From the NCBI GenBank assembly GCA_002839355.1, contig PGXW01000006.1, positions 29,879 through 93,878 of the forward strand: 64,000 nucleotides of DNA, read 5' to 3'. Numbering within the stretch: the first letter of the stretch is position 1; each line of letters starts with the position of its first letter. The position numbers were made by a program, and so were the translations under genes. The DNA comes from Spirochaetae bacterium HGW-Spirochaetae-2 (GTDB lineage Bacteria > Spirochaetota > Spirochaetia > Sphaerochaetales > Sphaerochaetaceae). The notes under the pieces were generated by a model, which was not told where the DNA came from, made no database searches, and saw only the letters and a program-made list of their open reading frames with translations. Positions 1 to 64,000 of this stretch are shown one piece after another.

Positions 1-28
1 CCCTTTCCCCTCGCTTCGTTTGGCAATC
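1..28 (-). repeat. Left-edge copy of a dispersed intergenic repeat
   Basis: These 28 bases are the exact reverse complement of 9713-9740. The copy is cut by the window edge, so its full length is unknown. Identity stops at base 29. The matching region near 9.7 kb is the start of a hairpin-rich intergenic element, so this is probably the 5' end of the same element in the opposite orientation, upstream of murG. Confidence 0.75.
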
Positions 29-139
29 CAGATATCTGAGCTGACACGAACGAAGCCCATCTGTTCGATAGGCCCAAGAAAAGTAAAGATTAGGATGTTG
101 CAGATCACAAGAGAGTCACACATACCAAGGAGCATGCAT

Positions 140-1252
140 GTGAAAGTCTGTTTCACTGGTGGGGGAACCGGAGGCCATGTGTTTCCCGCATTTGCCGTAG
201 ATGAAAAGCTTGCAGAGATACTTCACATGGACGGCGACCGGTACGAACGGTTCTGGATAGGCAGCGGATTGCAATCCGAGCGGAGTTGGGTCGAAGGTGC
301 GGGAATCGCCTACATTGAGATCAAGTCGGGAAAATTACGTCGTTACCTCTCCTGGCGCCTGTTTCCGGATATTGTCGGTGTGGCGGTCGGTTTTTTCCAG
401 TCGTTGGCAATCCTTCGCAGGGAGCGGCCGGATGTCCTCTTTTCCAAGGGAGGGTATGTATCGGTTCCGCCGGTGTTGGCTGCGAGGATGCTGCGAATCC
501 CGGCTGTTACCCATGAATCGGATGCGATTCCCGGATTGGCAACGAAGATCAACGCGCATTTCGTGCAAGCGGTGTGTACGCCCTTCGCCGAGGCAAGTAC
601 GGCCTTTTCTCGAAAACTTCGCACCAAGACGGTTTGCACAGGAGTGCCCTCCCGCCTATGCCGCACACGCTCGGATGCTGCGAGAGGACGCCAGGCATTC
701 GGAATTCCCCCCGGGATTCCTGTTGTCGTTGTATTGGGTGGTAGCCAAGGGGCTTTGCAGATCAACAATCTGGTATGGGAAAAGCTCGACGAGCTTGTCG
801 AGCTTGGCGCGGTGGTGCATCAGACTGGGGAAAAGACTTTCCGTCCGATTGTCAGGGAAGGGTACCATGCAGTACCGTTCATCGCCGACGGCCTGGAGGA
901 TATCTTGGCCGCCGCAACGGTGGTGGTTTCACGCTCCGGTGCCACGGCATTGGCCGATTATCTGGAAATGGGACTTCCCATGGTGTTGATTCCGCTGGGA
1001 AACCGGGCATCCCGGGGAGACCAGATGGAAAATGCCAGGCGGTTGGGGACGGTCGGTGCGGCTGTGGTGTTGGAAGGACCGGAAATTTGCGGTGAACAGT
1101 TGGTTTCAGTCGTGAGGAATTTGATTTCCCATGATATAGTGCGCAGTAGTATGGTTGGAAAAATGATTCCTTTGCGTGCGGAGGATCCTGCGGGAAAAAT
1201 CGCGGGAGTTGTTCTCCAGACGGCAGATGGAACGAACAAGAGGAGATGCTGA
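140..1252 (+). CDS. murG: MurG, UDP-GlcNAc:lipid I N-acetylglucosaminyltransferase
   Basis: MurG adds GlcNAc to undecaprenyl-pyrophosphoryl-MurNAc-pentapeptide (lipid I) on the inner face of the membrane, the last cytoplasmic step of peptidoglycan synthesis. The glycine-rich GGGTGGHVFPA loop lies at the N-terminus, GGSQGA in the middle and SRSGATALAD near the C-terminus, all typical of the GT-B fold of the family. Length from this start is 370 residues, normal for MurG. I chose the GTG at 140 because AAGGAG at 127-132 is 7 nt upstream; the in-frame ATG at 134 is too close to that site. It is the first visible gene of an operon with cvpA, a clamp-loader gene, a two-component pair and dinG. Confidence 0.93.
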   Translation: MKVCFTGGGTGGHVFPAFAVDEKLAEILHMDGDRYERFWIGSGLQSERSWVEGAGIAYIEIKSGKLRRYLSWRLFPDIVGVAVGFFQSLAILRRERPDVLFSKGGYVSVPPVLAARMLRIPAVTHESDAIPGLATKINAHFVQAVCTPFAEASTAFSRKLRTKTVCTGVPSRLCRTRSDAARGRQAFGIPPGIPVVVVLGGSQGALQINNLVWEKLDELVELGAVVHQTGEKTFRPIVREGYHAVPFIADGLEDILAAATVVVSRSGATALADYLEMGLPMVLIPLGNRASRGDQMENARRLGTVGAAVVLEGPEICGEQLVSVVRNLISHDIVRSSMVGKMIPLRAEDPAGKIAGVVLQTADGTNKRRC

Positions 1253-1253
1253 C

Positions 1254-1769
1254 ATGGCAGAGTGGGGATTTGCTCTCGGACCGTATGTGTTCAATATCGT
1301 CGATGTGGTGATTGTGGTGGTCGCGTTTCTGGCAGCGGTTGTCGGTACTGTGCGTGGATTCGCGATGGAATTCTCCTCGCGTGCGGGATTTCTGGTCGGC
1401 TTCGTCGTCGCGCTGGTCTTCGCCCGTCTTGGAGCATCCCTGGTATCCGATACCTTCGACTTGCCGATACTCTGGTCGACATTGATTGCATTCATTGTTT
1501 TCTTTATTATCGGATATGTACTGATGATGATGGTCGGCTCGTTGCTCGACCGGACACTCGACGCCATGGGGCTGGACTGGTTGGACCGGCTTTTGGGCAT
1601 GGTTCTCGGAGTAGTCGAGGTGGTGGTCGTGGTTGCCTTTATCGTCTACCTGCTCGAATTGCAGAACGTGGTCAACTTGGATGCATATCTCGACCCCAGC
1701 GTCATAACCTCTCGGTTCATTAGGCCGTTGACCCCTAAGGGACTAGAATTGGTAAAAGGATTGATATAG
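1254..1769 (+). CDS. cvpA: CvpA family membrane protein
   Basis: A 171-residue protein with about four hydrophobic segments: one near residues 10-35 (VVDVVIVVVAFLAAVVGTV) and others around 45-60, 80-100 and 120-140. The layout fits the CvpA/colicin V production family of inner-membrane proteins, whose role in cell envelope biology is poorly defined. The ATG at 1254 follows GAGGAG and lies 1 nt after the murG stop. The next gene starts directly after its stop. Murein genes next to cvpA are also known in Borrelia (recollection, not checked). Confidence 0.85.
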   Translation: MAEWGFALGPYVFNIVDVVIVVVAFLAAVVGTVRGFAMEFSSRAGFLVGFVVALVFARLGASLVSDTFDLPILWSTLIAFIVFFIIGYVLMMMVGSLLDRTLDAMGLDWLDRLLGMVLGVVEVVVVVAFIVYLLELQNVVNLDAYLDPSVITSRFIRPLTPKGLELVKGLI

Positions 1770-2948
1770 ATGTTCGAAGCCCTCATGCCGTATCGAAAGG
1801 AATCGTCCACACTCTTGTCCCAACAGATAGCGGCACAGGTCTTTCCGCAAGCGATACTGTTCTCCGGAGCGCGATATGGAGGAAGGTTGACCCTTGCCAT
1901 GGAAACCGCGCGGGTCCTCTCGTGTCAAGACGACGGAGCCGGTTGGTGCACCTGCACCTCCTGCAAGCAATTCGCCACGTATGGCATGTCCAATGTCGTC
2001 GTCGTCGGTACGCGTGATCACAAGAGCCGCATCGAGGCAGCCCTCGTGAACTTCGCTGAGCTCCGTACCGAGGAATCCCGGCGCCAGTTGGTACGGACCA
2101 TGCGCATCATGCTTTTGCAATACCATGGGGCATTGCTCGAGAGTGCTGACCAGAAAGGCTCCAGCGCCTTCGATGCCGCTTCGAATGTCGACGAGGCGTT
2201 GATGGAGATCGAGTCGGCATCCCCTGGGGATTTTCCCCGGCTCGCCGAAATGATACGATCGGTATTGAAACCGTTGTACGCCCAATTCAAACGGACGGTG
2301 ACGTTGTCTATCGGACAGGTACGTTCCTTGCAGGAATGGACCATGCAGACCAGTTTTGGCAATGTCCCGCGCTTCATAATCCTGGAAGGTGTCGAGCAAA
2401 GCAACGAGGGGGCCCGAAACAGCCTGCTGAAACTGCTGGAGGAACCACCTGAGCACACCTTTGTCATGCTGATCAGCGAATATCCGGCACGATTGTTGCC
2501 GACGATCCTTTCCAGGTTGCAACGGCATCACGTCCGGCCTTTCAGCGAAGAGGAGAAGAACCTGCTGCTCTCGACGGTATTTTTCGCCGATGGAGCGAAG
2601 TACAGGAACCTCGAGGAGTATATGCTCGAACGGTCCGGGGTTCCATGCAAACAGATCACCGCCCAAGGTGTCATGTTTGTCCAAAGCATCCTTGAGAAGA
2701 GGGTCTTGCCTCGTGAGCAGCTCGATGTCCTCTGTGATGAGCTTGACGAACCGATTCGGCTTGAGTACTTTCTCAAGGAAATCCAAACCATTGTGAGACA
2801 ACGGTTTTTGGAAGGGGCGTTGACCGACAGGGAAGCCTCCCGCTTGGTATCCATCGCCGGGGAAGCCGAGCAGAAGGCTTCGGTATTCAACCAGAGCAGG
2901 AAACTGCTTGTCGAGTCGCTTCATTACCGGCTGTTGGAAGTAAGATGA
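1770..2948 (+). CDS. holB: DNA polymerase III delta'-like clamp-loader subunit
   Basis: A 392-residue AAA+ protein of the DnaX/HolB family, which takes part in loading the sliding clamp. The region equivalent to the Walker A loop reads SGARYGGRLTLA and lacks a canonical GKT, as expected for a non-hydrolysing delta' subunit. A CTCTSC cluster resembles the zinc-binding cysteines of clamp-loader ATPases. The NSLLKLLEEPPEHTF segment followed by ILSRLQ is highly typical of the family. A stretch between about residues 120 and 190 is longer than in standard HolB proteins. The gene starts immediately after the cvpA stop and its end overlaps the kinase start in an ATGA junction. Confidence 0.85.
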   Translation: MFEALMPYRKESSTLLSQQIAAQVFPQAILFSGARYGGRLTLAMETARVLSCQDDGAGWCTCTSCKQFATYGMSNVVVVGTRDHKSRIEAALVNFAELRTEESRRQLVRTMRIMLLQYHGALLESADQKGSSAFDAASNVDEALMEIESASPGDFPRLAEMIRSVLKPLYAQFKRTVTLSIGQVRSLQEWTMQTSFGNVPRFIILEGVEQSNEGARNSLLKLLEEPPEHTFVMLISEYPARLLPTILSRLQRHHVRPFSEEEKNLLLSTVFFADGAKYRNLEEYMLERSGVPCKQITAQGVMFVQSILEKRVLPREQLDVLCDELDEPIRLEYFLKEIQTIVRQRFLEGALTDREASRLVSIAGEAEQKASVFNQSRKLLVESLHYRLLEVR

Positions 2949-4144
2949 ACAATTTCATTCGCCGGGCATTCAACAAGATAGAGAAACTCAGTACAGATGA
3001 AATCAAGACGTTGGTGCGATACCAAGCCTCGGAGAATGAATTGTTGGGCAAGGTCCTGCAGAAGATCGATCTTGGCGTGGTCGTCACCAATGGATTTGGG
3101 AGGGTACTCACCTGCAATGACGAGGTCAAGCGTTTGTTGCCGTTGTCCCGGCAATTGACCGAGGGTACCAGTCTGCGTTACGTGCTGGCCGACCATGATG
3201 TTGCCAATTTCATGTTGGGAGCGATCGACCAGATAACCGACAAGCAGGAAATAGAACACGAGTTCCATTTCCAGCGGGGAGAGTGGGTCAGGACAATCTG
3301 GATCGGTGGATCCTCCTTTGTCAGCGATCTCGATCCGGTGTTCCACCAGGACAACGGAAAGCGTTTCCTTTTTATCGTCAGGGATGTTTCGGAAGCCAAA
3401 CGGCAGGAAGCCAAGCTGCATCGGTCGGAGAGCCTCGCTTCCTTGACCACGGTGGCGGCAGGAGTTGCCCACGAGATAAAGAATCCGCTTGCTTCGATCG
3501 GCATCCATCTCCAATTGTTGGGGAAGGCGTTCCAACGCAAGAAGAGCCTGACCTTGGACGATGCCTCCAGGTATCTCGATGTGATCGACGAGGAGATCGA
3601 ACGGCTCAACAGCATTGTCGTGGATTTCCTGTTCGCGGTACGTCCCATGGATGTCCATCTCAGGTTGGAGAACCTCAACAGGATAGTCGATGATGTCTGC
3701 AATTTCGTCAGTTACGAACTATCCGAACACAAGATTTCCGTCAACAGGCAGTTGGGGGAATTTTTGCCCAAACTGCGGATAGATGAAAACCTGATGAAAC
3801 AGGCGTTGCTCAATATCATCAAGAACGCCATGAATGCGATGGAGACCCATGGGGGAGCCCTGACGGTAACCACCAAGCTGGCAGGCGATTCCGTGGTATT
3901 GACAATTGCCGACACCGGTACCGGAATGGACGAGGCGACCCTGTCGAAGATTTTCGAACCCTATTTCACAACGAAGGCCTCGGGTTCGGGGCTAGGCCTC
4001 ACCATGGTGTTCAAGGTTGTCAAGGAGCACAAGGGGGAGATATCCGTCTCTTCCAAAAGTGGTGTGGGGACTTCCTTCACCATAACTTTGCCGGTTCCCA
4101 CTTCGGAACGATTGGCTTTGGAGGCGGCCCAACGTGATGCATAG
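2945..4144 (+). CDS. PAS-domain sensor histidine kinase (NtrB/AtoS/Hk2-like)
   Basis: A 399-residue cytoplasmic kinase with no transmembrane segment. A PAS-like domain spans about residues 35-150. The dimerisation domain carries the H box VAHEIKNPL with the phospho-accepting His176. The ATPase domain has an N box (NIIKNAMNAM), DTGTGMDE, an F box (FEPYFTTK) and SGLGLTMV. This layout is that of NtrB-class kinases that signal to sigma-54 activators, and the next gene is exactly such a regulator, overlapping by 11 nt. The position after murG, cvpA and a third gene resembles hk2 in Borrelia (from memory). Lack of a membrane anchor implies an internal signal. Confidence 0.9.
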   Translation: MNNFIRRAFNKIEKLSTDEIKTLVRYQASENELLGKVLQKIDLGVVVTNGFGRVLTCNDEVKRLLPLSRQLTEGTSLRYVLADHDVANFMLGAIDQITDKQEIEHEFHFQRGEWVRTIWIGGSSFVSDLDPVFHQDNGKRFLFIVRDVSEAKRQEAKLHRSESLASLTTVAAGVAHEIKNPLASIGIHLQLLGKAFQRKKSLTLDDASRYLDVIDEEIERLNSIVVDFLFAVRPMDVHLRLENLNRIVDDVCNFVSYELSEHKISVNRQLGEFLPKLRIDENLMKQALLNIIKNAMNAMETHGGALTVTTKLAGDSVVLTIADTGTGMDEATLSKIFEPYFTTKASGSGLGLTMVFKVVKEHKGEISVSSKSGVGTSFTITLPVPTSERLALEAAQRDA

Positions 4145-5807
4145 GACTATACTTATCGCAGATGATGAGAAGAATATCCGCAATGGATTGCAGATCGCCT
4201 TGGAAGACGAGGGGTATACCGTCCTGTTGGCTTCGGATGGCGAGGAAGCCTGGAACCTGATCACCTCCAACAATGTCGACCTGTTGCTCACCGATCTTCG
4301 CATGCCGGGTATGAACGGGCAGGAGCTCCTCAAGCGGGTATCCTCTTCGTATCCGATGATGCCGGTGGTTATCCTGACCGGACACGGGACAATCGAGTCG
4401 GCGGTCGAGGCCATGCGCAACGGGGCGGTCGACTTCATGACAAAACCGTTGAATCTCGACCGGCTCTTCATGTTGATCAGGCGGGCATTCAGCAATCTCG
4501 ACCTCTACGACCAGAACGCCGCGTTGAAAAAGGAATTGGCGGAGCTGAAGCGCCAAAGCGGATACAACAAGATCATCGGAAAAAGCGAGCGCATGTCGCG
4601 CCTTATGGATACGGTTCGGCAAGTCGCCGATGCGACCGCGAGCGTCCTGGTCACCGGAGAAAGCGGTGTGGGAAAGGAATTGGTGGCCGATGCGCTGCAC
4701 CAGCTGTCCAGCAGGTCCAACGGTCCGTTCATCAAGGTGAGTTGTGCCTCGTTCGCGGAAACCTTGCTGGAAGACGAGTTGTTCGGTCATGAGAAGGGTG
4801 CGTTCAGCGGAGCGGTCTCCGCGAGGAAGGGCCGTTTCGAGCTGGCGCACGGAGGGACCCTGTTCCTTGACGAGATCGGGGAGATCAGCTTGTCGACCCA
4901 GGTCAAGTTGTTGCGTGTGCTGCAGGAAAGGCAATTCGAACGCCTCGGAAGCGAAAAGACACTGACGGTCGACGTGAGGCTGGTGGCGGCAACGAATAGG
5001 GACCTTATGGTGGAAGTCGAAGCGGGGAGGTTCCGGGAAGACCTCTACTATAGGCTGAACGTCATCCATCTGGAGGTTCCTCCGTTGCGGGATCGCAAGG
5101 AAGACATTCCTTTGTTGATGTCCCACTTCCTGGAGATGTACAACGAGCGGAACAAACGTCAGGTGGAGGGGTTCTCGACACGTGCGAAAGCCGCCATGCT
5201 TGCCTACAATTGGCCGGGAAATATCAGGGAATTGGGCAACTGTGTCGAAAGTACCGTCGTGCTTGCATCGAATGCAATAATCGATTTGGATGACCTGCCC
5301 GCGAATGTACGTAATGCGAGCTCGGAGGAGAGGGTGGTCATACCTGTGGGGACGACCATGGACCAGGCCGAGAAGGCCTTGATACTGGCGACCATAGCCA
5401 GTTGCGGTGGAAACAAGTCGAAGGCGGCCGACATGCTCGGGCTCGCCCGCAAGACGTTGCATCGGAAAGTACAGGAATACAAGCTTGGAGACGAAGTATC
5501 GCGACGGCCAGCTCGAAATGGCATTGCTGGTCATGCGTGCCTACAGGGAAGATGCGATTGCGGCCATAGAGGCCGGGACAGGAATCGGCAAATCCTTCGC
5601 GTATCTGGTTCCGGCCCTCTTTTGGGCCTTGGAGCATCCCGAGGACAGGACGGTGGTCGCAACTTCCACAATAAATTTGCAGAAACAACTGTACGACAAG
5701 GATATCGTACAGCTGTTCGCACTGTTGGAGACATCCTGTCCGGTCGCCCTGGTCATGGGACGGAGCAATTACCTGTGCTTGCACAGGTTGGAGGAACGAG
5801 CCGATGA
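4134..5807 (+). CDS. NtrC-family sigma-54-dependent response regulator (Rrp2-like), C-terminus reads into dinG
   Basis: The receiver domain has acidic DD at 10-11, phospho-acceptor Asp54, Thr82 and Lys104. The central AAA+ domain shows GESGVGKE, GGTLFLDEIGE and the arginine-finger region FREDLYYRLNV. The sigma-54 contact loop reads GAFSGA instead of the usual GAFTGA. A Fis-type helix-turn-helix (SKAADMLGLARKTLHRKV) ends near base 5490, where family members normally stop. No stop codon is present there; the frame runs on to 5807 through about 105 residues that overlap dinG in another frame and resemble nothing, so the true end is doubtful. The GTG at 4134 is 9 nt after GGAGG; ATG 4137 is an alternative. 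Confidence 0.85.
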   Translation: MMHRTILIADDEKNIRNGLQIALEDEGYTVLLASDGEEAWNLITSNNVDLLLTDLRMPGMNGQELLKRVSSSYPMMPVVILTGHGTIESAVEAMRNGAVDFMTKPLNLDRLFMLIRRAFSNLDLYDQNAALKKELAELKRQSGYNKIIGKSERMSRLMDTVRQVADATASVLVTGESGVGKELVADALHQLSSRSNGPFIKVSCASFAETLLEDELFGHEKGAFSGAVSARKGRFELAHGGTLFLDEIGEISLSTQVKLLRVLQERQFERLGSEKTLTVDVRLVAATNRDLMVEVEAGRFREDLYYRLNVIHLEVPPLRDRKEDIPLLMSHFLEMYNERNKRQVEGFSTRAKAAMLAYNWPGNIRELGNCVESTVVLASNAIIDLDDLPANVRNASSEERVVIPVGTTMDQAEKALILATIASCGGNKSKAADMLGLARKTLHRKVQEYKLGDEVSRRPARNGIAGHACLQGRCDCGHRGRDRNRQILRVSGSGPLLGLGASRGQDGGRNFHNKFAETTVRQGYRTAVRTVGDILSGRPGHGTEQLPVLAQVGGTSR

Positions 5808-7521
5808 GATGCCGTTGCTGGCCCACGATCCGTTGAGTGAGCTTGGATCGCTGGTGGCATGGAGTATCGGGACGGAAACGGGTCTCAGGACCGATTTTCC
5901 CGGCAAGTTGCGTGGGGAATTGTGGTCCGAGGTCTGCAGCGATGCCGATTTGTGCCTGGGATACCGCTGTTCCTACGCCCGGGACTGCTTCTTCATGAAA
6001 TCACGCAAGAAGGCTGCCGAAGCGAGATTGTTGATCAGCAACCACCACCTGCTATTCACCGATGCACGCTCCCGCATGATCGACGAACTCGATTATGGCG
6101 ATGAGGCGGTGCTTCCCTCGTTCCACCGGCTGATAATCGATGAGGCGCACAATATCGAGAAGAATGCCACCGACTATTTCACCACAACCTACAGCGGCTA
6201 CGATGTGATGCGTTCCATCGGGAGACTTTCGCATCAACGGCGGGGCTCCAAGGCACTGGTGGAGGATTTGGCTCCCTATGCACCCGATCCCGCTTTGCCG
6301 GGAGAGATCCTGGGAGTGATTTCCCTGCTCGGCGAATCGATCGGCTATGTGGATACGTACCTGGTCGGATTGATGCAGAAGATCAAGTCGATGAGCCTGT
6401 TGATCCAACCACAAATGAAGCCGCAGTTGGGCGATTTCATCCGCTTGGCCAAGGCTGTCGTGGAATATGCCGGCCAGTTGGGGCTATTGGTGAACAGGTT
6501 GCTCGAGGACGGGAAGATCCCCGAGGAGCTTGAGCACCGTGGTCGCGAATTGTCGGTCCATGTGAAACGGATCCGTAGCGGCGCAAATGCCTTGGCACAG
6601 TTCTTGGATGTGGACAATTGGACCGAGGACGTGCATTGGTTCGAGTCGGTCGAGTTCGGAAAAGGTTCGCGGGGGGTGAAGGTACACATTTCTCCGCTGT
6701 CGGTGGCATCTTCTTTGCGGGAATCGATGTTCAGCCGACTCGAGACGGTGGTGTGTACCAGCGCCACATTGGACCTGAACGACAATTTTTCCTATTGGGG
6801 CTCGAGGATAGGACTACCGTTGGAGACTTCGAGGAACTACCTTACTGCGGTGCACCATTCGCCGTTCGATTTCAAGAGCCGGTTGTTGTTGCTGACTCCC
6901 GAGGACGCCCCGGTCTTTTCGGAGAAGGAACCGGAGACGTTCTTCACCTATTGTACCCAGACGATCCGCGATGCGATCTTTGCCTCGGGCGGTGGTGCGT
7001 TGGTCCTGTTCACATCGTATTCCATGCTGTTGCGTGTGGCGAACGATTTGGCGGCTGATATCCAGAAGGCGGGCATCACCATGCTTCGGCAAGGTGAGGA
7101 GGACCGGTTCCACTTGCTCAGGAGGTTCACGGACGACAAGGATAGCGTGCTGTTTGCGACCGATTCGTTCTGGGAGGGAGTCGATGCGCCGGGTGAGACC
7201 TTGCGGATGGTAATTATCGTGAAACTGCCGTTCAGGGTGCCGACCGATCCGGTTTTCCGGGCACGTCAGGAATCGCTTGACCAGGACGGCAAGGGAGGAT
7301 TCTTCAAGCTGGCCCTCCCGGAAGCGACCATGAAGCTCAAGCAGGGATTCGGAAGGTTGCTGCGCAATACCTTGGATAGCGGTATCGTTCTGATCCTGGA
7401 CAGCCGGGTGGTGAACAAGCAGTATGGCCGATGGATGTTGCAGGCTCTACCCGAATCGTACCATCCGGAGACAACCAGCGAGGGAATCCCTGGGAAAATC
7501 GAGGCGTTCCTGTACAGTTGA
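5485..7521 (+). CDS. dinG: DinG/XPD-like superfamily 2 DNA helicase
   Basis: About 678 residues from the TTG at 5485, which follows AGGAA by 8 nt. The protein has a Q-motif-like YRDGQLEMA, Walker A EAGTGIGKS, a DEAH box (IIDEAHNIEKN), ATDSFWEGVDAPGE and QGFGRLLRN. Four cysteines (VCSD, LCLG, RCSY, DCFF) form the iron-sulfur cluster site characteristic of XPD/DinG helicases. It probably unwinds damaged or R-loop DNA. The N-terminus is about 20 residues shorter than in DinG proteins I know, and the start is uncertain because the preceding regulator gene lacks a stop and overlaps by over 300 nt. Confidence 0.85.
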   Translation: METKYRDGQLEMALLVMRAYREDAIAAIEAGTGIGKSFAYLVPALFWALEHPEDRTVVATSTINLQKQLYDKDIVQLFALLETSCPVALVMGRSNYLCLHRLEERADEMPLLAHDPLSELGSLVAWSIGTETGLRTDFPGKLRGELWSEVCSDADLCLGYRCSYARDCFFMKSRKKAAEARLLISNHHLLFTDARSRMIDELDYGDEAVLPSFHRLIIDEAHNIEKNATDYFTTTYSGYDVMRSIGRLSHQRRGSKALVEDLAPYAPDPALPGEILGVISLLGESIGYVDTYLVGLMQKIKSMSLLIQPQMKPQLGDFIRLAKAVVEYAGQLGLLVNRLLEDGKIPEELEHRGRELSVHVKRIRSGANALAQFLDVDNWTEDVHWFESVEFGKGSRGVKVHISPLSVASSLRESMFSRLETVVCTSATLDLNDNFSYWGSRIGLPLETSRNYLTAVHHSPFDFKSRLLLLTPEDAPVFSEKEPETFFTYCTQTIRDAIFASGGGALVLFTSYSMLLRVANDLAADIQKAGITMLRQGEEDRFHLLRRFTDDKDSVLFATDSFWEGVDAPGETLRMVIIVKLPFRVPTDPVFRARQESLDQDGKGGFFKLALPEATMKLKQGFGRLLRNTLDSGIVLILDSRVVNKQYGRWMLQALPESYHPETTSEGIPGKIEAFLYS

Positions 7522-7534
7522 GGGCGCCGGAATG

Positions 7535-7572
7535 CGAAAAAGGGACTTGACACACCAGGTGTGACAAGCCCC
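7535..7572 (-). terminator. Rho-independent terminator of groES
   Basis: An imperfect hairpin (GGG, CTTG, CACACC pairing with GGTGTG, CAAG, CCC, two mismatches) is flanked on the minus-strand 3' side by a U tract (CCCTTTTTC in minus-strand DNA). It lies just beyond the groES stop and may also serve dinG, which converges. Confidence 0.7.
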
Positions 7573-7594
7573 CTCTCGTACAACAAGGAACAGC

Positions 7595-7858
7595 TTAGTC
7601 GATTATTGCAAGGATGTCGGACATGTGAAGGATAAGGTATTCCTCACCATCGGTCTTGACTGAAGTGCCTGCGTACTTGTCGTACATGACGCGGTCGCCT
7701 TTCTTCACCTTGATGGTCTCGTCATCGCCAATCTCGAGTACGTGTGCGATCTGTGTCTTTTCCTGTGCGGTTTGTGGGATGAAGATACCACCGGCAGTCT
7801 TCTCCTGGATCTGCTCCATCTTGACAAGTACTCTGTCTCCCATCGGTTTGATAGTCAT
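7595..7858 (-). CDS. groES: Co-chaperonin GroES
   Basis: An 87-residue GroES: it starts MTIKPMGDRVLVK, has the mobile-loop region EKTAGGIFIPQTAQEKT, and continues with KKGDRVMYDKYAGT and the ILHMSDILAIID end. It caps the GroEL cage during protein folding. The start follows AGGAGGA. Unusually it stands alone: no groEL lies next to it in the window, and I found no CIRCE inverted repeat (TTAGCACTC spaced GAGTGCTAA) upstream. Confidence 0.95.
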   Translation of the reverse strand: MTIKPMGDRVLVKMEQIQEKTAGGIFIPQTAQEKTQIAHVLEIGDDETIKVKKGDRVMYDKYAGTSVKTDGEEYLILHMSDILAIID

Positions 7859-8060
7859 AAGTTCCTCCTGTATGCTGTATTCTCTGTTTTATTGGATATT
7901 GATATGAAATCCTATTGCAATATACGCACAAAGAAGCATGCGGTCAAGCAATCGCGCAAAATACATTCGTATCATTCGAACACTGCCGATTTATCTCCGG
8001 GAAGCACTTTCCGATAGAAAAATCTCTGTGTATATTGTGTGTGTGAAAGGGGAGCGAACG

Positions 8061-8579
8061 GTGAAGCAGACAACAGACCAGCGATATAGGAAAGCGCTCA
8101 ACATCTGCTCGGCAAACTTGTCCGGGGAGCAGGGAAAAGATCCGCTTGAAAGTGCGGTATGCTTTTTCAGGATGGGTGTGGTCTTGAGTAGACTCGGAGA
8201 GCTTGGTGGCGCGATCCGTTGCTTCAACGACGCCTTCCTCTTGCGGGACCTTTCGGATGAATTGCAGGATTCGCACGATTGGCGTGAATTCCACGATGTA
8301 CAGATGGCGATATATATTCTTGGAAAAAGACGGAAGGCAATAGCTTCCCTTGCAGAGGGTGACATGGTGCATGATTTGATCAAGCATCGCTGGCAACAAC
8401 TGCAGTTGGAAATCAAAGAGTCGGAGATTCCCTTTCTGGGAAAAGATTTGCACTCTTGGTTCCAGACTGTGCATATAGATTTCCCCTGGGAATTGGAAGA
8501 ACTCGATGAGTTTGATGGTGGTCAAAATGGCCACTTCGATGAAGTTGACCTGCTCGAGTGTGTCAGAATTACCCAGTAA
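8061..8579 (+). CDS. Hypothetical TPR-like protein
   Basis: A 172-residue soluble protein I do not recognise. Helical segments such as YRKALNICSANL, AVCFFRMGVVLSRLGELGGAI and CFNDAFLLRDL look like tetratricopeptide-type helix pairs, and there is a very acidic C-terminus (ELEELDEF). The GTG at 8061 is chosen because AGGGGAGCG lies 6 nt upstream; the frame is open for 41 more codons upstream without a good ribosome site. It is divergent from groES and followed by a strong terminator, so it appears to be a single-gene unit placed just ahead of the sigma factor gene. Confidence 0.6.
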   Translation: MKQTTDQRYRKALNICSANLSGEQGKDPLESAVCFFRMGVVLSRLGELGGAIRCFNDAFLLRDLSDELQDSHDWREFHDVQMAIYILGKRRKAIASLAEGDMVHDLIKHRWQQLQLEIKESEIPFLGKDLHSWFQTVHIDFPWELEELDEFDGGQNGHFDEVDLLECVRITQ

Positions 8580-8596
8580 CGGTGGTCTTTTTGGAA

Positions 8597-8623
8597 GCTG
8601 TGTCATTTTGACACAGCCTTTTT
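8597..8623 (+). terminator. Rho-independent terminator
   Basis: A perfect 9-bp stem (GCTGTGTCA / TGACACAGC) with a TTT loop is followed within 1 nt by TTTTT. It insulates the sigma-factor promoter from the upstream gene. Confidence 0.9.
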
Positions 8624-8735
8624 CTGGTTTTTGGGACACCTGGCCGGTATGTCCTATTTGTAAGAATTATAAAAAAATCCTCCAAGTCTAATAGATATAT
8701 GTAATTGATTGATTTTATCAGTTATGTACAGCATG

Positions 8736-8752
8736 TTGGCATGAATCTTGCA
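8736..8752 (+). promoter_or_regulatory. Sigma-54 (-24/-12) promoter of the sigma factor gene
   Basis: The sequence TTGGCATGAATCTTGCA matches the sigma-54 consensus (YTGGCACGRNNNTTGCW) at every fixed position except one C to T. GG at 8738-8739 and GC at 8750-8751 have the required 10 bases between them. A start near 8763 would place the AGGAGG site (8764-8769) at the very 5' end of the message and the ATG at about +15. No enhancer-like inverted repeat was evident in the AT-rich 100 bases upstream. Confidence 0.8.
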
Positions 8753-8776
8753 TCATAGATGACAGGAGGACCTACC

Positions 8777-9646
8777 ATGATCCAGAACGCCAAAGTGTTG
8801 AACGAAAACGACCAGTTCGATGACGAGAACATCCTCTCCATGTACTTGAAAGAAATTAACCGCATACCACTTCTCACCCGTGAGGAAGAAGATACATTGG
8901 CAAGAAAATCCGCAGCAGGGGATGAGTTTGCCAGAAAACGGATGATAGAATCCAATTTGCGGTTTGTCGTGAATGTTGCCAAAAAATACCAGAACCAAGG
9001 AATGCCTCTGATCGATTTGATCAACGAAGGTAATATAGGGCTCATAAATGCCCTTGAAAAATATGATGTCGACCGTGGATACCACTTTATCAGTTACGCG
9101 GTCTGGTGGATCCGTCAGGCCATACTCAAAGCGATATGCGAGAAGTCCAGGACGGTCAGGCTTCCGTTGAACCGGGCCAACGAATTGGTCCAGATCCAGA
9201 AGATGCAGCGGAAGCTGATGCACGATACCGGGGATGATCCGACAATGGAAGAAATTGGAGAAGCCATGAATATGGATCCCCAATTGGTCGGTGACCTGCT
9301 CGCAATCAGCCGGGATATGGTGAGCCTCGACGCTCCGGTCTATGGCGATCCCTCGAATTCTACAGTCGGAGATTTTATCGAAGACAATTACCGTTCCGCC
9401 GAGGATGCGTTGATGGAGAAGTCCTTGCGAGACGACATCAATGAAGCGCTTGAGACACTCAGCGACAAGGAACGGGAAATCATCGAGATGCGGTTCGGTC
9501 TGAATGGAGCGATACCGATGTCCCTCAAGGAGATCGGCGAATTGTACAATCTGACCAAGGAACGCATCCGACAGATCGAGAAGAAAGCGATCGAGCGGAT
9601 GAAGCAACCGACGCGCCTGAAAGCGCTTGAATCATATACGGCTTAA
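8777..9646 (+). CDS. rpoS: RNA polymerase sigma-70 family factor (RpoS/short RpoD type)
   Basis: A 289-residue sigma factor with region 1.2 (ILSMYLKEINRIPLLT), region 2 (NLRFVVNVAKKYQNQG, DLINEGNIGLINALEKYD, FISYAVWWIRQAI), region 3 and region 4 (EREIIEMRFGL, LKEIGELYNLTKERIRQIE). It lacks region 1.1 and the long non-conserved insert of a typical primary sigma, so it is a compact group 1 or group 2 factor. The ATG at 8777 follows AGGAGG. The -24/-12 promoter upstream argues for an alternative factor under RpoN control, as rpoS is in Borrelia. The symbol reflects that analogy, not proven orthology. Confidence 0.85.
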   Translation: MIQNAKVLNENDQFDDENILSMYLKEINRIPLLTREEEDTLARKSAAGDEFARKRMIESNLRFVVNVAKKYQNQGMPLIDLINEGNIGLINALEKYDVDRGYHFISYAVWWIRQAILKAICEKSRTVRLPLNRANELVQIQKMQRKLMHDTGDDPTMEEIGEAMNMDPQLVGDLLAISRDMVSLDAPVYGDPSNSTVGDFIEDNYRSAEDALMEKSLRDDINEALETLSDKEREIIEMRFGLNGAIPMSLKEIGELYNLTKERIRQIEKKAIERMKQPTRLKALESYTA

Positions 9647-9655
9647 CCGCCCCGG

Positions 9656-9689
9656 AAACCCTCCTTGCATTGACAGGGAGGGTTTTCTC
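9656..9689 (+). terminator. Rho-independent terminator of the sigma factor gene
   Basis: AAACCCTCC (9656-9664) pairs with GGAGGGTTT (9677-9685) over a 12-nt loop and continues into TTTCT, 10 nt after the stop codon. Confidence 0.85.
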
Positions 9690-9712
9690 ATATAAATTGA
9701 TAACCACGAATT

Positions 9713-9868
9713 GATTGCCAAACGAAGCGAGGGGAAAGGGGCCATGCAATGGCCACTCTTCCGAGCGAGTGCAGGCAACGTAAGGTTCCATACCCAGCCC
9801 CTTGGGGCGGAAAAGGAGGCGAAGCCTCCTTGGTCCAGGGCTTGCCTTGGGGGGTGTTGATACCTTTC
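9713..9868 (+). repeat. Structured, dispersed intergenic element upstream of ppdK
   Basis: Its first 28 bases recur inverted at 1-28. The rest is rich in perfect hairpins: GGCCAT/ATGGCC (9740-9754), GCCCC/GGGGC (9797-9808) and AAGGAGGC/GCCTCCTT (9813-9831), inside a longer-range pairing AAGGT (9782-9786) with ACCTT (9862-9866). It codes for no convincing protein. It may be a palindromic repeat family or a structured RNA or leader of ppdK; I see no U-rich terminator at its end and do not recognise a known RNA family. Confidence 0.55.
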
Positions 9869-9905
9869 ATTATAAAAACTCAAATTAGAGGGGGGATTTC
9901 CATAC

Positions 9906-12605
9906 ATGGCAAACGCAAAGACGAAGTATGTGTATTTCTTTGGGGAAGGAAAAGCCGAAGGAACGGCGGCTATGAAAAGCCTGCTGGGCGGCAAGGGGGC
10001 GAATCTTGCGGACATGATGTCGATAGGGCTTCCTGTTCCTCCGGGATTCACGATCAGCACGGAAGCTTGTGCCTATTATAGTGCAAACAATAGTGAATAT
10101 CCTGCAGGCTTGCGTGAGGAAGTCCTGGAACATTTGCACCACTTGGAGAAAGTCATGGGTGCGAAGCTGGGGGACAGCGAGAATCCTTTGCTTGTTTCGG
10201 TCCGTTCCGGCGCAGCCCAATCCATGCCTGGGATGATGGACACCGTCCTCAACCTCGGTATGACTCCCGATTCGGCCAAAGCCTTGGCGAAAAAGACTGG
10301 AAACCCCCGTTTTGCATGGGATAGTTACCGACGTTTCATGCAGATGTTCGGAGATGTCGTGATGGGCGTTCCCCACGATGATTTCGAACATGCCTTGCAA
10401 TCGGTCAAGACGGAACGGAACCGTGAGTTCGATACCGATTTGGACGTCGACGACCTGCAGGAAGTGATCAAGCGCTATCGTGCCTTGTACAAGAAGAATA
10501 TCGGCGAGGATTTCCCGACCGACCCGATCGATCAGTTGTTCAAATCCATCAATGCCGTCTTCGGCTCGTGGAACAACGAGCGGGCGATCAAATACCGGCA
10601 GATGAACGATATCCGTGGATTGTTGGGCACCGCTGTCAATGTACAGTCGATGGTCTTCGGCAACATGGGTGCCACCAGTGGCACTGGTGTCGCCTTTACC
10701 CGTGACCCCTCCACCGGAGAGAACAAGTTCTATGGCGAGTATCTCATGAATGCCCAGGGCGAGGATGTTGTCGCGGGTATCCGTACTCCATTGACAATCG
10801 ATACGCTCAGGAAGGTCAACGAGAAGGTATATGACCAGTTGGTCGGTATCCGCGATCTGCTTGAGAAACATTACAAGGATATGCAGGATATCGAGTTCAC
10901 CATTCAGGAAGGTACGTTGTACATGTTGCAGACCCGCAATGGCAAACGTACTATCTTCAGCTGGCTCCGCTCGCAGGTGGAGATGGTCGAGGAAGGACTC
11001 ATTTCCAAGGAGACCGCAGTAGCCCGTGTTCCCGCAGGTGAATTCAACAAGTTGTTCGCTCCTGTATTGGACAGCGAGGACATTGCGAAGCGAAGCATTG
11101 TCGAGGTTGCCAAGGGATTGAATGCAAGTCCCGGCGGTGCATGCGGACAAGTGTATTTCTCCGCCGACAAGGCAGAGGAGATGGCTGCCCTTGGCAAGGA
11201 CGTGATTCTTGCCCGGATCGAGACCAGCCCCGAGGATATCGGTGGCATGGCTGTAGCCAAGGGTGTCATAACGACCCGTGGCGGTATGACCAGCCACGCG
11301 GCGGTCGTTGCCCGTGGTATGGGTTGCCCGTGTGTTTCCGGTGCCGGCGATATCGTGATCAATTATGCGAAGGGAACGCTGACCGTACAGGGCGAGATAG
11401 TGAAGGAAGGCGATTATATTTCGATCGACGGTTTTACCGGACAGGTCTTCAATGCCAAGATTCCCGTCAAACCTTCCGAAATTGTCCAGGTCCTCAATGG
11501 TGTGATGAAACCCGAGCATTCCCTGTTGTTCCAGAACTACAACACATTCATGAGCTATGCGGATGAAATCAGGACCTTGAAGGTCCGTACCAATGCCGAC
11601 ACACCGACCGATGCGCAGATGGCAGTCAAGCTGGGTGCCGAGGGAATCGGACTCTGCCGTACAGAGCACATGTTCTTCGGAGGCCAACGGATCATCAGCG
11701 TTAGAAAGATGATTCTGGCAAACAACAAGATCGAACGTGAACGTGCGCTCGCCGAGTTGTTGCCGATGCAGCGCAGCGACTTCGAAGAAATCTTCGCGGC
11801 CCTCAATGGCCTGCCGGCTACCGTACGTCTCCTCGATCCTCCTTTGCACGAGTTCTTGCCGAATGACCACACGAGCCGACATGAAATGGCACTGCAGTTG
11901 AATATCTCGGTTGATGAGATTGCCCAGAAGACCGCACAGCTGCACGAGTTCAATCCGATGCTCGGATTCCGTGGTTGCCGTTTGGCGATCATTTTCCCCG
12001 AAATCCTCCACATGCAGGTACGTGCGATTATCGAAGCAGCCTTGAATGTTGCCGAGAAGGGTATCGAGGTACATCCTGAGATCATGATCCCGCTTGTCGG
12101 ACACTACAAGGAATTCGAATACACCAAGAAGCATGCGATCGAGACAATCGAAAAAGTCTTCGCGGAACGCGGCAAGAAGGTCGAGTACAAGATTGGAACC
12201 ATGATCGAGGTTCCACGTGCAGCCATTACCGCCGACGAGATCGCGAAATCGGCTGAGTTCTTCAGTTTCGGCACCAACGACCTCACACAGATGACCTGTG
12301 GATTCTCCCGCGACGACGCGGCCAGCTTCCTCGGTCCCTATGTGAACGATACCGACAAGGGCTTCTATGAGTACGACCCGTTCGCTACGATCGATATCGA
12401 CGGAGTGGGCAAGTTGGTCAGCATGGCCTCCGAACTCGGACGCTCGGTGAACCCCAAGATCAAACTCGGTATCTGTGGTGAGCATGGCGGAGATCCCAAG
12501 ACCATCGCATTCTGCCAGAAGGTCGGTTTGGATTATGTTTCCTGTTCCCCATTCCGTGTGCCGGTCGCACGACTTGCCGCGGCACAAGCTGTGATCAACA
12601 AATAG
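9906..12605 (+). CDS. ppdK: Pyruvate, phosphate dikinase
   Basis: An 899-residue enzyme that interconverts pyruvate + ATP + phosphate and phosphoenolpyruvate + AMP + pyrophosphate. The ATP-grasp N-terminal domain shows KSLLGGKGANLADM and VSVRSGAAQSMPGMMDTVLN. The phosphohistidine domain has GGMTSHAAVVARGMGCPCV with the catalytic histidine. The C-terminal PEP-binding barrel has GLCRTEHMFF, FGTNDLTQM and GICGEHGGDP. Length is normal. It is monocistronic, between a structured leader and a strong terminator, and suits a pyrophosphate-based glycolysis of anaerobic spirochaetes. Confidence 0.97.
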   Translation: MANAKTKYVYFFGEGKAEGTAAMKSLLGGKGANLADMMSIGLPVPPGFTISTEACAYYSANNSEYPAGLREEVLEHLHHLEKVMGAKLGDSENPLLVSVRSGAAQSMPGMMDTVLNLGMTPDSAKALAKKTGNPRFAWDSYRRFMQMFGDVVMGVPHDDFEHALQSVKTERNREFDTDLDVDDLQEVIKRYRALYKKNIGEDFPTDPIDQLFKSINAVFGSWNNERAIKYRQMNDIRGLLGTAVNVQSMVFGNMGATSGTGVAFTRDPSTGENKFYGEYLMNAQGEDVVAGIRTPLTIDTLRKVNEKVYDQLVGIRDLLEKHYKDMQDIEFTIQEGTLYMLQTRNGKRTIFSWLRSQVEMVEEGLISKETAVARVPAGEFNKLFAPVLDSEDIAKRSIVEVAKGLNASPGGACGQVYFSADKAEEMAALGKDVILARIETSPEDIGGMAVAKGVITTRGGMTSHAAVVARGMGCPCVSGAGDIVINYAKGTLTVQGEIVKEGDYISIDGFTGQVFNAKIPVKPSEIVQVLNGVMKPEHSLLFQNYNTFMSYADEIRTLKVRTNADTPTDAQMAVKLGAEGIGLCRTEHMFFGGQRIISVRKMILANNKIERERALAELLPMQRSDFEEIFAALNGLPATVRLLDPPLHEFLPNDHTSRHEMALQLNISVDEIAQKTAQLHEFNPMLGFRGCRLAIIFPEILHMQVRAIIEAALNVAEKGIEVHPEIMIPLVGHYKEFEYTKKHAIETIEKVFAERGKKVEYKIGTMIEVPRAAITADEIAKSAEFFSFGTNDLTQMTCGFSRDDAASFLGPYVNDTDKGFYEYDPFATIDIDGVGKLVSMASELGRSVNPKIKLGICGEHGGDPKTIAFCQKVGLDYVSCSPFRVPVARLAAAQAVINK

Positions 12606-12631
12606 CCGTAATTACAACTATTGCATCTTAG

Positions 12632-12657
12632 GAGGCCGGTTCGAACGAACCGGCCTC
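12632..12657 (+). terminator. Terminator-like hairpin after ppdK
   Basis: A perfect 12-bp inverted repeat (GAGGCCGGTTCG / CGAACCGGCCTC) with a 2-nt spacer lies 26 nt after the stop. Only a weak T-rich stretch follows (TATCAATTTT). Confidence 0.65.
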
Positions 12658-12706
12658 TATCAATTTTCCGAATATGTATGGTAGAATACTCGTTTGGAGG
12701 TGTGCC

Positions 12707-12964
12707 ATGCGAACTCGCAAACGAATGTTTTCCGTTTCTCTTCTGGTGCTGTTAGTGGTGTGCCTGCTTTTGATACTGTTCACATCATGTGTCGGTTTCT
12801 CGTTCAGGACACCGGGGAAGCGTCCTTTCAAGGTCAAAACCCATGTGGTGAAAATCTCAGTATCGCACGCCGAAGTGCAAGACATGGAGTTGATCGGGAC
12901 AGAGCCTTCGTGGATAGGACCTTTGTTGATCGCCTCGAGGGATACGGAAGTACCCATGGCGTAG
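12707..12964 (+). CDS. Small predicted lipoprotein
   Basis: An 85-residue protein with a basic start (MRTRKRM), a hydrophobic segment of about 20 residues and a lipobox-like LFTSC, so it is probably lipidated at Cys31 or close to it. The mature part is about 55 residues and I do not recognise it. The ATG at 12707 follows GGAGG. It sits alone between ppdK and the convergent tag gene. Confidence 0.55.
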   Translation: MRTRKRMFSVSLLVLLVVCLLLILFTSCVGFSFRTPGKRPFKVKTHVVKISVSHAEVQDMELIGTEPSWIGPLLIASRDTEVPMA

Positions 12965-13020
12965 TCTGGACTTTACGTTGAGCGTACCTATCCCGAATAA
13001 CAGATGGCTGCTACCAATCG

Positions 13021-13584
13021 CTAGAGCCGACACACATACTTGTAACAGTATTCGTTGTGGTCGTTTATGATTCCCGCGGCTTGCAAATGCGAGTATATCG
13101 TGATGGACCCCAGAAATGAGCAGCCCCGTTTTTTCAGCTCGCGACTGATTTCATCGGACAATGCATTGCGTGCAGGCATATCCGTTCCATCCGCATGGCC
13201 GGGATACTCGACTGTCTTGCCATCGGTGAACGACCAGATGAAGGTATCGAACGATCCGAATTCCCGTTGTATTTCCATAAATACCCGTGCATTCTTGATG
13301 ATCGCCTCGATTTTCTTGCGGGAGTGTATTATTCCCCCACACTCCATGAGCCGTTGAATATCCAGCTCCCCGTAGGAGGCGATTCTTTCGTAATCGAACC
13401 GGTCGAAAGCCGAGCGCATCGCGTCGCGTTTCTTAAGTATTGTCAGCCAACTGAGTCCACATTGCATGACTTCGAGAGCCAAATATTCAAAGTGGATCCT
13501 GTCGTCGTGCACTGGATCTCCCCATTCGGCATCATGATAGGCAATAAGCAACGGACTGTCCCCAGTCCACCCACATCTATGCAT
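13021..13584 (-). CDS. tag: DNA-3-methyladenine glycosylase I
   Basis: A 187-residue base-excision repair glycosylase that removes 3-methyladenine. The zinc-ribbon ligands typical of Tag are visible: Cys4 in MHRCGW, His17 in YHDAEWG, and the C-terminal HNEYC pair. LEVMQCGLSWLTILKKR is the family helix-hairpin-helix region. The ATG at 13584 follows AGGGAG; the open frame extends 35 codons further upstream but that part overlaps the tcyP tail and is not needed. It lies 52 nt downstream of the transporter gene, probably co-transcribed. Confidence 0.92.
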   Translation of the reverse strand: MHRCGWTGDSPLLIAYHDAEWGDPVHDDRIHFEYLALEVMQCGLSWLTILKKRDAMRSAFDRFDYERIASYGELDIQRLMECGGIIHSRKKIEAIIKNARVFMEIQREFGSFDTFIWSFTDGKTVEYPGHADGTDMPARNALSDEISRELKKRGCSFLGSITIYSHLQAAGIINDHNEYCYKYVCRL

Positions 13585-13636
13585 GGTCAACTCCCTGCGT
13601 GTTGTTTTCCAACGGCTTCGACCGATTGTCGTGCAT

Positions 13637-14974
13637 CTACACGATAGCCTTGAAATCCTGCGTATTGAATGCTTCCCTATCGAATTCATCCAACGAATTC
13701 GCGACCAGGACCGAGGTCGTCATGTCGCCGGCCACATTGGTCATGGTCCTGAACATGTCGACGATGAAATCGACACCAGCCACCAGACCGACCGCCTCGA
13801 CAGGCAATCCGACCGTTGTCAGGGTGATGACGGTGAAAGCCGTGGCTCCCATTGGTACCGCCGCACTTCCCAGACTTGCAAGAACCGATACGATGACGAT
13901 CAGCACATACTGGGAGAGGCTAAGGTCGATGCCGAACGCATTAGCGGCAAACACCGCTACCATGGCTGGAAAGATTCCGCCACAGGCATCCATGTTCATG
14001 ACTGCACCGAGCGGGCCGACAAAGTTGGCAACACGGGAATTCACTTTCAATCTGTCGGTCATGGTACTGATGGTCATGGTCAACGATCCAAGGCTGGAGC
14101 GGCTGGAGAATGCCAGCAGCAGGGCAGGGCTGGCGGCACGATAGAACCGTATGGGATTCACCTTGGCCACCGAGGTAAGCAGTCCCCCGTACACCACACC
14201 CAATTGCACCAGGCAGGCGACCACCATGGCTACGACAAAGATACCAAGTGAAAGCAACGCCGACATTCCGGTGCTCGACAGCCAGTAGGTGGTAAGGCCG
14301 AGCACGCCGTAGGGGGTGAGTTTCAACACGATCTTGGTCAGTTGCATGACAATTTGCAGGAAGCTTTCCAGGATATCTTGGAACGGTTTGACTGCCTCGG
14401 GCTTCTTGGTCTTCACCATGATTGCGGATACTCCGATGAAGATGGAGAACACCACCAACGGGATCATGTTTGTCTCGGCGGCGGATTTGACGAAGTTCGA
14501 TGGGATGAAATTCCTGAATTGGGCGAACAGGTTGGTCACTGTACTGGCTTCCCGGGCAGCAAGATCCCCGATGGCCATTCCTGTACCGACAGAGAATATG
14601 TTGCCGACCAACAACCCGATGATTCCGGCAACTGTAGCGGTGAACAGGAAGATTCCGATAGTCCTGACACCCATTTGCTTCAGTTCGGAGGTATTGCTGA
14701 GTTTTATCAGGCCGGCGATTATGCTTGTCGGCACCAACGGAATGATCAGCATGCGCAGCAAATCGACATATCCGAAGCCGACCAGGGATACCCATCGGCG
14801 TACTTCCTGGTTGACGGTCTTCTCGGCAAGGAAGAACAATGCCAATCCGAATGCTGCTCCAAGCAGCAGGGCGATCAGTACCCGGATGGAAAAGGACAGG
14901 TGCATCTTGCTCTTGAGCAATACCAAGAAACCTATCAAGGCGACAAATCCGAGCATCCACAGAATCACTTGCAT
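13637..14974 (-). CDS. Dicarboxylate/amino acid:cation symporter, TcyP-like (cystine)
   Basis: A 445-residue membrane protein of the DAACS family with about eight transmembrane segments. Family signatures include LLRMLIIPLVPTSIIAGLI, the SSRSSLGSLTMT serine-rich hairpin and NFVGPLGAVMNMDACGG. The sequence looks closest to L-cystine transporters of the TcyP/YdjN branch, but substrate is inferred only by resemblance. The ATG at 14974 follows GGAGG. An upstream A+T-rich region with repeated motifs may control it. Confidence 0.85.
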   Translation of the reverse strand: MQVILWMLGFVALIGFLVLLKSKMHLSFSIRVLIALLLGAAFGLALFFLAEKTVNQEVRRWVSLVGFGYVDLLRMLIIPLVPTSIIAGLIKLSNTSELKQMGVRTIGIFLFTATVAGIIGLLVGNIFSVGTGMAIGDLAAREASTVTNLFAQFRNFIPSNFVKSAAETNMIPLVVFSIFIGVSAIMVKTKKPEAVKPFQDILESFLQIVMQLTKIVLKLTPYGVLGLTTYWLSSTGMSALLSLGIFVVAMVVACLVQLGVVYGGLLTSVAKVNPIRFYRAASPALLLAFSSRSSLGSLTMTISTMTDRLKVNSRVANFVGPLGAVMNMDACGGIFPAMVAVFAANAFGIDLSLSQYVLIVIVSVLASLGSAAVPMGATAFTVITLTTVGLPVEAVGLVAGVDFIVDMFRTMTNVAGDMTTSVLVANSLDEFDREAFNTQDFKAIV

Positions 14975-14990
14975 ACATACCTCCAAATTC

Positions 14991-15031
14991 TATAGCTGAT
15001 AAAATCTATAGATATACTATGATATAGCTGA
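14991..15031. promoter_or_regulatory. Paired TATAGCTGA motifs upstream of the symporter gene
   Basis: TATAGCTGA occurs at 14991-14999 and 15023-15031, 32 bp apart on the same strand, separated by CTATAG-type palindromes. They lie within 60 bp of the symporter start on the minus strand, where a promoter is expected, so they could be operator half-sites. Confidence 0.35.
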
Positions 15032-15224
15032 ATGTCCCACTGAAGTCAAGAACGTTCAGTGATTATCTTTTACAATAACGGTTGATGTGTGCTCAGTACA
15101 ATAGAAATTTTTACGTATCCTAAAGTTCTCTGGTTGGAACGCCCACCCCAAATGTTTGGCCAAAGGCAGATTACTATGATTATACCTATTTGTTGTCAAA
15201 TTTGATAACCTTATGAAGAAAAAC
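15032..15224. other. A+T-rich intergenic stretch before the cas operon
   Basis: No convincing gene is visible. A minus-strand open frame at 15056-15283 gives 75 residues of low credibility without a ribosome site. The stretch marks a drop in G+C relative to the genes on its left. Confidence 0.5.
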
Positions 15225-15252
15225 TTGATATCCAAAGCGATGCTATTATAAT
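15225..15252 (+). promoter_or_regulatory. Sigma-70-type promoter of the cas operon
   Basis: TTGATA (15225-15230), a 16-bp spacer and a perfect TATAAT (15247-15252). Transcription would start near 15260, about 35 nt before the likely cas3 start region. Confidence 0.65.
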
Positions 15253-15270
15253 AAAAATTGTAATTCAACT

Positions 15271-17889
15271 TTGCCATTACCAAGGGGATCTGTCATATTA
15301 ATTCGAAGAAGTAATCAAAGTACTGCATCGCTGGAGACGACCGCACTACCGCTAAAGGAATGCCTTGCAAAAGTCGTGGTAGATGATAATTGTAAAGCCT
15401 TTCCAGGTATTGATGTTGAGACTCACTGTACAATCGTCGGATTGGTTGCGAAGGAGCTAGTTGATAGAATTCCTCCTATTGTCAGGGAAGCATTGTTCCC
15501 TAAAGGTGTCGAACTGATTGCCGCTGTACACGACATAGGAAAAGTGAATCCACATTTCCAAAAAAAATTGCACAGGCTCCTGCCTTTCTCTGTGCCCAAC
15601 AGTGACGCTGCCCTGAAATATGCCAAACCAGAGCTTGAAAAGAATATCGGGATGCATGGTGGGGTCAGCCAAGTCGCCTTGGATGGCGTTGGTCCTTTCA
15701 TTCCTGAGATAGCGGGAATGCATCACGGATCATCTCCCGATGGGCTCTTTCTCCTTCCGGAAGACGCTTTGCTTGGAGGAGCTGTCTGGCAGAAGGCTAG
15801 GATGGAATTGGTTGCACATCTGAAAGAATATTTCCAAACGGATTGGCCGACAATTAATAACAACACCCAAGCTGCAGTGATTGCAGGTCTGACAACTGTT
15901 GCGGATTGGATTGGATCCGGCCCCATTTTCGAGCAACTGTCAATCATCGATCCGGTGCAATTTAAAACCAATGTTCGTGCTGCTGTCGACCGTGCAGGAT
16001 TCATATCTCCGATACTGAACAGAGGCCTCTCTTTTGAAGCAGTATTTCCTCCCTTCTCAGCAAGACCGATACAAAGTGCCTTATATGAAAGTGTTCAGGG
16101 TCCTGGCGTTTATATTCTTGAAGCTTTGATGGGATCGGGCAAGACTGAGGCGGCCCTCTATGCAGCATATCGGATGATGGAGTCTGGCCAAGCGAATGGC
16201 ATTTACTTCGCATTGCCCACAAGGATTACATCCGAGAGGATCCAAGTAAGGATGAATAGATTCCTCAATGCAATACTCTCACCCGAGGATAGTCACAAGT
16301 CGCTTCTTGCACATGGGTCGGCTTGGATGACCGACTCCGATATGGGAGAGAATGCACGCCCTGGGTATGATTGGTTCGATTCTCGGAAGCGAAAACTCTT
16401 GGCACCCTTTGCAGTGGGTACGATTGACCAGGCCTTAATGGCAGTGATGAACGTCAGGCACGGATTTGTACGTACCTTCGGCTTGGCGGGCAAGGTCGTG
16501 ATTCTCGATGAGGTCCATACCTATGATGCCTATACGGGAACCATCATGGACAACCTCATCAGGGCCTTGCGTGAAATGGGTTCGACCGTGATCCTTTTGA
16601 GCGCAACCCTAACGGCAGAACGAAAACTGCATTTCCTGACCGATGGATACGAAAAACCAGAAAATATCTTGTTGTCACATTACCCACTTGTTTCCAAATC
16701 GATCGTCGGGCAAAGCATCGAATATTCGCCGTCCGTGGAACAGTCGCAACACAACGTGCAAATTTCACTAATAAACGATGAAGACGATCTATTGGAGACC
16801 GTCCGAGCAAAAGCCTTGGCAGGGGAGTATGTGCTTTGGATAGAGAATACCGTCCAAGAAGCCCAAATGGCTTTCAAATCGTTTGCCAGTTGGGGCTATG
16901 CGAATGACGTCCAAGTGGGTTTGATCCATTCAAGATTTCCTATGACCAGACGGAGTGAACTTGAATCCTATTGGGTCGAAGCGTACGGAAAAGAGGGCAT
17001 ATCCAAACGCAAAGGTATTGGGAGGGTACTTGTTGGCACACAAGTATTGGAGCAATCCTTAGACCTTGATGCCGATCTCTTGATTACCCGGATTGCTCCG
17101 ATGGATATGATTTTGCAACGGATTGGCAGGCTGTGGCGGCATCGTGAGATAGATGGAATTCGACCGAATGGAGCCAACAGGCATGCGATCATACTCGCTC
17201 CGAATCTGGAATATTCATTGAAGAATCCACTGTGGGCATTCGGTCCAAGTGGCAGGGTATATGCCCCTTATGTTTTGGTCAGAAGTTTGCTTGTTCTCCA
17301 GGGAACCGACACAATAACTGTCCCCTCCGATATGCGGACACTCATTGAAGAGACATACCGTGAACGGATTGAAATGCTATCTCCTATGAACGAAGCGAAG
17401 CATGAAGTCGTCAAAAATCGGGAGACTCTTAAAAGCTTCGCCAACAACAGCATGACGATAATAGGAAAGGCCGCATCCGACACGATTGTGACCCGCTATT
17501 CAGAACTGGCGACGTGCGATGTGCTGTTATTACGGGACGGTTCGGATCTTGCACATGGATTGTTGGCACTAATCGATGGAGAGATTCTCCAAGTGCCGGG
17601 TTCAGCAAGTCTTGACTTACTTCAAAAAAAACAATTGGCCAAAGCCTGTATGCTTCGGATGATCACCGTACCCACCTATCTTGCTCCCGATCCAGTAAGC
17701 GCACAGGAACTTGTCAGTTTGCGACCCTTCCTCTATGTCTCGGATAGTGAGGAAGAGCGTCTTAGAGTCGCCGTACTGCATCCTAGTGGACGTATCCATG
17801 GCTTGTCAGGTAGGGAGGCGAATGAAAAATTTGAGTTGGAGTATTCTTCTTTGCTTGGATATGCAACGAAAAAAAAGGAGGGCCTATGA
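15271..17889 (+). CDS. cas3: CRISPR-associated nuclease-helicase Cas3 (type I-E)
   Basis: Up to 872 residues. The HD nuclease has His52 (VETHC), His87-Asp88 (VHDIGK) and GMHHG. The SF2 helicase has ALMGSGKTEAAL (about residue 288), LDEVHTYDAYTG (about 411), LLSATLT and QRIGRLWRH. Cas3 is recruited by Cascade to degrade target DNA. The N-terminus is uncertain: the TTG at 15271 has no ribosome site, whereas AAGGGGA (15282-15288) points to in-frame ATA at 15295, not a normal start codon. Its end overlaps cse1 by 4 nt. Confidence 0.93.
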   Translation: MPLPRGSVILIRRSNQSTASLETTALPLKECLAKVVVDDNCKAFPGIDVETHCTIVGLVAKELVDRIPPIVREALFPKGVELIAAVHDIGKVNPHFQKKLHRLLPFSVPNSDAALKYAKPELEKNIGMHGGVSQVALDGVGPFIPEIAGMHHGSSPDGLFLLPEDALLGGAVWQKARMELVAHLKEYFQTDWPTINNNTQAAVIAGLTTVADWIGSGPIFEQLSIIDPVQFKTNVRAAVDRAGFISPILNRGLSFEAVFPPFSARPIQSALYESVQGPGVYILEALMGSGKTEAALYAAYRMMESGQANGIYFALPTRITSERIQVRMNRFLNAILSPEDSHKSLLAHGSAWMTDSDMGENARPGYDWFDSRKRKLLAPFAVGTIDQALMAVMNVRHGFVRTFGLAGKVVILDEVHTYDAYTGTIMDNLIRALREMGSTVILLSATLTAERKLHFLTDGYEKPENILLSHYPLVSKSIVGQSIEYSPSVEQSQHNVQISLINDEDDLLETVRAKALAGEYVLWIENTVQEAQMAFKSFASWGYANDVQVGLIHSRFPMTRRSELESYWVEAYGKEGISKRKGIGRVLVGTQVLEQSLDLDADLLITRIAPMDMILQRIGRLWRHREIDGIRPNGANRHAIILAPNLEYSLKNPLWAFGPSGRVYAPYVLVRSLLVLQGTDTITVPSDMRTLIEETYRERIEMLSPMNEAKHEVVKNRETLKSFANNSMTIIGKAASDTIVTRYSELATCDVLLLRDGSDLAHGLLALIDGEILQVPGSASLDLLQKKQLAKACMLRMITVPTYLAPDPVSAQELVSLRPFLYVSDSEEERLRVAVLHPSGRIHGLSGREANEKFELEYSSLLGYATKKKEGL

Positions 17890-19397
17890 ATAATAGGTTC
17901 AATCTGGTGGATGAACCGTGGATACCTGTCGTCGACCATCCGAGGGTATCACTATTTGAATTGTTCAGTAATCCTGCGTTGAAGGCAATCGGTGGCAATG
18001 CTGTTCAAAAACTAGCTTTGCTAAAGCTGTTTTTGGCAATTGCACAAAGAGCCTATACTCCAATCGATGACCAAGACTGGCAAAATCTCGACAGTCTGGG
18101 ATTGGCAGCAAAGTGTTTGGAATATCTGAACAATCACAAGGATTTTTTCTGGTTGTATGGTAACAAGCCGTTTCTCCAAAAGCATGATCTGGAGGAGCGG
18201 AATACCAATAATGGAGACCCAATACCGGTAAGTATCCTTGGAAGGGACTACATGCCTGACTTGGCATCCGAGAACGATTCGATTCTGTTCGAATCCCAGA
18301 AAGAGCATTCGCTCTCAGACGCAGAGAAGGCAGTCTTTATCGTCACTTTGATGAACTATAGCCTCGGTGGCAAACGTGTGGCAAAGGGCGTCTCGCCCTG
18401 GACAGACGGTTATACAGGGAAAACGACCTCTGCAAAAGGTGCTCCAAGTATAGGCAACTACGAGGGGTACTTGAATTCCCACCTTCTAGGTGAATCCATC
18501 CTGGATACCATCTGGTTGAACCTGTTCACAAGGGATAAACTGGAAAAGTATCCTCAATGGAAGGATGACAATCTCATCCCTCCATGGGAAGAAATGCCCG
18601 CTGGCGAGGATGATCGAATAGCACGAAGGTTGAAGGGTAGTTTCATGTCAACACTCTGTGCCCTGAGCCGATTTGTGTTGCTTCAGGATGATGGAATCAT
18701 CTATGTCGAGGGATTGCAGTACCCGTCCCACAAAGACGGTTGGCGCGAACCTTTCATGACCTACACTTCCGATGGGAAAATACTTTGGTGCAATCCTGCG
18801 AAGAAACCATGGAGAAACCTTACCGCTTTACTCAGTACCGCTTTCAATGTGAGCAATTCAGCCTTTGATTGCCCACAAATCAGTCTGTTCCTCTTACGTG
18901 CACGTAAAGTAAGGAAAACAATCGGTATCTGGTCTGGAGGATTGAAGGTACGTACCACCGCTGGAGACACGTCTGTCAAACAAACCGATGACTATATCGA
19001 TACCGAAATATTCCTAAGGACAGATGACTTGGGTGATCCATGGTTTGCTAGCCTTGAGAATGAGATGCAAGCACTCGACCAACTCTCCAAATCACTTTGG
19101 ATCGCCGTGAACAGATATTATGAAGAATTGGGCAGCAAGCGGAATCCTGTCATCGACAAGGCACTTGAGATGTTCTGGGAACTATGCGAGCGACAGGCAC
19201 AGACTCTTGTGTATATTTGCGATGATGCACAGCAGAGACATCGTTTGCGGCTCACATTCGCAGACTATGCGAATCAAGCCTATAACAAATATTGTCCGAA
19301 TGATTCAGCTAGGCAGATGAGTGCGTGGGTACGGCATGCACCATACATTCTCAACTATATCGCTAAGAAATCAGAGGAGGTGCAACTTGCCAACTGA
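17886..19397 (+). CDS. cse1: Cascade large subunit Cse1 (CasA, Cas8e)
   Basis: A 503-residue protein opening with RFNLVDEPWIPV, the hallmark N-terminus of Cse1. This subunit recognises the PAM and recruits Cas3 in type I-E Cascade. Further support is the GKRVAKGVSPWTDGYTG region and its place directly after cas3 with a 4-nt overlap. Its end overlaps cse2 by 11 nt. The C-terminal four-helix bundle region is about residues 370-500. Confidence 0.95.
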   Translation: MNNRFNLVDEPWIPVVDHPRVSLFELFSNPALKAIGGNAVQKLALLKLFLAIAQRAYTPIDDQDWQNLDSLGLAAKCLEYLNNHKDFFWLYGNKPFLQKHDLEERNTNNGDPIPVSILGRDYMPDLASENDSILFESQKEHSLSDAEKAVFIVTLMNYSLGGKRVAKGVSPWTDGYTGKTTSAKGAPSIGNYEGYLNSHLLGESILDTIWLNLFTRDKLEKYPQWKDDNLIPPWEEMPAGEDDRIARRLKGSFMSTLCALSRFVLLQDDGIIYVEGLQYPSHKDGWREPFMTYTSDGKILWCNPAKKPWRNLTALLSTAFNVSNSAFDCPQISLFLLRARKVRKTIGIWSGGLKVRTTAGDTSVKQTDDYIDTEIFLRTDDLGDPWFASLENEMQALDQLSKSLWIAVNRYYEELGSKRNPVIDKALEMFWELCERQAQTLVYICDDAQQRHRLRLTFADYANQAYNKYCPNDSARQMSAWVRHAPYILNYIAKKSEEVQLAN

Positions 19398-19905
19398 TAG
19401 GAGCGTCAACTTTGTCAATTATGTGATCAAAGAAGTCACTGATGACAGGGGAAAGGGCTTTGGAGCAAAATTGCGTAAAGCCGATAATGAGAACACGGAA
19501 TATCAAAGCTGGGAAATTTTGTCGAGATGGGTGAATCTCGAATGGGAAAGCGACAGGAAGGCCTTCGCTTTGATAGGGGCAAGTATAGCGAGGGTAAAAC
19601 CTGTCGCGGATGGAAAACTCTCCATTGGTGAAGCGCTGCGTATGGTTCACCTGAAGGACAAGGATATCGGGGACCTGGAAAAATCCTCCTCGGCACTTCG
19701 CTTGAGACGCATCCTTGCGTGTAAGGAAAAGGATGAGCTCATGGATATCCTCAAACCTGTTGTCAGGTATGTGGAATCGAGTGGTCTTCTTCTGCAACAA
19801 GCCCGATTGCTTGATGAAATCCTGTGGTTCAACAACGATGAGAGCCGTGAAAGGACCAGGGCAAAGTGGGCACGGGATTTCTTCAGAAAAAAGGAGGAAT
19901 CATGA
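19387..19905 (+). CDS. cse2: Cascade small subunit Cse2 (CasB)
   Basis: A 172-residue, charged, mainly helical protein with RLRRILACKEKDEL and WARDFFRKK, matching Cse2, which stabilises the R-loop along the crRNA-DNA duplex as a dimer. I start it at the TTG at 19387, preceded by GAGGAGG with 7-nt spacing; the frame is open 22 more codons upstream inside cse1. The next gene overlaps its stop by 4 nt. Confidence 0.88.
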   Translation: MPTDRSVNFVNYVIKEVTDDRGKGFGAKLRKADNENTEYQSWEILSRWVNLEWESDRKAFALIGASIARVKPVADGKLSIGEALRMVHLKDKDIGDLEKSSSALRLRRILACKEKDELMDILKPVVRYVESSGLLLQQARLLDEILWFNNDESRERTRAKWARDFFRKKEES

Positions 19906-20522
19906 TTGCTTCCGTAGTATCACTGGATAGGCAGGCTATACAATCGTTGAAGATTGCCGACCCATATACAATACACAAATTCGTATACAGTCTGTTTCCA
20001 GGCAACCGACGTCAATTTCTTTATTATGACCAAGGAGGAGATTTGCGTTTCAAGCGGATACTGTTGGTGTCCCAGGAACAACCCCTTGTCCCGGAAATTG
20101 GAAAGATAGAATCAAAGTTCATCCCTGATAGTTTCCTTGACCACCAACGGTACGCATTCCAAGTCTTGCTGAATCCGGTGGAACAGCCATCTGGAAGCAA
20201 TAGAAAGGTGCCTGTTGTCAATAAGGAATCATTACGCGTTTGGTTTTCGCGACGTCAAGAGTCATGGGGTTTTACCACAGACATTGATATGCTCGAAATA
20301 TTCAATATGGGGGTTCAGATATCCCGAAAAAATGGAATGGACGTAACCCACAACATGGCGGAGTTCCGAGGAATCCTCGATGTGGCTGACCGTGAATGCT
20401 TTATCCACAGTTTCACCGATGGCATTGGAAGGGGAAAGGCATTTGGTTTCGGATTATTGCAATTACGACCACTAAAAATAATTAAAAGGAGAAATTGTCA
20501 TGGACAATACGTACAAAGGTAA
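19902..20522 (+). CDS. cas6e: crRNA-processing endoribonuclease Cas6e (CasE)
   Basis: A 206-residue RAMP protein that cuts pre-crRNA at the repeat hairpin and stays in Cascade. Tyr22 and His25 (YTIHKF) have the same spacing as the catalytic pair of Thermus Cas6e, and the C-terminal glycine-rich loop GIGRGKAFGFGLLQL is typical. The ATG at 19902 follows AGGAGG. Unlike the E. coli order, it lies between cse2 and cas7. It overlaps cas7 by 23 nt, so the genes are tightly coupled. Confidence 0.92.
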   Translation: MIASVVSLDRQAIQSLKIADPYTIHKFVYSLFPGNRRQFLYYDQGGDLRFKRILLVSQEQPLVPEIGKIESKFIPDSFLDHQRYAFQVLLNPVEQPSGSNRKVPVVNKESLRVWFSRRQESWGFTTDIDMLEIFNMGVQISRKNGMDVTHNMAEFRGILDVADRECFIHSFTDGIGRGKAFGFGLLQLRPLKIIKRRNCHGQYVQR

Positions 20523-21555
20523 GAAATTAGAGTTTCATATACTGCAGAGTTTTCCAGTCACCTGTTTGAACAGGGATGATGTCGGAGCCCCAAAGACAGC
20601 GATAGTGGGAGGTGTCACACGAGCTCGTGTCAGCAGCCAGGCTTGGAAAAGACAAGTCCGGTTGGCAATGCATGATTTCGGAATCAAGCTTGCCGTGCGG
20701 ACGAAATTCGTGGAAGACAAGATAGCCCGTCTCTGTATTGAGGATGGGGCGAACGAAGAGGTTGCGAAGGAAATCTCCAATGTGATTGCGGCTTTACTTA
20801 CCAAGGACACCTTGCATTTCTTTACTGATACCGAGGCGAGAGCACTCGCTACATATGCGCAGGGTGTTGGTTATGATAAGCAGAAAGTTAAGGATAAGGA
20901 AGTTTCAAAATGTCAAAGGGAAGCTCTGGGCAAGAGCCTTCAAAACCTTGAAGGTTTGGATATTGCCTTGTTTGGTAGGATGGTAGCGCAAGCGACCGAC
21001 TTGAATATCGAGGCGGCTGCATCGTTCTCCCATGCGATCTCAACTCACAAGGCAACCTCCGAGGTCGAATTCTTTACCGCCTTGGATGATGAAAAGCCTG
21101 AAGCGATGGCCGATTCCGGTTCCTCGCATATGGGTAGTCTTGAATTTAATTCTGCTACGTATTACCGCTATGTAAGTCTTGATCTCGGGCAACTGGTGAA
21201 TACCCTTGGAGGTGACGAGCAGCTTGACAAGGCAATCGACGCTTTCGTCAAGGCTCTCTATGTAGCTGTCCCCTATGCGAGGCAGGCAACCCAATCGGGA
21301 AGCAACCTATGGGACTATGCACGTGTTTCGGTGAGAAGAGGTCAGCGAGTCCAGGCATCGTTTGACGACCCTGTAAAGGCAAAGGGTGAAGGATTCTTGA
21401 AACCCAGCATTGAAGCCTTGGATTCATTCCTGGACAAGAGGGAGAAGCTCTCAGGCTCACTGTATGGCAAGATTGCTGAATTCCGGTGGGGCGTTGATGA
21501 GAATTTCAGTATTGATGGCCTGATTGAAGGTATCCAGAAATCAATAAGAGGATGA
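20500..21555 (+). CDS. cas7: Cascade backbone subunit Cas7 (CasC, Cse4)
   Basis: A 351-residue protein with the Cse4 signature LEFHILQSFPVTCLNRDDVGAPK and RARVSSQAWKR near the N-terminus, followed by SATYYRYVSLDLGQL and QSGSNLWDYARV. Six copies normally coat the crRNA in type I-E Cascade. The ATG at 20500 follows AAAGGAGA, inside the end of cas6e. Confidence 0.95.
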   Translation: MDNTYKGKKLEFHILQSFPVTCLNRDDVGAPKTAIVGGVTRARVSSQAWKRQVRLAMHDFGIKLAVRTKFVEDKIARLCIEDGANEEVAKEISNVIAALLTKDTLHFFTDTEARALATYAQGVGYDKQKVKDKEVSKCQREALGKSLQNLEGLDIALFGRMVAQATDLNIEAAASFSHAISTHKATSEVEFFTALDDEKPEAMADSGSSHMGSLEFNSATYYRYVSLDLGQLVNTLGGDEQLDKAIDAFVKALYVAVPYARQATQSGSNLWDYARVSVRRGQRVQASFDDPVKAKGEGFLKPSIEALDSFLDKREKLSGSLYGKIAEFRWGVDENFSIDGLIEGIQKSIRG

Positions 21556-21556
21556 A

Positions 21557-22288
21557 ATGGGTATGAGATATCTCCTGTTATGGTTGGAAGGGCCGTTGCA
21601 GTCCTGGGGTTTTGATTCGAAGTTTGGAAGACGAGAGAGTCTGAGGTTCCCAACAAAGTCTGGTATATTCGGCATGTTCCTCGCTGCCCTTGGTGCACAG
21701 GGACCACAAATCGACCTTCTGAATAAGTTGGCTGCTTTCAAGCAGACAGTGATTTCCTGCGTTCCTCGAAAACCTTGGAAGAAGAATGATCTGGATACTG
21801 ATGTGAGGTTGCAGTCCAATCCTTTCTTGATGGATTTCCAAATGGTAGGAAGCGGGTACGATGAAAAAGATCCGTGGCAGAAGATGCTGATTCCAAAAAA
21901 GAGTGATGGTAATCCAGCTGTCGGAGGTGGATCGAAGATGACCTACCGATACTATCTACAGGATGCAAGGTTCGCCGTTATTCAAGAGTTGGATAACGTA
22001 ATGGCTGATACCATTGCAAGTGCACTTCAGTCTCCCGTATTTGACGTATCCCTCGGTAGGAAAAACTGCGTTCCGACTGATTTCATCTATCGGGGTACAT
22101 TCGGTTCATTCGAAGAAGCCTCTACCATGGCTGAATCACTGATGGGTGAAAAAGACCTGGAAGTATCGTTCACGGTTAAAGATGAGGAGGTCGAAGGTGA
22201 CCGGATAGTTCTACATGACGTGCCACTACAGTTTGGGCAGTTCAAGAAATATCGGGACCGTACGGTGACCATAATTCAAAATGATTGA
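21557..22288 (+). CDS. cas5: Cascade subunit Cas5 (CasD)
   Basis: A 243-residue RAMP protein with the N-terminal LLLWLEGPLQSWG and RRESLRFPTKSGIFGMF motifs of type I-E Cas5, which holds the 5' handle of the crRNA. It begins 1 nt after the cas7 stop and its end overlaps cas1 by 8 nt. Confidence 0.94.
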   Translation: MGMRYLLLWLEGPLQSWGFDSKFGRRESLRFPTKSGIFGMFLAALGAQGPQIDLLNKLAAFKQTVISCVPRKPWKKNDLDTDVRLQSNPFLMDFQMVGSGYDEKDPWQKMLIPKKSDGNPAVGGGSKMTYRYYLQDARFAVIQELDNVMADTIASALQSPVFDVSLGRKNCVPTDFIYRGTFGSFEEASTMAESLMGEKDLEVSFTVKDEEVEGDRIVLHDVPLQFGQFKKYRDRTVTIIQND

Positions 22289-23144
22289 CTCGACAGGAAT
22301 TGGAAAGCGGCTATTCATAAAGGTCCAACGGAACAACCTCCCACAAGTTTGCGACAAATATCCGTTTATCTACTTGGAACGTGGAAGGTTGGAGATTGAT
22401 GACAGCAGCGTGAAGTGGATCGATTCGGATGGCAATCTGGTACGGCTCCCTGTAGCTACAATCAATTGTTTGCTGCTGGGACCAGGAACAAGTGTGACTC
22501 ATGAAGCGGTAAAGGTCCTGGCGGCTGCCAACTGTGGTGTCTGTTGGGTCGGTGAGGACAGCCTGTTGTTTTATGCAGTAGGCCAGAGTCCTACCGCAGA
22601 TACGAGGAACATGCGTAAGCAAATTGAACTGGCAGCTCATGATAAAAAAAGGTTGGAAGTTGCCAGAAGGATGTTTTTGAAACGGTTCCCCGAGGAAGAA
22701 GTAATTACCAAGACTCTTAATGAACTTATGGGAATGGAGGGGAAACGGGTGCGAGCCTCGTATGATGAGTATGCACAGAAATATAAAGTCGGGTGGGGTG
22801 GCCGCTCATATGTTCCAGGGAAGTTTGAGATGAGTGATTTGACCAACAGCATACTAACGTCGGCAAATGCTGCGTTGTATGGAATCCTCACATCAGCTAT
22901 CTACTCTATGGGCTTTTCTCCACACATCGGATTCGTTCACTCTGGAAGTCCGCTGCCTTTCGTCTACGATATGGCCGATTTGTATAAGGAGGTACTCTGT
23001 ATTGACCTTGCTTTCTCATTGACTGTGGAAATGTGCGGACAATACAACAAGTACAAGGTTGCTGAAGAGTTTCGTACCAGGGTTATCGAAATGGACTTAT
23101 TGAAAAGAATCGGAGACGATATCAGAACCGTATTAGGAATATAA
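22281..23144 (+). CDS. cas1: CRISPR spacer integrase Cas1
   Basis: A 287-residue type I-E Cas1. The metal-binding residues are in place: Glu153 (MGMEGKR), His220 (GFVHSGS), Asp230 and Asp233 (VYDMAD). With Cas2 it captures protospacers and inserts them at the leader end of the array. Integrity of the catalytic residues suggests that adaptation can still work. It overlaps cas5 and is followed by cas2 after 2 nt. Confidence 0.96.
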   Translation: MIDSTGIGKRLFIKVQRNNLPQVCDKYPFIYLERGRLEIDDSSVKWIDSDGNLVRLPVATINCLLLGPGTSVTHEAVKVLAAANCGVCWVGEDSLLFYAVGQSPTADTRNMRKQIELAAHDKKRLEVARRMFLKRFPEEEVITKTLNELMGMEGKRVRASYDEYAQKYKVGWGGRSYVPGKFEMSDLTNSILTSANAALYGILTSAIYSMGFSPHIGFVHSGSPLPFVYDMADLYKEVLCIDLAFSLTVEMCGQYNKYKVAEEFRTRVIEMDLLKRIGDDIRTVLGI

Positions 23145-23146
23145 GC

Positions 23147-23443
23147 ATGGTTGTAGTTATTGCGAATGACTTACCACCAGCAGTGAGAGGTCGAATGAAG
23201 CTCTGGTTTGTCGAAGCGAGGGCAAATGTATTTGTCTCAGGAATCAAGGATGCTGTTGCTGATCGGGTCATTACCTATTTGTTCCAAAGTTGTAGAAATA
23301 ATTCAGGCTTGTTGGTGTTCCAGAAAATTTCCACCCCGCCTTATTATAAAATTTGGGGTATGGGCGATACCAAACATAAAATATCGATAATCGATGGATT
23401 ACAACTGGTTTTTGAAAAATTAGAGAAGGATAACAACCACTAG
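23147..23443 (+). CDS. cas2: CRISPR adaptation protein Cas2 (type I-E)
   Basis: A 98-residue protein of the CasF-type Cas2 family: VVVIANDLPPAVRGRMKLWFVEARANVFVS is shared in kind with E. coli Cas2. It bridges two Cas1 dimers in the spacer integration complex. It ends 40 nt before the first CRISPR repeat. Confidence 0.93.
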   Translation: MVVVIANDLPPAVRGRMKLWFVEARANVFVSGIKDAVADRVITYLFQSCRNNSGLLVFQKISTPPYYKIWGMGDTKHKISIIDGLQLVFEKLEKDNNH

Positions 23444-23483
23444 ATATAGAGTAGTGATTAAAGGTATAACACTAATTGTCAGT
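23444..23483 (+). promoter_or_regulatory. CRISPR leader
   Basis: Forty A+T-rich bases lie between the cas2 stop and repeat 1. This is short for a leader, so the array promoter may be within cas2 or further upstream. Its position next to cas2 marks the growing end of the array. Confidence 0.5.
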
Positions 23484-25036
23484 ATATTCCCCGCGTCTGC
23501 GGGGGTGTTTCCCGAAGAGGAACTTGAAGATTACACTGGGAAAAATATTCCCCGCGTCTGCGGGGGTGTTTCCGCTGGCACGTTATCACTCACGGGGAAT
23601 GGGTGATATTCCCCGCGTCTGCGGGGGTGTTTCTGGACAAGCCAAGTGGTTTGCAGACTATACTGTATATTCCCCGCGTCTGCGGGGGTGTTTCTCTTAT
23701 ACCTTCCATTAAAGATACACGCATCACATATTCCCCGCGTCTGCGGGGGTGTTTCCGGAAGTATCAAGCAAGACCGATGGGAGAAAGAATATTCCCCGCG
23801 TCTGCGGGGGTGTTTCCTGGGGAGTGACCCCCATCTGCTTGAAGATGTCATATTCCCCGCGTCTGCGGGGGTGTTTCCCACTATGTACCCCCTCAACCAT
23901 TATCACAACAATATTCCCCGCGTCTGCGGGAGTGTTTCTTGTTTCCAATGATTGCATGCGGATATGTAACAATATTCCCCGCATCTGCGGGGGTGTTTCT
24001 CATCTTCCCCGGAGATTGTAGTTACCCATCTTATATTCCCCGCGTCTGCGGGGGTGTTTCTGCACAAAATGCAATAACGGCATTACAGGCCGAATATTCC
24101 CCGCATCCGCGGAAGTGTTTCCTACGGCTGGGACCAACGAGGCGACTGCTGTCAGTATTCCCCGCATCCGCGGGGGTGTTTCCCACCTCGAGTTTGCTCC
24201 TCCCAAGGAGGTGTCATATTCCCCGCGTCTGCGGGGGTGTTTCCGCATCCCAGGTGCAGTATAGCGGAGGCAAGGAATATTCCCCGCGTCTGCGGGGGTG
24301 TTTCCAAGCTTGCCGGTGGTGTGATGACCATCGAGAAATATTCCCCGCGTCTGTGGGGGTGTTACTGCGTTCCTTGCATTCATCAGGACACGGGTTGTAT
24401 ATTCCCCGCGTCTGCGGGGGTGTTTCCTCGCCGGATGCCACAAGGTCCCTGATTGACGGATATTCCCCGCGTCTGCGGGGGTGTTTCCTCCTCCCATCCT
24501 ACGTGACCATCGAACAGACAATATTCCCCGCGTCTGCGGGGGTGTTTCCGGCATGGCCTCCAAGTTCCCGTCCACATCGTCATATTCCCCGCGTCTGCGG
24601 GGGTGTTTCCCTGTCGGGCTGGCAACTCAGGCGACGCGAGAGATATTCCCCGCGTCTGCGGGAGTGTTTCCTTTAAAAAGGGGAGTGCTATGGAACAGAA
24701 GTGATATTCCCCGCGTCTGCGGGGGTGTTTCTCCACCGGTGGTTCACTGCAGCTTGTTTCTTTCATATTCCCCGCGTCTGCGGGGGTGTTTCCCAGATGA
24801 GCGAGTCCGATTCCGTGACGCTCAAATATTCCCCGCGTCTGCGGGGGTGTTTCTCGTAGAAGATGGGTTCCTTCATTTCAATCGGTATATTCCCCGCGTC
24901 TGCGGGGGTGTTTCTCATACGCCAAGCGGGAACCAGCATCATGATGCATATTCCCCGCGTCTGCGGGGGTGTTTCTCATCGTACAGGAAAGTATCAGAAG
25001 ATTGAAAAGTATTCCCCGCATCCGCGGGGGTGTTTC
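23484..25036 (+). CRISPR. Type I-E CRISPR array, 26 repeats and 25 spacers
   Basis: Repeat units start at 23484 and recur every 61 nt without exception up to 25009. The 28-nt repeat has a 6-bp stem CCCCGC/GCGGGG around loop GTCT, preceded by ATATT and followed by GTGTTTC, like E. coli type I-E repeats in this orientation. Spacers are 33 nt by this count, or 32 nt plus a repeat-side base that is always C or T. Loop variants occur in repeats 9 (ATCT), 11, 12 and 26 (ATCC); repeats 8 and 20 share GGGAG; repeat 15 has GTG and GTTAC. Variants at the far end (repeat 26) fit the leader being on the cas2 side. Confidence 0.98.
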
Positions 25037-25309
25037 CCTATCCTGGTTGTGATGAAGAAATGGACACTTGCAACAGTCGTCCCTTAGAATCTACCTTCTT
25101 GTCAGTCAAAATGACAAGGAGACCAACCGGATACTGTTGAAAATGCCTCAGATAGAGTATAGCAAGAACATGTGGAGAGAGAAGCACCATTGCTGGGATC
25201 ATATCGAATTTGGATGATGGAGAAAGCCCTTTTGATTTGGTCCCGTGAGGTGCCCAGTGATTCGCAGCTTTCCTGCAACTATATTCTATGATGCGAAATC
25301 TGGCAGTTG
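25037..25309. other. Intergenic region between CRISPR array and mgtE
   Basis: No gene visible. A small hairpin (CTTGTCA / TGACAAG, near 25092-25115) may help end array or mgtE transcription, but neither side has a good U tract. Confidence 0.5.
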
Positions 25310-26674
25310 TTATAGACCTAGCATCAGTGTGGCAGTGGTGAAATAGATAATCAGTCCGGTGATATCCACCATGGTGGTGATTGCAGGGCTTGCCACGACC
25401 GCCGGATCCATTTTTGCCTTGTCGACCAATAACGGAAGTATTGCTCCGATTAGTGTCGCGGATACAACTTGGATCGACAATGCCACTGCAATTGCTCCTG
25501 CAATATTCATCAAAGAAAACCCATCGGGGATTACGGTATTTCTTGATAGGAACAAAACTCGGATAAAGGCAAGAATTCCGATTACGATGGAGATGAGCAG
25601 GCTCACCCGCAATTCCTTCCACAATACCAAGAACAAGTCTTTTCCCTTGATAGTTCCGATGGCGAGCGATCTGATAACGATAGTTGCCGCTTGACTTCCG
25701 GTATTGCCTCCCGTATCCATAAGCATCGGCATATAGAGGGCAAGAATTACGAGACTGGAAAGAGTCTCCTCGAACTTATGGAGAACAAAACCAGACAATA
25801 GGCCGATGAATGCAAGGATCACAACCCAGACAATCCGATTGGAAAAGTGTCGCACGACGGGAACTGAAAGATAATTTTCATTGGCATGGGTTCCGGATAT
25901 GGCCATGAATTTTTCGATATCTTCGTTGTACTCCGAATCAAGAGCGTCGAATGCATCATCATGGGTAATGATACCTAATAGCACCCCATCCTTATCGACA
26001 ACCGGAAGGGAGATAACGTCGTACTTTGCAATTTTTCTTGTTGCCGATTCGCGGGAATCGGTGGCATGCGCATATACAAGATCTTCTATCATGAAGTTCT
26101 TCACCTGCATGGAGGGAGGAGCCAAGATGAGATCCTTCAATGTGATGGAACCTATTAGCTTATGTTGCAGGTCTATGATGTAGATATCATAGAGTGCCTC
26201 AATGCCAGTGGCCATGCTTCGAAGATAATCGATTGTCTGGGCTGCTGTCAGATTGTCCGGCACACAGAGATATTCGCTGGTCATCAGTGAACCGGCGGTC
26301 TTCTCCTTGTAAGCGGACAATTCCTGAATATTTTGCCGTACTTTGTCAGCAAGCGATTCAAGAAGGTTCTTTGACAATTCCTCTGGTAGTTTTTTAATGA
26401 GGTCGACCCTGTCGTCATGATACATATGGGTAATCAGACTCGCTCGATCCTTGCTGTTCATGTTCTTGAATATTTCCACCTGAAGCGAAAATTCAAAATA
26501 TGAAAACACATCAGCCATTACCATAAGTGGAAGGGTCTTGAGAATTTGTGTATTTTTCTTTAGCGGAAGATTACTTACTATCTCGGCAATAGTGGCTGGG
26601 TGAAGCGTGCGGGATTCAAATTTAAGTAGTTTGGGGTTATTTTGAATGAGGATCTTCAGTTCTTCCCGATCCAT
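25310..26674 (-). CDS. mgtE: Magnesium transporter MgtE
   Basis: A 454-residue MgtE. The N-terminal superhelical domain (about 1-130) is followed by two CBS domains (about 135-250, for example VISLPVVDKDGVLLGIITHDDA) and five transmembrane helices. MLMDTGGNTGSQA is the conserved pore region of the family. CBS domains sense cytoplasmic magnesium and gate the channel. The start follows AAGGAGG. Its base composition is lower in G+C than the core genes and similar to the cas genes. I saw no M-box riboswitch upstream. Confidence 0.95.
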   Translation of the reverse strand: MDREELKILIQNNPKLLKFESRTLHPATIAEIVSNLPLKKNTQILKTLPLMVMADVFSYFEFSLQVEIFKNMNSKDRASLITHMYHDDRVDLIKKLPEELSKNLLESLADKVRQNIQELSAYKEKTAGSLMTSEYLCVPDNLTAAQTIDYLRSMATGIEALYDIYIIDLQHKLIGSITLKDLILAPPSMQVKNFMIEDLVYAHATDSRESATRKIAKYDVISLPVVDKDGVLLGIITHDDAFDALDSEYNEDIEKFMAISGTHANENYLSVPVVRHFSNRIVWVVILAFIGLLSGFVLHKFEETLSSLVILALYMPMLMDTGGNTGSQAATIVIRSLAIGTIKGKDLFLVLWKELRVSLLISIVIGILAFIRVLFLSRNTVIPDGFSLMNIAGAIAVALSIQVVSATLIGAILPLLVDKAKMDPAVVASPAITTMVDITGLIIYFTTATLMLGL

Positions 26675-26922
26675 GGCAACCTCCTTGGAGAATGGGGGTA
26701 TGCGCTCACACTAATTCAAGAAGACTGTATTGTCTACTCGAAAAGAACATGACGTACTAACGTCGTGCAGCGCTTATCCGTATCCGTTTTTATCTTTGAA
26801 AACTTCCTATCTGAGTCGTATTGGATTGTAATTAACTTTATCTCATCCTCCCAAGCACATGCAGGAAATCAATTGGAATCATATACATTGTTGTTGATGC
26901 ATTTCACTTTCTTAAGCCTTCG
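26675..26922. other. Intergenic region upstream of mgtE
   Basis: No gene is visible. It must contain the mgtE promoter on the minus strand. A short palindrome GACGT-ACTA-ACGTC is the only structure I noticed. Confidence 0.4.
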
Positions 26923-26935
26923 GTGGGATTCGAAC
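26923..26935. repeat. Partial tRNA-Thr T-arm copy (att-like scar)
   Basis: GTGGGATTCGAAC is an exact direct copy of the T-arm segment of the tRNA-Thr gene at 27059-27071, 136 bp away, on the 3' side of the tRNA. A duplicated tRNA 3' segment is the usual footprint of tyrosine-recombinase integration. Confidence 0.5.
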
Positions 26936-26940
26936 TTGAT

Positions 26941-26970
26941 GTGACCAATTTGTGACCAAAGTGTGACCAA
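26941..26970 (+). repeat. Three phased GTGACCAA direct repeats
   Basis: GTGACCAA occurs at 26941-26948, 26952-26959 and 26963-26970, an 11-bp period that puts all copies on one face of the helix. Position next to the T-arm copy suggests former integrase arm-type sites. Confidence 0.5.
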
Positions 26971-26991
26971 AAGACGGTCTGAACGGGTAAT

Positions 26992-27019
26992 AAAAAAGCC
27001 CAGAACCTCAATTCTGGAC
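26992..27019 (-). terminator. Terminator of tRNA-Thr
   Basis: On the minus strand CCAGAA-TTGAGG-TTCTGG forms a hairpin followed by GCTTTTTT, 32 nt after the tRNA. Confidence 0.8.
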
Positions 27020-27050
27020 TAATGTATAGGTCAAATAATTACTTTTCCGA

Positions 27051-27122
27051 AGCCAAAAGTGGGATTCGAACCCACGACCTGCGCATTACGAGTGCGCTGC
27101 TCTACCCCTGAGCCATTTTGGC
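27051..27122 (-). tRNA. tRNA-Thr (anticodon CGT)
   Basis: A 72-nt cloverleaf: acceptor GCCAAAA/TTTTGGC, D-stem GCTC/GAGC, anticodon stem GCGCA/TGCGC with loop CTCGTAA, T-stem GTGGG/CCCAC. Anticodon CGT reads ACG (threonine). CCA is not encoded. Its 3' end is duplicated in part at 26923. Confidence 0.95.
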
Positions 27123-27413
27123 ACGTCCTTGGACCGGTATACACTAGCGGAATTCATCGCAAAATGCAAGACCTGAGGGGTTTTTGTTCACATTGCGGTA
27201 CTTGACCAAAGCTAGGATACCATCTACTTTATACCGACGAAGATAGTGGCCTGTAAACTGTAATCCTTTACTTTCCTTCGGTCTAGGCGGTGTGTGGCGG
27301 AGTTCGTGTCGAATCAGATATCTTGGTATCCGATTCTCCTTGGTCTATCCACTCTCCGCTTCCACTCGAAGTCAACTGACAAGTCTTAAGTTTTACAGAC
27401 CAATAGCCTTCGA
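27123..27413. other. Intergenic region, tRNA-Thr promoter side
   Basis: No gene visible. The minus-strand promoter of tRNA-Thr must lie at its left end (TTGCAT or TTGCGA and TATACC-like boxes are present with imperfect spacing). Confidence 0.4.
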
Positions 27414-27641
27414 TTGGAGTGCCTTCTGGACAAGAAATTTACCCGGCATTTGCCGGAATCCTCGGTCCCCGAGGAACGGGTCGTAGCAATAAGAATCAAA
27501 AACAATCGTAGTGTACGGGCCGGAGCCCCATGGTCTCCCGAAGTCGCCGACTTTTATATGGAAATGTATCCTGATATGATGGAATATGGCTATTCCCTCG
27601 ATGAAATAGTAAATATGTTCGATGGAGACGATTGGGAATGA
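27414..27641 (+). CDS. Small hypothetical protein upstream of tsaD
   Basis: A 75-residue frame whose last 40 residues (APWSPEVADFYMEMYP ... DEIVNMFDGDDWE) look like a genuine acidic, hydrophobic-patterned protein, while the first 30 do not. The start is unclear because no ATG, GTG or TTG with a good ribosome site lies near. It overlaps tsaD by 4 nt at ATGA-like spacing, which supports translation coupling. Confidence 0.4.
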   Translation: MECLLDKKFTRHLPESSVPEERVVAIRIKNNRSVRAGAPWSPEVADFYMEMYPDMMEYGYSLDEIVNMFDGDDWE

Positions 27642-28651
27642 AGGTTCTCGGTATAGAAACCTCTTGCGATGAATGTTCGGTTGCGGTCGTAGAAGACGGC
27701 AAGCACATTCTGAGCAATGTCGTTGCTACACAGATCGCATTGCATACCCCATATCAGGGCGTAGTCCCCGAAATCGCATCCCGACTCCATACAGAGTGGA
27801 TATCGCAAGTTGTCCAATCGGCACTCGACCAGGCATCCATGACCGTCAAGGATGTGGATGCCGTGGCTGTGACCAACAGGCCGGGCCTACTCGGTGCGTT
27901 GTTGGTGGGAGTGAATTTCGCGAAAGGCTTCGCCGCCACCCTGGATGTCCCCTTTATCGGAATCGACCACATACGGGCGCACCTGTATGCGTCGCAAATA
28001 GAACAACCGTTGGAATATCCGTATCTTGGCGTGCTTGTCTCGGGAGGCCATACGGTGATATGCAAAGTGAACAGCTATGACGAGATAGAGGTCATGGGAA
28101 CGACGGTTGACGATGCGATCGGTGAAGCTTTCGACAAGGTTGCCAAGCATCATGGATTCGGGTATCCCGGTGGAGTGATCATCGACAGGCTTGCCCAACA
28201 GGGAGATCCCTTGGCCTTCCTGTTTCCCGGACCGTCGTTGCAGAAGGGGGACCACCCCTACGACATCTCCTACTCCGGTTTGAAAACCGCTGTGATAAAC
28301 CAATTGGACCAATTCTGGAACGGTACCTCACCCAAGACGCCGGAAAACATAGCCGCATCATTCCAACGAACAGCAGTCGGCATACTCATGAAGCGTGTTC
28401 GCAAGGCGCTGGAGGATACCGGCCTGACACGGTTGGCCGCTGGCGGGGGAGTCGCTGCCAACAGCTTGCTGCGCAGCGAATTGAAGAAACTGGAAGGAAT
28501 CGAAGTGGCCTTTCCGTCGATGAAGCTCTGTACCGACAACGGGGCAATGGTCGCCGGTTTGGCCTACCGCTACCTGGCCGACGGCATCAGTTCCCCTTTG
28601 GATACCACCGCTTCGGCTCGGGTCACCGCATTCAAGAAATCCTATCCGTAA
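27638..28651 (+). CDS. tsaD: tRNA threonylcarbamoyladenosine transferase TsaD
   Basis: A 337-residue ASKHA-fold enzyme that transfers threonylcarbamoyl to A37 of ANN-decoding tRNAs. It shows GIETSCDECSVAVV, the metal-binding IDHIRAHLYA (HxxxH), VSGGHT, GEAFDKVAK and the C-terminal GGGVAANSLLR. Start at ATG 27638; a TTG two codons earlier is possible. apt follows after 9 nt. Confidence 0.96.
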   Translation: MKVLGIETSCDECSVAVVEDGKHILSNVVATQIALHTPYQGVVPEIASRLHTEWISQVVQSALDQASMTVKDVDAVAVTNRPGLLGALLVGVNFAKGFAATLDVPFIGIDHIRAHLYASQIEQPLEYPYLGVLVSGGHTVICKVNSYDEIEVMGTTVDDAIGEAFDKVAKHHGFGYPGGVIIDRLAQQGDPLAFLFPGPSLQKGDHPYDISYSGLKTAVINQLDQFWNGTSPKTPENIAASFQRTAVGILMKRVRKALEDTGLTRLAAGGGVAANSLLRSELKKLEGIEVAFPSMKLCTDNGAMVAGLAYRYLADGISSPLDTTASARVTAFKKSYP

Positions 28652-28660
28652 GGAGAGACT

Positions 28661-29191
28661 ATGAAAACGTTCGATTTGGATTCGGCAATCAGAAAAATCC
28701 ATGATTTCCCCCGCTCTGGCATCTTGTTCTACGACATCACCAGCATCCTCACGAATCCGGAAGCCTTTCAGTACTGCATCGACCAGATGGTGGAGATATA
28801 CAAGGACAAGCATGTAGATGCCATCGCTTGTGTCGAGGCGAGGGGTTTCGTGATCGCAGCACCGTTTGCCTATAAGATGGGGCTGCCACTCATTCTCGTC
28901 AGGAAGAAGGGCAAGCTTCCCGGCAAGACCCGAGAGAGGAAATACAACCTTGAATACGGGCAGGATTTCGTGTCGATCCATGAGAGCGATGTGACAGCCG
29001 GATCAAGGATACTGCTGGTCGACGATTTGATCGCCACCGGTGGAACCATCAAGGCCGCAGCCGATCTTATCGAGGAAATGGACGGGATCGTCGCCGGAGT
29101 ATTCGGTGTCATAGGATTGCCATTTCTCGATTATCAGAAAGTGTTGCCCAACTACGAGATCCAAACGCTGATCACCTACGATAGCGAATGA
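28661..29191 (+). CDS. apt: Adenine phosphoribosyltransferase
   Basis: A 176-residue purine salvage enzyme making AMP from adenine and PRPP. The PRPP-binding motif ILLVDDLIATGGT and the N-terminal IHDFPRSGILFYDIT and CVEARGF segments are typical of Apt. The ATG follows AAGGAGA. It is probably co-transcribed with tsaD. Confidence 0.96.
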   Translation: MKTFDLDSAIRKIHDFPRSGILFYDITSILTNPEAFQYCIDQMVEIYKDKHVDAIACVEARGFVIAAPFAYKMGLPLILVRKKGKLPGKTRERKYNLEYGQDFVSIHESDVTAGSRILLVDDLIATGGTIKAAADLIEEMDGIVAGVFGVIGLPFLDYQKVLPNYEIQTLITYDSE

Positions 29192-29205
29192 TTTTCCCGG
29201 AAGGG

Positions 29206-29234
29206 TTGACAAAGCGCCTTGTTTTCTATAGATT
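29206..29234 (+). promoter_or_regulatory. Promoter of the tRNA-Gln/tRNA-Glu unit
   Basis: A perfect TTGACA (29206-29211), 17-bp spacer and TAGATT (29229-29234) lie 20 nt before tRNA-Gln. Confidence 0.8.
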
Positions 29235-29253
29235 CAAGCAGGATTTGATATGT

Positions 29254-29324
29254 TGGGATGTAGTGTAATGGTAACACTGCAGATTCTGGTTCTGCCTTTA
29301 GGGGTTCGAATCCCTTCATCCCAG
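29254..29324 (+). tRNA. tRNA-Gln (anticodon CTG)
   Basis: Acceptor TGGGATG/CATCCCA, anticodon stem GCAGA/TCTGC with loop TTCTGGT, T-stem AGGGG-type arm with TTCGAAT. Anticodon CTG reads CAG. The discriminator is G, and CCA is not encoded. The U-A first acceptor pair is typical of glutamine tRNAs. Confidence 0.94.
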
Positions 29325-29335
29325 TCCATTACAAA

Positions 29336-29407
29336 GGTCCCTTCGTCTATCGGCTAGGACGGGAGATTCTCAGTCTTCAAAGAGGGGTTCGATTCCCCTA
29401 GGGACTA
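29336..29407 (+). tRNA. tRNA-Glu (anticodon CTC)
   Basis: Acceptor GGTCCCT/AGGGACT, anticodon stem GGAGA/TCTTC with loop TTCTCAG, T-arm GGGG-TTCGATT-CCCC. Anticodon CTC reads GAG. No encoded CCA. It is 11 nt after tRNA-Gln and shares its promoter and terminator. Confidence 0.93.
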
Positions 29408-29412
29408 AAGCT

Positions 29413-29438
29413 TGCCAGCCCAACGGGCTGGCATTTTT
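29413..29438 (+). terminator. Terminator of the tRNA-Gln/Glu unit
   Basis: A perfect 9-bp stem TGCCAGCCC/GGGCTGGCA with loop AAC is followed directly by TTTTT. Confidence 0.92.
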
Positions 29439-29479
29439 CTGCGATAGCAAGTACTATCGTGTATAGAAAAGGATCCGTT

Positions 29480-31117
29480 ATGATAACAGCATCAAACATT
29501 TCACTCGCTTTCGGGACACAAGTGTTGTTCAAGGAAGTTAACATTAAATTTACGCCCGGCAACTGCTATGGCGTTATCGGTGCCAACGGTGCCGGAAAAT
29601 CCACCTTCCTGAAAATCCTCTCTGGCGAGATCGAATCGGATACGGGCGAAGTCATCATTACTCCGGGAGAGCGGATCGCCGTGCTCAAACAGGACCACTT
29701 CGCATTCAATGAACATACCGTGCTCGAAACGGTCATCATGGGATATGACCGGCTATACGAAGTCATGACCGAACGTGACCGTATCTACGCCAAGGAGAAT
29801 TTCACCGAGGAGGACGGCTTGAAAGCCGCAGAGCTCGAAGGTGAATTCGCCGAGATGGGCGGATGGGAAGCCGAGTCGGAGGCCGGAGTCATGCTCAATG
29901 GACTTGGCATCTCGGACGACCTGTTGCAGAGCAAGATGGGTGACATCGAAGACAACATCAAGGTGCGCGTGCTGCTTGCACAGGCATTGTTCGGAAACCC
30001 CGACATCCTGTTGCTCGACGAACCTACAAACCACCTGGACCTCGAGTCGATCCATTGGTTGGAGAACTTCCTCGCCGATTTCAAGAATACCGTCATAGTC
30101 GTGTCGCACGATAGGCACTTTTTGAATTCGGTCTGTACCCACGTTGCGGATATCGACTACGGCAAGATCCTCCTGTATGTCGGTAACTACGACTTCTGGT
30201 ACCTGTCCAGCCAACTTGCCTCGAAGCAGATGAAGGACGAGAAGCGCCGACGGGAAGACAAGATCGCCGAACTGAAGGAATTTATCCAACGATTCAGCTC
30301 GAACCTCTCCAAGGCACGGCAGGCCACCAGCAGGAAGAAACTGATCGACAAATTGACCATCGACGACATCAAGCCCTCCACACGAAGGTTCCCCTATGTT
30401 GCATTCAAGCCTGAACGCGAGCCTGGCCGCAATATCCTCGAGGTCAAGGGTCTTACCAAGATCATCGACGGCGAGAAGGTCTTGGACAATTTCTCGCTCA
30501 TGGTGAACAATGGCGACAAGATAGCATTTGTCGGGCCGAACCATTATGCCAAGACAGTTTTCTTTGAAATAATCACCGGCCGTATGAAAGCCGACAGCGG
30601 CACCTTCGAATGGGGTGTCACCACCAAACAGAGTTACTTCCCGAAGGACAACTCCTCGTATTTCTCCGAACATCTGGGAATCACCGACTGGTTGCGCCAG
30701 TACTCGGTTGAAAAGGACGATACGTTCATACGTTCCTTCCTGGGACGCATGTTGTTTTCCGGCGACGAATCGCTGAAGGACTGCACGGTGCTCAGCGGTG
30801 GAGAGAAGGTCCGTTGTGTCTTGGCCAGGATCATGCTGGAACAGGGCAACGTCCTTATCCTGGACGAACCGACCAGCCATCTGGACCTTGAGGCGATCAC
30901 CAGTTTGAACGATGGACTCATCGATTTTACCGGTGTGCTGCTGTTCAATAGCCACGACCACCAGTTTGTCGATACGATTGCGAACCGTATCGTGGAATTC
31001 GCACCGGACGGCAATGTGATTGACCGGATGATGAAACTTGAGGAATACCTGCAGAATGACGATATCAGGGCTCTGAGGGATTCCTTCTACCACGGCCATA
31101 ACGGAGTGCAGATCTGA
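29480..31117 (+). CDS. ABC-F family ATPase (YbiT/YkpA-like)
   Basis: A 545-residue soluble protein with two ABC domains joined by a charged linker, the plan of ribosome-associated ABC-F factors. NBD1 has an intact Walker A (GANGAGKST) and LLLDEPTNHLD, but its signature region reads MGDIEDNIKVRV. NBD2 has an intact signature (LSGGEKVR) and LILDEPTSHLD, but its Walker A reads GPNHYAKTV. One composite ATP site is therefore canonical and the other degenerate. The linker ARQATSRKKLIDK resembles YbiT. ATG 29480 follows AAGGA. coaX follows after 14 nt. Confidence 0.9.
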   Translation: MITASNISLAFGTQVLFKEVNIKFTPGNCYGVIGANGAGKSTFLKILSGEIESDTGEVIITPGERIAVLKQDHFAFNEHTVLETVIMGYDRLYEVMTERDRIYAKENFTEEDGLKAAELEGEFAEMGGWEAESEAGVMLNGLGISDDLLQSKMGDIEDNIKVRVLLAQALFGNPDILLLDEPTNHLDLESIHWLENFLADFKNTVIVVSHDRHFLNSVCTHVADIDYGKILLYVGNYDFWYLSSQLASKQMKDEKRRREDKIAELKEFIQRFSSNLSKARQATSRKKLIDKLTIDDIKPSTRRFPYVAFKPEREPGRNILEVKGLTKIIDGEKVLDNFSLMVNNGDKIAFVGPNHYAKTVFFEIITGRMKADSGTFEWGVTTKQSYFPKDNSSYFSEHLGITDWLRQYSVEKDDTFIRSFLGRMLFSGDESLKDCTVLSGGEKVRCVLARIMLEQGNVLILDEPTSHLDLEAITSLNDGLIDFTGVLLFNSHDHQFVDTIANRIVEFAPDGNVIDRMMKLEEYLQNDDIRALRDSFYHGHNGVQI

Positions 31118-31131
31118 CAGGGAGGAAGCAT

Positions 31132-31896
31132 ATGTTGCTGGTAGTCGATATTGGAAATACCAATGTAGTCATGGCGATGCACAACGGGACCGCCTGGGTT
31201 GCCGATTGGCGCATCTACAGCGACCAGAAGAAAACCAGCGACGAATACTTTGTTATCGTCGAGCGCATGGTAAGCCACGGGGGATTCTCTCCTTCGGATA
31301 TAGACCGCGCGGTGATCTGTTCGGTCGTGCCCAATCTCACCAGATCCTTCCACAAGGTCGTCAAGACCCTCGGCGGTATCGAACCCATGATGGTCAGCCA
31401 TGACACGGCCGTCGGATTGAACCATGACAGCATTCCCCCCGAGTTGGGCTTCGACCTGCTTGCGAATGCTGTCGCGGGACACCGCATGTTTCCCGACGAG
31501 ACCTGTGTGATCCTCGATTTTGGAACCGCGCTCACCTTGACCACGGTTTCGGACAAGGGCGATGTTCTCGGGGCTGCGATAGCCCCCGGACTGGTGACCG
31601 CGGTGAACTCACTGTTCCACAATACGGCCCAAATACCCCAAGTGCAACTGAAGCTGCCTGAACATGCTGTCGGGCGTGACTCCGACGAAGCTATCCGTAG
31701 CGGCATCATGTATGGCTATGCCGGTCTGGTGAAGGAATTGATCAGTCGGACAGAGCAGGAATTGGGTGTTTCGGTGAAGGTCGTGGCAACCGGCGGATTG
31801 TCCAGGACAATAGCTCCATTGATCGGTCGGATCGACCGGTTGGAGCCGCTGCATACATTGGAAGGGCTCAGGATCATGGCGGATGCCAAGTCCTGA
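31132..31896 (+). CDS. coaX: Type III pantothenate kinase
   Basis: A 254-residue ASKHA-fold kinase that phosphorylates pantothenate, the first step of CoA synthesis. It opens with VVDIGNTNVVMA (phosphate 1 loop), has GFDLLANAVAG and LDFGTALTLTTVS, and ends with the VATGGL adenosine loop. These are CoaX motifs, distinct from CoaA. The ATG follows GGGAGGA. CoaD, a later step of the pathway, is also in this window. Confidence 0.95.
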   Translation: MLLVVDIGNTNVVMAMHNGTAWVADWRIYSDQKKTSDEYFVIVERMVSHGGFSPSDIDRAVICSVVPNLTRSFHKVVKTLGGIEPMMVSHDTAVGLNHDSIPPELGFDLLANAVAGHRMFPDETCVILDFGTALTLTTVSDKGDVLGAAIAPGLVTAVNSLFHNTAQIPQVQLKLPEHAVGRDSDEAIRSGIMYGYAGLVKELISRTEQELGVSVKVVATGGLSRTIAPLIGRIDRLEPLHTLEGLRIMADAKS

Positions 31897-31940
31897 GACC
31901 AATAATTATCGAACGGGTGCCGATACCTGTACAGTAATTT

Positions 31941-33170
31941 TCAGATCACAAACTTTCCACTTTTCATGATCTGCACCTGCTCGCCTGCGCGTGTGGACGC
32001 GGTGATATCCATATCCGGTGAGCCGATCATGAAATCGGTGTGCACCAATGAATTGTTGCATCCGGCTTCCAGCAGCTTTTCGTCTGTCGACAATTGTTCG
32101 GCATTGGCCAGGCAACTGGGATATCCGGCGCCAAGGGCAAGATGGCAGGACGCGTTCTCATCGAACAGGATCGAATGGAAAATCCTGTTGGAACGGGCGA
32201 TCGGAGAATCCTCTCCGACCAGGGCAACCTCCCCGAGATACCGTGCGCCTTCATCGGTATCGAGGAAACGGTCCATGATCTGTTGACCGACCCGGGCTTT
32301 GCACGATACAACCTTGCCATCCTTGAATTCCAATTCCACATCCTCAACCAACGAATCCATGACAGAGACGGGACGTGTGGTCACCACATGACCTTGCACG
32401 AGAAGCCTGTTCGGCGTGGTAAACACCTCTTCGGTAGGAATATTGGCCATGAACCAGGAACCGTTGGGTAGGGGATCGCCACCACCCATCCACCGGTGCG
32501 CTTCGGTGAAGCCGATGGTCAAATCGGTTTTCGTGCTGGTGAAATGCAGAGTCGATATCTTCAGGTTGTTCAAGAACAGACTTCTTTCCAGGAGCATCCC
32601 GGCATGCTGTTTCCATGCAGCCGCGGGGTCGTCCGTATCCAGCCGAAGGATCGGGGCCAGGACATGCCAGAACTCTTCGACTGTAGCATCGGGCCCAAGC
32701 ACCGATTTCGCCCAGATCGGACCAGGTGCGCATACGACACACCAGGGATGTTCGTTGCGCATCCGGCTTTGCCGATACAATGCTCCCGACCTGCCGATTG
32801 CACTTTTGTAAGCCGATAGCTTTTGTGCATCGGCATCCTCCAGCCACTGCCTGTCCTCGGTGTTGTCGATACGGACATATGCCCAGTCCTTCACCATCAT
32901 CTCATAGTCGACCAGCTTTGCAAAATCGGGTACGGCTCCAAGTTGCTCCGGATTCTGTGCATCGATGCGTTTGCGTACCAACTTGAGATCATCGATCTGG
33001 ATATCCACCAACAGAGCACCGCATCCGTATGCGATTTCTGCGATTTTCTGTGCGAACCAATAGTTCTCCGCGCCTGTCTTTATCTGTAGGCATTGCCCGC
33101 CATAGAGTCCGACACCAGTATGTACAATCAAGGCTGCGTAGTCTTCGACCATTTGTCCAATAGTTTTCAT
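31941..33170 (-). CDS. M29 family metalloaminopeptidase (AmpS-like)
   Basis: A 409-residue aminopeptidase of family M29 (thermophilic aminopeptidase/AmpS). The C-terminal catalytic domain shows the expected metal ligands: Glu in NIPTEEVFTTP, Glu in YLGEVALV, His in CHLALGAGYP, and His/Asp in LVHTDFMIGSPDMDI. It would remove N-terminal residues from peptides in the cytoplasm. The ATG at 33170 follows TGAGG; the GTG two codons earlier is an alternative. It lies 32 nt downstream of a divergent paralogue on the same strand. Confidence 0.92.
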   Translation of the reverse strand: MKTIGQMVEDYAALIVHTGVGLYGGQCLQIKTGAENYWFAQKIAEIAYGCGALLVDIQIDDLKLVRKRIDAQNPEQLGAVPDFAKLVDYEMMVKDWAYVRIDNTEDRQWLEDADAQKLSAYKSAIGRSGALYRQSRMRNEHPWCVVCAPGPIWAKSVLGPDATVEEFWHVLAPILRLDTDDPAAAWKQHAGMLLERSLFLNNLKISTLHFTSTKTDLTIGFTEAHRWMGGGDPLPNGSWFMANIPTEEVFTTPNRLLVQGHVVTTRPVSVMDSLVEDVELEFKDGKVVSCKARVGQQIMDRFLDTDEGARYLGEVALVGEDSPIARSNRIFHSILFDENASCHLALGAGYPSCLANAEQLSTDEKLLEAGCNNSLVHTDFMIGSPDMDITASTRAGEQVQIMKSGKFVI

Positions 33171-33202
33171 ATTCACCTCAAAAATTTCCTGAATGTAGGA
33201 AT

Positions 33203-34396
33203 TTACGTTAGAAATACTCCATTTTGCATGAAGAAAATTTCAGATCCATCGTCCAGGCGGGCTGAAACCTGTAGGTCTGCAGTACCTATGGGGACCCTGG
33301 CCCGTAGCGTGCTGACATTGCAGCCGGTCTGTTCCTGCAATTCCATTTCGTCCGCATAGGTATCCAAGGCTTCCAGGTGGTACGTTTCACCCATGCCAAT
33401 GGTAATCGAGCTGGTAAGGTTCTCGTCGAATCCACCATAGCCGAAATGATGGGCGAGGGTACCCAAATGGGAATGTTCGTCGACCAGCGACAATTCCCCC
33501 AGCTTGGCACTGCCGCTGTCCATCGACAAGGCGAGGGCCAACAATTCTTTTCCCCTGTCGGCATCGAAATCCACAATGGTTCCCTGTGAAAGCTCGAAGC
33601 TGGCCCCTTCCACCATGCCACCCAGCAGCCGGAAGGGACGGGATGCCTTGACAACGCCCCGACCTTGCAACCGTTCGACCAGCATGCTGACACGTTCCAA
33701 TGGAAGCAGGGGCAGGAATGTACGCCCGCTGCCGAGTCTGCGTACTCCACCGCGCCAACGTGATTGCTCGACAGCCGAGACGGAAAAATCGGTACCATTG
33801 TCGGACCGCATGTGCCAGGATACCACGTCGTGCCGGTTCAGCAGCGACAACCGGTGGTCTATCCACGTGACCTGGTCCTGCCATGCACGAAGCGGATTGG
33901 GCGTATCGAGTTTGAATACCGGGCCAAGTGCTTTCCAGAGGTCTTCCTCGGAGGTTTTCTTTCCCAGGATCCTTCGCGCCCATACCGGACCGGGAACCGG
34001 TACGACAGCCCACGGTGCGACCTGCTTGTCCAATTGGGGAGGGGCCAGGTTGCCGACCTTCTGGAGCAATCCCATATTCTGGACAATATCAACAGGATCG
34101 GCAGTGAAATCCCAATCGCGGTCCTCAGTATCGTCCAGACGAAGCAATGCGGCACCTGTCGGAGGAGCCAGCGACTGTTCGTGGATTACTGGAGTCACCT
34201 CGAGCACATCACCAGGGACACCGTCCTCGATCACAACGATATGGACAGGTTGCAGGGTCGTTTCACTGGCGATTTGCGCCAATTCCCGGGCAAAATCAAG
34301 ATGCGAAGGGTTTGTATTGATAGACAGGGAATCCCCTTGTTGGATGCGAACAGCCACTCGTAGCAGGATTTCCATATAGGTAGAACGATAATCCAT
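33203..34396 (-). CDS. M29-like paralogue lacking metal ligands
   Basis: A 397-residue protein that aligns along its length with the next gene (for example APWAVVPVPGPVWARRILG against HPWCVVCAPGPIWAKSVLG). The two glutamates remain (LPLERVSML, KLGELSLVD), but the first histidine position reads SSITIGMGE instead of CHLALGAG, and the His/Asp pair region reads TLRARVPIGTADL. It is therefore probably not an active peptidase; it may bind peptides or the neighbouring enzyme. ATG 34396 follows GGGAGGA; an upstream extension in frame is unlikely. Confidence 0.78.
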   Translation of the reverse strand: MDYRSTYMEILLRVAVRIQQGDSLSINTNPSHLDFARELAQIASETTLQPVHIVVIEDGVPGDVLEVTPVIHEQSLAPPTGAALLRLDDTEDRDWDFTADPVDIVQNMGLLQKVGNLAPPQLDKQVAPWAVVPVPGPVWARRILGKKTSEEDLWKALGPVFKLDTPNPLRAWQDQVTWIDHRLSLLNRHDVVSWHMRSDNGTDFSVSAVEQSRWRGGVRRLGSGRTFLPLLPLERVSMLVERLQGRGVVKASRPFRLLGGMVEGASFELSQGTIVDFDADRGKELLALALSMDSGSAKLGELSLVDEHSHLGTLAHHFGYGGFDENLTSSITIGMGETYHLEALDTYADEMELQEQTGCNVSTLRARVPIGTADLQVSARLDDGSEIFFMQNGVFLT

Positions 34397-34499
34397 ATTC
34401 CTCCCAAACTGTAATGGAACCATAGATTCACAGTGTACAATATATCCGGTGGAAAGACCAAGCAGTCTGCCAATAGAATAGGAAATTTGGCATGGGCTC

Positions 34500-34528
34500 T
34501 TGACCATCGGTCCACTTTCCGTTATTAA
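34500..34528 (+). promoter_or_regulatory. Promoter of tRNA-Gly
   Basis: TTGACC (34500-34505), a 17-bp spacer and TATTAA (34523-34528), 25 nt before the tRNA. Confidence 0.7.
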
Positions 34529-34553
34529 TATGTTCCATACGAAACCGAAGCGT

Positions 34554-34624
34554 GCGCCTGTGGTATAGTGGTATTACCTCAGCCTTCCAAGCTGAAGAGG
34601 CGGGTTCGATTCCCGTCGGGCGCT
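34554..34624 (+). tRNA. tRNA-Gly (anticodon TCC)
   Basis: A 71-nt cloverleaf: acceptor GCGCCTG/CGGGCGC, anticodon stem TCAGC/GCTGA with loop CTTCCAA, T-arm GCGGG-TTCGATT-CCCGT. Anticodon TCC reads GGA (and GGG). CCA is not encoded. Confidence 0.95.
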
Positions 34625-34633
34625 TTACCGGGA

Positions 34634-34655
34634 GCCTGGCACAGCCAGGTTTTTT
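34634..34655 (+). terminator. Terminator of tRNA-Gly
   Basis: CCTGGC-ACA-GCCAGG hairpin followed by TTTTTT. Confidence 0.88.
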
Positions 34656-34758
34656 CATGTCCAACCGGGGAATCCCCCCAGGACGCTTGCAGCAGGATGG
34701 AGGCAGTCGCCTCCTGCAAGTGAATCCGATAGACTGCCGACAATACAAGAGGTGTACA

Positions 34759-35001
34759 ATGGGAGTTCGTGGAGAAGTGTATTCAACGAAACTTGTTACC
34801 AATGACAGGACGTATTTCTTCAATGTGAAGGAAAATGTCTATGGTGATTTGTTTCTCAATATTGTGGAAAGCAAGGGAATGGAAGGGGGCTCGGGGAAAT
34901 TCATCCGCCAGTCCATCCTGGTGTATCAAGAGGATCTCGGGGAATTTGTCCAAGAGTTCCAGAAGACGCTCGATTTCCTCAAGCAGACCGCAAAGAAGTA
35001 A
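34759..35001 (+). CDS. PUR-domain nucleic-acid-binding protein (BpuR-like, DUF3276)
   Basis: An 80-residue protein: [35 protein letters not shown] and [17 protein letters not shown] match bacterial PUR-alpha (DUF3276) proteins. In Borrelia the homologue BpuR binds single-stranded nucleic acid and regulates gene expression. The ATG follows AGAGGTG. A hairpin in the 5' region (GGAGGC/GCCTCC, about 34695-34711) may influence expression. It converges on rnhB across a terminator. Confidence 0.85.
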
Positions 35002-35010
35002 AGAAGTAAA

Positions 35011-35048
35011 AAATACCAATACCCTGGGGCAAGTGTCAGGGTATCGGT
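35011..35048 (-). terminator. Terminator of rnhB (possibly bidirectional)
   Basis: ATACCCTG (35019-35026) pairs with CAGGGTAT (35037-35044). On the minus strand it is followed by TGGTATTTTTTAC, giving a U tract for rnhB. Confidence 0.75.
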
Positions 35049-35096
35049 CCAACGCTGAAAGAACTCGCCCCCGAATCACCACAAGTCCCATCCCAT

Positions 35097-35651
35097 TCAA
35101 TATCTGAACGTCAGACGCTGGATGGGGCTTGGCCCGAACGTACGGCAAGCTTCCAAATGGGCTTTTGTCGGGTAGCCCTTATGACCGGCGTATCCCCACT
35201 GCGGATACCTCTTATCCATCAACACCATCAAATTGTCACGTGCAGTCTTGGCCAGGATCGAAGCGGCCATTATCTCGAATACGGAATCGTCACCTTTCAC
35301 CACCGCCTGGCAGGGTAGTGCAAACCGGGGAGTCTTGTTTCCATCGACCAGGATGAGGTCGACATGAACTCCGCTGCGTTCGATTTTCGCAAACGCCCGT
35401 TGCATGGCATGCAACGTCGCTTGCAGGATATTCACAGAATCGATTTCCGCTCTACTCGACCATGCGACCGCCCAAGCCAGCGAGCGTTGCTTTATGACAG
35501 TTTCGGCCGCCTCCCGGCGCTTCTGCGATAGCTTCTTGGAATCCGCGAGTATCTCGAAGGGGAAGTCTTTCGGCAACACGACTGCAGCGGCACACACCGG
35601 ACCTGCGATCGGTCCCCGTCCAGCTTCATCGATTCCACATATGTTGACCAT
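35097..35651 (-). CDS. rnhB: Ribonuclease HII
   Basis: A 184-residue RNase HII that cuts the RNA strand of RNA-DNA hybrids and single ribonucleotides in DNA. The catalytic GIDEAGRGPIAGP is at the N-terminus, followed by DSKKLS, LVDGN and AASILAKTARDNLM with the remaining acidic residues. The ATG at 35651 has no ribosome binding site; a promoter -10 box ends 7 nt before it, suggesting a leaderless message. It diverges from smc. Confidence 0.94.
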   Translation of the reverse strand: MVNICGIDEAGRGPIAGPVCAAAVVLPKDFPFEILADSKKLSQKRREAAETVIKQRSLAWAVAWSSRAEIDSVNILQATLHAMQRAFAKIERSGVHVDLILVDGNKTPRFALPCQAVVKGDDSVFEIMAASILAKTARDNLMVLMDKRYPQWGYAGHKGYPTKAHLEACRTFGPSPIQRLTFRY

Positions 35652-35658
35652 GGTTGCG

Positions 35659-35688
35659 ATAGTAGTGTGCCCAGATGCAATTTGTCAA
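35659..35688 (-). promoter_or_regulatory. rnhB promoter abutting the start codon
   Basis: On the minus strand TTGACA (35688-35683), an 18-bp spacer and TACTAT (35664-35659), then 7 nt to the ATG. No Shine-Dalgarno sequence fits between. Confidence 0.5.
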
Positions 35689-35710
35689 TTCCAGACAGGT
35701 GTGGTATACT
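35682..35710 (+). promoter_or_regulatory. smc promoter
   Basis: TTGTCA (35682-35687), a 17-bp spacer and TATACT (35705-35710). Its -35 box overlaps the -35 box of the divergent rnhB promoter, so polymerases would compete. Confidence 0.65.
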
Positions 35711-35795
35711 CGCCCTCGTGGACGACTGGTCTCTCGTCTCGTATGCAGCGGGAGTATCCGGTCGCGTTTATTGTTCAAGCAAGTGGGAGATCCGG

Positions 35796-38636
35796 TTGTT
35801 CCTCAAAAGCCTAGAATTATATGGATTCAAATCGTTCGCCGACAAGACCCGTCTGGAATTCGCAGATGGGACAACGTCGTTGCTCGGACCCAACGGATGC
35901 GGCAAGAGCAACATCGTGGATGCCATCAAATGGGTGCTCGGCGAACAATCCACCAAAACCCTCCGTGCGGGAAAAATGGAAGATGTGATCTTCAATGGCA
36001 CCGAAACGCGCAAACCGTTGAATGTCGCGGAGGTAACGCTGGTCGTGAGCAACGAAGCGGGCCTGTTGCCGACAGAACATACCGAGGTGGAGATCAAACG
36101 CCGGTTGTTCCGTAGCGGGGAAAGTGAGTTCTACATAAACCGCAACCCTGTCCGCCTCAAGGATATCCGGGAATTGTTCTTCGACACCGGGGTCGGGAAA
36201 TCGGCCTACTCGATACTCGAACAAGGCAAGATAGACCAGATTTTGAGCCATAAGCCCGAGGACCGGAGATACATCTTCGAGGAAGCCGCCGGAATCACCC
36301 GCTACAAGCTCAGAAGCTTGGAGGCGGCCCGGAAACTCGAACGAACCGAGGAGAACATCGAACAGGTCGATACCCTGCTGGGTGAGATCAAGCGGCAATA
36401 CGACTCGCGCAAGGCACAGGCGGCCAAGGCTGCCCGATACCGCGAGCTCGAGAAAGAACAGTCCGTCATGGAAGTCGATGTGCAGTTGTCCACGGTCAAG
36501 TCGTTCCTGTTGCTCATAGATTCCAGAAAGGAACAACTCGCGAAATCCCAAGCGGCATACGATCAGCTCAAGGATGATATCGCATTTCAGACCCAACAGA
36601 TGGAGGACGAGCAGAGCGAGATCCGCCACCATGCCGAAACGCGGGTGAATATACAGACAAGGATACAACGGCTGGAGGAACAGCTCAACGGCAAGCGGGA
36701 CCAGTTGGAATTGCTCCAACAACGGTACCGCGATTTCCTGCGCAGCAAGGACGAGGCCGATTCACGCGCTTCGCAGATACTGGAACGGATCGAGCGGGAC
36801 GAGGAGGAACTCGAAACGCAACGCGACCATGCCCAGGTGCTCTCCGATATGATCAAGGAACTCGCTGAAAAGATCACCCAACATGAAACGCAGATGACAG
36901 GTACACAAAATCTCATCAAGGACCATGACCGGGAGATCGGGGAACGCGAGGCGGCGATCTTGGCCGAGGAGGAAATCCAGAAGGACCTCGGGCTGCAGTT
37001 GCAGGAGCTTACGGACAGGATAGTCGTCGAATTGGATGCGAAGATCAGTGAGAGCGGGTATTCGACCCAAGCACGCAAGAAAGCCGAGACAGCCTTCTCC
37101 GAGCGTTTGGAACGGATCAAGGTTGCCCTTGTGGAACGGAAGGAATTCGGGAAGAAGCTCCAGGCGATGGTCGATTCCAGGGCTACAGACCCAAAGAGCG
37201 CCATGCAGGACTGGCAGCGGTTCCTCGACGAGCTGGCACGTTCGGTCGATGCCCTTTCCGAGCTGTTCGCCGCGTATGGGAAGAGCCTCCCCAGTTTTAT
37301 AGACGATCTGCTTGCTCCCGAAGGCATCATCACAAAAAAGCATGCGATCGACAAGGATATGGCCGATTCCAGGACAAAGACATCCACACACCGGCAGTCG
37401 ATCTCCACCTTGCGCGAGGAGAATCGCGGTTTGGCCGAATTGCTCGAGCAGTACAGGGAGCGGTTGACGCAACTGAAGGTTTCGTTGGGTGAGCACACCG
37501 CCCGAAGCGCGAGCACGAAGTCATTGATAGAGAATCTCGAGAAGAATGCCACCGAACAGCGCTATCTGCATGGGGATGCCGTCCGCGATGCCCAAGTCGC
37601 CCAACAGCGGGTCGAAGAGGCGATCGAGCAGATGGCGGTTGTCAGGGACGACCAGCAACGCATCCACGATGAGAAGGATTCGCTCGAAGGGCAACTTGTC
37701 GAGATTATCGAGGTCATAGAACGCGAGAACGAACGGATCAGCGGAGAGCGGCAGAAGATCAACCAGCGGTATTCCGAATTGAACGAATTGCGCGGCACCA
37801 TAGACAAGTATACCTTCCACATCGAGTCGATACACGAACAGATCCAAGGTGTCTACCGGAACTTCTTCGATACCTATGGCAAGAGCCTGAAGGAATTCGA
37901 CGACCGCCTCGGTGAGGAAATCGGAGATATCGCCCAGTTGCGCGAGCGCCTGGCGCAGGTCAAGAAACAGATCCAGGGCATGGGCTACATCAACCACATG
38001 GCCGAAGAGGAGTTCGCCGAAATCAAGGAACGGTACGATTTCTTGACCCGGCAGATGGACGACCTGGTGAAGGCCAAGAACGACCTGGCACGGGTTATCG
38101 AGGAGATCAAGAAGCGTTCGGAGGAGATGTTCCTCGATTCCTACCAAAAGATACGGGTGAATTTCCAACAGATGTTCCATCGCATGTTCGGTGGCGGTCG
38201 TGCCGAGTTGCGGCTGCTCGATCCGGAGAATATCCTGGAGTGCGGCATAGATATACTTGCCCAGCCCCCCGGCAAGAAATTGGACCGGTTGGCGCCGCTT
38301 TCGGGTGGTGAGAAATCGTTGACCGCTGTCGCGCTGCTGTTTGCGACCTACAAGGTGAAACCTTCCCCGTTCTGTATCCTCGACGAGATCGACGCCGCAT
38401 TGGATGACAGGAATATCGGCTATTTCCTGAGTGTCCTGGAGGATTTCAGCACATCCTCCCAGTTCATCATCATCACACACAACAAGCATACCGTCATGGG
38501 TTCGCAGACGTTGCTGGGGGTCACCATGCAGGAGCGGGGTGTGTCGAAGGCGATCAGCTATCGCATGGGATGGGAGGCCGACCAGGAGGTTATCCATGAC
38601 ATGCAGGTTGACACTGGCTCAGAAAATACAGTATAA
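35796..38636 (+). CDS. smc: Chromosome segregation/condensin ATPase SMC (short form)
   Basis: A 946-residue SMC protein. The head halves are clear: N-terminal LLGPNGCGKSNIVDAIKWVLGEQ with AGKMEDVIFNGTE, and C-terminal LSGGEKSLTAVALLFA, CILDEIDAALDD and IIITHNK. Long coiled coils lie between (about 170-500 and 520-790). The middle, about residues 455-500, has none of the glycine-rich features of the canonical SMC hinge, and the protein is roughly 200 residues shorter than usual. The TTG at 35796 follows GGGAGA. It leads the smc-ffh-rpsP operon. Confidence 0.9.
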   Translation: MFLKSLELYGFKSFADKTRLEFADGTTSLLGPNGCGKSNIVDAIKWVLGEQSTKTLRAGKMEDVIFNGTETRKPLNVAEVTLVVSNEAGLLPTEHTEVEIKRRLFRSGESEFYINRNPVRLKDIRELFFDTGVGKSAYSILEQGKIDQILSHKPEDRRYIFEEAAGITRYKLRSLEAARKLERTEENIEQVDTLLGEIKRQYDSRKAQAAKAARYRELEKEQSVMEVDVQLSTVKSFLLLIDSRKEQLAKSQAAYDQLKDDIAFQTQQMEDEQSEIRHHAETRVNIQTRIQRLEEQLNGKRDQLELLQQRYRDFLRSKDEADSRASQILERIERDEEELETQRDHAQVLSDMIKELAEKITQHETQMTGTQNLIKDHDREIGEREAAILAEEEIQKDLGLQLQELTDRIVVELDAKISESGYSTQARKKAETAFSERLERIKVALVERKEFGKKLQAMVDSRATDPKSAMQDWQRFLDELARSVDALSELFAAYGKSLPSFIDDLLAPEGIITKKHAIDKDMADSRTKTSTHRQSISTLREENRGLAELLEQYRERLTQLKVSLGEHTARSASTKSLIENLEKNATEQRYLHGDAVRDAQVAQQRVEEAIEQMAVVRDDQQRIHDEKDSLEGQLVEIIEVIERENERISGERQKINQRYSELNELRGTIDKYTFHIESIHEQIQGVYRNFFDTYGKSLKEFDDRLGEEIGDIAQLRERLAQVKKQIQGMGYINHMAEEEFAEIKERYDFLTRQMDDLVKAKNDLARVIEEIKKRSEEMFLDSYQKIRVNFQQMFHRMFGGGRAELRLLDPENILECGIDILAQPPGKKLDRLAPLSGGEKSLTAVALLFATYKVKPSPFCILDEIDAALDDRNIGYFLSVLEDFSTSSQFIIITHNKHTVMGSQTLLGVTMQERGVSKAISYRMGWEADQEVIHDMQVDTGSENTV

Positions 38637-38671
38637 ATCTTTACCGTAACGCAGATAGATTTGGATGGATA

Positions 38672-40003
38672 ATGTTTGATTCAATAAGCGAGAAATTTAC
38701 TGGGATCGTCAGGTCGTTCAGCGGCAAGGCGAAAATCACCGAGAAAAATATTCAGGATGCAGTCGAAGAGATCAAGATTGCGCTGCTTGAGGCAGACGTA
38801 AATCTTCGTGTCGTCAGACGTTTTATCAATCGGACCATGGAAGAGGCTACCGGTGAGAAGGTGCTCAAATCCATCGATCCGGGCCAGCAGTTCATCAAGA
38901 TCGTCTATGACAAGATGGTGCAATTGCTTGGTGACGAAGAGAGCCAGCACTTGAACCTGAAGGGGCCGGACACCACCAGTGTCATCCTCATGATGGGCTT
39001 GCAGGGTTCCGGAAAGACGACTACCGCTGCGAAATTGGCCGCAAGATTGAAGAAGCAGGGAAGAAGACCCCTTTTGGTAGCCGCGGACCTTGTCCGGCCG
39101 GCCGCCGTGTTGCAGCTCCAGGTCCTTGGTGAAAAGATCGATGTTCCCGTATACGCCGAAGACTCCAAGGATCCCGTATCGGTTGCGCGCAATGCGTTGG
39201 CAAAGGCAAAGCGGGACCAATTCGACATTCTGATCGTCGACACGTCGGGACGCATGCACCTGGACGAGACCATGATGGACGAGATCAAACGGATCCACCA
39301 GGCGGTTTCTCCCGACGAGACTCTGTTCGTCGCCGATGCGATGACTGGCCAGAATGCCGTCACCATCGCACAGGAATTCGAAGAGAAGGTCGGAATCTCC
39401 GGCGTCATATTGAGCAAGTTCGATTCCGACACACGTGGTGGTGCAGCCCTTTCGTTGCGTTCCATTGTCGGAAAGCCGATCAAATTCATCGGTGTCGGGG
39501 AAAAGGTGGAGGATCTCGATCCTTTCTACCCGGAGCGTATCGCTTCCCGTATCCTCGGCATGGGCGACGTCGTCTCATTGGTGGAGAAAGCCCAGGAGAC
39601 CATCGACCAGGCTGAGGCTGAACGGATGCAGGAGAAGATGAGCAAGAACACCTTCGACCTGCAGGATTATCTCGACCAGCTCGACCGCATGGACAAGATG
39701 GGTTCCATCGACAAGATCATCGACATGATCCCCGGAGCGAAGGGGACTGTCAGTGAAGACGACATAGATACTGCGGAAATGAATCGGGAAAAGGCAATCA
39801 TCCAGTCTATGACCTATGCGGAACGCACGAATTACCGTATACTGGGTCCGACGAGACGGAAACGGATCGCACGGGGCAGCGGAACATCGGTGAACGATGT
39901 GAACCGGATGCTGAAGAAATTTGAGAAGATGCGGCTTACCATGAAGAAGTTCGCAAAAAATAAAAAATACCAAGCTTCAATGTTGAAACACATGGGTATG
40001 TAA
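38672..40003 (+). CDS. ffh: Signal recognition particle protein Ffh
   Basis: A 443-residue SRP54 GTPase that targets nascent membrane proteins. The N domain is residues 1-90. The G domain has [25 protein letters not shown] and [14 protein letters not shown]. The methionine-rich M domain starts near 300 and ends [23 protein letters not shown]. The start lies 35 nt after smc. Confidence 0.97.
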
Positions 40004-40025
40004 TTGCGTTGAGCAGGAGGAAGTT

Positions 40026-40292
40026 GTGAGTACGAGTATTAGGCTGAAGAGGTTCGGATCGAAAAAGAGACCATACTATCGTTTGGTGGTCATCGATTCC
40101 CAGGCAGCACGGGACAGCCGTTCGATTGAAGAAGTCGGACAATATCATCCCATCGAGGCTGAAGACAAGCAGGTTGTTCTCAAAGAGGATCGCATCAAGG
40201 ACTGGATTGCAAAAGGCGCACAGCCTTCCGCGACAGTCAAGAAGATCCTAAACAAACACCACATCACACTGAACAGAACTCTTCAAGATTAA
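40026..40292 (+). CDS. rpsP: 30S ribosomal protein S16
   Basis: 88 residues with the S16 pattern [26 protein letters not shown] and [13 protein letters not shown]. The GTG start follows AGGAGGA. It heads the conserved rpsP-khpA-rimM-trmD-rplS order. Confidence 0.96.
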
Positions 40293-40307
40293 TCGGAGGG
40301 TTTTGTC

Positions 40308-40541
40308 GTGGAAAAGGATCTAGTGGAATACATTGCGAAATCGCTCGTGGACCAACCCGACGAAGTGGTGGTGAATGTGATCGAGGGTGAGCAATCGACC
40401 ATCCTCGAGCTCAAGGTAGCCGCCGACGACGTCGGAAAGGTAATCGGCAAGCAGGGGCGGATAGCCAATGCGGTGCGCGTCATCCTCAGTGCTTCGGCAG
40501 CAAAGGGTGGAAAGCATGTGCAATTGGAAATTCTCGACTGA
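40308..40541 (+). CDS. khpA: KH-domain RNA-binding protein KhpA (YlqC)
   Basis: 77 residues forming one KH domain with the GKVIGKQGRIANAVR loop (GxxG variant GKQG). KhpA-type proteins bind RNA and are coupled to ribosome and division genes in Gram-positives. The GTG follows CGGAGGG; the stop overlaps the rimM ATG by 1 nt. Confidence 0.93.
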   Translation: MEKDLVEYIAKSLVDQPDEVVVNVIEGEQSTILELKVAADDVGKVIGKQGRIANAVRVILSASAAKGGKHVQLEILD

Positions 40542-41044
40542 TGGAATATCTTGCTACGGGGGTCCTCAAAGGCCCCCACGGTGTACAAGGGTTCGTCAAG
40601 GTGCATTCCTACTCGCAGGAATACGGGCATCTCGTTTTGTTGCGTTCCGTTTCCTTGCGTAAGGACGGCACACAACGGGAACTGAAGATAGAGTCCGTCA
40701 AGTCCTCAGGAAAGGAGCTCCTCGTCAAGTTCGAGGGAATCGACACTCCTGAGGTAGCCCGGACATACAATGGCTGGGAAATCTGGGTTCCGCGGCAATC
40801 GGCCGCGAATCTGGAGGATGGCGAATACTATGTGGCCGATTTGGCCGCCTGTAGTCTGCGTGTGGCCGAAAGGATAGTGGGAAAAGTGGTTGGTGTGGTC
40901 GAGGGTCCCCAGGCTCTGTTGCTTGAGGTCGAATCGGCGGCGGACCAGAGGCGGTATCTTGTGCCCTTCATGGGACAATATATCGGAGACGTCGATATGG
41001 AGAAGAAGGAGTTGGAACTGCTGGTTCCGGAATTGCTCGCATGA
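40541..41044 (+). CDS. rimM: 16S rRNA processing protein RimM
   Basis: 167 residues: the N-terminal GVLKGPHGVQGFVKVHSYS and the C-terminal PRC barrel (VVGVVEGPQALLLEV, VPFMGQYIGDVD) define RimM, which helps mature the 30S head with S19. It overlaps khpA and trmD by 1 and 4 nt. Confidence 0.94.
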   Translation: MEYLATGVLKGPHGVQGFVKVHSYSQEYGHLVLLRSVSLRKDGTQRELKIESVKSSGKELLVKFEGIDTPEVARTYNGWEIWVPRQSAANLEDGEYYVADLAACSLRVAERIVGKVVGVVEGPQALLLEVESAADQRRYLVPFMGQYIGDVDMEKKELELLVPELLA

Positions 41045-41802
41045 ATTTCGATATCGTCACATTGTTTCCCGAAATTGTGGAATCCTTCTTCACAAGTTCG
41101 ATCATGGCCAAGAGCGTCCAGGCCGGATCGGTCTCCTACAACCTGGTGAATTTCCGGGACTGGGCGCAGGACAAGCACAAGACTTGTGACGATTCCCCAT
41201 ACGGTGGTGGAGCCGGCATGGTGATAAAACCCGAACCGCTGGGACGGGCTTTGGATGCCATCGGGGCGAAGCATAAGCGGGTGGTGTATCCGACCCCGAG
41301 CGGCAAGCCTTTCACGCAGGAGTATGCGCGCGAGTTGAGCCGTGAGGAGGATCTGGTCATTATCTGTGGTCGATACGAGGGTATTGACCAAAGAATCATT
41401 GACCTGTATGTTGATGACGAGATTTGCATAGGCGACTATGTGATTTCGTCTGGCGAAGTTGCCGCGTTGGTTGTTGTCGATGCGGTCTATCGCCTGCTGG
41501 AAGGTGTGATCAGCGGGGAATCGCTGGTTGAGGAGAGTTTCACCGACGGATTGTTGGAATATCCTCACTACACGAGACCTGAAACCTATTGCGGAATTAA
41601 CGTTCCTACGATATTATTGTCGGGTCATCACGCACGCATCAACCAGTGGCGTTTACGGAAACGGTTGGAAAAGACCCTGTTGAACCGTCCTGAACTGTTG
41701 GACAATGCCGAGCTGGACGAATTTGCGAAACGAATAGTAACTGAATTGAAACCATATGTTGCGAAGGGGACTGAAAAAGATGGATGTGATCAAGGCGATT
41801 GA
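41041..41802 (+). CDS. trmD: tRNA (guanine-N1)-methyltransferase
   Basis: A 253-residue SPOUT methyltransferase that makes m1G37. [41 protein letters not shown] and [10 protein letters not shown] (trefoil knot) are family motifs. TsaD, also in this window, modifies the same tRNA position in other tRNAs. Its end overlaps rplS by 23 nt. Confidence 0.97.
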
Positions 41803-42133
41803 GTCGGAGCAGATGAAAGAAAACGCGGAGAATTTCCACGTTGGAGATACGGTGAAAGTGTATTTCACCATTAAGGAAGGCGACAAGGAACGCGTACAGG
41901 TTTACGAAGGATTGGTGATCGCATTCAAGAATGGCGGCATCCGCAAAACCTTCACCGTGCGTAAGAATTCCTATGGTGTTGGTGTGGAGAGAATTTTCCC
42001 ACTCCATTCACCTCGGATCGAGAAAGTCGAAGTCACTCGCCGTGGTCGGGTCAGAAGAGCAAAGCTCTACTACATCCGCACCAAGATCGGCAAGGCTGCG
42101 AAAGTACCCGAACTCATCATCAAGAAGAGATAA
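41780..42133 (+). CDS. rplS: 50S ribosomal protein L19
   Basis: 117 residues with the L19 features [46 protein letters not shown] and [10 protein letters not shown] start it at ATG 41780, inside trmD; an earlier in-frame start has no support. A strong terminator follows. Confidence 0.96.
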
Positions 42134-42155
42134 GGGAATTTCTCTGTTGCTTCGG

Positions 42156-42188
42156 AAAGGGACGGTCGCCAAGCGCTACCGTCCTTTT
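42156..42188 (+). terminator. Terminator after rplS
   Basis: GGACGGT (42160-42166) pairs with ACCGTCC (42178-42184), with AAA/TTTT extension. Confidence 0.85.
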
Positions 42189-42201
42189 GTTGTGTCCGGA
42201 C

Positions 42202-42585
42202 ATGATCAGGTCCACAACCATGGGGTGGCATGAATACACGACCCGTACCGGTCGAGCGGGAGAAGCAGCCGGTGCGGCGTACCTGGAAGGGAAGGGCTAC
42301 GAGATACTGGCCAGGAACTACCGGACCGCCGATAGTGAACTGGACATCGTGGCGTTCGATCCGAGGGACCGTACCTTGGTGTGTGTCGAGGTGAAGACCT
42401 GGAGACGACCCTATTTTCCGATGGATGACTTGCGGTATGCGATTCCTCCGGGCAAATACCATAGGTTGCGCAGGGGATTGGCGCAGTTCATTGCATCTCA
42501 ATTACAATTGCAGTATGATTTCATTCGTATCGATGTGCTATTGCACTATGGCGAGCAGACTGTCCATATCGAAGGGGAAGCTTAA
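42202..42585 (+). CDS. yraN: YraN family (UPF0102) nuclease-like protein
   Basis: A 127-residue protein with the restriction-nuclease-like core GRAGEAAGAAYLEGKGYEIL, SELDIVAFD and CVEVKTW (E, D, ExK). The family is related to archaeal Holliday junction resolvases, and its bacterial role is uncertain. ATG 42202 and ATG 42220 are both possible starts. The following gene begins at its stop. Confidence 0.85.
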   Translation: MIRSTTMGWHEYTTRTGRAGEAAGAAYLEGKGYEILARNYRTADSELDIVAFDPRDRTLVCVEVKTWRRPYFPMDDLRYAIPPGKYHRLRRGLAQFIASQLQLQYDFIRIDVLLHYGEQTVHIEGEA

Positions 42586-43088
42586 TGAACAACGGTCCTG
42601 AGAGTAAGAATACCGATAAGAACCCGAGCAGGTCGGCCAAACGGAATGAGAACCGGCGCAAACGCCGTCGACAGAACAAACAGGCTCCGAAGAGTCTCAA
42701 GGCCGAGGTGGCGAACCAGCAGAAGGCCGAGCAGGTCCAGTCGGAACGCAAGAAGCGCATCGACAAGCAAATGGCCCCGATTGTGGTTCCGCGGGTGCAG
42801 GAGCCGATTCCCACCTGTGCCATCTGTGGGAAACCCATCGACGCGATTGCCCAGGCGATTTGTGGGCCTGAGCCCGAGGCGTTCAACCATTTCGACTGCG
42901 TATTGCGTAAGATCGCCGACGACGAACGGATATTGCCGACGCAGAAGGTTTCCTATATCGGCAAGGGAGTCTTTGCGATTGTGGAGACCGATGCCGAGGG
43001 ACATTTTGTGTTTGTGAAACGCATCCCCTATGAAAGTCCCGAGGTATTCCAATCCATGAAGCGTTTCGTGGAGGACCACAAGCGATGA
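42585..43088 (+). CDS. Hypothetical zinc-finger protein
   Basis: A 167-residue protein. The first 65 residues are very basic and probably disordered (RNENRRKRRRQNK). A putative zinc site follows: CAIC, a 12-residue gap, then ICGP and HFDC. The C-terminal part (about 115-165) is predicted beta-rich. It sits between yraN and coaD with 1- and 4-nt overlaps, so it is co-translated with core genes. The basic tail suggests RNA or ribosome binding; I do not recognise the family. Confidence 0.65.
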   Translation: MNNGPESKNTDKNPSRSAKRNENRRKRRRQNKQAPKSLKAEVANQQKAEQVQSERKKRIDKQMAPIVVPRVQEPIPTCAICGKPIDAIAQAICGPEPEAFNHFDCVLRKIADDERILPTQKVSYIGKGVFAIVETDAEGHFVFVKRIPYESPEVFQSMKRFVEDHKR

Positions 43089-43591
43089 TCAACCTGGAAG
43101 GAAATCCGATACGGGCGATGTTGCCGGGTACATTCGACCCTCCGACGAACGGGCATTTGAATCTGATCGAGCGGTCGGCGAGGCTGTTCGGACATCTGGA
43201 TATCGTTGTCGCCGACAATACAAGCAAAAAATGTCTCTTTACCGGTGAGGAACGTATGGCGATGCTGCGTGAGATCCTCGAGCCGTTCCCCAATGTACGA
43301 GTCGTTTCATGGAACGGACTGGTAGTAGACTATGCGAGGAAAGAAGGTATCAATGTCATGATTCGCGGAGTCCGGGCACTGGTCGATTTCGGATACGAGT
43401 TCGAATTGGCGATGACCAACAAGCAGCTCTACCCGAATCTTGAAGTGTTGTTCATGCCTACGGACCCGAATTATTTTGTCCTCAGATCGTCGGCGATCAA
43501 GGAGATGGCCGCCTTCGGAGCAGATATCAGTACCATGGTGCCAAAGTCTGTGGCCGAAAAGCTCAGAAGCAGGGTCAAGTTGTTGACATAA
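43085..43591 (+). CDS. coaD: Phosphopantetheine adenylyltransferase
   Basis: 168 residues; converts 4'-phosphopantetheine and ATP to dephospho-CoA. The nucleotidyltransferase T/HxGH motif is present as TFDPPTNGHLNLI, then IRGVRALVDFGYEFELA and the C-terminal VLRSSAIKEMAAFG. The ATG overlaps the previous stop by 4 nt. CoaX in this window supplies an earlier step, and AcpP downstream uses the pathway product. Confidence 0.96.
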   Translation: MINLEGNPIRAMLPGTFDPPTNGHLNLIERSARLFGHLDIVVADNTSKKCLFTGEERMAMLREILEPFPNVRVVSWNGLVVDYARKEGINVMIRGVRALVDFGYEFELAMTNKQLYPNLEVLFMPTDPNYFVLRSSAIKEMAAFGADISTMVPKSVAEKLRSRVKLLT

Positions 43592-43611
43592 TCATTTGTT
43601 TTCGTTATTCT
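43583..43611 (+). promoter_or_regulatory. Promoter of rpmF-acpP-rnc
   Basis: TTGACA (43583-43588, in the end of coaD), 17-bp spacer, TATTCT (43606-43611). Confidence 0.75.
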
Positions 43612-43646
43612 CACAAAAGCACATTTACGATTGAAGAGGTTAAAAT

Positions 43647-43835
43647 ATGGCGGTACCTAAACATAAGACTTCGAAGGCGAGCGCAGCCTCCAGAAAAACG
43701 GCTAACATGCGTCTTGCGACTCCCACACTTTGTGTGTGTGGAACCTGCGGCAACCTGGTGGTTCCCCATCGCGTTTGCCCAAAATGCGGTTTTTACCGTG
43801 GAAAACAGATCATTGATCAGGAAAAGATGGCATAG
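43647..43835 (+). CDS. rpmF: 50S ribosomal protein L32
   Basis: 62 residues: MAVPKHKTSKASAASRK start and two CxxC pairs (CGTC, CPKC), so it is the zinc-binding form of L32. It leads a small operon with acpP and rnc, as in many bacteria where rpmF is linked to lipid genes. Confidence 0.96.
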   Translation: MAVPKHKTSKASAASRKTANMRLATPTLCVCGTCGNLVVPHRVCPKCGFYRGKQIIDQEKMA

Positions 43836-43871
43836 GCGTTTGCTGAGTCATAGAAATCAGGAGGATAAATC

Positions 43872-44114
43872 ATGGATGCAAATACAGTATTTGATAAGCT
43901 GAAGAGCTTGATCGCTGAAAAGTTGGAAATTGAAGACAGCAAGATTACTCTTGATTCTTCGTTCCGCAAGGACCTTGGTGCCGACAGTCTCGATACCTAT
44001 GAGTTGGTGTATGCGATTGAAGAAGAGTTGGGCGTATCGATTCCCGATGAAAAAGCCAACGAATTCGAAACAGTGCGCGACGCTGTTGATTTCCTGGCAA
44101 AATTGTTGAAATAG
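43872..44114 (+). CDS. acpP: Acyl carrier protein
   Basis: 80 residues; the phosphopantetheine attachment serine is in LGADSLDTYELV. The acidic helical pattern is typical. It carries growing acyl chains in fatty-acid synthesis. The start follows AGGAGG. Confidence 0.96.
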   Translation: MDANTVFDKLKSLIAEKLEIEDSKITLDSSFRKDLGADSLDTYELVYAIEEELGVSIPDEKANEFETVRDAVDFLAKLLK

Positions 44115-44127
44115 TACGTCTCCTTAT

Positions 44128-44877
44128 ATGTCTGTTTTTCCTAAGACAGTATCGTATGGCAAAGCTCCTGAAATCTCTTCGGAGAGAAAGCGGGAGCTTT
44201 CTTTGTTTCAAAAGCAAGCGGATATCAAATTCAAGAATCCCGAGCTTCTGAACCTGGCTTTCTGCCACCGTTCCTTCGCAAACGAAAGCACCACCGATGT
44301 CGACAACAACGAGCGTCTCGAATTCCTCGGGGACAGTGTGTTGGGGCTGATCGTTGCCGATTGGCTGTTCATACACTTGCCCGATTCGGACGAGGGCGAC
44401 TTTTCCAGGATCAAGTCCTTTGTGGTCAGCGAGGAGAGTCTCGCTTCGATCGCGAAGAAACTGCGTGTGGACAACTTCATACTGATTGGGAAAGGCGAGG
44501 AGTTTTCAGGCGGCAGGAACAAGAAGGCGTTGCTCGCCGACTGCATGGAAGCAATTTTCGGCGCATATTTCCTCGATTCCGGCTATAAGGCGGCCACGGA
44601 CCTGGTCCAAAGGTTGCTTGTTCCGGAAATCAAGGTCGTACTCGCCAACAAGCACAGGAAAGACTACAAGACACTGCTGCAGGAACATGTGCAAAAGATG
44701 TACAAGACCTATCCACGCTATGAAGTGGCGAAGAAGACCGGACCGGAACATGACAACACCTTCTGGGTAAAGGTCATGGTCCAGAAGAAGGTCTTCGGCC
44801 CGGCCCCCGGAAACAACAAGAAAGAGGGTGAACAGGCCGCGGCGAAAATCGCCTACGAGGAATTGGTCGGCGAATAG
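44128..44877 (+). CDS. rnc: Ribonuclease III
   Basis: 249 residues: the endonuclease domain has ERLEFLGDSVLGLIVADWL and the acidic ADCMEAIFGAYFLD, and a C-terminal double-stranded RNA-binding domain starts near 180 (DYKTLLQEHVQKMYK to EQAAAKIAYEEL). It processes rRNA precursors. It converges with the CCA-adding enzyme gene, 3 nt away. Confidence 0.96.
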   Translation: MSVFPKTVSYGKAPEISSERKRELSLFQKQADIKFKNPELLNLAFCHRSFANESTTDVDNNERLEFLGDSVLGLIVADWLFIHLPDSDEGDFSRIKSFVVSEESLASIAKKLRVDNFILIGKGEEFSGGRNKKALLADCMEAIFGAYFLDSGYKAATDLVQRLLVPEIKVVLANKHRKDYKTLLQEHVQKMYKTYPRYEVAKKTGPEHDNTFWVKVMVQKKVFGPAPGNNKKEGEQAAAKIAYEELVGE

Positions 44878-44880
44878 GCG

Positions 44881-46233
44881 TCAGTGTTCTATCCGCTGCC
44901 TATAGAAGTTCATGGCGATAGCCTTGAGCGTGTCTGCCTCGTTCTCTGTCGGATCATCCAAGACAGTATTGAGCAACTCCTTGAGTACCAGACCCATGAC
45001 AGGCCCCTTGGGTATACCCAGATTGGCAAGATCGTTCCCATCGATCGCCAGGTCCTTGAAGGACAGTGCCGAACCGGCATCCAGTACCTGTTTGATGCGT
45101 TTCTCGAATTCGATCAGATGCCCGGGTGAGACAAACCCGTGGATAGCGACCTGGTCGGCCAGACGCAACGCGAACAGATCGTCGATGGCTTCGAGCCCGA
45201 CACGGCTGACGAACCGGCGTACGGCACCATCGGTCCAATCCGGCGTGTAATGGAACATATGGTTGCCGATCAGGTTCGACACAACCGATTTCTCTTCGTT
45301 GGAACATTTCAGCCGCTGCAGGATATCCTCGGCCATCCGTTGGGAATGGGCTTCATGGTGATAGAAGGTGACTTCCCCGTCGGCTTGTATCATCCTGGTG
45401 GGAACTTTTCCTATATCGTGCAGAAGGGCGGCAAGCCGCACCAGGGGCTTGGATCTTGGAGCTGCGTCGCAACTGTGGATGCCGTGCATCATCACATCAT
45501 ACAAATGGGCTCCCTTCTGCTGTACCCCATATCCCGCCGCCAATTCGGGCAATAGCACCTCCAGCGCACCACAATCGTGCATCGCCAACAATCCAACGGA
45601 GGGCTTTTCCGATTCGAGGATCTTGAACAACTCGGTGTGGACGCGTTCTCCCGAGACCATGACCAGGTCCTTCGATAGCGATCGCATGGCTTCCATCGTC
45701 CGGGGGTGGATGGAAAAGACCAGTTGGGCTGCGAACCTGCAAGCACGGAGGATCCTCAACGCATCTTCCTCGAAGCGCTGGTGCGGCTCGCCGATAGCCC
45801 TGATGGTCTTATTCCCAAGATCATCCAGGCCGCCATGCATATCGACCACTTCACCGGTGGAGGCGTTGGCAGCCAATGCGTTGATCGTAAAATCGCGCCG
45901 CTGCAAATCGTCCTCCAGCGAGCGTACGAATACCACCTTCTCGGGGTGCCTGTGGTCGCCGTAGGTGCCGTCTGTCCTGAATGTGGTGACTTCGTACGAG
46001 TTGCCCTTGAACAGGACCGTGACGGTCCCATGTTTGATTCCGGTGGGGATCACGGTCCTGAACAGACGCATGACCTGGGATGGCAACGCATCGGTTGCGA
46101 AGTCGAAATCGTTGGTGGGCCGGTGGAGGAAATGATCCCGTACGGCGCCGCCGACAATGAATATCGAAAACCCTGCCTCGACGAAATGGGATGCGAATTG
46201 TTTGATGGACGGGGAAATCGTAAAATTATTCAT
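44881..46233 (-). CDS. cca: CCA-adding tRNA nucleotidyltransferase with HD domain
   Basis: A 450-residue class II nucleotidyltransferase. The head has IVGGAVRDHFLHRPTNDFDFATD, the neck DLQRRDFTINALA and EEDALRILRACRF, like Bacillus-type CCA enzymes. A central HD motif (AALLHDIGK, HHEAHS) adds a phosphohydrolase-like domain. All four tRNA genes in this window lack an encoded CCA end, so this activity is required. The ATG has no ribosome site; a -10-like box ends 6 nt upstream. Confidence 0.9.
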   Translation of the reverse strand: MNNFTISPSIKQFASHFVEAGFSIFIVGGAVRDHFLHRPTNDFDFATDALPSQVMRLFRTVIPTGIKHGTVTVLFKGNSYEVTTFRTDGTYGDHRHPEKVVFVRSLEDDLQRRDFTINALAANASTGEVVDMHGGLDDLGNKTIRAIGEPHQRFEEDALRILRACRFAAQLVFSIHPRTMEAMRSLSKDLVMVSGERVHTELFKILESEKPSVGLLAMHDCGALEVLLPELAAGYGVQQKGAHLYDVMMHGIHSCDAAPRSKPLVRLAALLHDIGKVPTRMIQADGEVTFYHHEAHSQRMAEDILQRLKCSNEEKSVVSNLIGNHMFHYTPDWTDGAVRRFVSRVGLEAIDDLFALRLADQVAIHGFVSPGHLIEFEKRIKQVLDAGSALSFKDLAIDGNDLANLGIPKGPVMGLVLKELLNTVLDDPTENEADTLKAIAMNFYRQRIEH

Positions 46234-46239
46234 GGCGCA

Positions 46240-46269
46240 ATGCTACCGGCGCTACGATACTATTGTCAA
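46240..46269 (-). promoter_or_regulatory. cca promoter abutting the start codon
   Basis: Minus strand: TTGACA (46269-46264), 18-bp spacer, TAGCAT (46245-46240), then TGCGCC and ATG. It predicts a leaderless mRNA. Confidence 0.5.
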
Positions 46270-46275
46270 TACAGA

Positions 46276-46304
46276 TTGAATATAACGGGCAAAATGTCTA
46301 TAGT
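46276..46304 (+). promoter_or_regulatory. ileS promoter
   Basis: TTGAAT (46276-46281), 17-bp spacer, TATAGT (46299-46304), giving a leader of about 60 nt. No T-box-like structure is evident. Confidence 0.6.
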
Positions 46305-46371
46305 TGACCCTATGCTCGCCAGTGGTACCGCCATTGGCCTGCCTTATTCATTTTGTGTAGGAGTTCCAGCA

Positions 46372-49300
46372 ATGTTCAATCCGGTCGATCCGAAAACAGA
46401 TTTTCCCAAGATGGAAGAAAAAATCCAGAAGTTCTGGGAAGACAACGATATCTATCGCAAATCGGTGGAGTATAGGAGTGCGGACAACGAGTATGTCTTC
46501 TACGACGGTCCTCCGTTCGCAACCGGTCTTCCACACTTCGGACACCTCGTTCCCGGTACCATCAAAGATTTGTATCCCCGTTACCAGACCATGAAGGGAA
46601 AGCGGGTCAACAGGCGTTTCGGTTGGGATTGCCACGGGTTGCCCGTCGAGTATGAAATCGAGAAATCATTGAATATCAGCGGACACAAGGCAGTGGAGGA
46701 GTATGGGGTCGCCAAATTCAACGAGCAATGCCGCTCCATTGTGCTCCGCTATACAGCCGAGTGGAAAGCCACCATCAACCGCATGGGCCGTTGGGTCGAC
46801 TTCGAACATGGATACCGGACCATGGATACCGACTACATGGAATCGATCTGGTGGGTATTCAAGACACTGTACGAACGGGGCATGATCTACGAAGGGTACA
46901 ATATCCTGCCGTACAGTCCCGCATTGGCCACCCCATTGTCCAATTTCGAGGTGAATCTCGGAGGATACCAGGATGTCGTCGACCAGGCGGTGACCGTGCG
47001 GTTCAAGGTGGACGGTACCGACGATACCTATTTCCTCGCTTGGACGACCACGCCCTGGACGCTTCCGTCCAACCTGGCATTGGCGCTCGGACCCAAGATC
47101 GACTATGTGAAAGTAAAGGATCTTGCCGAACAGGTGTACTATATCCTTGGAAAGGACCGGCTCAAGAACTACTACCAGGATCCGGCCACCTATGAGATCG
47201 TGGAGACCTACAAGGGTTCGGAACTTGCCGGTATGCGCTACGAACCGTTGTTCCCCTTCTTTGGCCACTTGAAGAAGGAGGGTGCGTTCCTGACTGTGGT
47301 GGGCGACTATGTGACCGTCGAGGACGGTTGCGGAATCGTCCATACCGCACCTGGTTTCGGCGAGGACGACTACCAGGTCCTCAAGGGGACTGGAATTCCT
47401 GTGGTTTGTCCGATCGACGACGATTGCCGGTTCACCAGCGAGGTGCCCCTGTTCGAAGGTGTGTTCGTCAAGGATGCCGATTCGGCGATCATCAAATGGT
47501 TGAAGGAGAACGGGAAGCTGGTGAAGCGTGAGAATTACCTGCACAGCTATCCCTTCTGCTACCGCACCCACAAGCCGTTGATCTATCGGGCCATGGCTTG
47601 CTGGTATGTCGATGTGACAAAACTCAAAAGTTCCATGCTTGCGGCCAACGACCAGATCACCTGGATGCCCGGACACCTGAAGAACGGTCGTTTCGGCAAA
47701 TGGCTCGAAGGGGCCCGCGACTGGGCGATCAGCCGAAACAGGTTCTGGGGCAATCCGATTCCCGTATGGAAATGCGATGGCTCGGACCATCTCGAGGTCA
47801 TCGGATCCATCGATGAACTGGAAAGGAAGAGCGGGGTGCGCGTCACCGATCTGCACAAGCATTTTGTCGACGACATCACCTGGCCGAGTGCCGATGGAAA
47901 AGGTACCATGCGTCGCATTCCCGACGTCCTGGACTGTTGGTTCGAATCGGGCTCGATGCCCTATGCCCAGAACCACTATCCGTTCGAGAACAAGCAGTTT
48001 GTCGAGGAGCATTTCCCCGCCGACTTCATCTGCGAGGGATTGGACCAGACCCGGGGTTGGTTCTATACCCTGGTCATCCTGGGGGCGGCGCTCTTCGACA
48101 AGCCGGCCTTCTACAACTGTGTGACCAACGGTATCGTTCTCAACGCCGACGGCAAGAAGATGTCCAAGTCGCTGAAGAACTACTCCGATCCCATGGATAT
48201 CGTCAACCAGTACGGTGCCGACGCATTGCGCTTCGCATTGATGAACAGTGCGGTCACCCGTGCCGAGGACCTCAAGTTCTCGGAGGACAGTGTGAAGGAA
48301 GTCCTCAAGACGCTCATAATCCCCTTGTGGAACGCCTATTCGTTCTTTGTGACCTATGCGAATATCGACGGGTACGAACCGTCGGGCACACCGTTCGACA
48401 AGTTGGACAATCCCATGGACCGTTGGATCGTATCTTCCAGTGAAGCCTTGGTCGCCGAGGTCACCGAGGCGTGGGACAATTACGAGACCCAGCGTGCTTG
48501 CTCGGCTATCGTGTCGTTCCTCGATTCGTTGAACAACTGGTATATCCGTAGAAGCCGACGGAGATTCTGGCGCTCCGAGAACGACATCGACAAGAAGATG
48601 GCCTATGACACCCTCTATCGGGTGCTCATGACCGTCGTGCATGTGGCTGCCCCGGTCATACCGTTCACCACGGATGAAATCTATTTGAATCTCAAGACCT
48701 CGGAGATGCCCGAATCGATCCATCTGGGAGATTTTCCGGTTTGCGACTCCAACCAGCGTGATTACGAGCTTGAGAAGAAGATGGCCTTGACCAGGCAAGC
48801 GATCACCATGGGCCGATCGCTCCGCAGTGTGCACAACCTGAAGATCCGTCAGCCGCTGAAGCGTCTGTTCCTGGTGAACAGGGATGCCGAGGAACGTGCG
48901 ATCCTCGCCTCCATGCAGGCGATTGTCGAAGAAGAACTCAATGTGAAGGAGATATCGATCCAAGCCGATGAAAGCGGGTTGGTCTCCTACCAGGCGAAGG
49001 CAAACTTCAAGGTACTCGGTAGCCAGTTGGGAAAACACATGAAGGACGTTGCCGCGAAGATCCAGCAGCTTCCCAGCGAGACCATCGCGTCGTTGCTGGA
49101 TGGCGGTAGTGTGGCAATCTCCTACGCGGAAGGTGATATTACCATCGGACTCGACGATGTCATCGTACAGCGTTCCGAGATGGAGGACATGAAGGTTCTC
49201 AACGAAGGACAGCTGACAGTCGGGTTCGACACGAAGATATCGCATGAATTGCTTTTGGAAGGCATTGCCCGGGATATTGTGAGGGCAGTGCAGAACCTTC

Positions 49301-49503
49301 GCAAGGAACTGGGATTCGATGTCTCCGACCGGATACATCTGCAAGTCCACGGCGACGAGTTGATAGGTGAAGCCTTTGCGGTCTTCGGAGAGTATATCGC
49401 TCGGGAAACCTTGGCAGCGGATGCGAAACTGGCCGACCATGCCGAAGCTGTGGAAGTTCCTTGTGGAGACTCGGTAGCACGGATCCATGCAACGAAGGAG
49501 TGA
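46372..49503 (+). CDS. ileS: Isoleucyl-tRNA synthetase, eukaryote-like type
   Basis: A 1043-residue class I synthetase. The HIGH motif is HFGH in GLPHFGHLVPGTIKD, and the second motif is GKKMSKSLKNYSDP. WDCHGLPVEYEIEKSLNI and the long C-terminal extension are characteristic of the eukaryote-like IleRS branch found in spirochaetes, which tends to resist mupirocin. An editing domain lies at about 190-400. ATG 46372 follows TAGGAG; open frame upstream of it overlaps cca and is not coding. Confidence 0.95.
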   Translation: MFNPVDPKTDFPKMEEKIQKFWEDNDIYRKSVEYRSADNEYVFYDGPPFATGLPHFGHLVPGTIKDLYPRYQTMKGKRVNRRFGWDCHGLPVEYEIEKSLNISGHKAVEEYGVAKFNEQCRSIVLRYTAEWKATINRMGRWVDFEHGYRTMDTDYMESIWWVFKTLYERGMIYEGYNILPYSPALATPLSNFEVNLGGYQDVVDQAVTVRFKVDGTDDTYFLAWTTTPWTLPSNLALALGPKIDYVKVKDLAEQVYYILGKDRLKNYYQDPATYEIVETYKGSELAGMRYEPLFPFFGHLKKEGAFLTVVGDYVTVEDGCGIVHTAPGFGEDDYQVLKGTGIPVVCPIDDDCRFTSEVPLFEGVFVKDADSAIIKWLKENGKLVKRENYLHSYPFCYRTHKPLIYRAMACWYVDVTKLKSSMLAANDQITWMPGHLKNGRFGKWLEGARDWAISRNRFWGNPIPVWKCDGSDHLEVIGSIDELERKSGVRVTDLHKHFVDDITWPSADGKGTMRRIPDVLDCWFESGSMPYAQNHYPFENKQFVEEHFPADFICEGLDQTRGWFYTLVILGAALFDKPAFYNCVTNGIVLNADGKKMSKSLKNYSDPMDIVNQYGADALRFALMNSAVTRAEDLKFSEDSVKEVLKTLIIPLWNAYSFFVTYANIDGYEPSGTPFDKLDNPMDRWIVSSSEALVAEVTEAWDNYETQRACSAIVSFLDSLNNWYIRRSRRRFWRSENDIDKKMAYDTLYRVLMTVVHVAAPVIPFTTDEIYLNLKTSEMPESIHLGDFPVCDSNQRDYELEKKMALTRQAITMGRSLRSVHNLKIRQPLKRLFLVNRDAEERAILASMQAIVEEELNVKEISIQADESGLVSYQAKANFKVLGSQLGKHMKDVAAKIQQLPSETIASLLDGGSVAISYAEGDITIGLDDVIVQRSEMEDMKVLNEGQLTVGFDTKISHELLLEGIARDIVRAVQNLRKELGFDVSDRIHLQVHGDELIGEAFAVFGEYIARETLAADAKLADHAEAVEVPCGDSVARIHATKE

Positions 49504-49507
49504 ATCG

Positions 49508-50449
49508 GTGAGATGCAAGATTCCAGGCACATGGACGAGTGCCCTGCTTGGGGCAACCGTCATACTAGTCCTGACATCTTGCGTGCACCGCTCTCCGTTT
49601 GTGAAAGAGCAGTATTTCCAGGCAATGGGTGCTCCCGGGGAAATCGTCGTGACAGTCGATACCCGGGCCCCTGAGAAATTGCCCGGATCATTTTCCGTCC
49701 AGGACAGTTCTTTCGCCACCTTGCTTTCCCGTATCGACCGGCTTTCCGTCTCCCTATACGACCCGAGTGGACGTGCAGAGTCCGATGGTGTGATACAGGC
49801 GGACGAGCTGGCATCGTACGAGTACTACGGTGGTGCGGAGGGCAATATTCCGGCGTTCCTCACCAACTCCATGCTGTTGTGGGACAATGCCTGGGAGAAG
49901 ATCGAAGAGGGGAAGATACGGTATTATCGCAACGAATGGCTGGGCTTGGATGTCTATGCACCGAAAAACGGTCTGCTGCTCTTTGCAAGTGACAATTACA
50001 TGAAGGCATACGAGACAACCTACAAGAACAGGACCACCCGGATTCCCGCGGCTCTGGCCGACCGCATGGCGAAGTCCCTGTTCGGGTTTTACGTCGGAAG
50101 TCCAAAGGCTATGATGGAAATCGGTCTTGCGATTCCGCAATCTGTCCTCGCACAGACCGATTCCATGGTCTTGGTTATCGAGGAACAGGAACAAAAGGGG
50201 ATGACCTTGGGTGGAATCGTTACCATGAAGAGCCCGAAATTGGCCAACTCCCTTTCCATTTTATTGAAAAGTTCGTATATTTCAGACAAACGGCGAAACA
50301 AGGAACCACTCGGAGATTTGACGAATTTGTTCATATTGGAAGACGATGCTGTGCATATCAACGGCATGGAACTTTCCGAGGAACAGTACTCGGCATTCTC
50401 TACGATGTTCGGGTCGCTGGCAGCATTGACAACAGGAGAGAAACGGTAA
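49508..50449 (+). CDS. Predicted lipoprotein of unknown function
   Basis: 313 residues with a signal peptide and lipobox LVLTSC, so probably a periplasmic or outer-membrane lipoprotein. The rest is soluble with mixed alpha/beta pattern (for example GSFSVQDSSFATLLSRIDRLSVSLYDP). I do not recognise the family; it may be spirochaete-specific. GTG 49508 follows AAGGAG with 8-nt spacing. It lies 4 nt after ileS and overlaps fmdB by 1 nt. Confidence 0.65.
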   Translation: MRCKIPGTWTSALLGATVILVLTSCVHRSPFVKEQYFQAMGAPGEIVVTVDTRAPEKLPGSFSVQDSSFATLLSRIDRLSVSLYDPSGRAESDGVIQADELASYEYYGGAEGNIPAFLTNSMLLWDNAWEKIEEGKIRYYRNEWLGLDVYAPKNGLLLFASDNYMKAYETTYKNRTTRIPAALADRMAKSLFGFYVGSPKAMMEIGLAIPQSVLAQTDSMVLVIEEQEQKGMTLGGIVTMKSPKLANSLSILLKSSYISDKRRNKEPLGDLTNLFILEDDAVHINGMELSEEQYSAFSTMFGSLAALTTGEKR

Positions 50450-50697
50450 TGCCTATCTATGAATATGAATGTGATTCCTGCAACCACCACTTTGAAGTGG
50501 AGCAAAGCATGCGTGACAATCCGTTGACGGAATGCCCCGAGTGTTCGGGTCACATACGGCGAGTGTTCGGCTTGAGTTCCGTAATTTTCAAAGGTAGTGG
50601 CTTCTACTGTACCGATACCAAGAAATCGGGGGAAAACAAGGAAGCGCCAAGCGCAGCCTGCGCAACCTGTCCGGCCGCGCCAGGCTCGTCCTCATAA
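50449..50697 (+). CDS. FmdB family zinc-ribbon protein
   Basis: 82 residues: MPIYEYECDSCNHHFEVEQ and CPECSGHIRRVFG form the FmdB zinc ribbon, followed by FKGSGFYCTD, typical of the family. The tail has two more cysteines (CATC). FmdB proteins are regulators or small adaptors of unclear target. It converges with thiI and overlaps its stop by 6 nt. Confidence 0.9.
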   Translation: MPIYEYECDSCNHHFEVEQSMRDNPLTECPECSGHIRRVFGLSSVIFKGSGFYCTDTKKSGENKEAPSAACATCPAAPGSSS

Positions 50698-51858
50698 GGC
50701 AAATATCTCGGCATCCTCGAGTGCCTGGTCCAACAACGCTTCGATTCCCATACTGTCGTACACCTCGGTGAGTTTTTCCTTCTCCGGACGAACCAGCGGA
50801 TGCTTGGGACTGAAGATCGTACAGCAATCCTCATAGGGAAGAATCGAAGTCTCGTATGTTCCGATCATCCTACTGGTGACAACGATTTCTCCCTTGTCCA
50901 TACCGACCAGCGGTCTGAACACCGGCAAGTCCGACATGCTGTTGGTGAAGGCTAGGCTTTCCAGGGTTTGCGAAGCTACTTGGCTCAACGATTCTCCGGT
51001 CACTATCGCCAGGCAATTCCGCTTTTTCGCCAATACATTGGCGATACGCATCATGCATGCGCGCATGAGCAGGGTATTCTCCTCCTCATGGCTGTGGGTC
51101 TTGATATGGAGCTGGACATCGGTGAATGGAACGACATGCAACGTAATGCCGCTGCAGTAGGGACTCAGGATCTTGGCCAGCGAGATGACCTTTTCCTTCG
51201 CCTCGTCCGATGTGTAGGGGTAGGCATGGAAATAGACCGCTTCCTGCCGTAGCCCGCGTTTGGCCATGCGGTAGGCGGCGACAGGACTGTCGATTCCCCC
51301 GGAAAGCATGAGCATCCCGCGCCCGGCCGTACCCACCGGCAATCCTCCGGGACCCGGTTCGGGCGATGCGTACAGATAGGCGTGGTCACGGATCTCGACA
51401 TGGAGAATCCGGTCGGGTTGCCGCACGTTCACTTTCAGCTGCGGGTTGGCCGTGAGTATCTCGTATCCCAATTGGCCGGAGATATCGTACGATTGCATTG
51501 GGAACTTCTTGTCGGCACGGACCGTCTCCACCTTGAACGTCTGCACACCATCCAAAAAGGATGGCCGCGAAGTCAACGTCGCCGCGGCTTCACTGACAGC
51601 CTCCATGTTCTTGGCACATTTCAGCGCCTTGGAGAATCCGACGACCCCGAACGATGTGGAGATCGCTTGTCTGACCAGTTCTTCAGGAGCCTCGGCATCC
51701 ACTTCGATAAACAACCGTCCCTTCTGCTTGGTGAATCGGCTGCGGTACGGACGCAACTTGTATTTTATATTGTCCTTGAGCTTACGTTCGAAAAAATCGC
51801 GATTCTGGCCTTTGAGTGATATCTCTCCCAATCTGACCAGATATAAAGTCATCTCCAT
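50692..51858 (-). CDS. thiI: tRNA 4-thiouridine synthetase ThiI
   Basis: 388 residues: N-terminal ferredoxin-like and THUMP domains (about 1-165), then the PP-loop LMLSGGIDSPVAAYRMAKRG. It lacks the C-terminal rhodanese domain of E. coli ThiI, as in Bacillus, where a dedicated NifS-like protein donates sulfur. The PYEDCCTIF cysteine pair lies in the catalytic domain. It starts directly after the cysteine desulfurase gene, its likely sulfur donor. Confidence 0.94.
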   Translation of the reverse strand: MEMTLYLVRLGEISLKGQNRDFFERKLKDNIKYKLRPYRSRFTKQKGRLFIEVDAEAPEELVRQAISTSFGVVGFSKALKCAKNMEAVSEAAATLTSRPSFLDGVQTFKVETVRADKKFPMQSYDISGQLGYEILTANPQLKVNVRQPDRILHVEIRDHAYLYASPEPGPGGLPVGTAGRGMLMLSGGIDSPVAAYRMAKRGLRQEAVYFHAYPYTSDEAKEKVISLAKILSPYCSGITLHVVPFTDVQLHIKTHSHEEENTLLMRACMMRIANVLAKKRNCLAIVTGESLSQVASQTLESLAFTNSMSDLPVFRPLVGMDKGEIVVTSRMIGTYETSILPYEDCCTIFSPKHPLVRPEKEKLTEVYDSMGIEALLDQALEDAEIFAL

Positions 51859-53031
51859 CTATCGTCTCCTTGTGAGTCTTCCCATGCTTTGGGATTCTTT
51901 TCCAATAGTCTGCGCCAATAGCTTGATCTCATCCTCGGTGGTATCGTGGCCGAAGGATACCCTGATCGCCGAAGAGGCCTTGGCCGGAGACACTTGGCAT
52001 GCAGCCAATAGCGTCTCGCCTTTCTTCGGTGTATTGTTCGAACAGGCCGATCCACTGGAAACACAGAACCCTATGTCGAACAGGATGCGGGTGAACACTT
52101 CGGAAGGTATCCCTTCCGCCGCGATAGTGCATATATTCGGTACAATCCCACCCGATCCATCGGAGGATGGACTGACAAGGGCGATGGTATCGAACGGGGC
52201 GAGCTCCTGCTCGAACACCCGCCTCAGATGGTTCGCATGGGCAATACGGTCCTCCAGATTGGAGAGGGTATCCTCCAATGCCGCATTCATGGCTGCGATC
52301 GCAGCTATAGGTTCCGTTCCCGCACGCAGGCCCAGCTCCTGTCCGCCTCCCCGTGAAAGCGGCTGGAGTGTCTCGCCGCGTTGGTAGAGGATGCCGGTAC
52401 CGCGGGGGCCCTGGAACTTGTGGGCGCTGAACGAAGCCGAATCGATATCGAGCTGCGATACATCCACCGTCATTTTCCCGATTCCCTGCACCGCGTCGCA
52501 GTGGAAGTGGATAGGCCTGCCGGTTGTCGCCTGGAATGTGCGGATGGCGTGTGCGATCCCCTTGATATCCTGCACGGTCCCCAGGACATTGTTCACCAAC
52601 ATGACACATACCATATTGGTATTCTCGGTAAGTTTTTCAGCGATATCGCCGGGAGTCACATACCCGCCGGGAGCAGGGACAAACACGACATCGAATCCCT
52701 TGGATTCGAACAGGTGCCGGTATTGCAGGATCGAGTCATGCTCGATTGCACTGATGATTATCCTTCCGGGACTGCGACGCCACAACAGGGAATTGCAGAC
52801 GATGGCATTGCTTTCGGTCGCTCCGCCAGTATATACGATCTGTCTTGGCGAAGCACCCAGCAACCGGGCCGTCTTCTGGCGCTCCTGCTGCAAGAACCGC
52901 GCGGCATCCTTTCCATCCTTATGCAAGGAGGACGGGTTGCCCCTATAGGTTTTTGCCGTCTCGACATAGATATCGAGTGACCTATCGCTCATGGGAGAGG
53001 TCGCTGCCCAATCGAAGTAGTGTGGAATCAT
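51859..53031 (-). CDS. Cysteine desulfurase (NifS/IscS family)
   Basis: A 390-residue PLP enzyme. The Schiff-base lysine is in SAHKFQGPRGTG, the active cysteine loop in SSGSACSNNTPKK, and the N-terminus reads YFDWAATSPMSD. The order desulfurase-thiI suggests a role in 4-thiouridine formation and thiamin sulfur transfer, as for Bacillus NifZ. ATG 53031 has no ribosome site and may be leaderless. Confidence 0.93.
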   Translation of the reverse strand: MIPHYFDWAATSPMSDRSLDIYVETAKTYRGNPSSLHKDGKDAARFLQQERQKTARLLGASPRQIVYTGGATESNAIVCNSLLWRRSPGRIIISAIEHDSILQYRHLFESKGFDVVFVPAPGGYVTPGDIAEKLTENTNMVCVMLVNNVLGTVQDIKGIAHAIRTFQATTGRPIHFHCDAVQGIGKMTVDVSQLDIDSASFSAHKFQGPRGTGILYQRGETLQPLSRGGGQELGLRAGTEPIAAIAAMNAALEDTLSNLEDRIAHANHLRRVFEQELAPFDTIALVSPSSDGSGGIVPNICTIAAEGIPSEVFTRILFDIGFCVSSGSACSNNTPKKGETLLAACQVSPAKASSAIRVSFGHDTTEDEIKLLAQTIGKESQSMGRLTRRR

Positions 53032-53037
53032 AGCAAT

Positions 53038-53066
53038 ATCATGGGCTAAAACGATGCATTTTGCAA
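53038..53066 (-). promoter_or_regulatory. Cysteine desulfurase promoter abutting the start codon
   Basis: Minus strand: TTGCAA (53066-53061), 17-bp spacer, CATGAT (53043-53038), then 6 nt to the ATG. The -10 match is weak. Confidence 0.35.
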
Positions 53067-53075
53067 TAAGGCGAC

Positions 53076-53104
53076 TTGTCGACCACCGCCATTCGGAGTA
53101 TAAC
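53076..53104 (+). promoter_or_regulatory. aroB promoter abutting the start codon
   Basis: TTGTCG (53076-53081), 17-bp spacer, TATAAC (53099-53104), then 5 nt to the ATG at 53110. No Shine-Dalgarno sequence fits in between. Confidence 0.5.
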
Positions 53105-53109
53105 AAACT

Positions 53110-54147
53110 ATGCAAAACCTATTCAGCTGTACGTTGGGCCAGCATGTCACACACGTAGCCGCGGTCGATTCGATCGATGAGATCGTAAGGATGCACTCCG
53201 ATATCGAACGGTCCGTCCTATGGGTGTGCGATACCAACACCCGTCGGTTTCTTCCCGACGACCTGCATGCTGTGGTGCTCCCCAGTGGAGAAGTCTCCAA
53301 GAACTGGACAAGCATAGAGCGCATTGTCACGGTGGCCAAGGAACGCGGATTGGCTCGGGACAGCAAGTTCCTGGCTGTCGGGGGTGGGGTGGTCTGCGAC
53401 ATGACAGCGTTCGCCGCCTCCATCTACATGCGCGGATGTGCCGTAAGCCTTGTTCCCACGACTCTATTGGCCATGGTGGACGCTTCCTTGGGAGGCAAGA
53501 CCGCGATTGACCTGTTGGGGGCAAAGAACCTGGTGGGTACGTTCTATCCTGCGAAAGAGGTGTTCGTCTGCGCTCAGGCGCTCGGAACCCTTGGGGATGC
53601 CGAATTCCGCAACGGGCTCGGCGAGGTGCTCAAGCATGCCGTGTTGAGCCCGGACGACTCGTTGGCAACGTTCCTTTCTGAGAATCGGATGCCGATCCTG
53701 CAACGCGATGCGACGGTATTGGAACAGATGATCATGGCTTCGCTAGCCGTAAAACGCCACTATATCGAGCGGGATCCTACCGAGAGGCATGGTATCCGCG
53801 ACGCGTTGAACCTGGGGCATACATTTGCCCATGCCTTGGAGTCGGTCGGGAACCTCAGCACCTGGTCACATGGCGAGGCGGTCGCGTGGGGCGTCGTCAG
53901 GGCATTGCAGGCCGGAGTCGCCGAGGGAATAACCGACAAGGCCTTTGCCCGACGATACAGTCGCCTGTTTGGCGAATATGGTTTTGAGATAGATTGGAAG
54001 GTCTCGGATATCCCGGCGTTCCTGGCCGCGCTGGAAAGCGACAAGAAAAAGCGTGGCTCGATGGTCAGGTTTGTGCTCATGGCAGGCCAAGGCCAGCACA
54101 TCCTGCGATCCTTGGATGCACAGCTGGTAACCGAACTTGTTTCCTGA
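53110..54147 (+). CDS. aroB: 3-dehydroquinate synthase
   Basis: 345 residues; second step of the shikimate pathway, NAD- and metal-dependent. LPSGEVSKNW, GGGVVCDMTAFAAS, VPTTLLAMVDASLGGKTAID, GLGEVLKHA and the metal ligands in NLGHTFAHALE and WSHGEAVAWG are all present. It diverges from the cysteine desulfurase gene with promoters overlapping between them. Confidence 0.96.
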   Translation: MQNLFSCTLGQHVTHVAAVDSIDEIVRMHSDIERSVLWVCDTNTRRFLPDDLHAVVLPSGEVSKNWTSIERIVTVAKERGLARDSKFLAVGGGVVCDMTAFAASIYMRGCAVSLVPTTLLAMVDASLGGKTAIDLLGAKNLVGTFYPAKEVFVCAQALGTLGDAEFRNGLGEVLKHAVLSPDDSLATFLSENRMPILQRDATVLEQMIMASLAVKRHYIERDPTERHGIRDALNLGHTFAHALESVGNLSTWSHGEAVAWGVVRALQAGVAEGITDKAFARRYSRLFGEYGFEIDWKVSDIPAFLAALESDKKKRGSMVRFVLMAGQGQHILRSLDAQLVTELVS

Positions 54148-54181
54148 ATCGGACAAGTTCGGCCATTCCTTGCTATGGATA

Positions 54182-56686
54182 TCAGGAATCAAACGAACGG
54201 AGCAATTTCTCGAACATTTTCTTCGCAAGGCGCAATTCTTGCGGATAGCTTTTTCCGTCGATCTCATCGACCAGTTGCCCAAGTGCGTACAAGGATGAGT
54301 CCAGTGCCTCGAAACAATTTCTGGTGCTGCTGAAGCGATAGGTTCCGTTGCTGTGGGTATCCAGTTGCACGAATCCCAGTTGGTGCGTCTTCTTTTTGAT
54401 TCTGCTGAAGGCCAGGATCCATTCGAGGTTGTCGATCAACAGCCGTGGTTGGTCGGCTGTGAAGGTTCCTGCCGGAGGACTCTCCAGGATCCCCTTCTCT
54501 GGAGCCAGTTTTCCATTCAAATCCAAGATTGAGAACAACTTGTCTCCAAAATGGATGAAATGGCCCTGGAATTCGACCGCCGCGGGAATGTTCTTTACGC
54601 GCCTGGCTGCTCCGGCGTGCGCGGAGGCGAGGAACGGAAGGTCTGCCAATGGTATGACCACCACTTTCCGGTTGCCCTTGGGAACATTGATGAGTTTGTA
54701 GTCGCGTGTGTAGAGGGTGAAGGACTCTCCATCCTGCTTCGGAGTCCGTTCTTCCCGACGTTCCAGACGTTCCTTCTTCTCCGTCTTCGCATCGGGCCCG
54801 CGCATACCCATGAGCCGTTGCCTAAGATCTCCCGAGATGATATCCAGCCACTCCTTCTTCAGTGGTGAAACGGTACGTGCATACATCCTGCTGGTCTGGA
54901 CTATTTCCCCCGCCAAAAGGAACTGGGGCAAATCCTTGAACCACGCCGAACCCGGATGGATAAATATCTGGTCGGTGGTGAGGGATTTGTACATGTTCCT
55001 GTTTGCCTTGATGCATACGAACTGCAACAGTCCGGAGGCAAGGCAACACATGTAGTCCTTCATGGTCCCTCCGCTGGAGATGGGGAAGCCCATATCGGAA
55101 ACAATCTGCGACAATTGTTCGGTAACATGGTGGATTTCGGCCATCGAGGGATAATCGAGGTATTTCTTCTTGCAGTACGCCTCACGCGCCTCGTTCGATG
55201 GGAGGCTGCGGATATGCCGGTAGATGGTGAGATACGATACGAAATCCCCCTCTTCGGAATTGAACGACTGGTGGGCCTTGCGGGCTTCGTCCTCCAATCC
55301 CGGAGGGAGTATGAACGGAGTCTTGGAGGACAGGAAGGCCACGGCGATTATGACCTCCTCGATAACCGAAGGATAGCGCAGCATGGCTTCGACAATCACG
55401 CGCGCATGACGTGGCAACAGCGGGAACCGTACCATGTGTTCACCGATGGTGGTGAGGTGCCTCTCGGAGTCGATCGCCCCGATGAATTTCAACGTCTGCT
55501 CAGCACTTGCGATCGCGCTCGCCTTGGGACGTGTGATGAACGGGAAGTGCTCATAGTCGTAGATATCCAGTTCACTCATTCGCAGGACGACTTCGGAAAG
55601 GTCGGTACGCAGAATTTCTTCAAGTCCAAACTGTTGCCGGGTGGTGAAATCTCCCTTCTGGTACAGGCGGACACAGACTCCTGGCGCTGTCCGGCCGGCT
55701 CTGCCCGCGCGTTGTTCGCAGGAGCTGCGGCTGATCGGCAAGCTGATCAAGGATGAGGTGAAATTCTTTTGGTTGTAGTAGTTTATCTTGGCGATGCCCG
55801 AATCGATGACGGTGGTGATCCCGTCGATGGTAACGCTGGTCTCAGCTATGTTGGTTGCAACAACCACCTTGGTTTTTCCAGCGGGGGTCTTTATGAAGAC
55901 CAGCTCCTGTTCCTCCTTGGACAATCTGCCGAACAAGGGGACGACCAGGAGTTTCTTGTTGAACGGGGCCTGCAGGAGATGCTGCATGCAGGTCTTGATA
56001 TCGAACTCCCCGGGGAGGAATACGAGCATATCACCACTCGACTCTTGCATCCGCTTGCCTACGACAGCGATAATCGTCTCGAATATCTCGTTGCGGTCTT
56101 CCTGATGTTTCAATGGCCTATAGACGATATCGACCGGATGGATACGTGCATCGATGCTGATGATCGGAGCCTGGTCGAAGTAGTCGCTGAAAATCTTGGT
56201 ATTGATGGTTGCCGATGAGACGATGACCTTGAAATCGGGTCTTTGCTCCAGCACATGCTTGAGAAGCCCGAGAACAAAGTCGATATTCAGGCTGCGTTCA
56301 TGGGCTTCGTCGACAAGCATGACCGAATAGGCTGAAAGCAACGGATCGGCCTTCAGTTCCATCAGGAGAATGCCGTCTGTCATCACCTTTATCCGCGTGG
56401 AGCGGTCGGTGGTATCGCTGAAACGCATCTTGTATCCGACGTATCCCGTTTCGGCGTCGAGCTGTCGGGTTATGAATTCCGACACCGACAGTGTGGCGAT
56501 ACGCCTTGGTTGGGTAACGCCAACCACTCTCTCGGAGGTGTAGCCGGCTTCATGCAGAATGAGGGGAATCTGGGTAGTCTTTCCCGAACCGGTCGGACTT
56601 TCGACGATGATGACTTGATTCTTTCCAAGCGCATCCAGAATTTCCTGCCGGTGTTGGTACACCGGAAGATGTGTCATGGTGAACAC
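54182..56686 (-). CDS. DEAH-box RNA helicase (HrpA/HrpB family)
   Basis: 834 residues. VESPTGSGKTTQIPLIL (motif I), VDEAHERSLNIDF (DEAH box), VSSATIN, VVATNIAETSVTIDGI and EQRAGRAGRTAPG are the SF2 DEAH motifs, and a helicase-associated domain follows. A basic stretch near 640-670 (KTEKKERLERREER) may bind RNA. Its GTG start at 56686 shares a base with the hisS stop and lies 8 nt after AAAGGA; ATG 56677 is an alternative. Confidence 0.93.
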   Translation of the reverse strand: MFTMTHLPVYQHRQEILDALGKNQVIIVESPTGSGKTTQIPLILHEAGYTSERVVGVTQPRRIATLSVSEFITRQLDAETGYVGYKMRFSDTTDRSTRIKVMTDGILLMELKADPLLSAYSVMLVDEAHERSLNIDFVLGLLKHVLEQRPDFKVIVSSATINTKIFSDYFDQAPIISIDARIHPVDIVYRPLKHQEDRNEIFETIIAVVGKRMQESSGDMLVFLPGEFDIKTCMQHLLQAPFNKKLLVVPLFGRLSKEEQELVFIKTPAGKTKVVVATNIAETSVTIDGITTVIDSGIAKINYYNQKNFTSSLISLPISRSSCEQRAGRAGRTAPGVCVRLYQKGDFTTRQQFGLEEILRTDLSEVVLRMSELDIYDYEHFPFITRPKASAIASAEQTLKFIGAIDSERHLTTIGEHMVRFPLLPRHARVIVEAMLRYPSVIEEVIIAVAFLSSKTPFILPPGLEDEARKAHQSFNSEEGDFVSYLTIYRHIRSLPSNEAREAYCKKKYLDYPSMAEIHHVTEQLSQIVSDMGFPISSGGTMKDYMCCLASGLLQFVCIKANRNMYKSLTTDQIFIHPGSAWFKDLPQFLLAGEIVQTSRMYARTVSPLKKEWLDIISGDLRQRLMGMRGPDAKTEKKERLERREERTPKQDGESFTLYTRDYKLINVPKGNRKVVVIPLADLPFLASAHAGAARRVKNIPAAVEFQGHFIHFGDKLFSILDLNGKLAPEKGILESPPAGTFTADQPRLLIDNLEWILAFSRIKKKTHQLGFVQLDTHSNGTYRFSSTRNCFEALDSSLYALGQLVDEIDGKSYPQELRLAKKMFEKLLRSFDS

Positions 56687-57993
56687 TAGCGGGTCCTTTC
56701 AATGTTCTCCACTACCTGGGAAAGTGTGAGATCCGGCATGTCGTTTCGTGTTGCCAAATGTCGCAACGTACATGTTCCCCGCAGCACGTCCTCTTCGCTG
56801 AAGAGAATGGCGTAGGGAATACGGTTCTGCTCTGCGTACTTGAACTGCGCAACCTGCTTCTTGTCGGCAATGTACACGTCGCAACGGACACCCGATTCGC
56901 GCAATTGTGCGGCAACACGATGGTAGTGGTAACGATGGTTTTCGTTTTGATTCAGAATGATGACATCGCTGCTTGCGACATCCTGTATGAGGGGGCTGTC
57001 CAACTCTTCCAATGCCGCAAGCAAGCGGTCCAATCCAATGGATGAGCCGACACCCGGCAAATGTTCCTTCGTATAGAGGGATGCAAGGTCGTTGTACCTT
57101 CCTCCCGAGCAGATGGACCCGATCTCGGGCAAATCATCCAGGAATGTCTCGTAGACGACCCCTGTATAATAATCGAGACCGCGTGTGATCGACGGGTCGA
57201 TCGAGAAGTTCCCGGCAATTCCCAACTGTCCGAGCATGGAGAAGATGGTCCGCATCCTTTGCGTGTGTTCCTGCTCCCCCCCTGCCAATGCCGAAAGGAC
57301 CGACAGCGTCTCGAGGGGATCGTCCGAAGATTCGGCATCGATATAGGAAAGGATTGCCGTTGCCGCTTGTGGGGATTTGGTGATTTCCTGCAGTTGGGAC
57401 TCCACTTCCGCAGAGCCGATCTTTCGCAGCTTGTCGACAATCCGGAGGATCTCGACCGACTGCGCAAGGCAACCGATATGCGACAGGAAGGCGTTGAACA
57501 ATCCCCTATGGGCAACCCGAATGGTGAATCTTTGCAAGCCCAGGGAGGAGAGCGCGCTGTGCATCATGGAAAGGATCTCGATATCCGCATAGGCGCTGTC
57601 AATTCCCACGATATCGAAATCGCATTGGAAAAACTCGCGGAAACGGCCCTTCTGCGGATTCTCTCCCCGCCATACCTTGGCAATGTGGAATCGCTTGAAG
57701 GGGAGGGCCAACTCGTTCAGGTGCCCGGCCATGAAGCGGGCGAAGGGAACGGTAAGGTCGAAACGCAACGCCACATCCCTTCCGCCATTGTCTGCGAAGT
57801 GGAAAATCTGCTTGTCGGTTTCGCCACCTCCCTTGCCGAGCAGCACTTCCGTATATTCGAGCACAGGAGTGTCGATGGGAACGAACCCATGGAGGGAGAA
57901 ATCCCTTTCCAGTGTAGATATTACCTGTTTTTTGATGATTTCTTGTGAAGGGACCGAATCCCTGAAGCCTTTGAGTACTTTAGGTTGAATCAT
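56686..57993 (-). CDS. hisS: Histidyl-tRNA synthetase
   Basis: 435 residues, class II synthetase. The N-terminus reads MIQPKVLKGFRDSVPSQ, motif 2 WRGENPQKGRFREFFQCDFDIVG, and the histidine-specific RGLDYYTGVVYE is present. C-terminal anticodon-binding domain starts near 335. ATG 57993 follows AGGAG with 9-nt spacing; the open frame extends far upstream without homology. It is translationally coupled to the helicase gene. Confidence 0.95.
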   Translation of the reverse strand: MIQPKVLKGFRDSVPSQEIIKKQVISTLERDFSLHGFVPIDTPVLEYTEVLLGKGGGETDKQIFHFADNGGRDVALRFDLTVPFARFMAGHLNELALPFKRFHIAKVWRGENPQKGRFREFFQCDFDIVGIDSAYADIEILSMMHSALSSLGLQRFTIRVAHRGLFNAFLSHIGCLAQSVEILRIVDKLRKIGSAEVESQLQEITKSPQAATAILSYIDAESSDDPLETLSVLSALAGGEQEHTQRMRTIFSMLGQLGIAGNFSIDPSITRGLDYYTGVVYETFLDDLPEIGSICSGGRYNDLASLYTKEHLPGVGSSIGLDRLLAALEELDSPLIQDVASSDVIILNQNENHRYHYHRVAAQLRESGVRCDVYIADKKQVAQFKYAEQNRIPYAILFSEEDVLRGTCTLRHLATRNDMPDLTLSQVVENIERTR

Positions 57994-58091
57994 GCGAAAC
58001 AGCTCCTGTTGCATTTTTGGATGAGATGGTATACACAATATAGTGTAAACAAATCCCCGGGAAACTGCAATAAGCCGGATGGTGTGCACTG

Positions 58092-59381
58092 ATGCTGAAA
58101 CGTTATAAGAAAGATCACGATGGGTCGAATGTGCCGGTGGCCGATATCTATTTTGCCAAGGAACATGGGATCGACTCCCGAAATATCGACCTCGATGCTG
58201 TATGGGCTGTCCGCAAATTGAAACAGTCTGGAGCCGAGGCATATGTAGTCGGAGGAGCTGTACGGGACCTGCTGTTGGGCCGGAAACCGAAGGATTTCGA
58301 TATCTCCACATCCGCTTCCCCCCGCCAAGTACAGAAGATATTCTGGAATGCCCGTATCATCGGCAAACGGTTCAAGCTGGTCCATCTGGTATTCAAGGAC
58401 AAGATCCTTGAAGTCTCCACATTCCGCTCCGGGGAGGACGGGATCGAGGAAGGCTCCTCCATCTATGGAAATGTGGAGCAGGATGCCAAACGGCGCGATT
58501 TCACCATCAACTCGCTCTATTATGACCCCACCGATGGACAATTGCTCGATTTCAACAATGCCATGGCCGATTTCAAGAAGAAACGGGTCCGTTCGATACT
58601 TCCCTTGCCCGCTTCCTTCTCGGAGGATCCGGTCCGCATGATACGTGCTGTGAAGTATTCGGTTACCACCGGATTTCCCTTGCAGTTCGATGTGAAGCGG
58701 GCTATCAAGAAAAGTGCGAACGAACTGGCACGTGTTTCCAGTTCCCGGCTGACCGAAGAGGTCACCAAGATACTCTCCTCCGGTGATTCGGCGAAGATCA
58801 TCTCCGAGCTGCAGCGATTCAAATTGCTGGTATACCTGTTGCCCTGTGTGAGCGTGTTTTCCCGCCTGCATGAAGTCTACGCCTCCTTGCAGGTGTTGGA
58901 TGAACAGATGCGGGTGTTGAAGGAGTCGGATGAAGCCGTGGATGAGGGAATGAAGGGGCAGATGCTGGTGGCTTTGGTCAAACCGATCATGAGCGTCTCG
59001 CCGACGGAACTCACCCCGGAAGAATCGTTCAAGGAAATCTTCGGACAGGTCAAGACGTTGATCAGTCCGTTGACACCGCCGAATTATGACGTGGAACATG
59101 CCGCTGTCATCATATTGGAAGAAGCGGGAACCGCCGTTCCGAAAAATTGTCTTCGTGCCAGACGACCAGTCAGACAACCGGGAAAACCTGGATTCCGGGC
59201 AAAATCACAAAAACATGGGGAAAGTCCAAGAAAGGGCAAGAAGGTTCCACCGACCGCAGCTGCCGCTCCGGTGAAGAGCGGGCCCTCGAGCACCTCCAAC
59301 AAGAAACGGAGGAGAAGGAAGCCCAAGGCAGCAACTAACGCTGTCCATGTGAAACCGGAACTGCCTGCTTCAGACAACTAG
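58092..59381 (+). CDS. pcnB: Poly(A) polymerase-like nucleotidyltransferase PcnB
   Basis: 429 residues. AYVVGGAVRDLLLGRKPKDFDISTSA, DAKRRDFTINSLYYD and SEDPVRMIRAVKY are the PcnB-type motifs, with FRSGEDG in the head domain. The last 80 residues are basic and of low complexity (KKRRRRKPK), as in proteobacterial poly(A) polymerases. It would add 3' A tails that mark RNA for decay. The CCA enzyme at 44.9 kb is a separate member of the same superfamily. Confidence 0.87.
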   Translation: MLKRYKKDHDGSNVPVADIYFAKEHGIDSRNIDLDAVWAVRKLKQSGAEAYVVGGAVRDLLLGRKPKDFDISTSASPRQVQKIFWNARIIGKRFKLVHLVFKDKILEVSTFRSGEDGIEEGSSIYGNVEQDAKRRDFTINSLYYDPTDGQLLDFNNAMADFKKKRVRSILPLPASFSEDPVRMIRAVKYSVTTGFPLQFDVKRAIKKSANELARVSSSRLTEEVTKILSSGDSAKIISELQRFKLLVYLLPCVSVFSRLHEVYASLQVLDEQMRVLKESDEAVDEGMKGQMLVALVKPIMSVSPTELTPEESFKEIFGQVKTLISPLTPPNYDVEHAAVIILEEAGTAVPKNCLRARRPVRQPGKPGFRAKSQKHGESPRKGKKVPPTAAAAPVKSGPSSTSNKKRRRRKPKAATNAVHVKPELPASDN

Positions 59382-59385
59382 ACCC

Positions 59386-60246
59386 TCAGGCCCATTCCTC
59401 GATTTCGATATTCACCCCAGCGACGAAGATGCCACCGTACTTCTCCAGTGAATCGGCGATATATTCCTGCAATTCCGCCAAGGTGGTGGAAATCTGGTGC
59501 TTGATCGGTACCCGAAGCTTTACCGTCAGATTGTATCCTTCCGGTTCGACCTTCATGGCAACCTTCTTCACCTTGATCATGTTGTCGAATTCATCGAGGC
59601 AATGGATCACCATTTGGGTGAGGGCCGCCTCGCTCATGGTGATCTTACCGTATTTGCTGAATTCCGGACGCACGATAGTCTTTTCGAATACCTGATGCTT
59701 CATCCATGGAAGCTTCGACTTGTTCTTGAAGAATACCCGCATGGAATCGTATACAATCTGGGGATAATTTCTCGTTATCTCGATAGATGGGACGGGAATG
59801 ACATGTTTTCCCTCGGAAAACCGGATACGCATGGCCATTTCAATCTCCTCTTTCGAGGCGATCTCCTCGATGCGGAAAATCTTTTCCGGTTCCGGCAATT
59901 TCAAGCGGGCGGCAATCTTGTGGACCATTTTTTCTGAGGTTCCGATAATCAACAACCGGTGGTACTTCTCGTTTTGCAGCGCCGTCATGGTCTCCCGTTG
60001 GTGGTCGTCCTCGTCGAACAGCGCCGTACGGACCGCCGTCAGGAAATTCTGCTCCCGTTTGGCCGATCGTCCAGCGATGATCCTGTCACCTCTAATGAGT
60101 AATCCGTCATCTATGATGAGTTCGATATTATGCTTCTCTGCAACCAATTTGGAGCGAAAACTCTTGCCTGTGCCGCTTCGGCCGACCAACGCGAAGACTT
60201 TTACTCCTTTTAATTTCCAAAAAGCATAACGGAATATGCGGTTCAT
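59386..60246 (-). CDS. P-loop NTPase fused to an Asp23/Gls24-like domain
   Basis: A 286-residue protein I cannot match to a named gene. Residues 15-35 hold a Walker A loop (ALVGRSGTGKS). The last 110 residues (GKITMSEAALTQMVIHCLDEF, VKLRVPIKHQI, LQEYIADSLEKYGGIFVAGVNIEIEE) follow the Asp23/Gls24 (alkaline shock) pattern. No membrane segment. The ATG at 60246 lacks a ribosome site, and TATAAC ends 7 nt upstream, suggesting a leaderless message. It diverges from rnfC. Confidence 0.7.
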   Translation of the reverse strand: MNRIFRYAFWKLKGVKVFALVGRSGTGKSFRSKLVAEKHNIELIIDDGLLIRGDRIIAGRSAKREQNFLTAVRTALFDEDDHQRETMTALQNEKYHRLLIIGTSEKMVHKIAARLKLPEPEKIFRIEEIASKEEIEMAMRIRFSEGKHVIPVPSIEITRNYPQIVYDSMRVFFKNKSKLPWMKHQVFEKTIVRPEFSKYGKITMSEAALTQMVIHCLDEFDNMIKVKKVAMKVEPEGYNLTVKLRVPIKHQISTTLAELQEYIADSLEKYGGIFVAGVNIEIEEWA

Positions 60247-60247
60247 A

Positions 60248-60275
60248 TTTACTGTTATACTGTTTTTCCTATAAT
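60248..60275 (+). promoter_or_regulatory. rnf operon promoter
   Basis: TTTACT (60248-60253), 16-bp spacer and a perfect TATAAT (60270-60275); a leader of about 80 nt follows, with a small CCCC/GGGG hairpin. Confidence 0.6.
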
Positions 60276-60282
60276 ATATGAA
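60254..60282 (-). promoter_or_regulatory. Promoter of the P-loop/Gls24-like gene
   Basis: Minus strand: TTCATA (60282-60277), 17-bp spacer, TATAAC (60259-60254), then 7 nt to ATG. It overlaps the divergent rnf promoter completely. Confidence 0.45.
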
Positions 60283-60363
60283 GACGTTTGAACGAGAACC
60301 CCACAAATCCCCTTCCACGGGGAGAGGTTTTATCGTGTCTTGACCACAAAGGAGTACCACGGA

Positions 60364-61674
60364 ATGGAGAGAATACCGACATTCAGAAAGGGTGGAGTTC
60401 ATCCCAACGATAAAAAGGTATTGAGCAACGGTATGGCAATCGAACGGTTGCCTGTACCTGCTGAATTGATAGTTCCGCTTTCACAGCATCTCGGAGCACC
60501 GGCAACACCGTTGAAACAAAAGGGCGATACCGTAGTCGCAGGCGAAAAGATCGGCCAGGCATCAAGTTTCATATCCGCCGATATCCACTCGCCCGTTCAC
60601 GGTACCATTGCAGATATCAAAAAGGTGACCTTGGCGAACAGTGTTGTCACCGAGGCCTTCGTCATAGTTCCCAATGCCGAGAATCCGCTCGGGAATTGGC
60701 CGGAGCAACCGTACGACTCGCTTTCGGCGCAGGAGATGTTGGCGATAATTAAGGATATGGGTGTCGTCGGAACCGGTGGCGCGACATTCCCGACACATGT
60801 CAAGTTGGCTGTTCCCAAAGGAAAGTCGGTCGAGGCATTGGTAGTCAATGGTGTCGAGTGCGAACCGTATCTTACCGCGGACCATCGGCTCATGCTTGAG
60901 CAGACCGACCTGGTATTGCGCGGCATCATGATAGTGGCAAAGATCACCCAGCCCAAACGGATCATAATCGGTGTCGAGAACAACAAGAAGGATGCGATCG
61001 AGACGTTGCGACAGGTGATCGCCTCCAACAGCTATCCGATAACCGTAACCCCCTTGAAGGTGAAATATCCACAGGGAGATGAAAAGCAGCTGCTCAAGGC
61101 CACGATCAATCGTGAGATTCCCTCTGGGAAGCTTCCGTTGGACGTAGGAGCCGTGGTCTTGAATATCGGGACCTCGTTCGCGATCTACGAAGCCGTCGCA
61201 CTCCGTAAGCCGCTTGTGGAACGGGTTGTCACGGTCAGTGGTGAAGCCATGTCGACAAAACGGAATCTCCGTGTCTTGTTGGGAAGCAAGGTGGCCGACC
61301 TCATCGCATTCGCCGGTGGTGTTTCCCATGAGCCCGACAAATACATTTCGGGCGGCCCCATGATGGGGTTCGCTTTCCACGACGACCAGATTCCTGTGAT
61401 CAAGGGTACCAGTGGGATTCTGGCCTTGGACAACGAGCCGGCCATGAAAGCTCCCCAGACCCCTTGCATCTCCTGCGGGCGATGCGTGGCGGCTTGTCCG
61501 ATGGGATTGCAGCCGACAAAATTGTTCCGGTTGATCGACAACCGCATGTATGCGGAGGCTATGGGCATGAATCTCATGGATTGCAAGGAATGTGGCTGTT
61601 GTTCGTATTCCTGTCCGGCGCATTTGCCTTTGGTGCACGGTATGAAACTTGGTAAAAGATTGGGGAGGAAGTAA
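60364..61674 (+). CDS. rnfC: Rnf complex subunit RnfC
   Basis: 436 residues. This peripheral subunit of the Rnf ferredoxin:NAD oxidoreductase accepts electrons from NADH. GMGVVGTGGATFPTHVK-type NADH-binding region, NGVECEPYLTADHRLM, and two 4Fe-4S sites (CISCGRCVAACP, CKECGCCSYSCP) are visible. ATG 60364 follows AAAGGAG. The operon continues rnfD, G, E, A. Confidence 0.96.
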   Translation: MERIPTFRKGGVHPNDKKVLSNGMAIERLPVPAELIVPLSQHLGAPATPLKQKGDTVVAGEKIGQASSFISADIHSPVHGTIADIKKVTLANSVVTEAFVIVPNAENPLGNWPEQPYDSLSAQEMLAIIKDMGVVGTGGATFPTHVKLAVPKGKSVEALVVNGVECEPYLTADHRLMLEQTDLVLRGIMIVAKITQPKRIIIGVENNKKDAIETLRQVIASNSYPITVTPLKVKYPQGDEKQLLKATINREIPSGKLPLDVGAVVLNIGTSFAIYEAVALRKPLVERVVTVSGEAMSTKRNLRVLLGSKVADLIAFAGGVSHEPDKYISGGPMMGFAFHDDQIPVIKGTSGILALDNEPAMKAPQTPCISCGRCVAACPMGLQPTKLFRLIDNRMYAEAMGMNLMDCKECGCCSYSCPAHLPLVHGMKLGKRLGRK

Positions 61675-62784
61675 ATGGACGTACCAAAGACAATAGTTTC
61701 ATCGTCTCCGCATCTCCATGCCCGTTCGAGTACGGCATCGATCATGTGGGATGTATCGATAGCCTTGACACCGGCAGCACTCTGGGGTGTCTACGTATTC
61801 GGCTTCAGGGCGTTGGGGATCCTGCTCGTTTCGATAGCGACAGCGGTACTTGTGGAATACCTTCTGAACATGAAGGGAAACAATTCCAGGACCATATTGG
61901 ACGGCTCGGCGTTCCTTACCGGATTGCTGGTCGGCATGAACATGCCCGCGGATGCTGCTTTTGCCGTCCCGGTGATCGCTTCGGCTTTCGCGATATTCGT
62001 GGTCAAGTGGACCTTTGGAGGTCTGGGAGCCAACTGGATCAACCCGGCACTGGCCGGACGGGTCTTCGTGTTCTTCTCCTTCACGGGACTCATGAATAGC
62101 TACCGTATGCCACGTACCCTGGCAACAGTCGACGCGGTCGGTTCGGCAACCGTCCTCACCGAGATCAAACTTGCGATAGGCGAGGGTGCTGTCAACGGCC
62201 TGTCGTCAACCGGGGTTCTGGCTGAAACGGGATATCCGTTCACCGCCTTCGCCGGGTCGGTGAGTACTTGGTTCCAACAGACATTGGGTATCGGACTTTC
62301 TCCCTATACGGTGGATGCCTTTTTTGGAAATATCGCCGGATGTATCGGCGAGGTATCGGCGTTCCTGCTGATTGCCGGTGCGATCTACCTTATGGTCAAG
62401 AAGATCATCACCTGGCAGATTCCCGTTTCGTTTCTTGCGACGTTCAGCCTGTTGGCGTGGATGTTCGGAGGAGTCCGAAACGGACTCGGCCTGTTTGAGG
62501 GGGATTTCGTACTGCAATTGTTTAGCGGCGGCATGATCCTGGGAGCCTTCTTCATGGCCACCGATATGGTCACCAGTCCCACAACCCGCAAGGGTATGGT
62601 CGTGTTCGGTATTGGGATCGGATTCTTCGCATTCCTGTTGCGATATTTCGGTTCCCTTCCCGAATCGGTCTCGTTGGCGATCATCCTCATGAATATCTTT
62701 GTTCCGATGATCGATCGGTATATCCTACCGAAACGATTCGGTGAGACTATCAAGGAACCCAAGAAGCAGGAGGCGAAGGCATGA
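61675..62784 (+). CDS. rnfD: Rnf complex subunit RnfD
   Basis: 369 residues with about nine transmembrane helices. GSATVLT near residue 165 fits the covalent FMN attachment site on threonine. LDGSAFLTGLLVGMNMP and GNIAGCIGEVSAFLL are typical. It is part of the ion-translocating membrane core. It starts at the rnfC stop and overlaps rnfG by 4 nt. Confidence 0.94.
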   Translation: MDVPKTIVSSSPHLHARSSTASIMWDVSIALTPAALWGVYVFGFRALGILLVSIATAVLVEYLLNMKGNNSRTILDGSAFLTGLLVGMNMPADAAFAVPVIASAFAIFVVKWTFGGLGANWINPALAGRVFVFFSFTGLMNSYRMPRTLATVDAVGSATVLTEIKLAIGEGAVNGLSSTGVLAETGYPFTAFAGSVSTWFQQTLGIGLSPYTVDAFFGNIAGCIGEVSAFLLIAGAIYLMVKKIITWQIPVSFLATFSLLAWMFGGVRNGLGLFEGDFVLQLFSGGMILGAFFMATDMVTSPTTRKGMVVFGIGIGFFAFLLRYFGSLPESVSLAIILMNIFVPMIDRYILPKRFGETIKEPKKQEAKA

Positions 62785-63338
62785 GACAGTTTGCACGGGT
62801 TGGCATAACACTTTCGCTCATCGCGGCAATCGCAGCCACGGCACTTGCCATGGTCAACGCAGTCACCGCACCCAAGATCGCGGCATACGAACTGCAGGTG
62901 ATCCAGAATGCCCTTACAGAAGTTTCCGGTGGATTCGCCTTGGGTGATTCCGACACCGAAACCGGCGATACGTCGGTATCGGCGGTCCATGCCTTGAAAG
63001 ACACCGACGGATCGATTGCGGGATATATCCTCCAGCTCAACGGAGTCGGATATGGCGGTGCCATGACCATCATGGCCAGCTATCTCGACACCGGCGAGGT
63101 GATCGATGCGCGTCTATTGGCAAATGCCGAGACTCCGGGGTTGGGCAAGAAGGCCGAGGTACCCGCATACATGGAGAAATTCCACGGTACAGGCGGCGAT
63201 ACCGCTGTTCCACAGAAGAAGGATGCATTGGAAAAGAGCGATGCGGATAGCATCAGTGGCGCAACAGTTACCTTCGCAGGAGTCGCGAAAAGCATCGCGT
63301 ACGGATCCGACTTTGTGAAGTCATTGGGAGGCAAGTAA
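62781..63338 (+). CDS. rnfG: Rnf complex subunit RnfG
   Basis: 185 residues: one N-terminal membrane anchor and an extracytoplasmic FMN-binding domain. The flavinylation motif SISGATVTF lies near residue 158; ETPGLGKK is conserved in the family. Confidence 0.94.
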   Translation: MRQFARVGITLSLIAAIAATALAMVNAVTAPKIAAYELQVIQNALTEVSGGFALGDSDTETGDTSVSAVHALKDTDGSIAGYILQLNGVGYGGAMTIMASYLDTGEVIDARLLANAETPGLGKKAEVPAYMEKFHGTGGDTAVPQKKDALEKSDADSISGATVTFAGVAKSIAYGSDFVKSLGGK

Positions 63339-63967
63339 TGGCAACAGAACGAATGCAAGTTTTGACCAAGGGCTTTTTCAAGGAAAACCCTGTGTTCATC
63401 ATCCTGTTGGGCCTCTGTCCGACCCTCGGAGTCACCACACAGGTGATCAATGGCATCGGCATGGGGCTGAGCGTAATCTTCGTACTGGTATTCTCGAATA
63501 TCTTCATTTCGATGTTGAAGAATATCATACCCAACAGTGTGCGTATTCCCTCGTACATCGTCATTATCGCCGCATTCGTCACCATAGTGGAAATGGTCAT
63601 GCATGCGTTCGCTCCCTCGATCTACCAGGCGCTCGGAATCTTTCTCCCGCTGATCGTCGTCAACTGCATCATCCTTGGACGGGCGGAAGCGTTCGCCAAT
63701 AAGAATACGGTCTTCGATTCTTTTCTCGACGGTGTGGGAATGGGCGTCGGGTTCACCATGGCATTGACGTTGATCGCGTTCATCCGCGAAGTCTTTGGCG
63801 CAGGAACCATCACGCTGGTTCCCATGGGTAGTTTCGATGGAGTCATAGAGATTCCCCTGTTCTACACCTACCCGGTACGTGTGTTGACCTTGGCTGCCGG
63901 AGCGTTGCTGCTCATGGGATATCTCAAGGCGTTCTTCGAGTGGAATGCAAATAGGAAGAGGGGGTAA
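63338..63967 (+). CDS. rnfE: Rnf complex subunit RnfE
   Basis: 209 residues, six transmembrane segments. FFKENPVFIILLGLCPTLGVT carries the conserved cysteine of the membrane 2Fe-2S cluster shared by RnfA and RnfE; NCIILGRAEAFA is also typical. It overlaps rnfG by 1 nt. Confidence 0.95.
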   Translation: MATERMQVLTKGFFKENPVFIILLGLCPTLGVTTQVINGIGMGLSVIFVLVFSNIFISMLKNIIPNSVRIPSYIVIIAAFVTIVEMVMHAFAPSIYQALGIFLPLIVVNCIILGRAEAFANKNTVFDSFLDGVGMGVGFTMALTLIAFIREVFGAGTITLVPMGSFDGVIEIPLFYTYPVRVLTLAAGALLLMGYLKAFFEWNANRKRG

Positions 63968-63973
63968 CGCATC

Positions 63974-64000
63974 ATGGCATATGTAGCAATATTCATTACC
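63974..64000 (+). CDS. rnfA: Start of Rnf subunit RnfA (partial)
   Basis: Nine codons (MAYVAIFIT) run off the window edge, 6 nt after rnfE. The identity is inferred from the conserved rnfCDGEA order and the hydrophobic start. Confidence 0.6.

Follow-up and report, generated by a model that had tools for sequence, protein, structure and literature searches.

Pyrimidine-first spacers and a probable AAY PAM in the type I-E CRISPR-Cas system of a Sphaerochaetaceae spirochaete

Our results show that all spacers of a CRISPR array carried by a Sphaerochaetaceae spirochaete begin with a pyrimidine, and the explanation, which we hold with high confidence, is that Cas1-Cas2 takes prespacers lying beside AAY, with the third PAM base entering the array after each repeat. 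The array lies in a 64,000-nucleotide stretch of DNA, hereafter the window, whose CRISPR-Cas locus is a complete type I-E system. The pyrimidine-first phenomenon itself has already been published for Vibrio cholerae, and the window adds a spirochaete to this known group. In the proposed mechanism, whose cutting and integration steps are borrowed from type I-E of Escherichia coli, Cas1-Cas2 would capture prespacers beside which the non-target strand reads 5'-AAC or 5'-AAT, equivalent to 5'-RTT-3' on the target strand. The PAM would then be cut between its second and third bases, as in E. coli, and the third base, a pyrimidine, would be integrated as the first base after the 28-nt repeat. Judging from the V. 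cholerae experiment, Cas8e would probably also demand the purine on the target strand.

Eight genes between 15271 and 23443 make up one operon and match type I-E NCBIfam models, or the Cas3 core model, over the cut-off (Table 1). In the Cas1e of the window, E. coli positions 170 and 211 are occupied by Phe and Ser and the C-terminal tail is absent, and the residues E141, H208, D218 and D221 are invariant across all 90 Cas1e aligned, that of the window included. When leaders were compared over 63 GTTTC arrays, the repeat-proximal end of the short leader was found to be conserved in the clade, reading ACACTAATTGTCAGT in the window and ACaAtATGTTGGT in the clade consensus. Some 30-45 bp before the first repeat, many leaders of GTGTTTC arrays also hold an inverted repeat similar to CACTAnATnTAGTG, which does not resemble the E. 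coli IHF site.

Table 1. The type I-E locus of the window: genes, leader, array and junction bases
Feature	Position in window	Strand	Basis or remark
cas3, 872 aa	15271..17889	+	NCBIfam TIGR01587 cas3_core, 189.7 bits, over cut-off
cas3 HD domain	within 15271..17889	+	TIGR01596, 43.3 bits, just below the 43.45 cut-off
cse1/cas8e, PAM-reading subunit in interference	17886..19397	+	TIGR02547, over cut-off
cse2/cas11	19321..19905	+	TIGR02548, over cut-off
cas6e	19866..20522	+	TIGR01907, over cut-off
cas7e	20500..21555	+	TIGR01869, over cut-off
cas5e	21557..22288	+	TIGR01868, over cut-off
cas1e	22281..23144	+	TIGR03638, 326 bits, over cut-off
cas2e	23147..23443	+	TIGR01873, over cut-off
Leader, 40 bp, between cas2e and first repeat	23444..23483	+	leader comparison over 63 GTTTC arrays
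CRISPR array, 26 repeats of 28 nt (ATATTCCCCGCGTCTGCGGGGGTGTTTC)	23484..25037	+	script recount
Pyrimidines, probably PAM-derived	first at 23512, then every 61 bp to 24976 (25 units); plus C at 25037	+	script

Each unit of the array is composed of a 28-nt repeat, the captured pyrimidine and 32 spacer bases, and a script count gave a repeat spacing of 61 bp throughout, with no exception. The array shows the palindromic repeats of 28-29 nt, the spacers of 32-33 nt and the 61-bp unit that mark type I-E, and no second array with this repeat was found in the 3.6-Mb genome. An earlier note on this DNA had described 29-nt repeats with 32-nt spacers over 23512-25009; its coordinates are correct to one base and its structure stands, but 28 + 33 is another convention for the same structure. 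The base 3' of GTGTTTC is C in 15 of the 25 units and T in the other 10 (script), so that the note's claim of 25 pyrimidine-first spacers is borne out. The repeat at 24339, which reads GTGTTAC instead of GTGTTTC, was counted along with the rest, and the base following the terminal (26th) repeat is C. Three repeats of the window, the inner ones at 24095 and 24156 and the terminal one at 25010, carry the variant CATCCGCGG, the main repeat form in the sister species of the same genus (G001), and both array forms therefore seem to be of common ancestry.

Chance or a coding bias in the targets would be one account of such a column, and we regard it as practically negligible. The earlier figure of 1 in 33 million corresponds to 2^-25; given the pyrimidine frequency of the spacers themselves (0.4725), the probability that all 25 would start with a pyrimidine is 7e-9, or 2.4e-7 once the 33 columns are allowed for. 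No restriction to one base class was found in the remaining spacer columns of the window array. We found no point in support of chance or coding bias, and count it as refuted, since the corrected probability is about 2e-7 and the pattern recurs in independent arrays from many phyla.

This recurrence was followed in arrays adjoining Cas1e, for which three sources were used: the family, 80 named genome contigs covering many phyla, and Enterobacteriaceae. The array of sister species G001, which has no spacer in common with the window, has pyrimidines at 24/24 junctions, and the purines that the earlier note had offered as a refutation are absent there. The second base after the repeat is A in 1/25 spacers of the window versus 12/24 in the sister array, probably by chance. 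Repeats ending in GTGTTTC are followed by a pyrimidine in 97.8% of 1,764 spacers (61 arrays), those ending in GTGATCC in 96.3% of 241 (8 arrays) and those ending in ATGTTTC in 89.5% (3 arrays); once duplicate loci are dropped, GTTTC repeats as a whole have a pyrimidine in 97.2% of 1,879 spacers, from 62 arrays. The base is G instead of a pyrimidine in 18 arrays with E. coli- or Akkermansia-type repeats, namely in ~97% of spacers after ATAAACC or ATGAACC (14 arrays of the E. coli type) and in 82/82 after ATGGTCC (4 arrays of the Akkermansia type). By its GTGTTTC repeat end and pyrimidine-first spacers, the window belongs to the AAY, V. cholerae-like group and falls outside the E. coli-like AAG group, in which a fixed G goes with Trp170 and Lys211, while the window has Y, Phe170 and Ser211. 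Three loci show intermediate specificities: a Streptomyces albidoflavus plasmid (L245; C22 G19 T1, with Phe170 and Ser211), a Bifidobacterium longum plasmid (L249; G8 T2 C2, with a gap at 170) and a Planctomycetia locus (L147; pyrimidine at 71/85 junctions).

The junction position directly adjoins the repeat, and for E. coli the junction base was initially taken as repeat sequence (PMC7677007). The pyrimidine could accordingly be the repeat's own last base, present as two alleles, C and T, and copied at repeat duplication. Copying would produce runs of C and T, but their order along 56 arrays is random, with 1027 adjacent equal pairs against 1028 +/- 20.5 after shuffling, and we count this as refuting. 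The share C/(C+T) also climbs with spacer GC across 46 arrays (Spearman rho 0.50, p 4e-4), and at matched sites the junction base is that of the target. Copying from the repeat is thus very improbable; the random order and the dependence on spacer GC argue that each base comes from its own prespacer. The earlier proposal that the last base derives from the PAM is supported accordingly, as the locus is of type I-E and the pyrimidine occupies the site of E. coli's PAM-derived G. All 4 of the 34-nt units with a purine in first place have a pyrimidine in second place. Flipped integration was considered as the origin of the rare purines and rejected, because a purine at the far end is not clearly enriched (31/53 vs 1108/1995).

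Targets were sought for the PAM itself, and the matching of spacers to phages and plasmids that the earlier note had suggested succeeded in the sister species G001 but yielded no target for the window's own 25 spacers. The latter were searched against phages, 101 relatives and the genomes of the genus, and six of them against viral contigs, without a target; their weak matches in relatives have at least 8 mismatches out of 33. Other spacers of the family, searched against 139 family genomes with few candidates scored per genome, gave nothing beyond the arrays and weak matches of 25 nt. Spacers of G001 had no match in phages, nor did two of them in viral contigs. Since the window spacers have no match, the PAM has to be deduced from the sister species, where four spacers hit genomes. 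Spacer 19 hits contig C51, part of the window's own genome, with 1 mismatch and the flank ATTCGGGGAA|T (GGAA|T), spacer 23 the same contig with 3 mismatches and CACTGAAGAA|C (AGAA|C), and spacer 24 genome G006 with 4 mismatches and ACGTGCGCAA|C (GCAA|C). Genome G165 has two homologous prophage sites that match spacer 14, one with 2 mismatches and one with 4, and their flanks read GAT|C and GAC|C; these are diverged homologues without AA. The same search with shuffled G001 spacers gave zero matches.

At all 5 matched sites of these 4 spacers the pyrimidine of the target is the spacer's own, and AA precedes it for 3 of the 4 spacers (P about 0.0005-0.002 at an AA frequency of 0.05-0.08), so that the flanks, which could have refuted the earlier prediction, carry the same pyrimidine. 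The earlier note's suggestion of a PAM that accepts either pyrimidine, unlike the AAG of E. coli, is supported as well; AA|T and AA|C both occur in the genus. The target region of C51 is a tailed-phage prophage coding for a DnaC-like loader, terminase, portal, head protease, major head protein and tape measure, together with tail genes. The whole element (G000:C51, ~50,000-80,000; L265, L266) looks complete and contains two AA|Y targets of the sister array; none of the window's spacers matches it. In Enterobacterales, arrays with repeats of the window's family match a conjugative-plasmid traI (AA|C, 0 mismatches), a plasmid mobF (AA|C, 4 mismatches) and a Klebsiella phage (CA|C, 3 mismatches). 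All matches but one contain mismatches, which leaves room for small differences in the true targets; going by these flanks, the PAM is most likely AAY.

It could also be argued that acquisition is indifferent at the junction base and that the pyrimidine is selected afterwards, because targets without the purine fail interference; conjugation experiments in V. cholerae did show that interference needs the target purine (PMC7677007). We consider this improbable. Old, inactive and mismatched spacers persist in arrays, yet ~97% of spacers start with a pyrimidine, and comparison of Cas1 sequences shows that the junction base follows the identity of a Cas1 residue. It is general knowledge that Cas1-Cas2 of E. 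coli picks the PAM during acquisition, independently of interference, which also speaks against later selection.

The relation with Cas1 was first noticed in 90 aligned loci and then extended to 106 loci with a scored junction base, where the plasmid loci added later agreed, including Streptomyces and Nocardia arrays with F170 and mainly C at the junction; one Bifidobacterium (gap at 170, mixed base) and one Variovorax with a truncated Cas1 were left out. Only two positions, 170 and 211 in E. coli numbering, separate G-capturing from pyrimidine-capturing loci without error. All 29 G loci have Trp at position 170, and the other 77, which include a Streptomyces array of mixed C and G, all have Phe, Met or Tyr there; position 211 is Lys, Gly or Asn with G and Ser or His in the remaining loci. 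In these sequences, the junction base tracks residue 170 without exception among the 106 loci, an association that is possibly new: no link between W170 and the PAM was found in the open literature searched, the original structure papers being outside that scope. In our trees, which are quick maximum-likelihood ones with long branches, two changes suffice for either trait and both are concordant, and with only two such changes the independent evidence is thin.

Simulations of the E. coli complex place Lys211 in contact with the complement of the third PAM base (PMC6395717). The E. coli Cas1 tail, which carries Gln287 and Ile291, touches the PAM complement. Lys211 alone was rejected as the determinant, because the Akkermansia group captures G with Gly211 and one Streptomyces does so with Asn211. 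The Cas1e of the GTGTTTC clade ends 0-9 residues past the last aligned residue of the window's and lacks the ~30-residue tail; this clade still orients its spacers, as the base lies at their repeat-proximal end in 97%. Loss of the tail was rejected as the cause of the pyrimidine, since the mostly tail-less Akkermansia-type Cas1 is paired with a fixed G. We tentatively suggest, with somewhat less than even confidence, that residue 170, together with 211, mainly sets the third PAM base, Trp leading to G and Phe, Tyr or Met to a pyrimidine, and that the GTGTTTC clade does so and orients spacers correctly without the tail.

For a spirochaete system that is uncharacterised, these results offer AAY as a PAM that can be put to use. 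Type I-E systems can be split into G-capturing and pyrimidine-capturing ones by a single base in each spacer, read off any array without protospacer matching, and comparison of that base with Cas1 sequences allows a hunt for residues of PAM specificity, among which position 170 is a candidate.

The closest known system is that of V. cholerae O395 (repeat GTCTTCCCCACGCAGGTGGGGGTGTTTC), which shares with the window the subtype, repeat family, 28 + 33 structure, pyrimidine-first spacers and AAY (RTT), and differs in host phylum and repeat details; interference was tested there, whereas the window is known from sequence (PMC7677007). In V. cholerae, 99.7% of 303 spacers have a 5' pyrimidine, the PAM 5'-RTT-3' was derived with 483 spacer-protospacer pairs, and the authors argue for 28-nt repeats and 33-nt spacers (PMC7677007). 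Klebsiella pneumoniae NTUH-K2044, also type I-E, is likened to the window by subtype and PAM. Acquisition there gave 5'-TTN-3' in 12/14 cases, and in its test constructs a spacer starting with C immediately follows NAA, which is AA|C in the present register; the study gives the PAM as TTN and offers no analysis of the first base as a PAM base carried by the spacer (PMC4987720). A PAM catalogue lists AAC, AAT, AAN and AAG among its type I-E entries and treats the PAM-derived repeat end for AAG only (PMC8482600). Type I-E systems with GTGATCC repeats, sampled here from Firmicutes and two Sphaerochaetaceae, have a pyrimidine at the same position, but their Cas1 forms a separate clade with His211 and a different C-terminal tail. 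E. coli K-12 shares with the window the gene set, hairpin repeat, 61-bp unit and a PAM-derived junction base; unlike the window, its junction base is G (PAM AAG), its repeat ends in ATAAACC, and where the Cas1 of the window has Phe, Ser and no tail, that of E. coli carries Trp170 and Lys211 and ends in a tail of ~30 aa.
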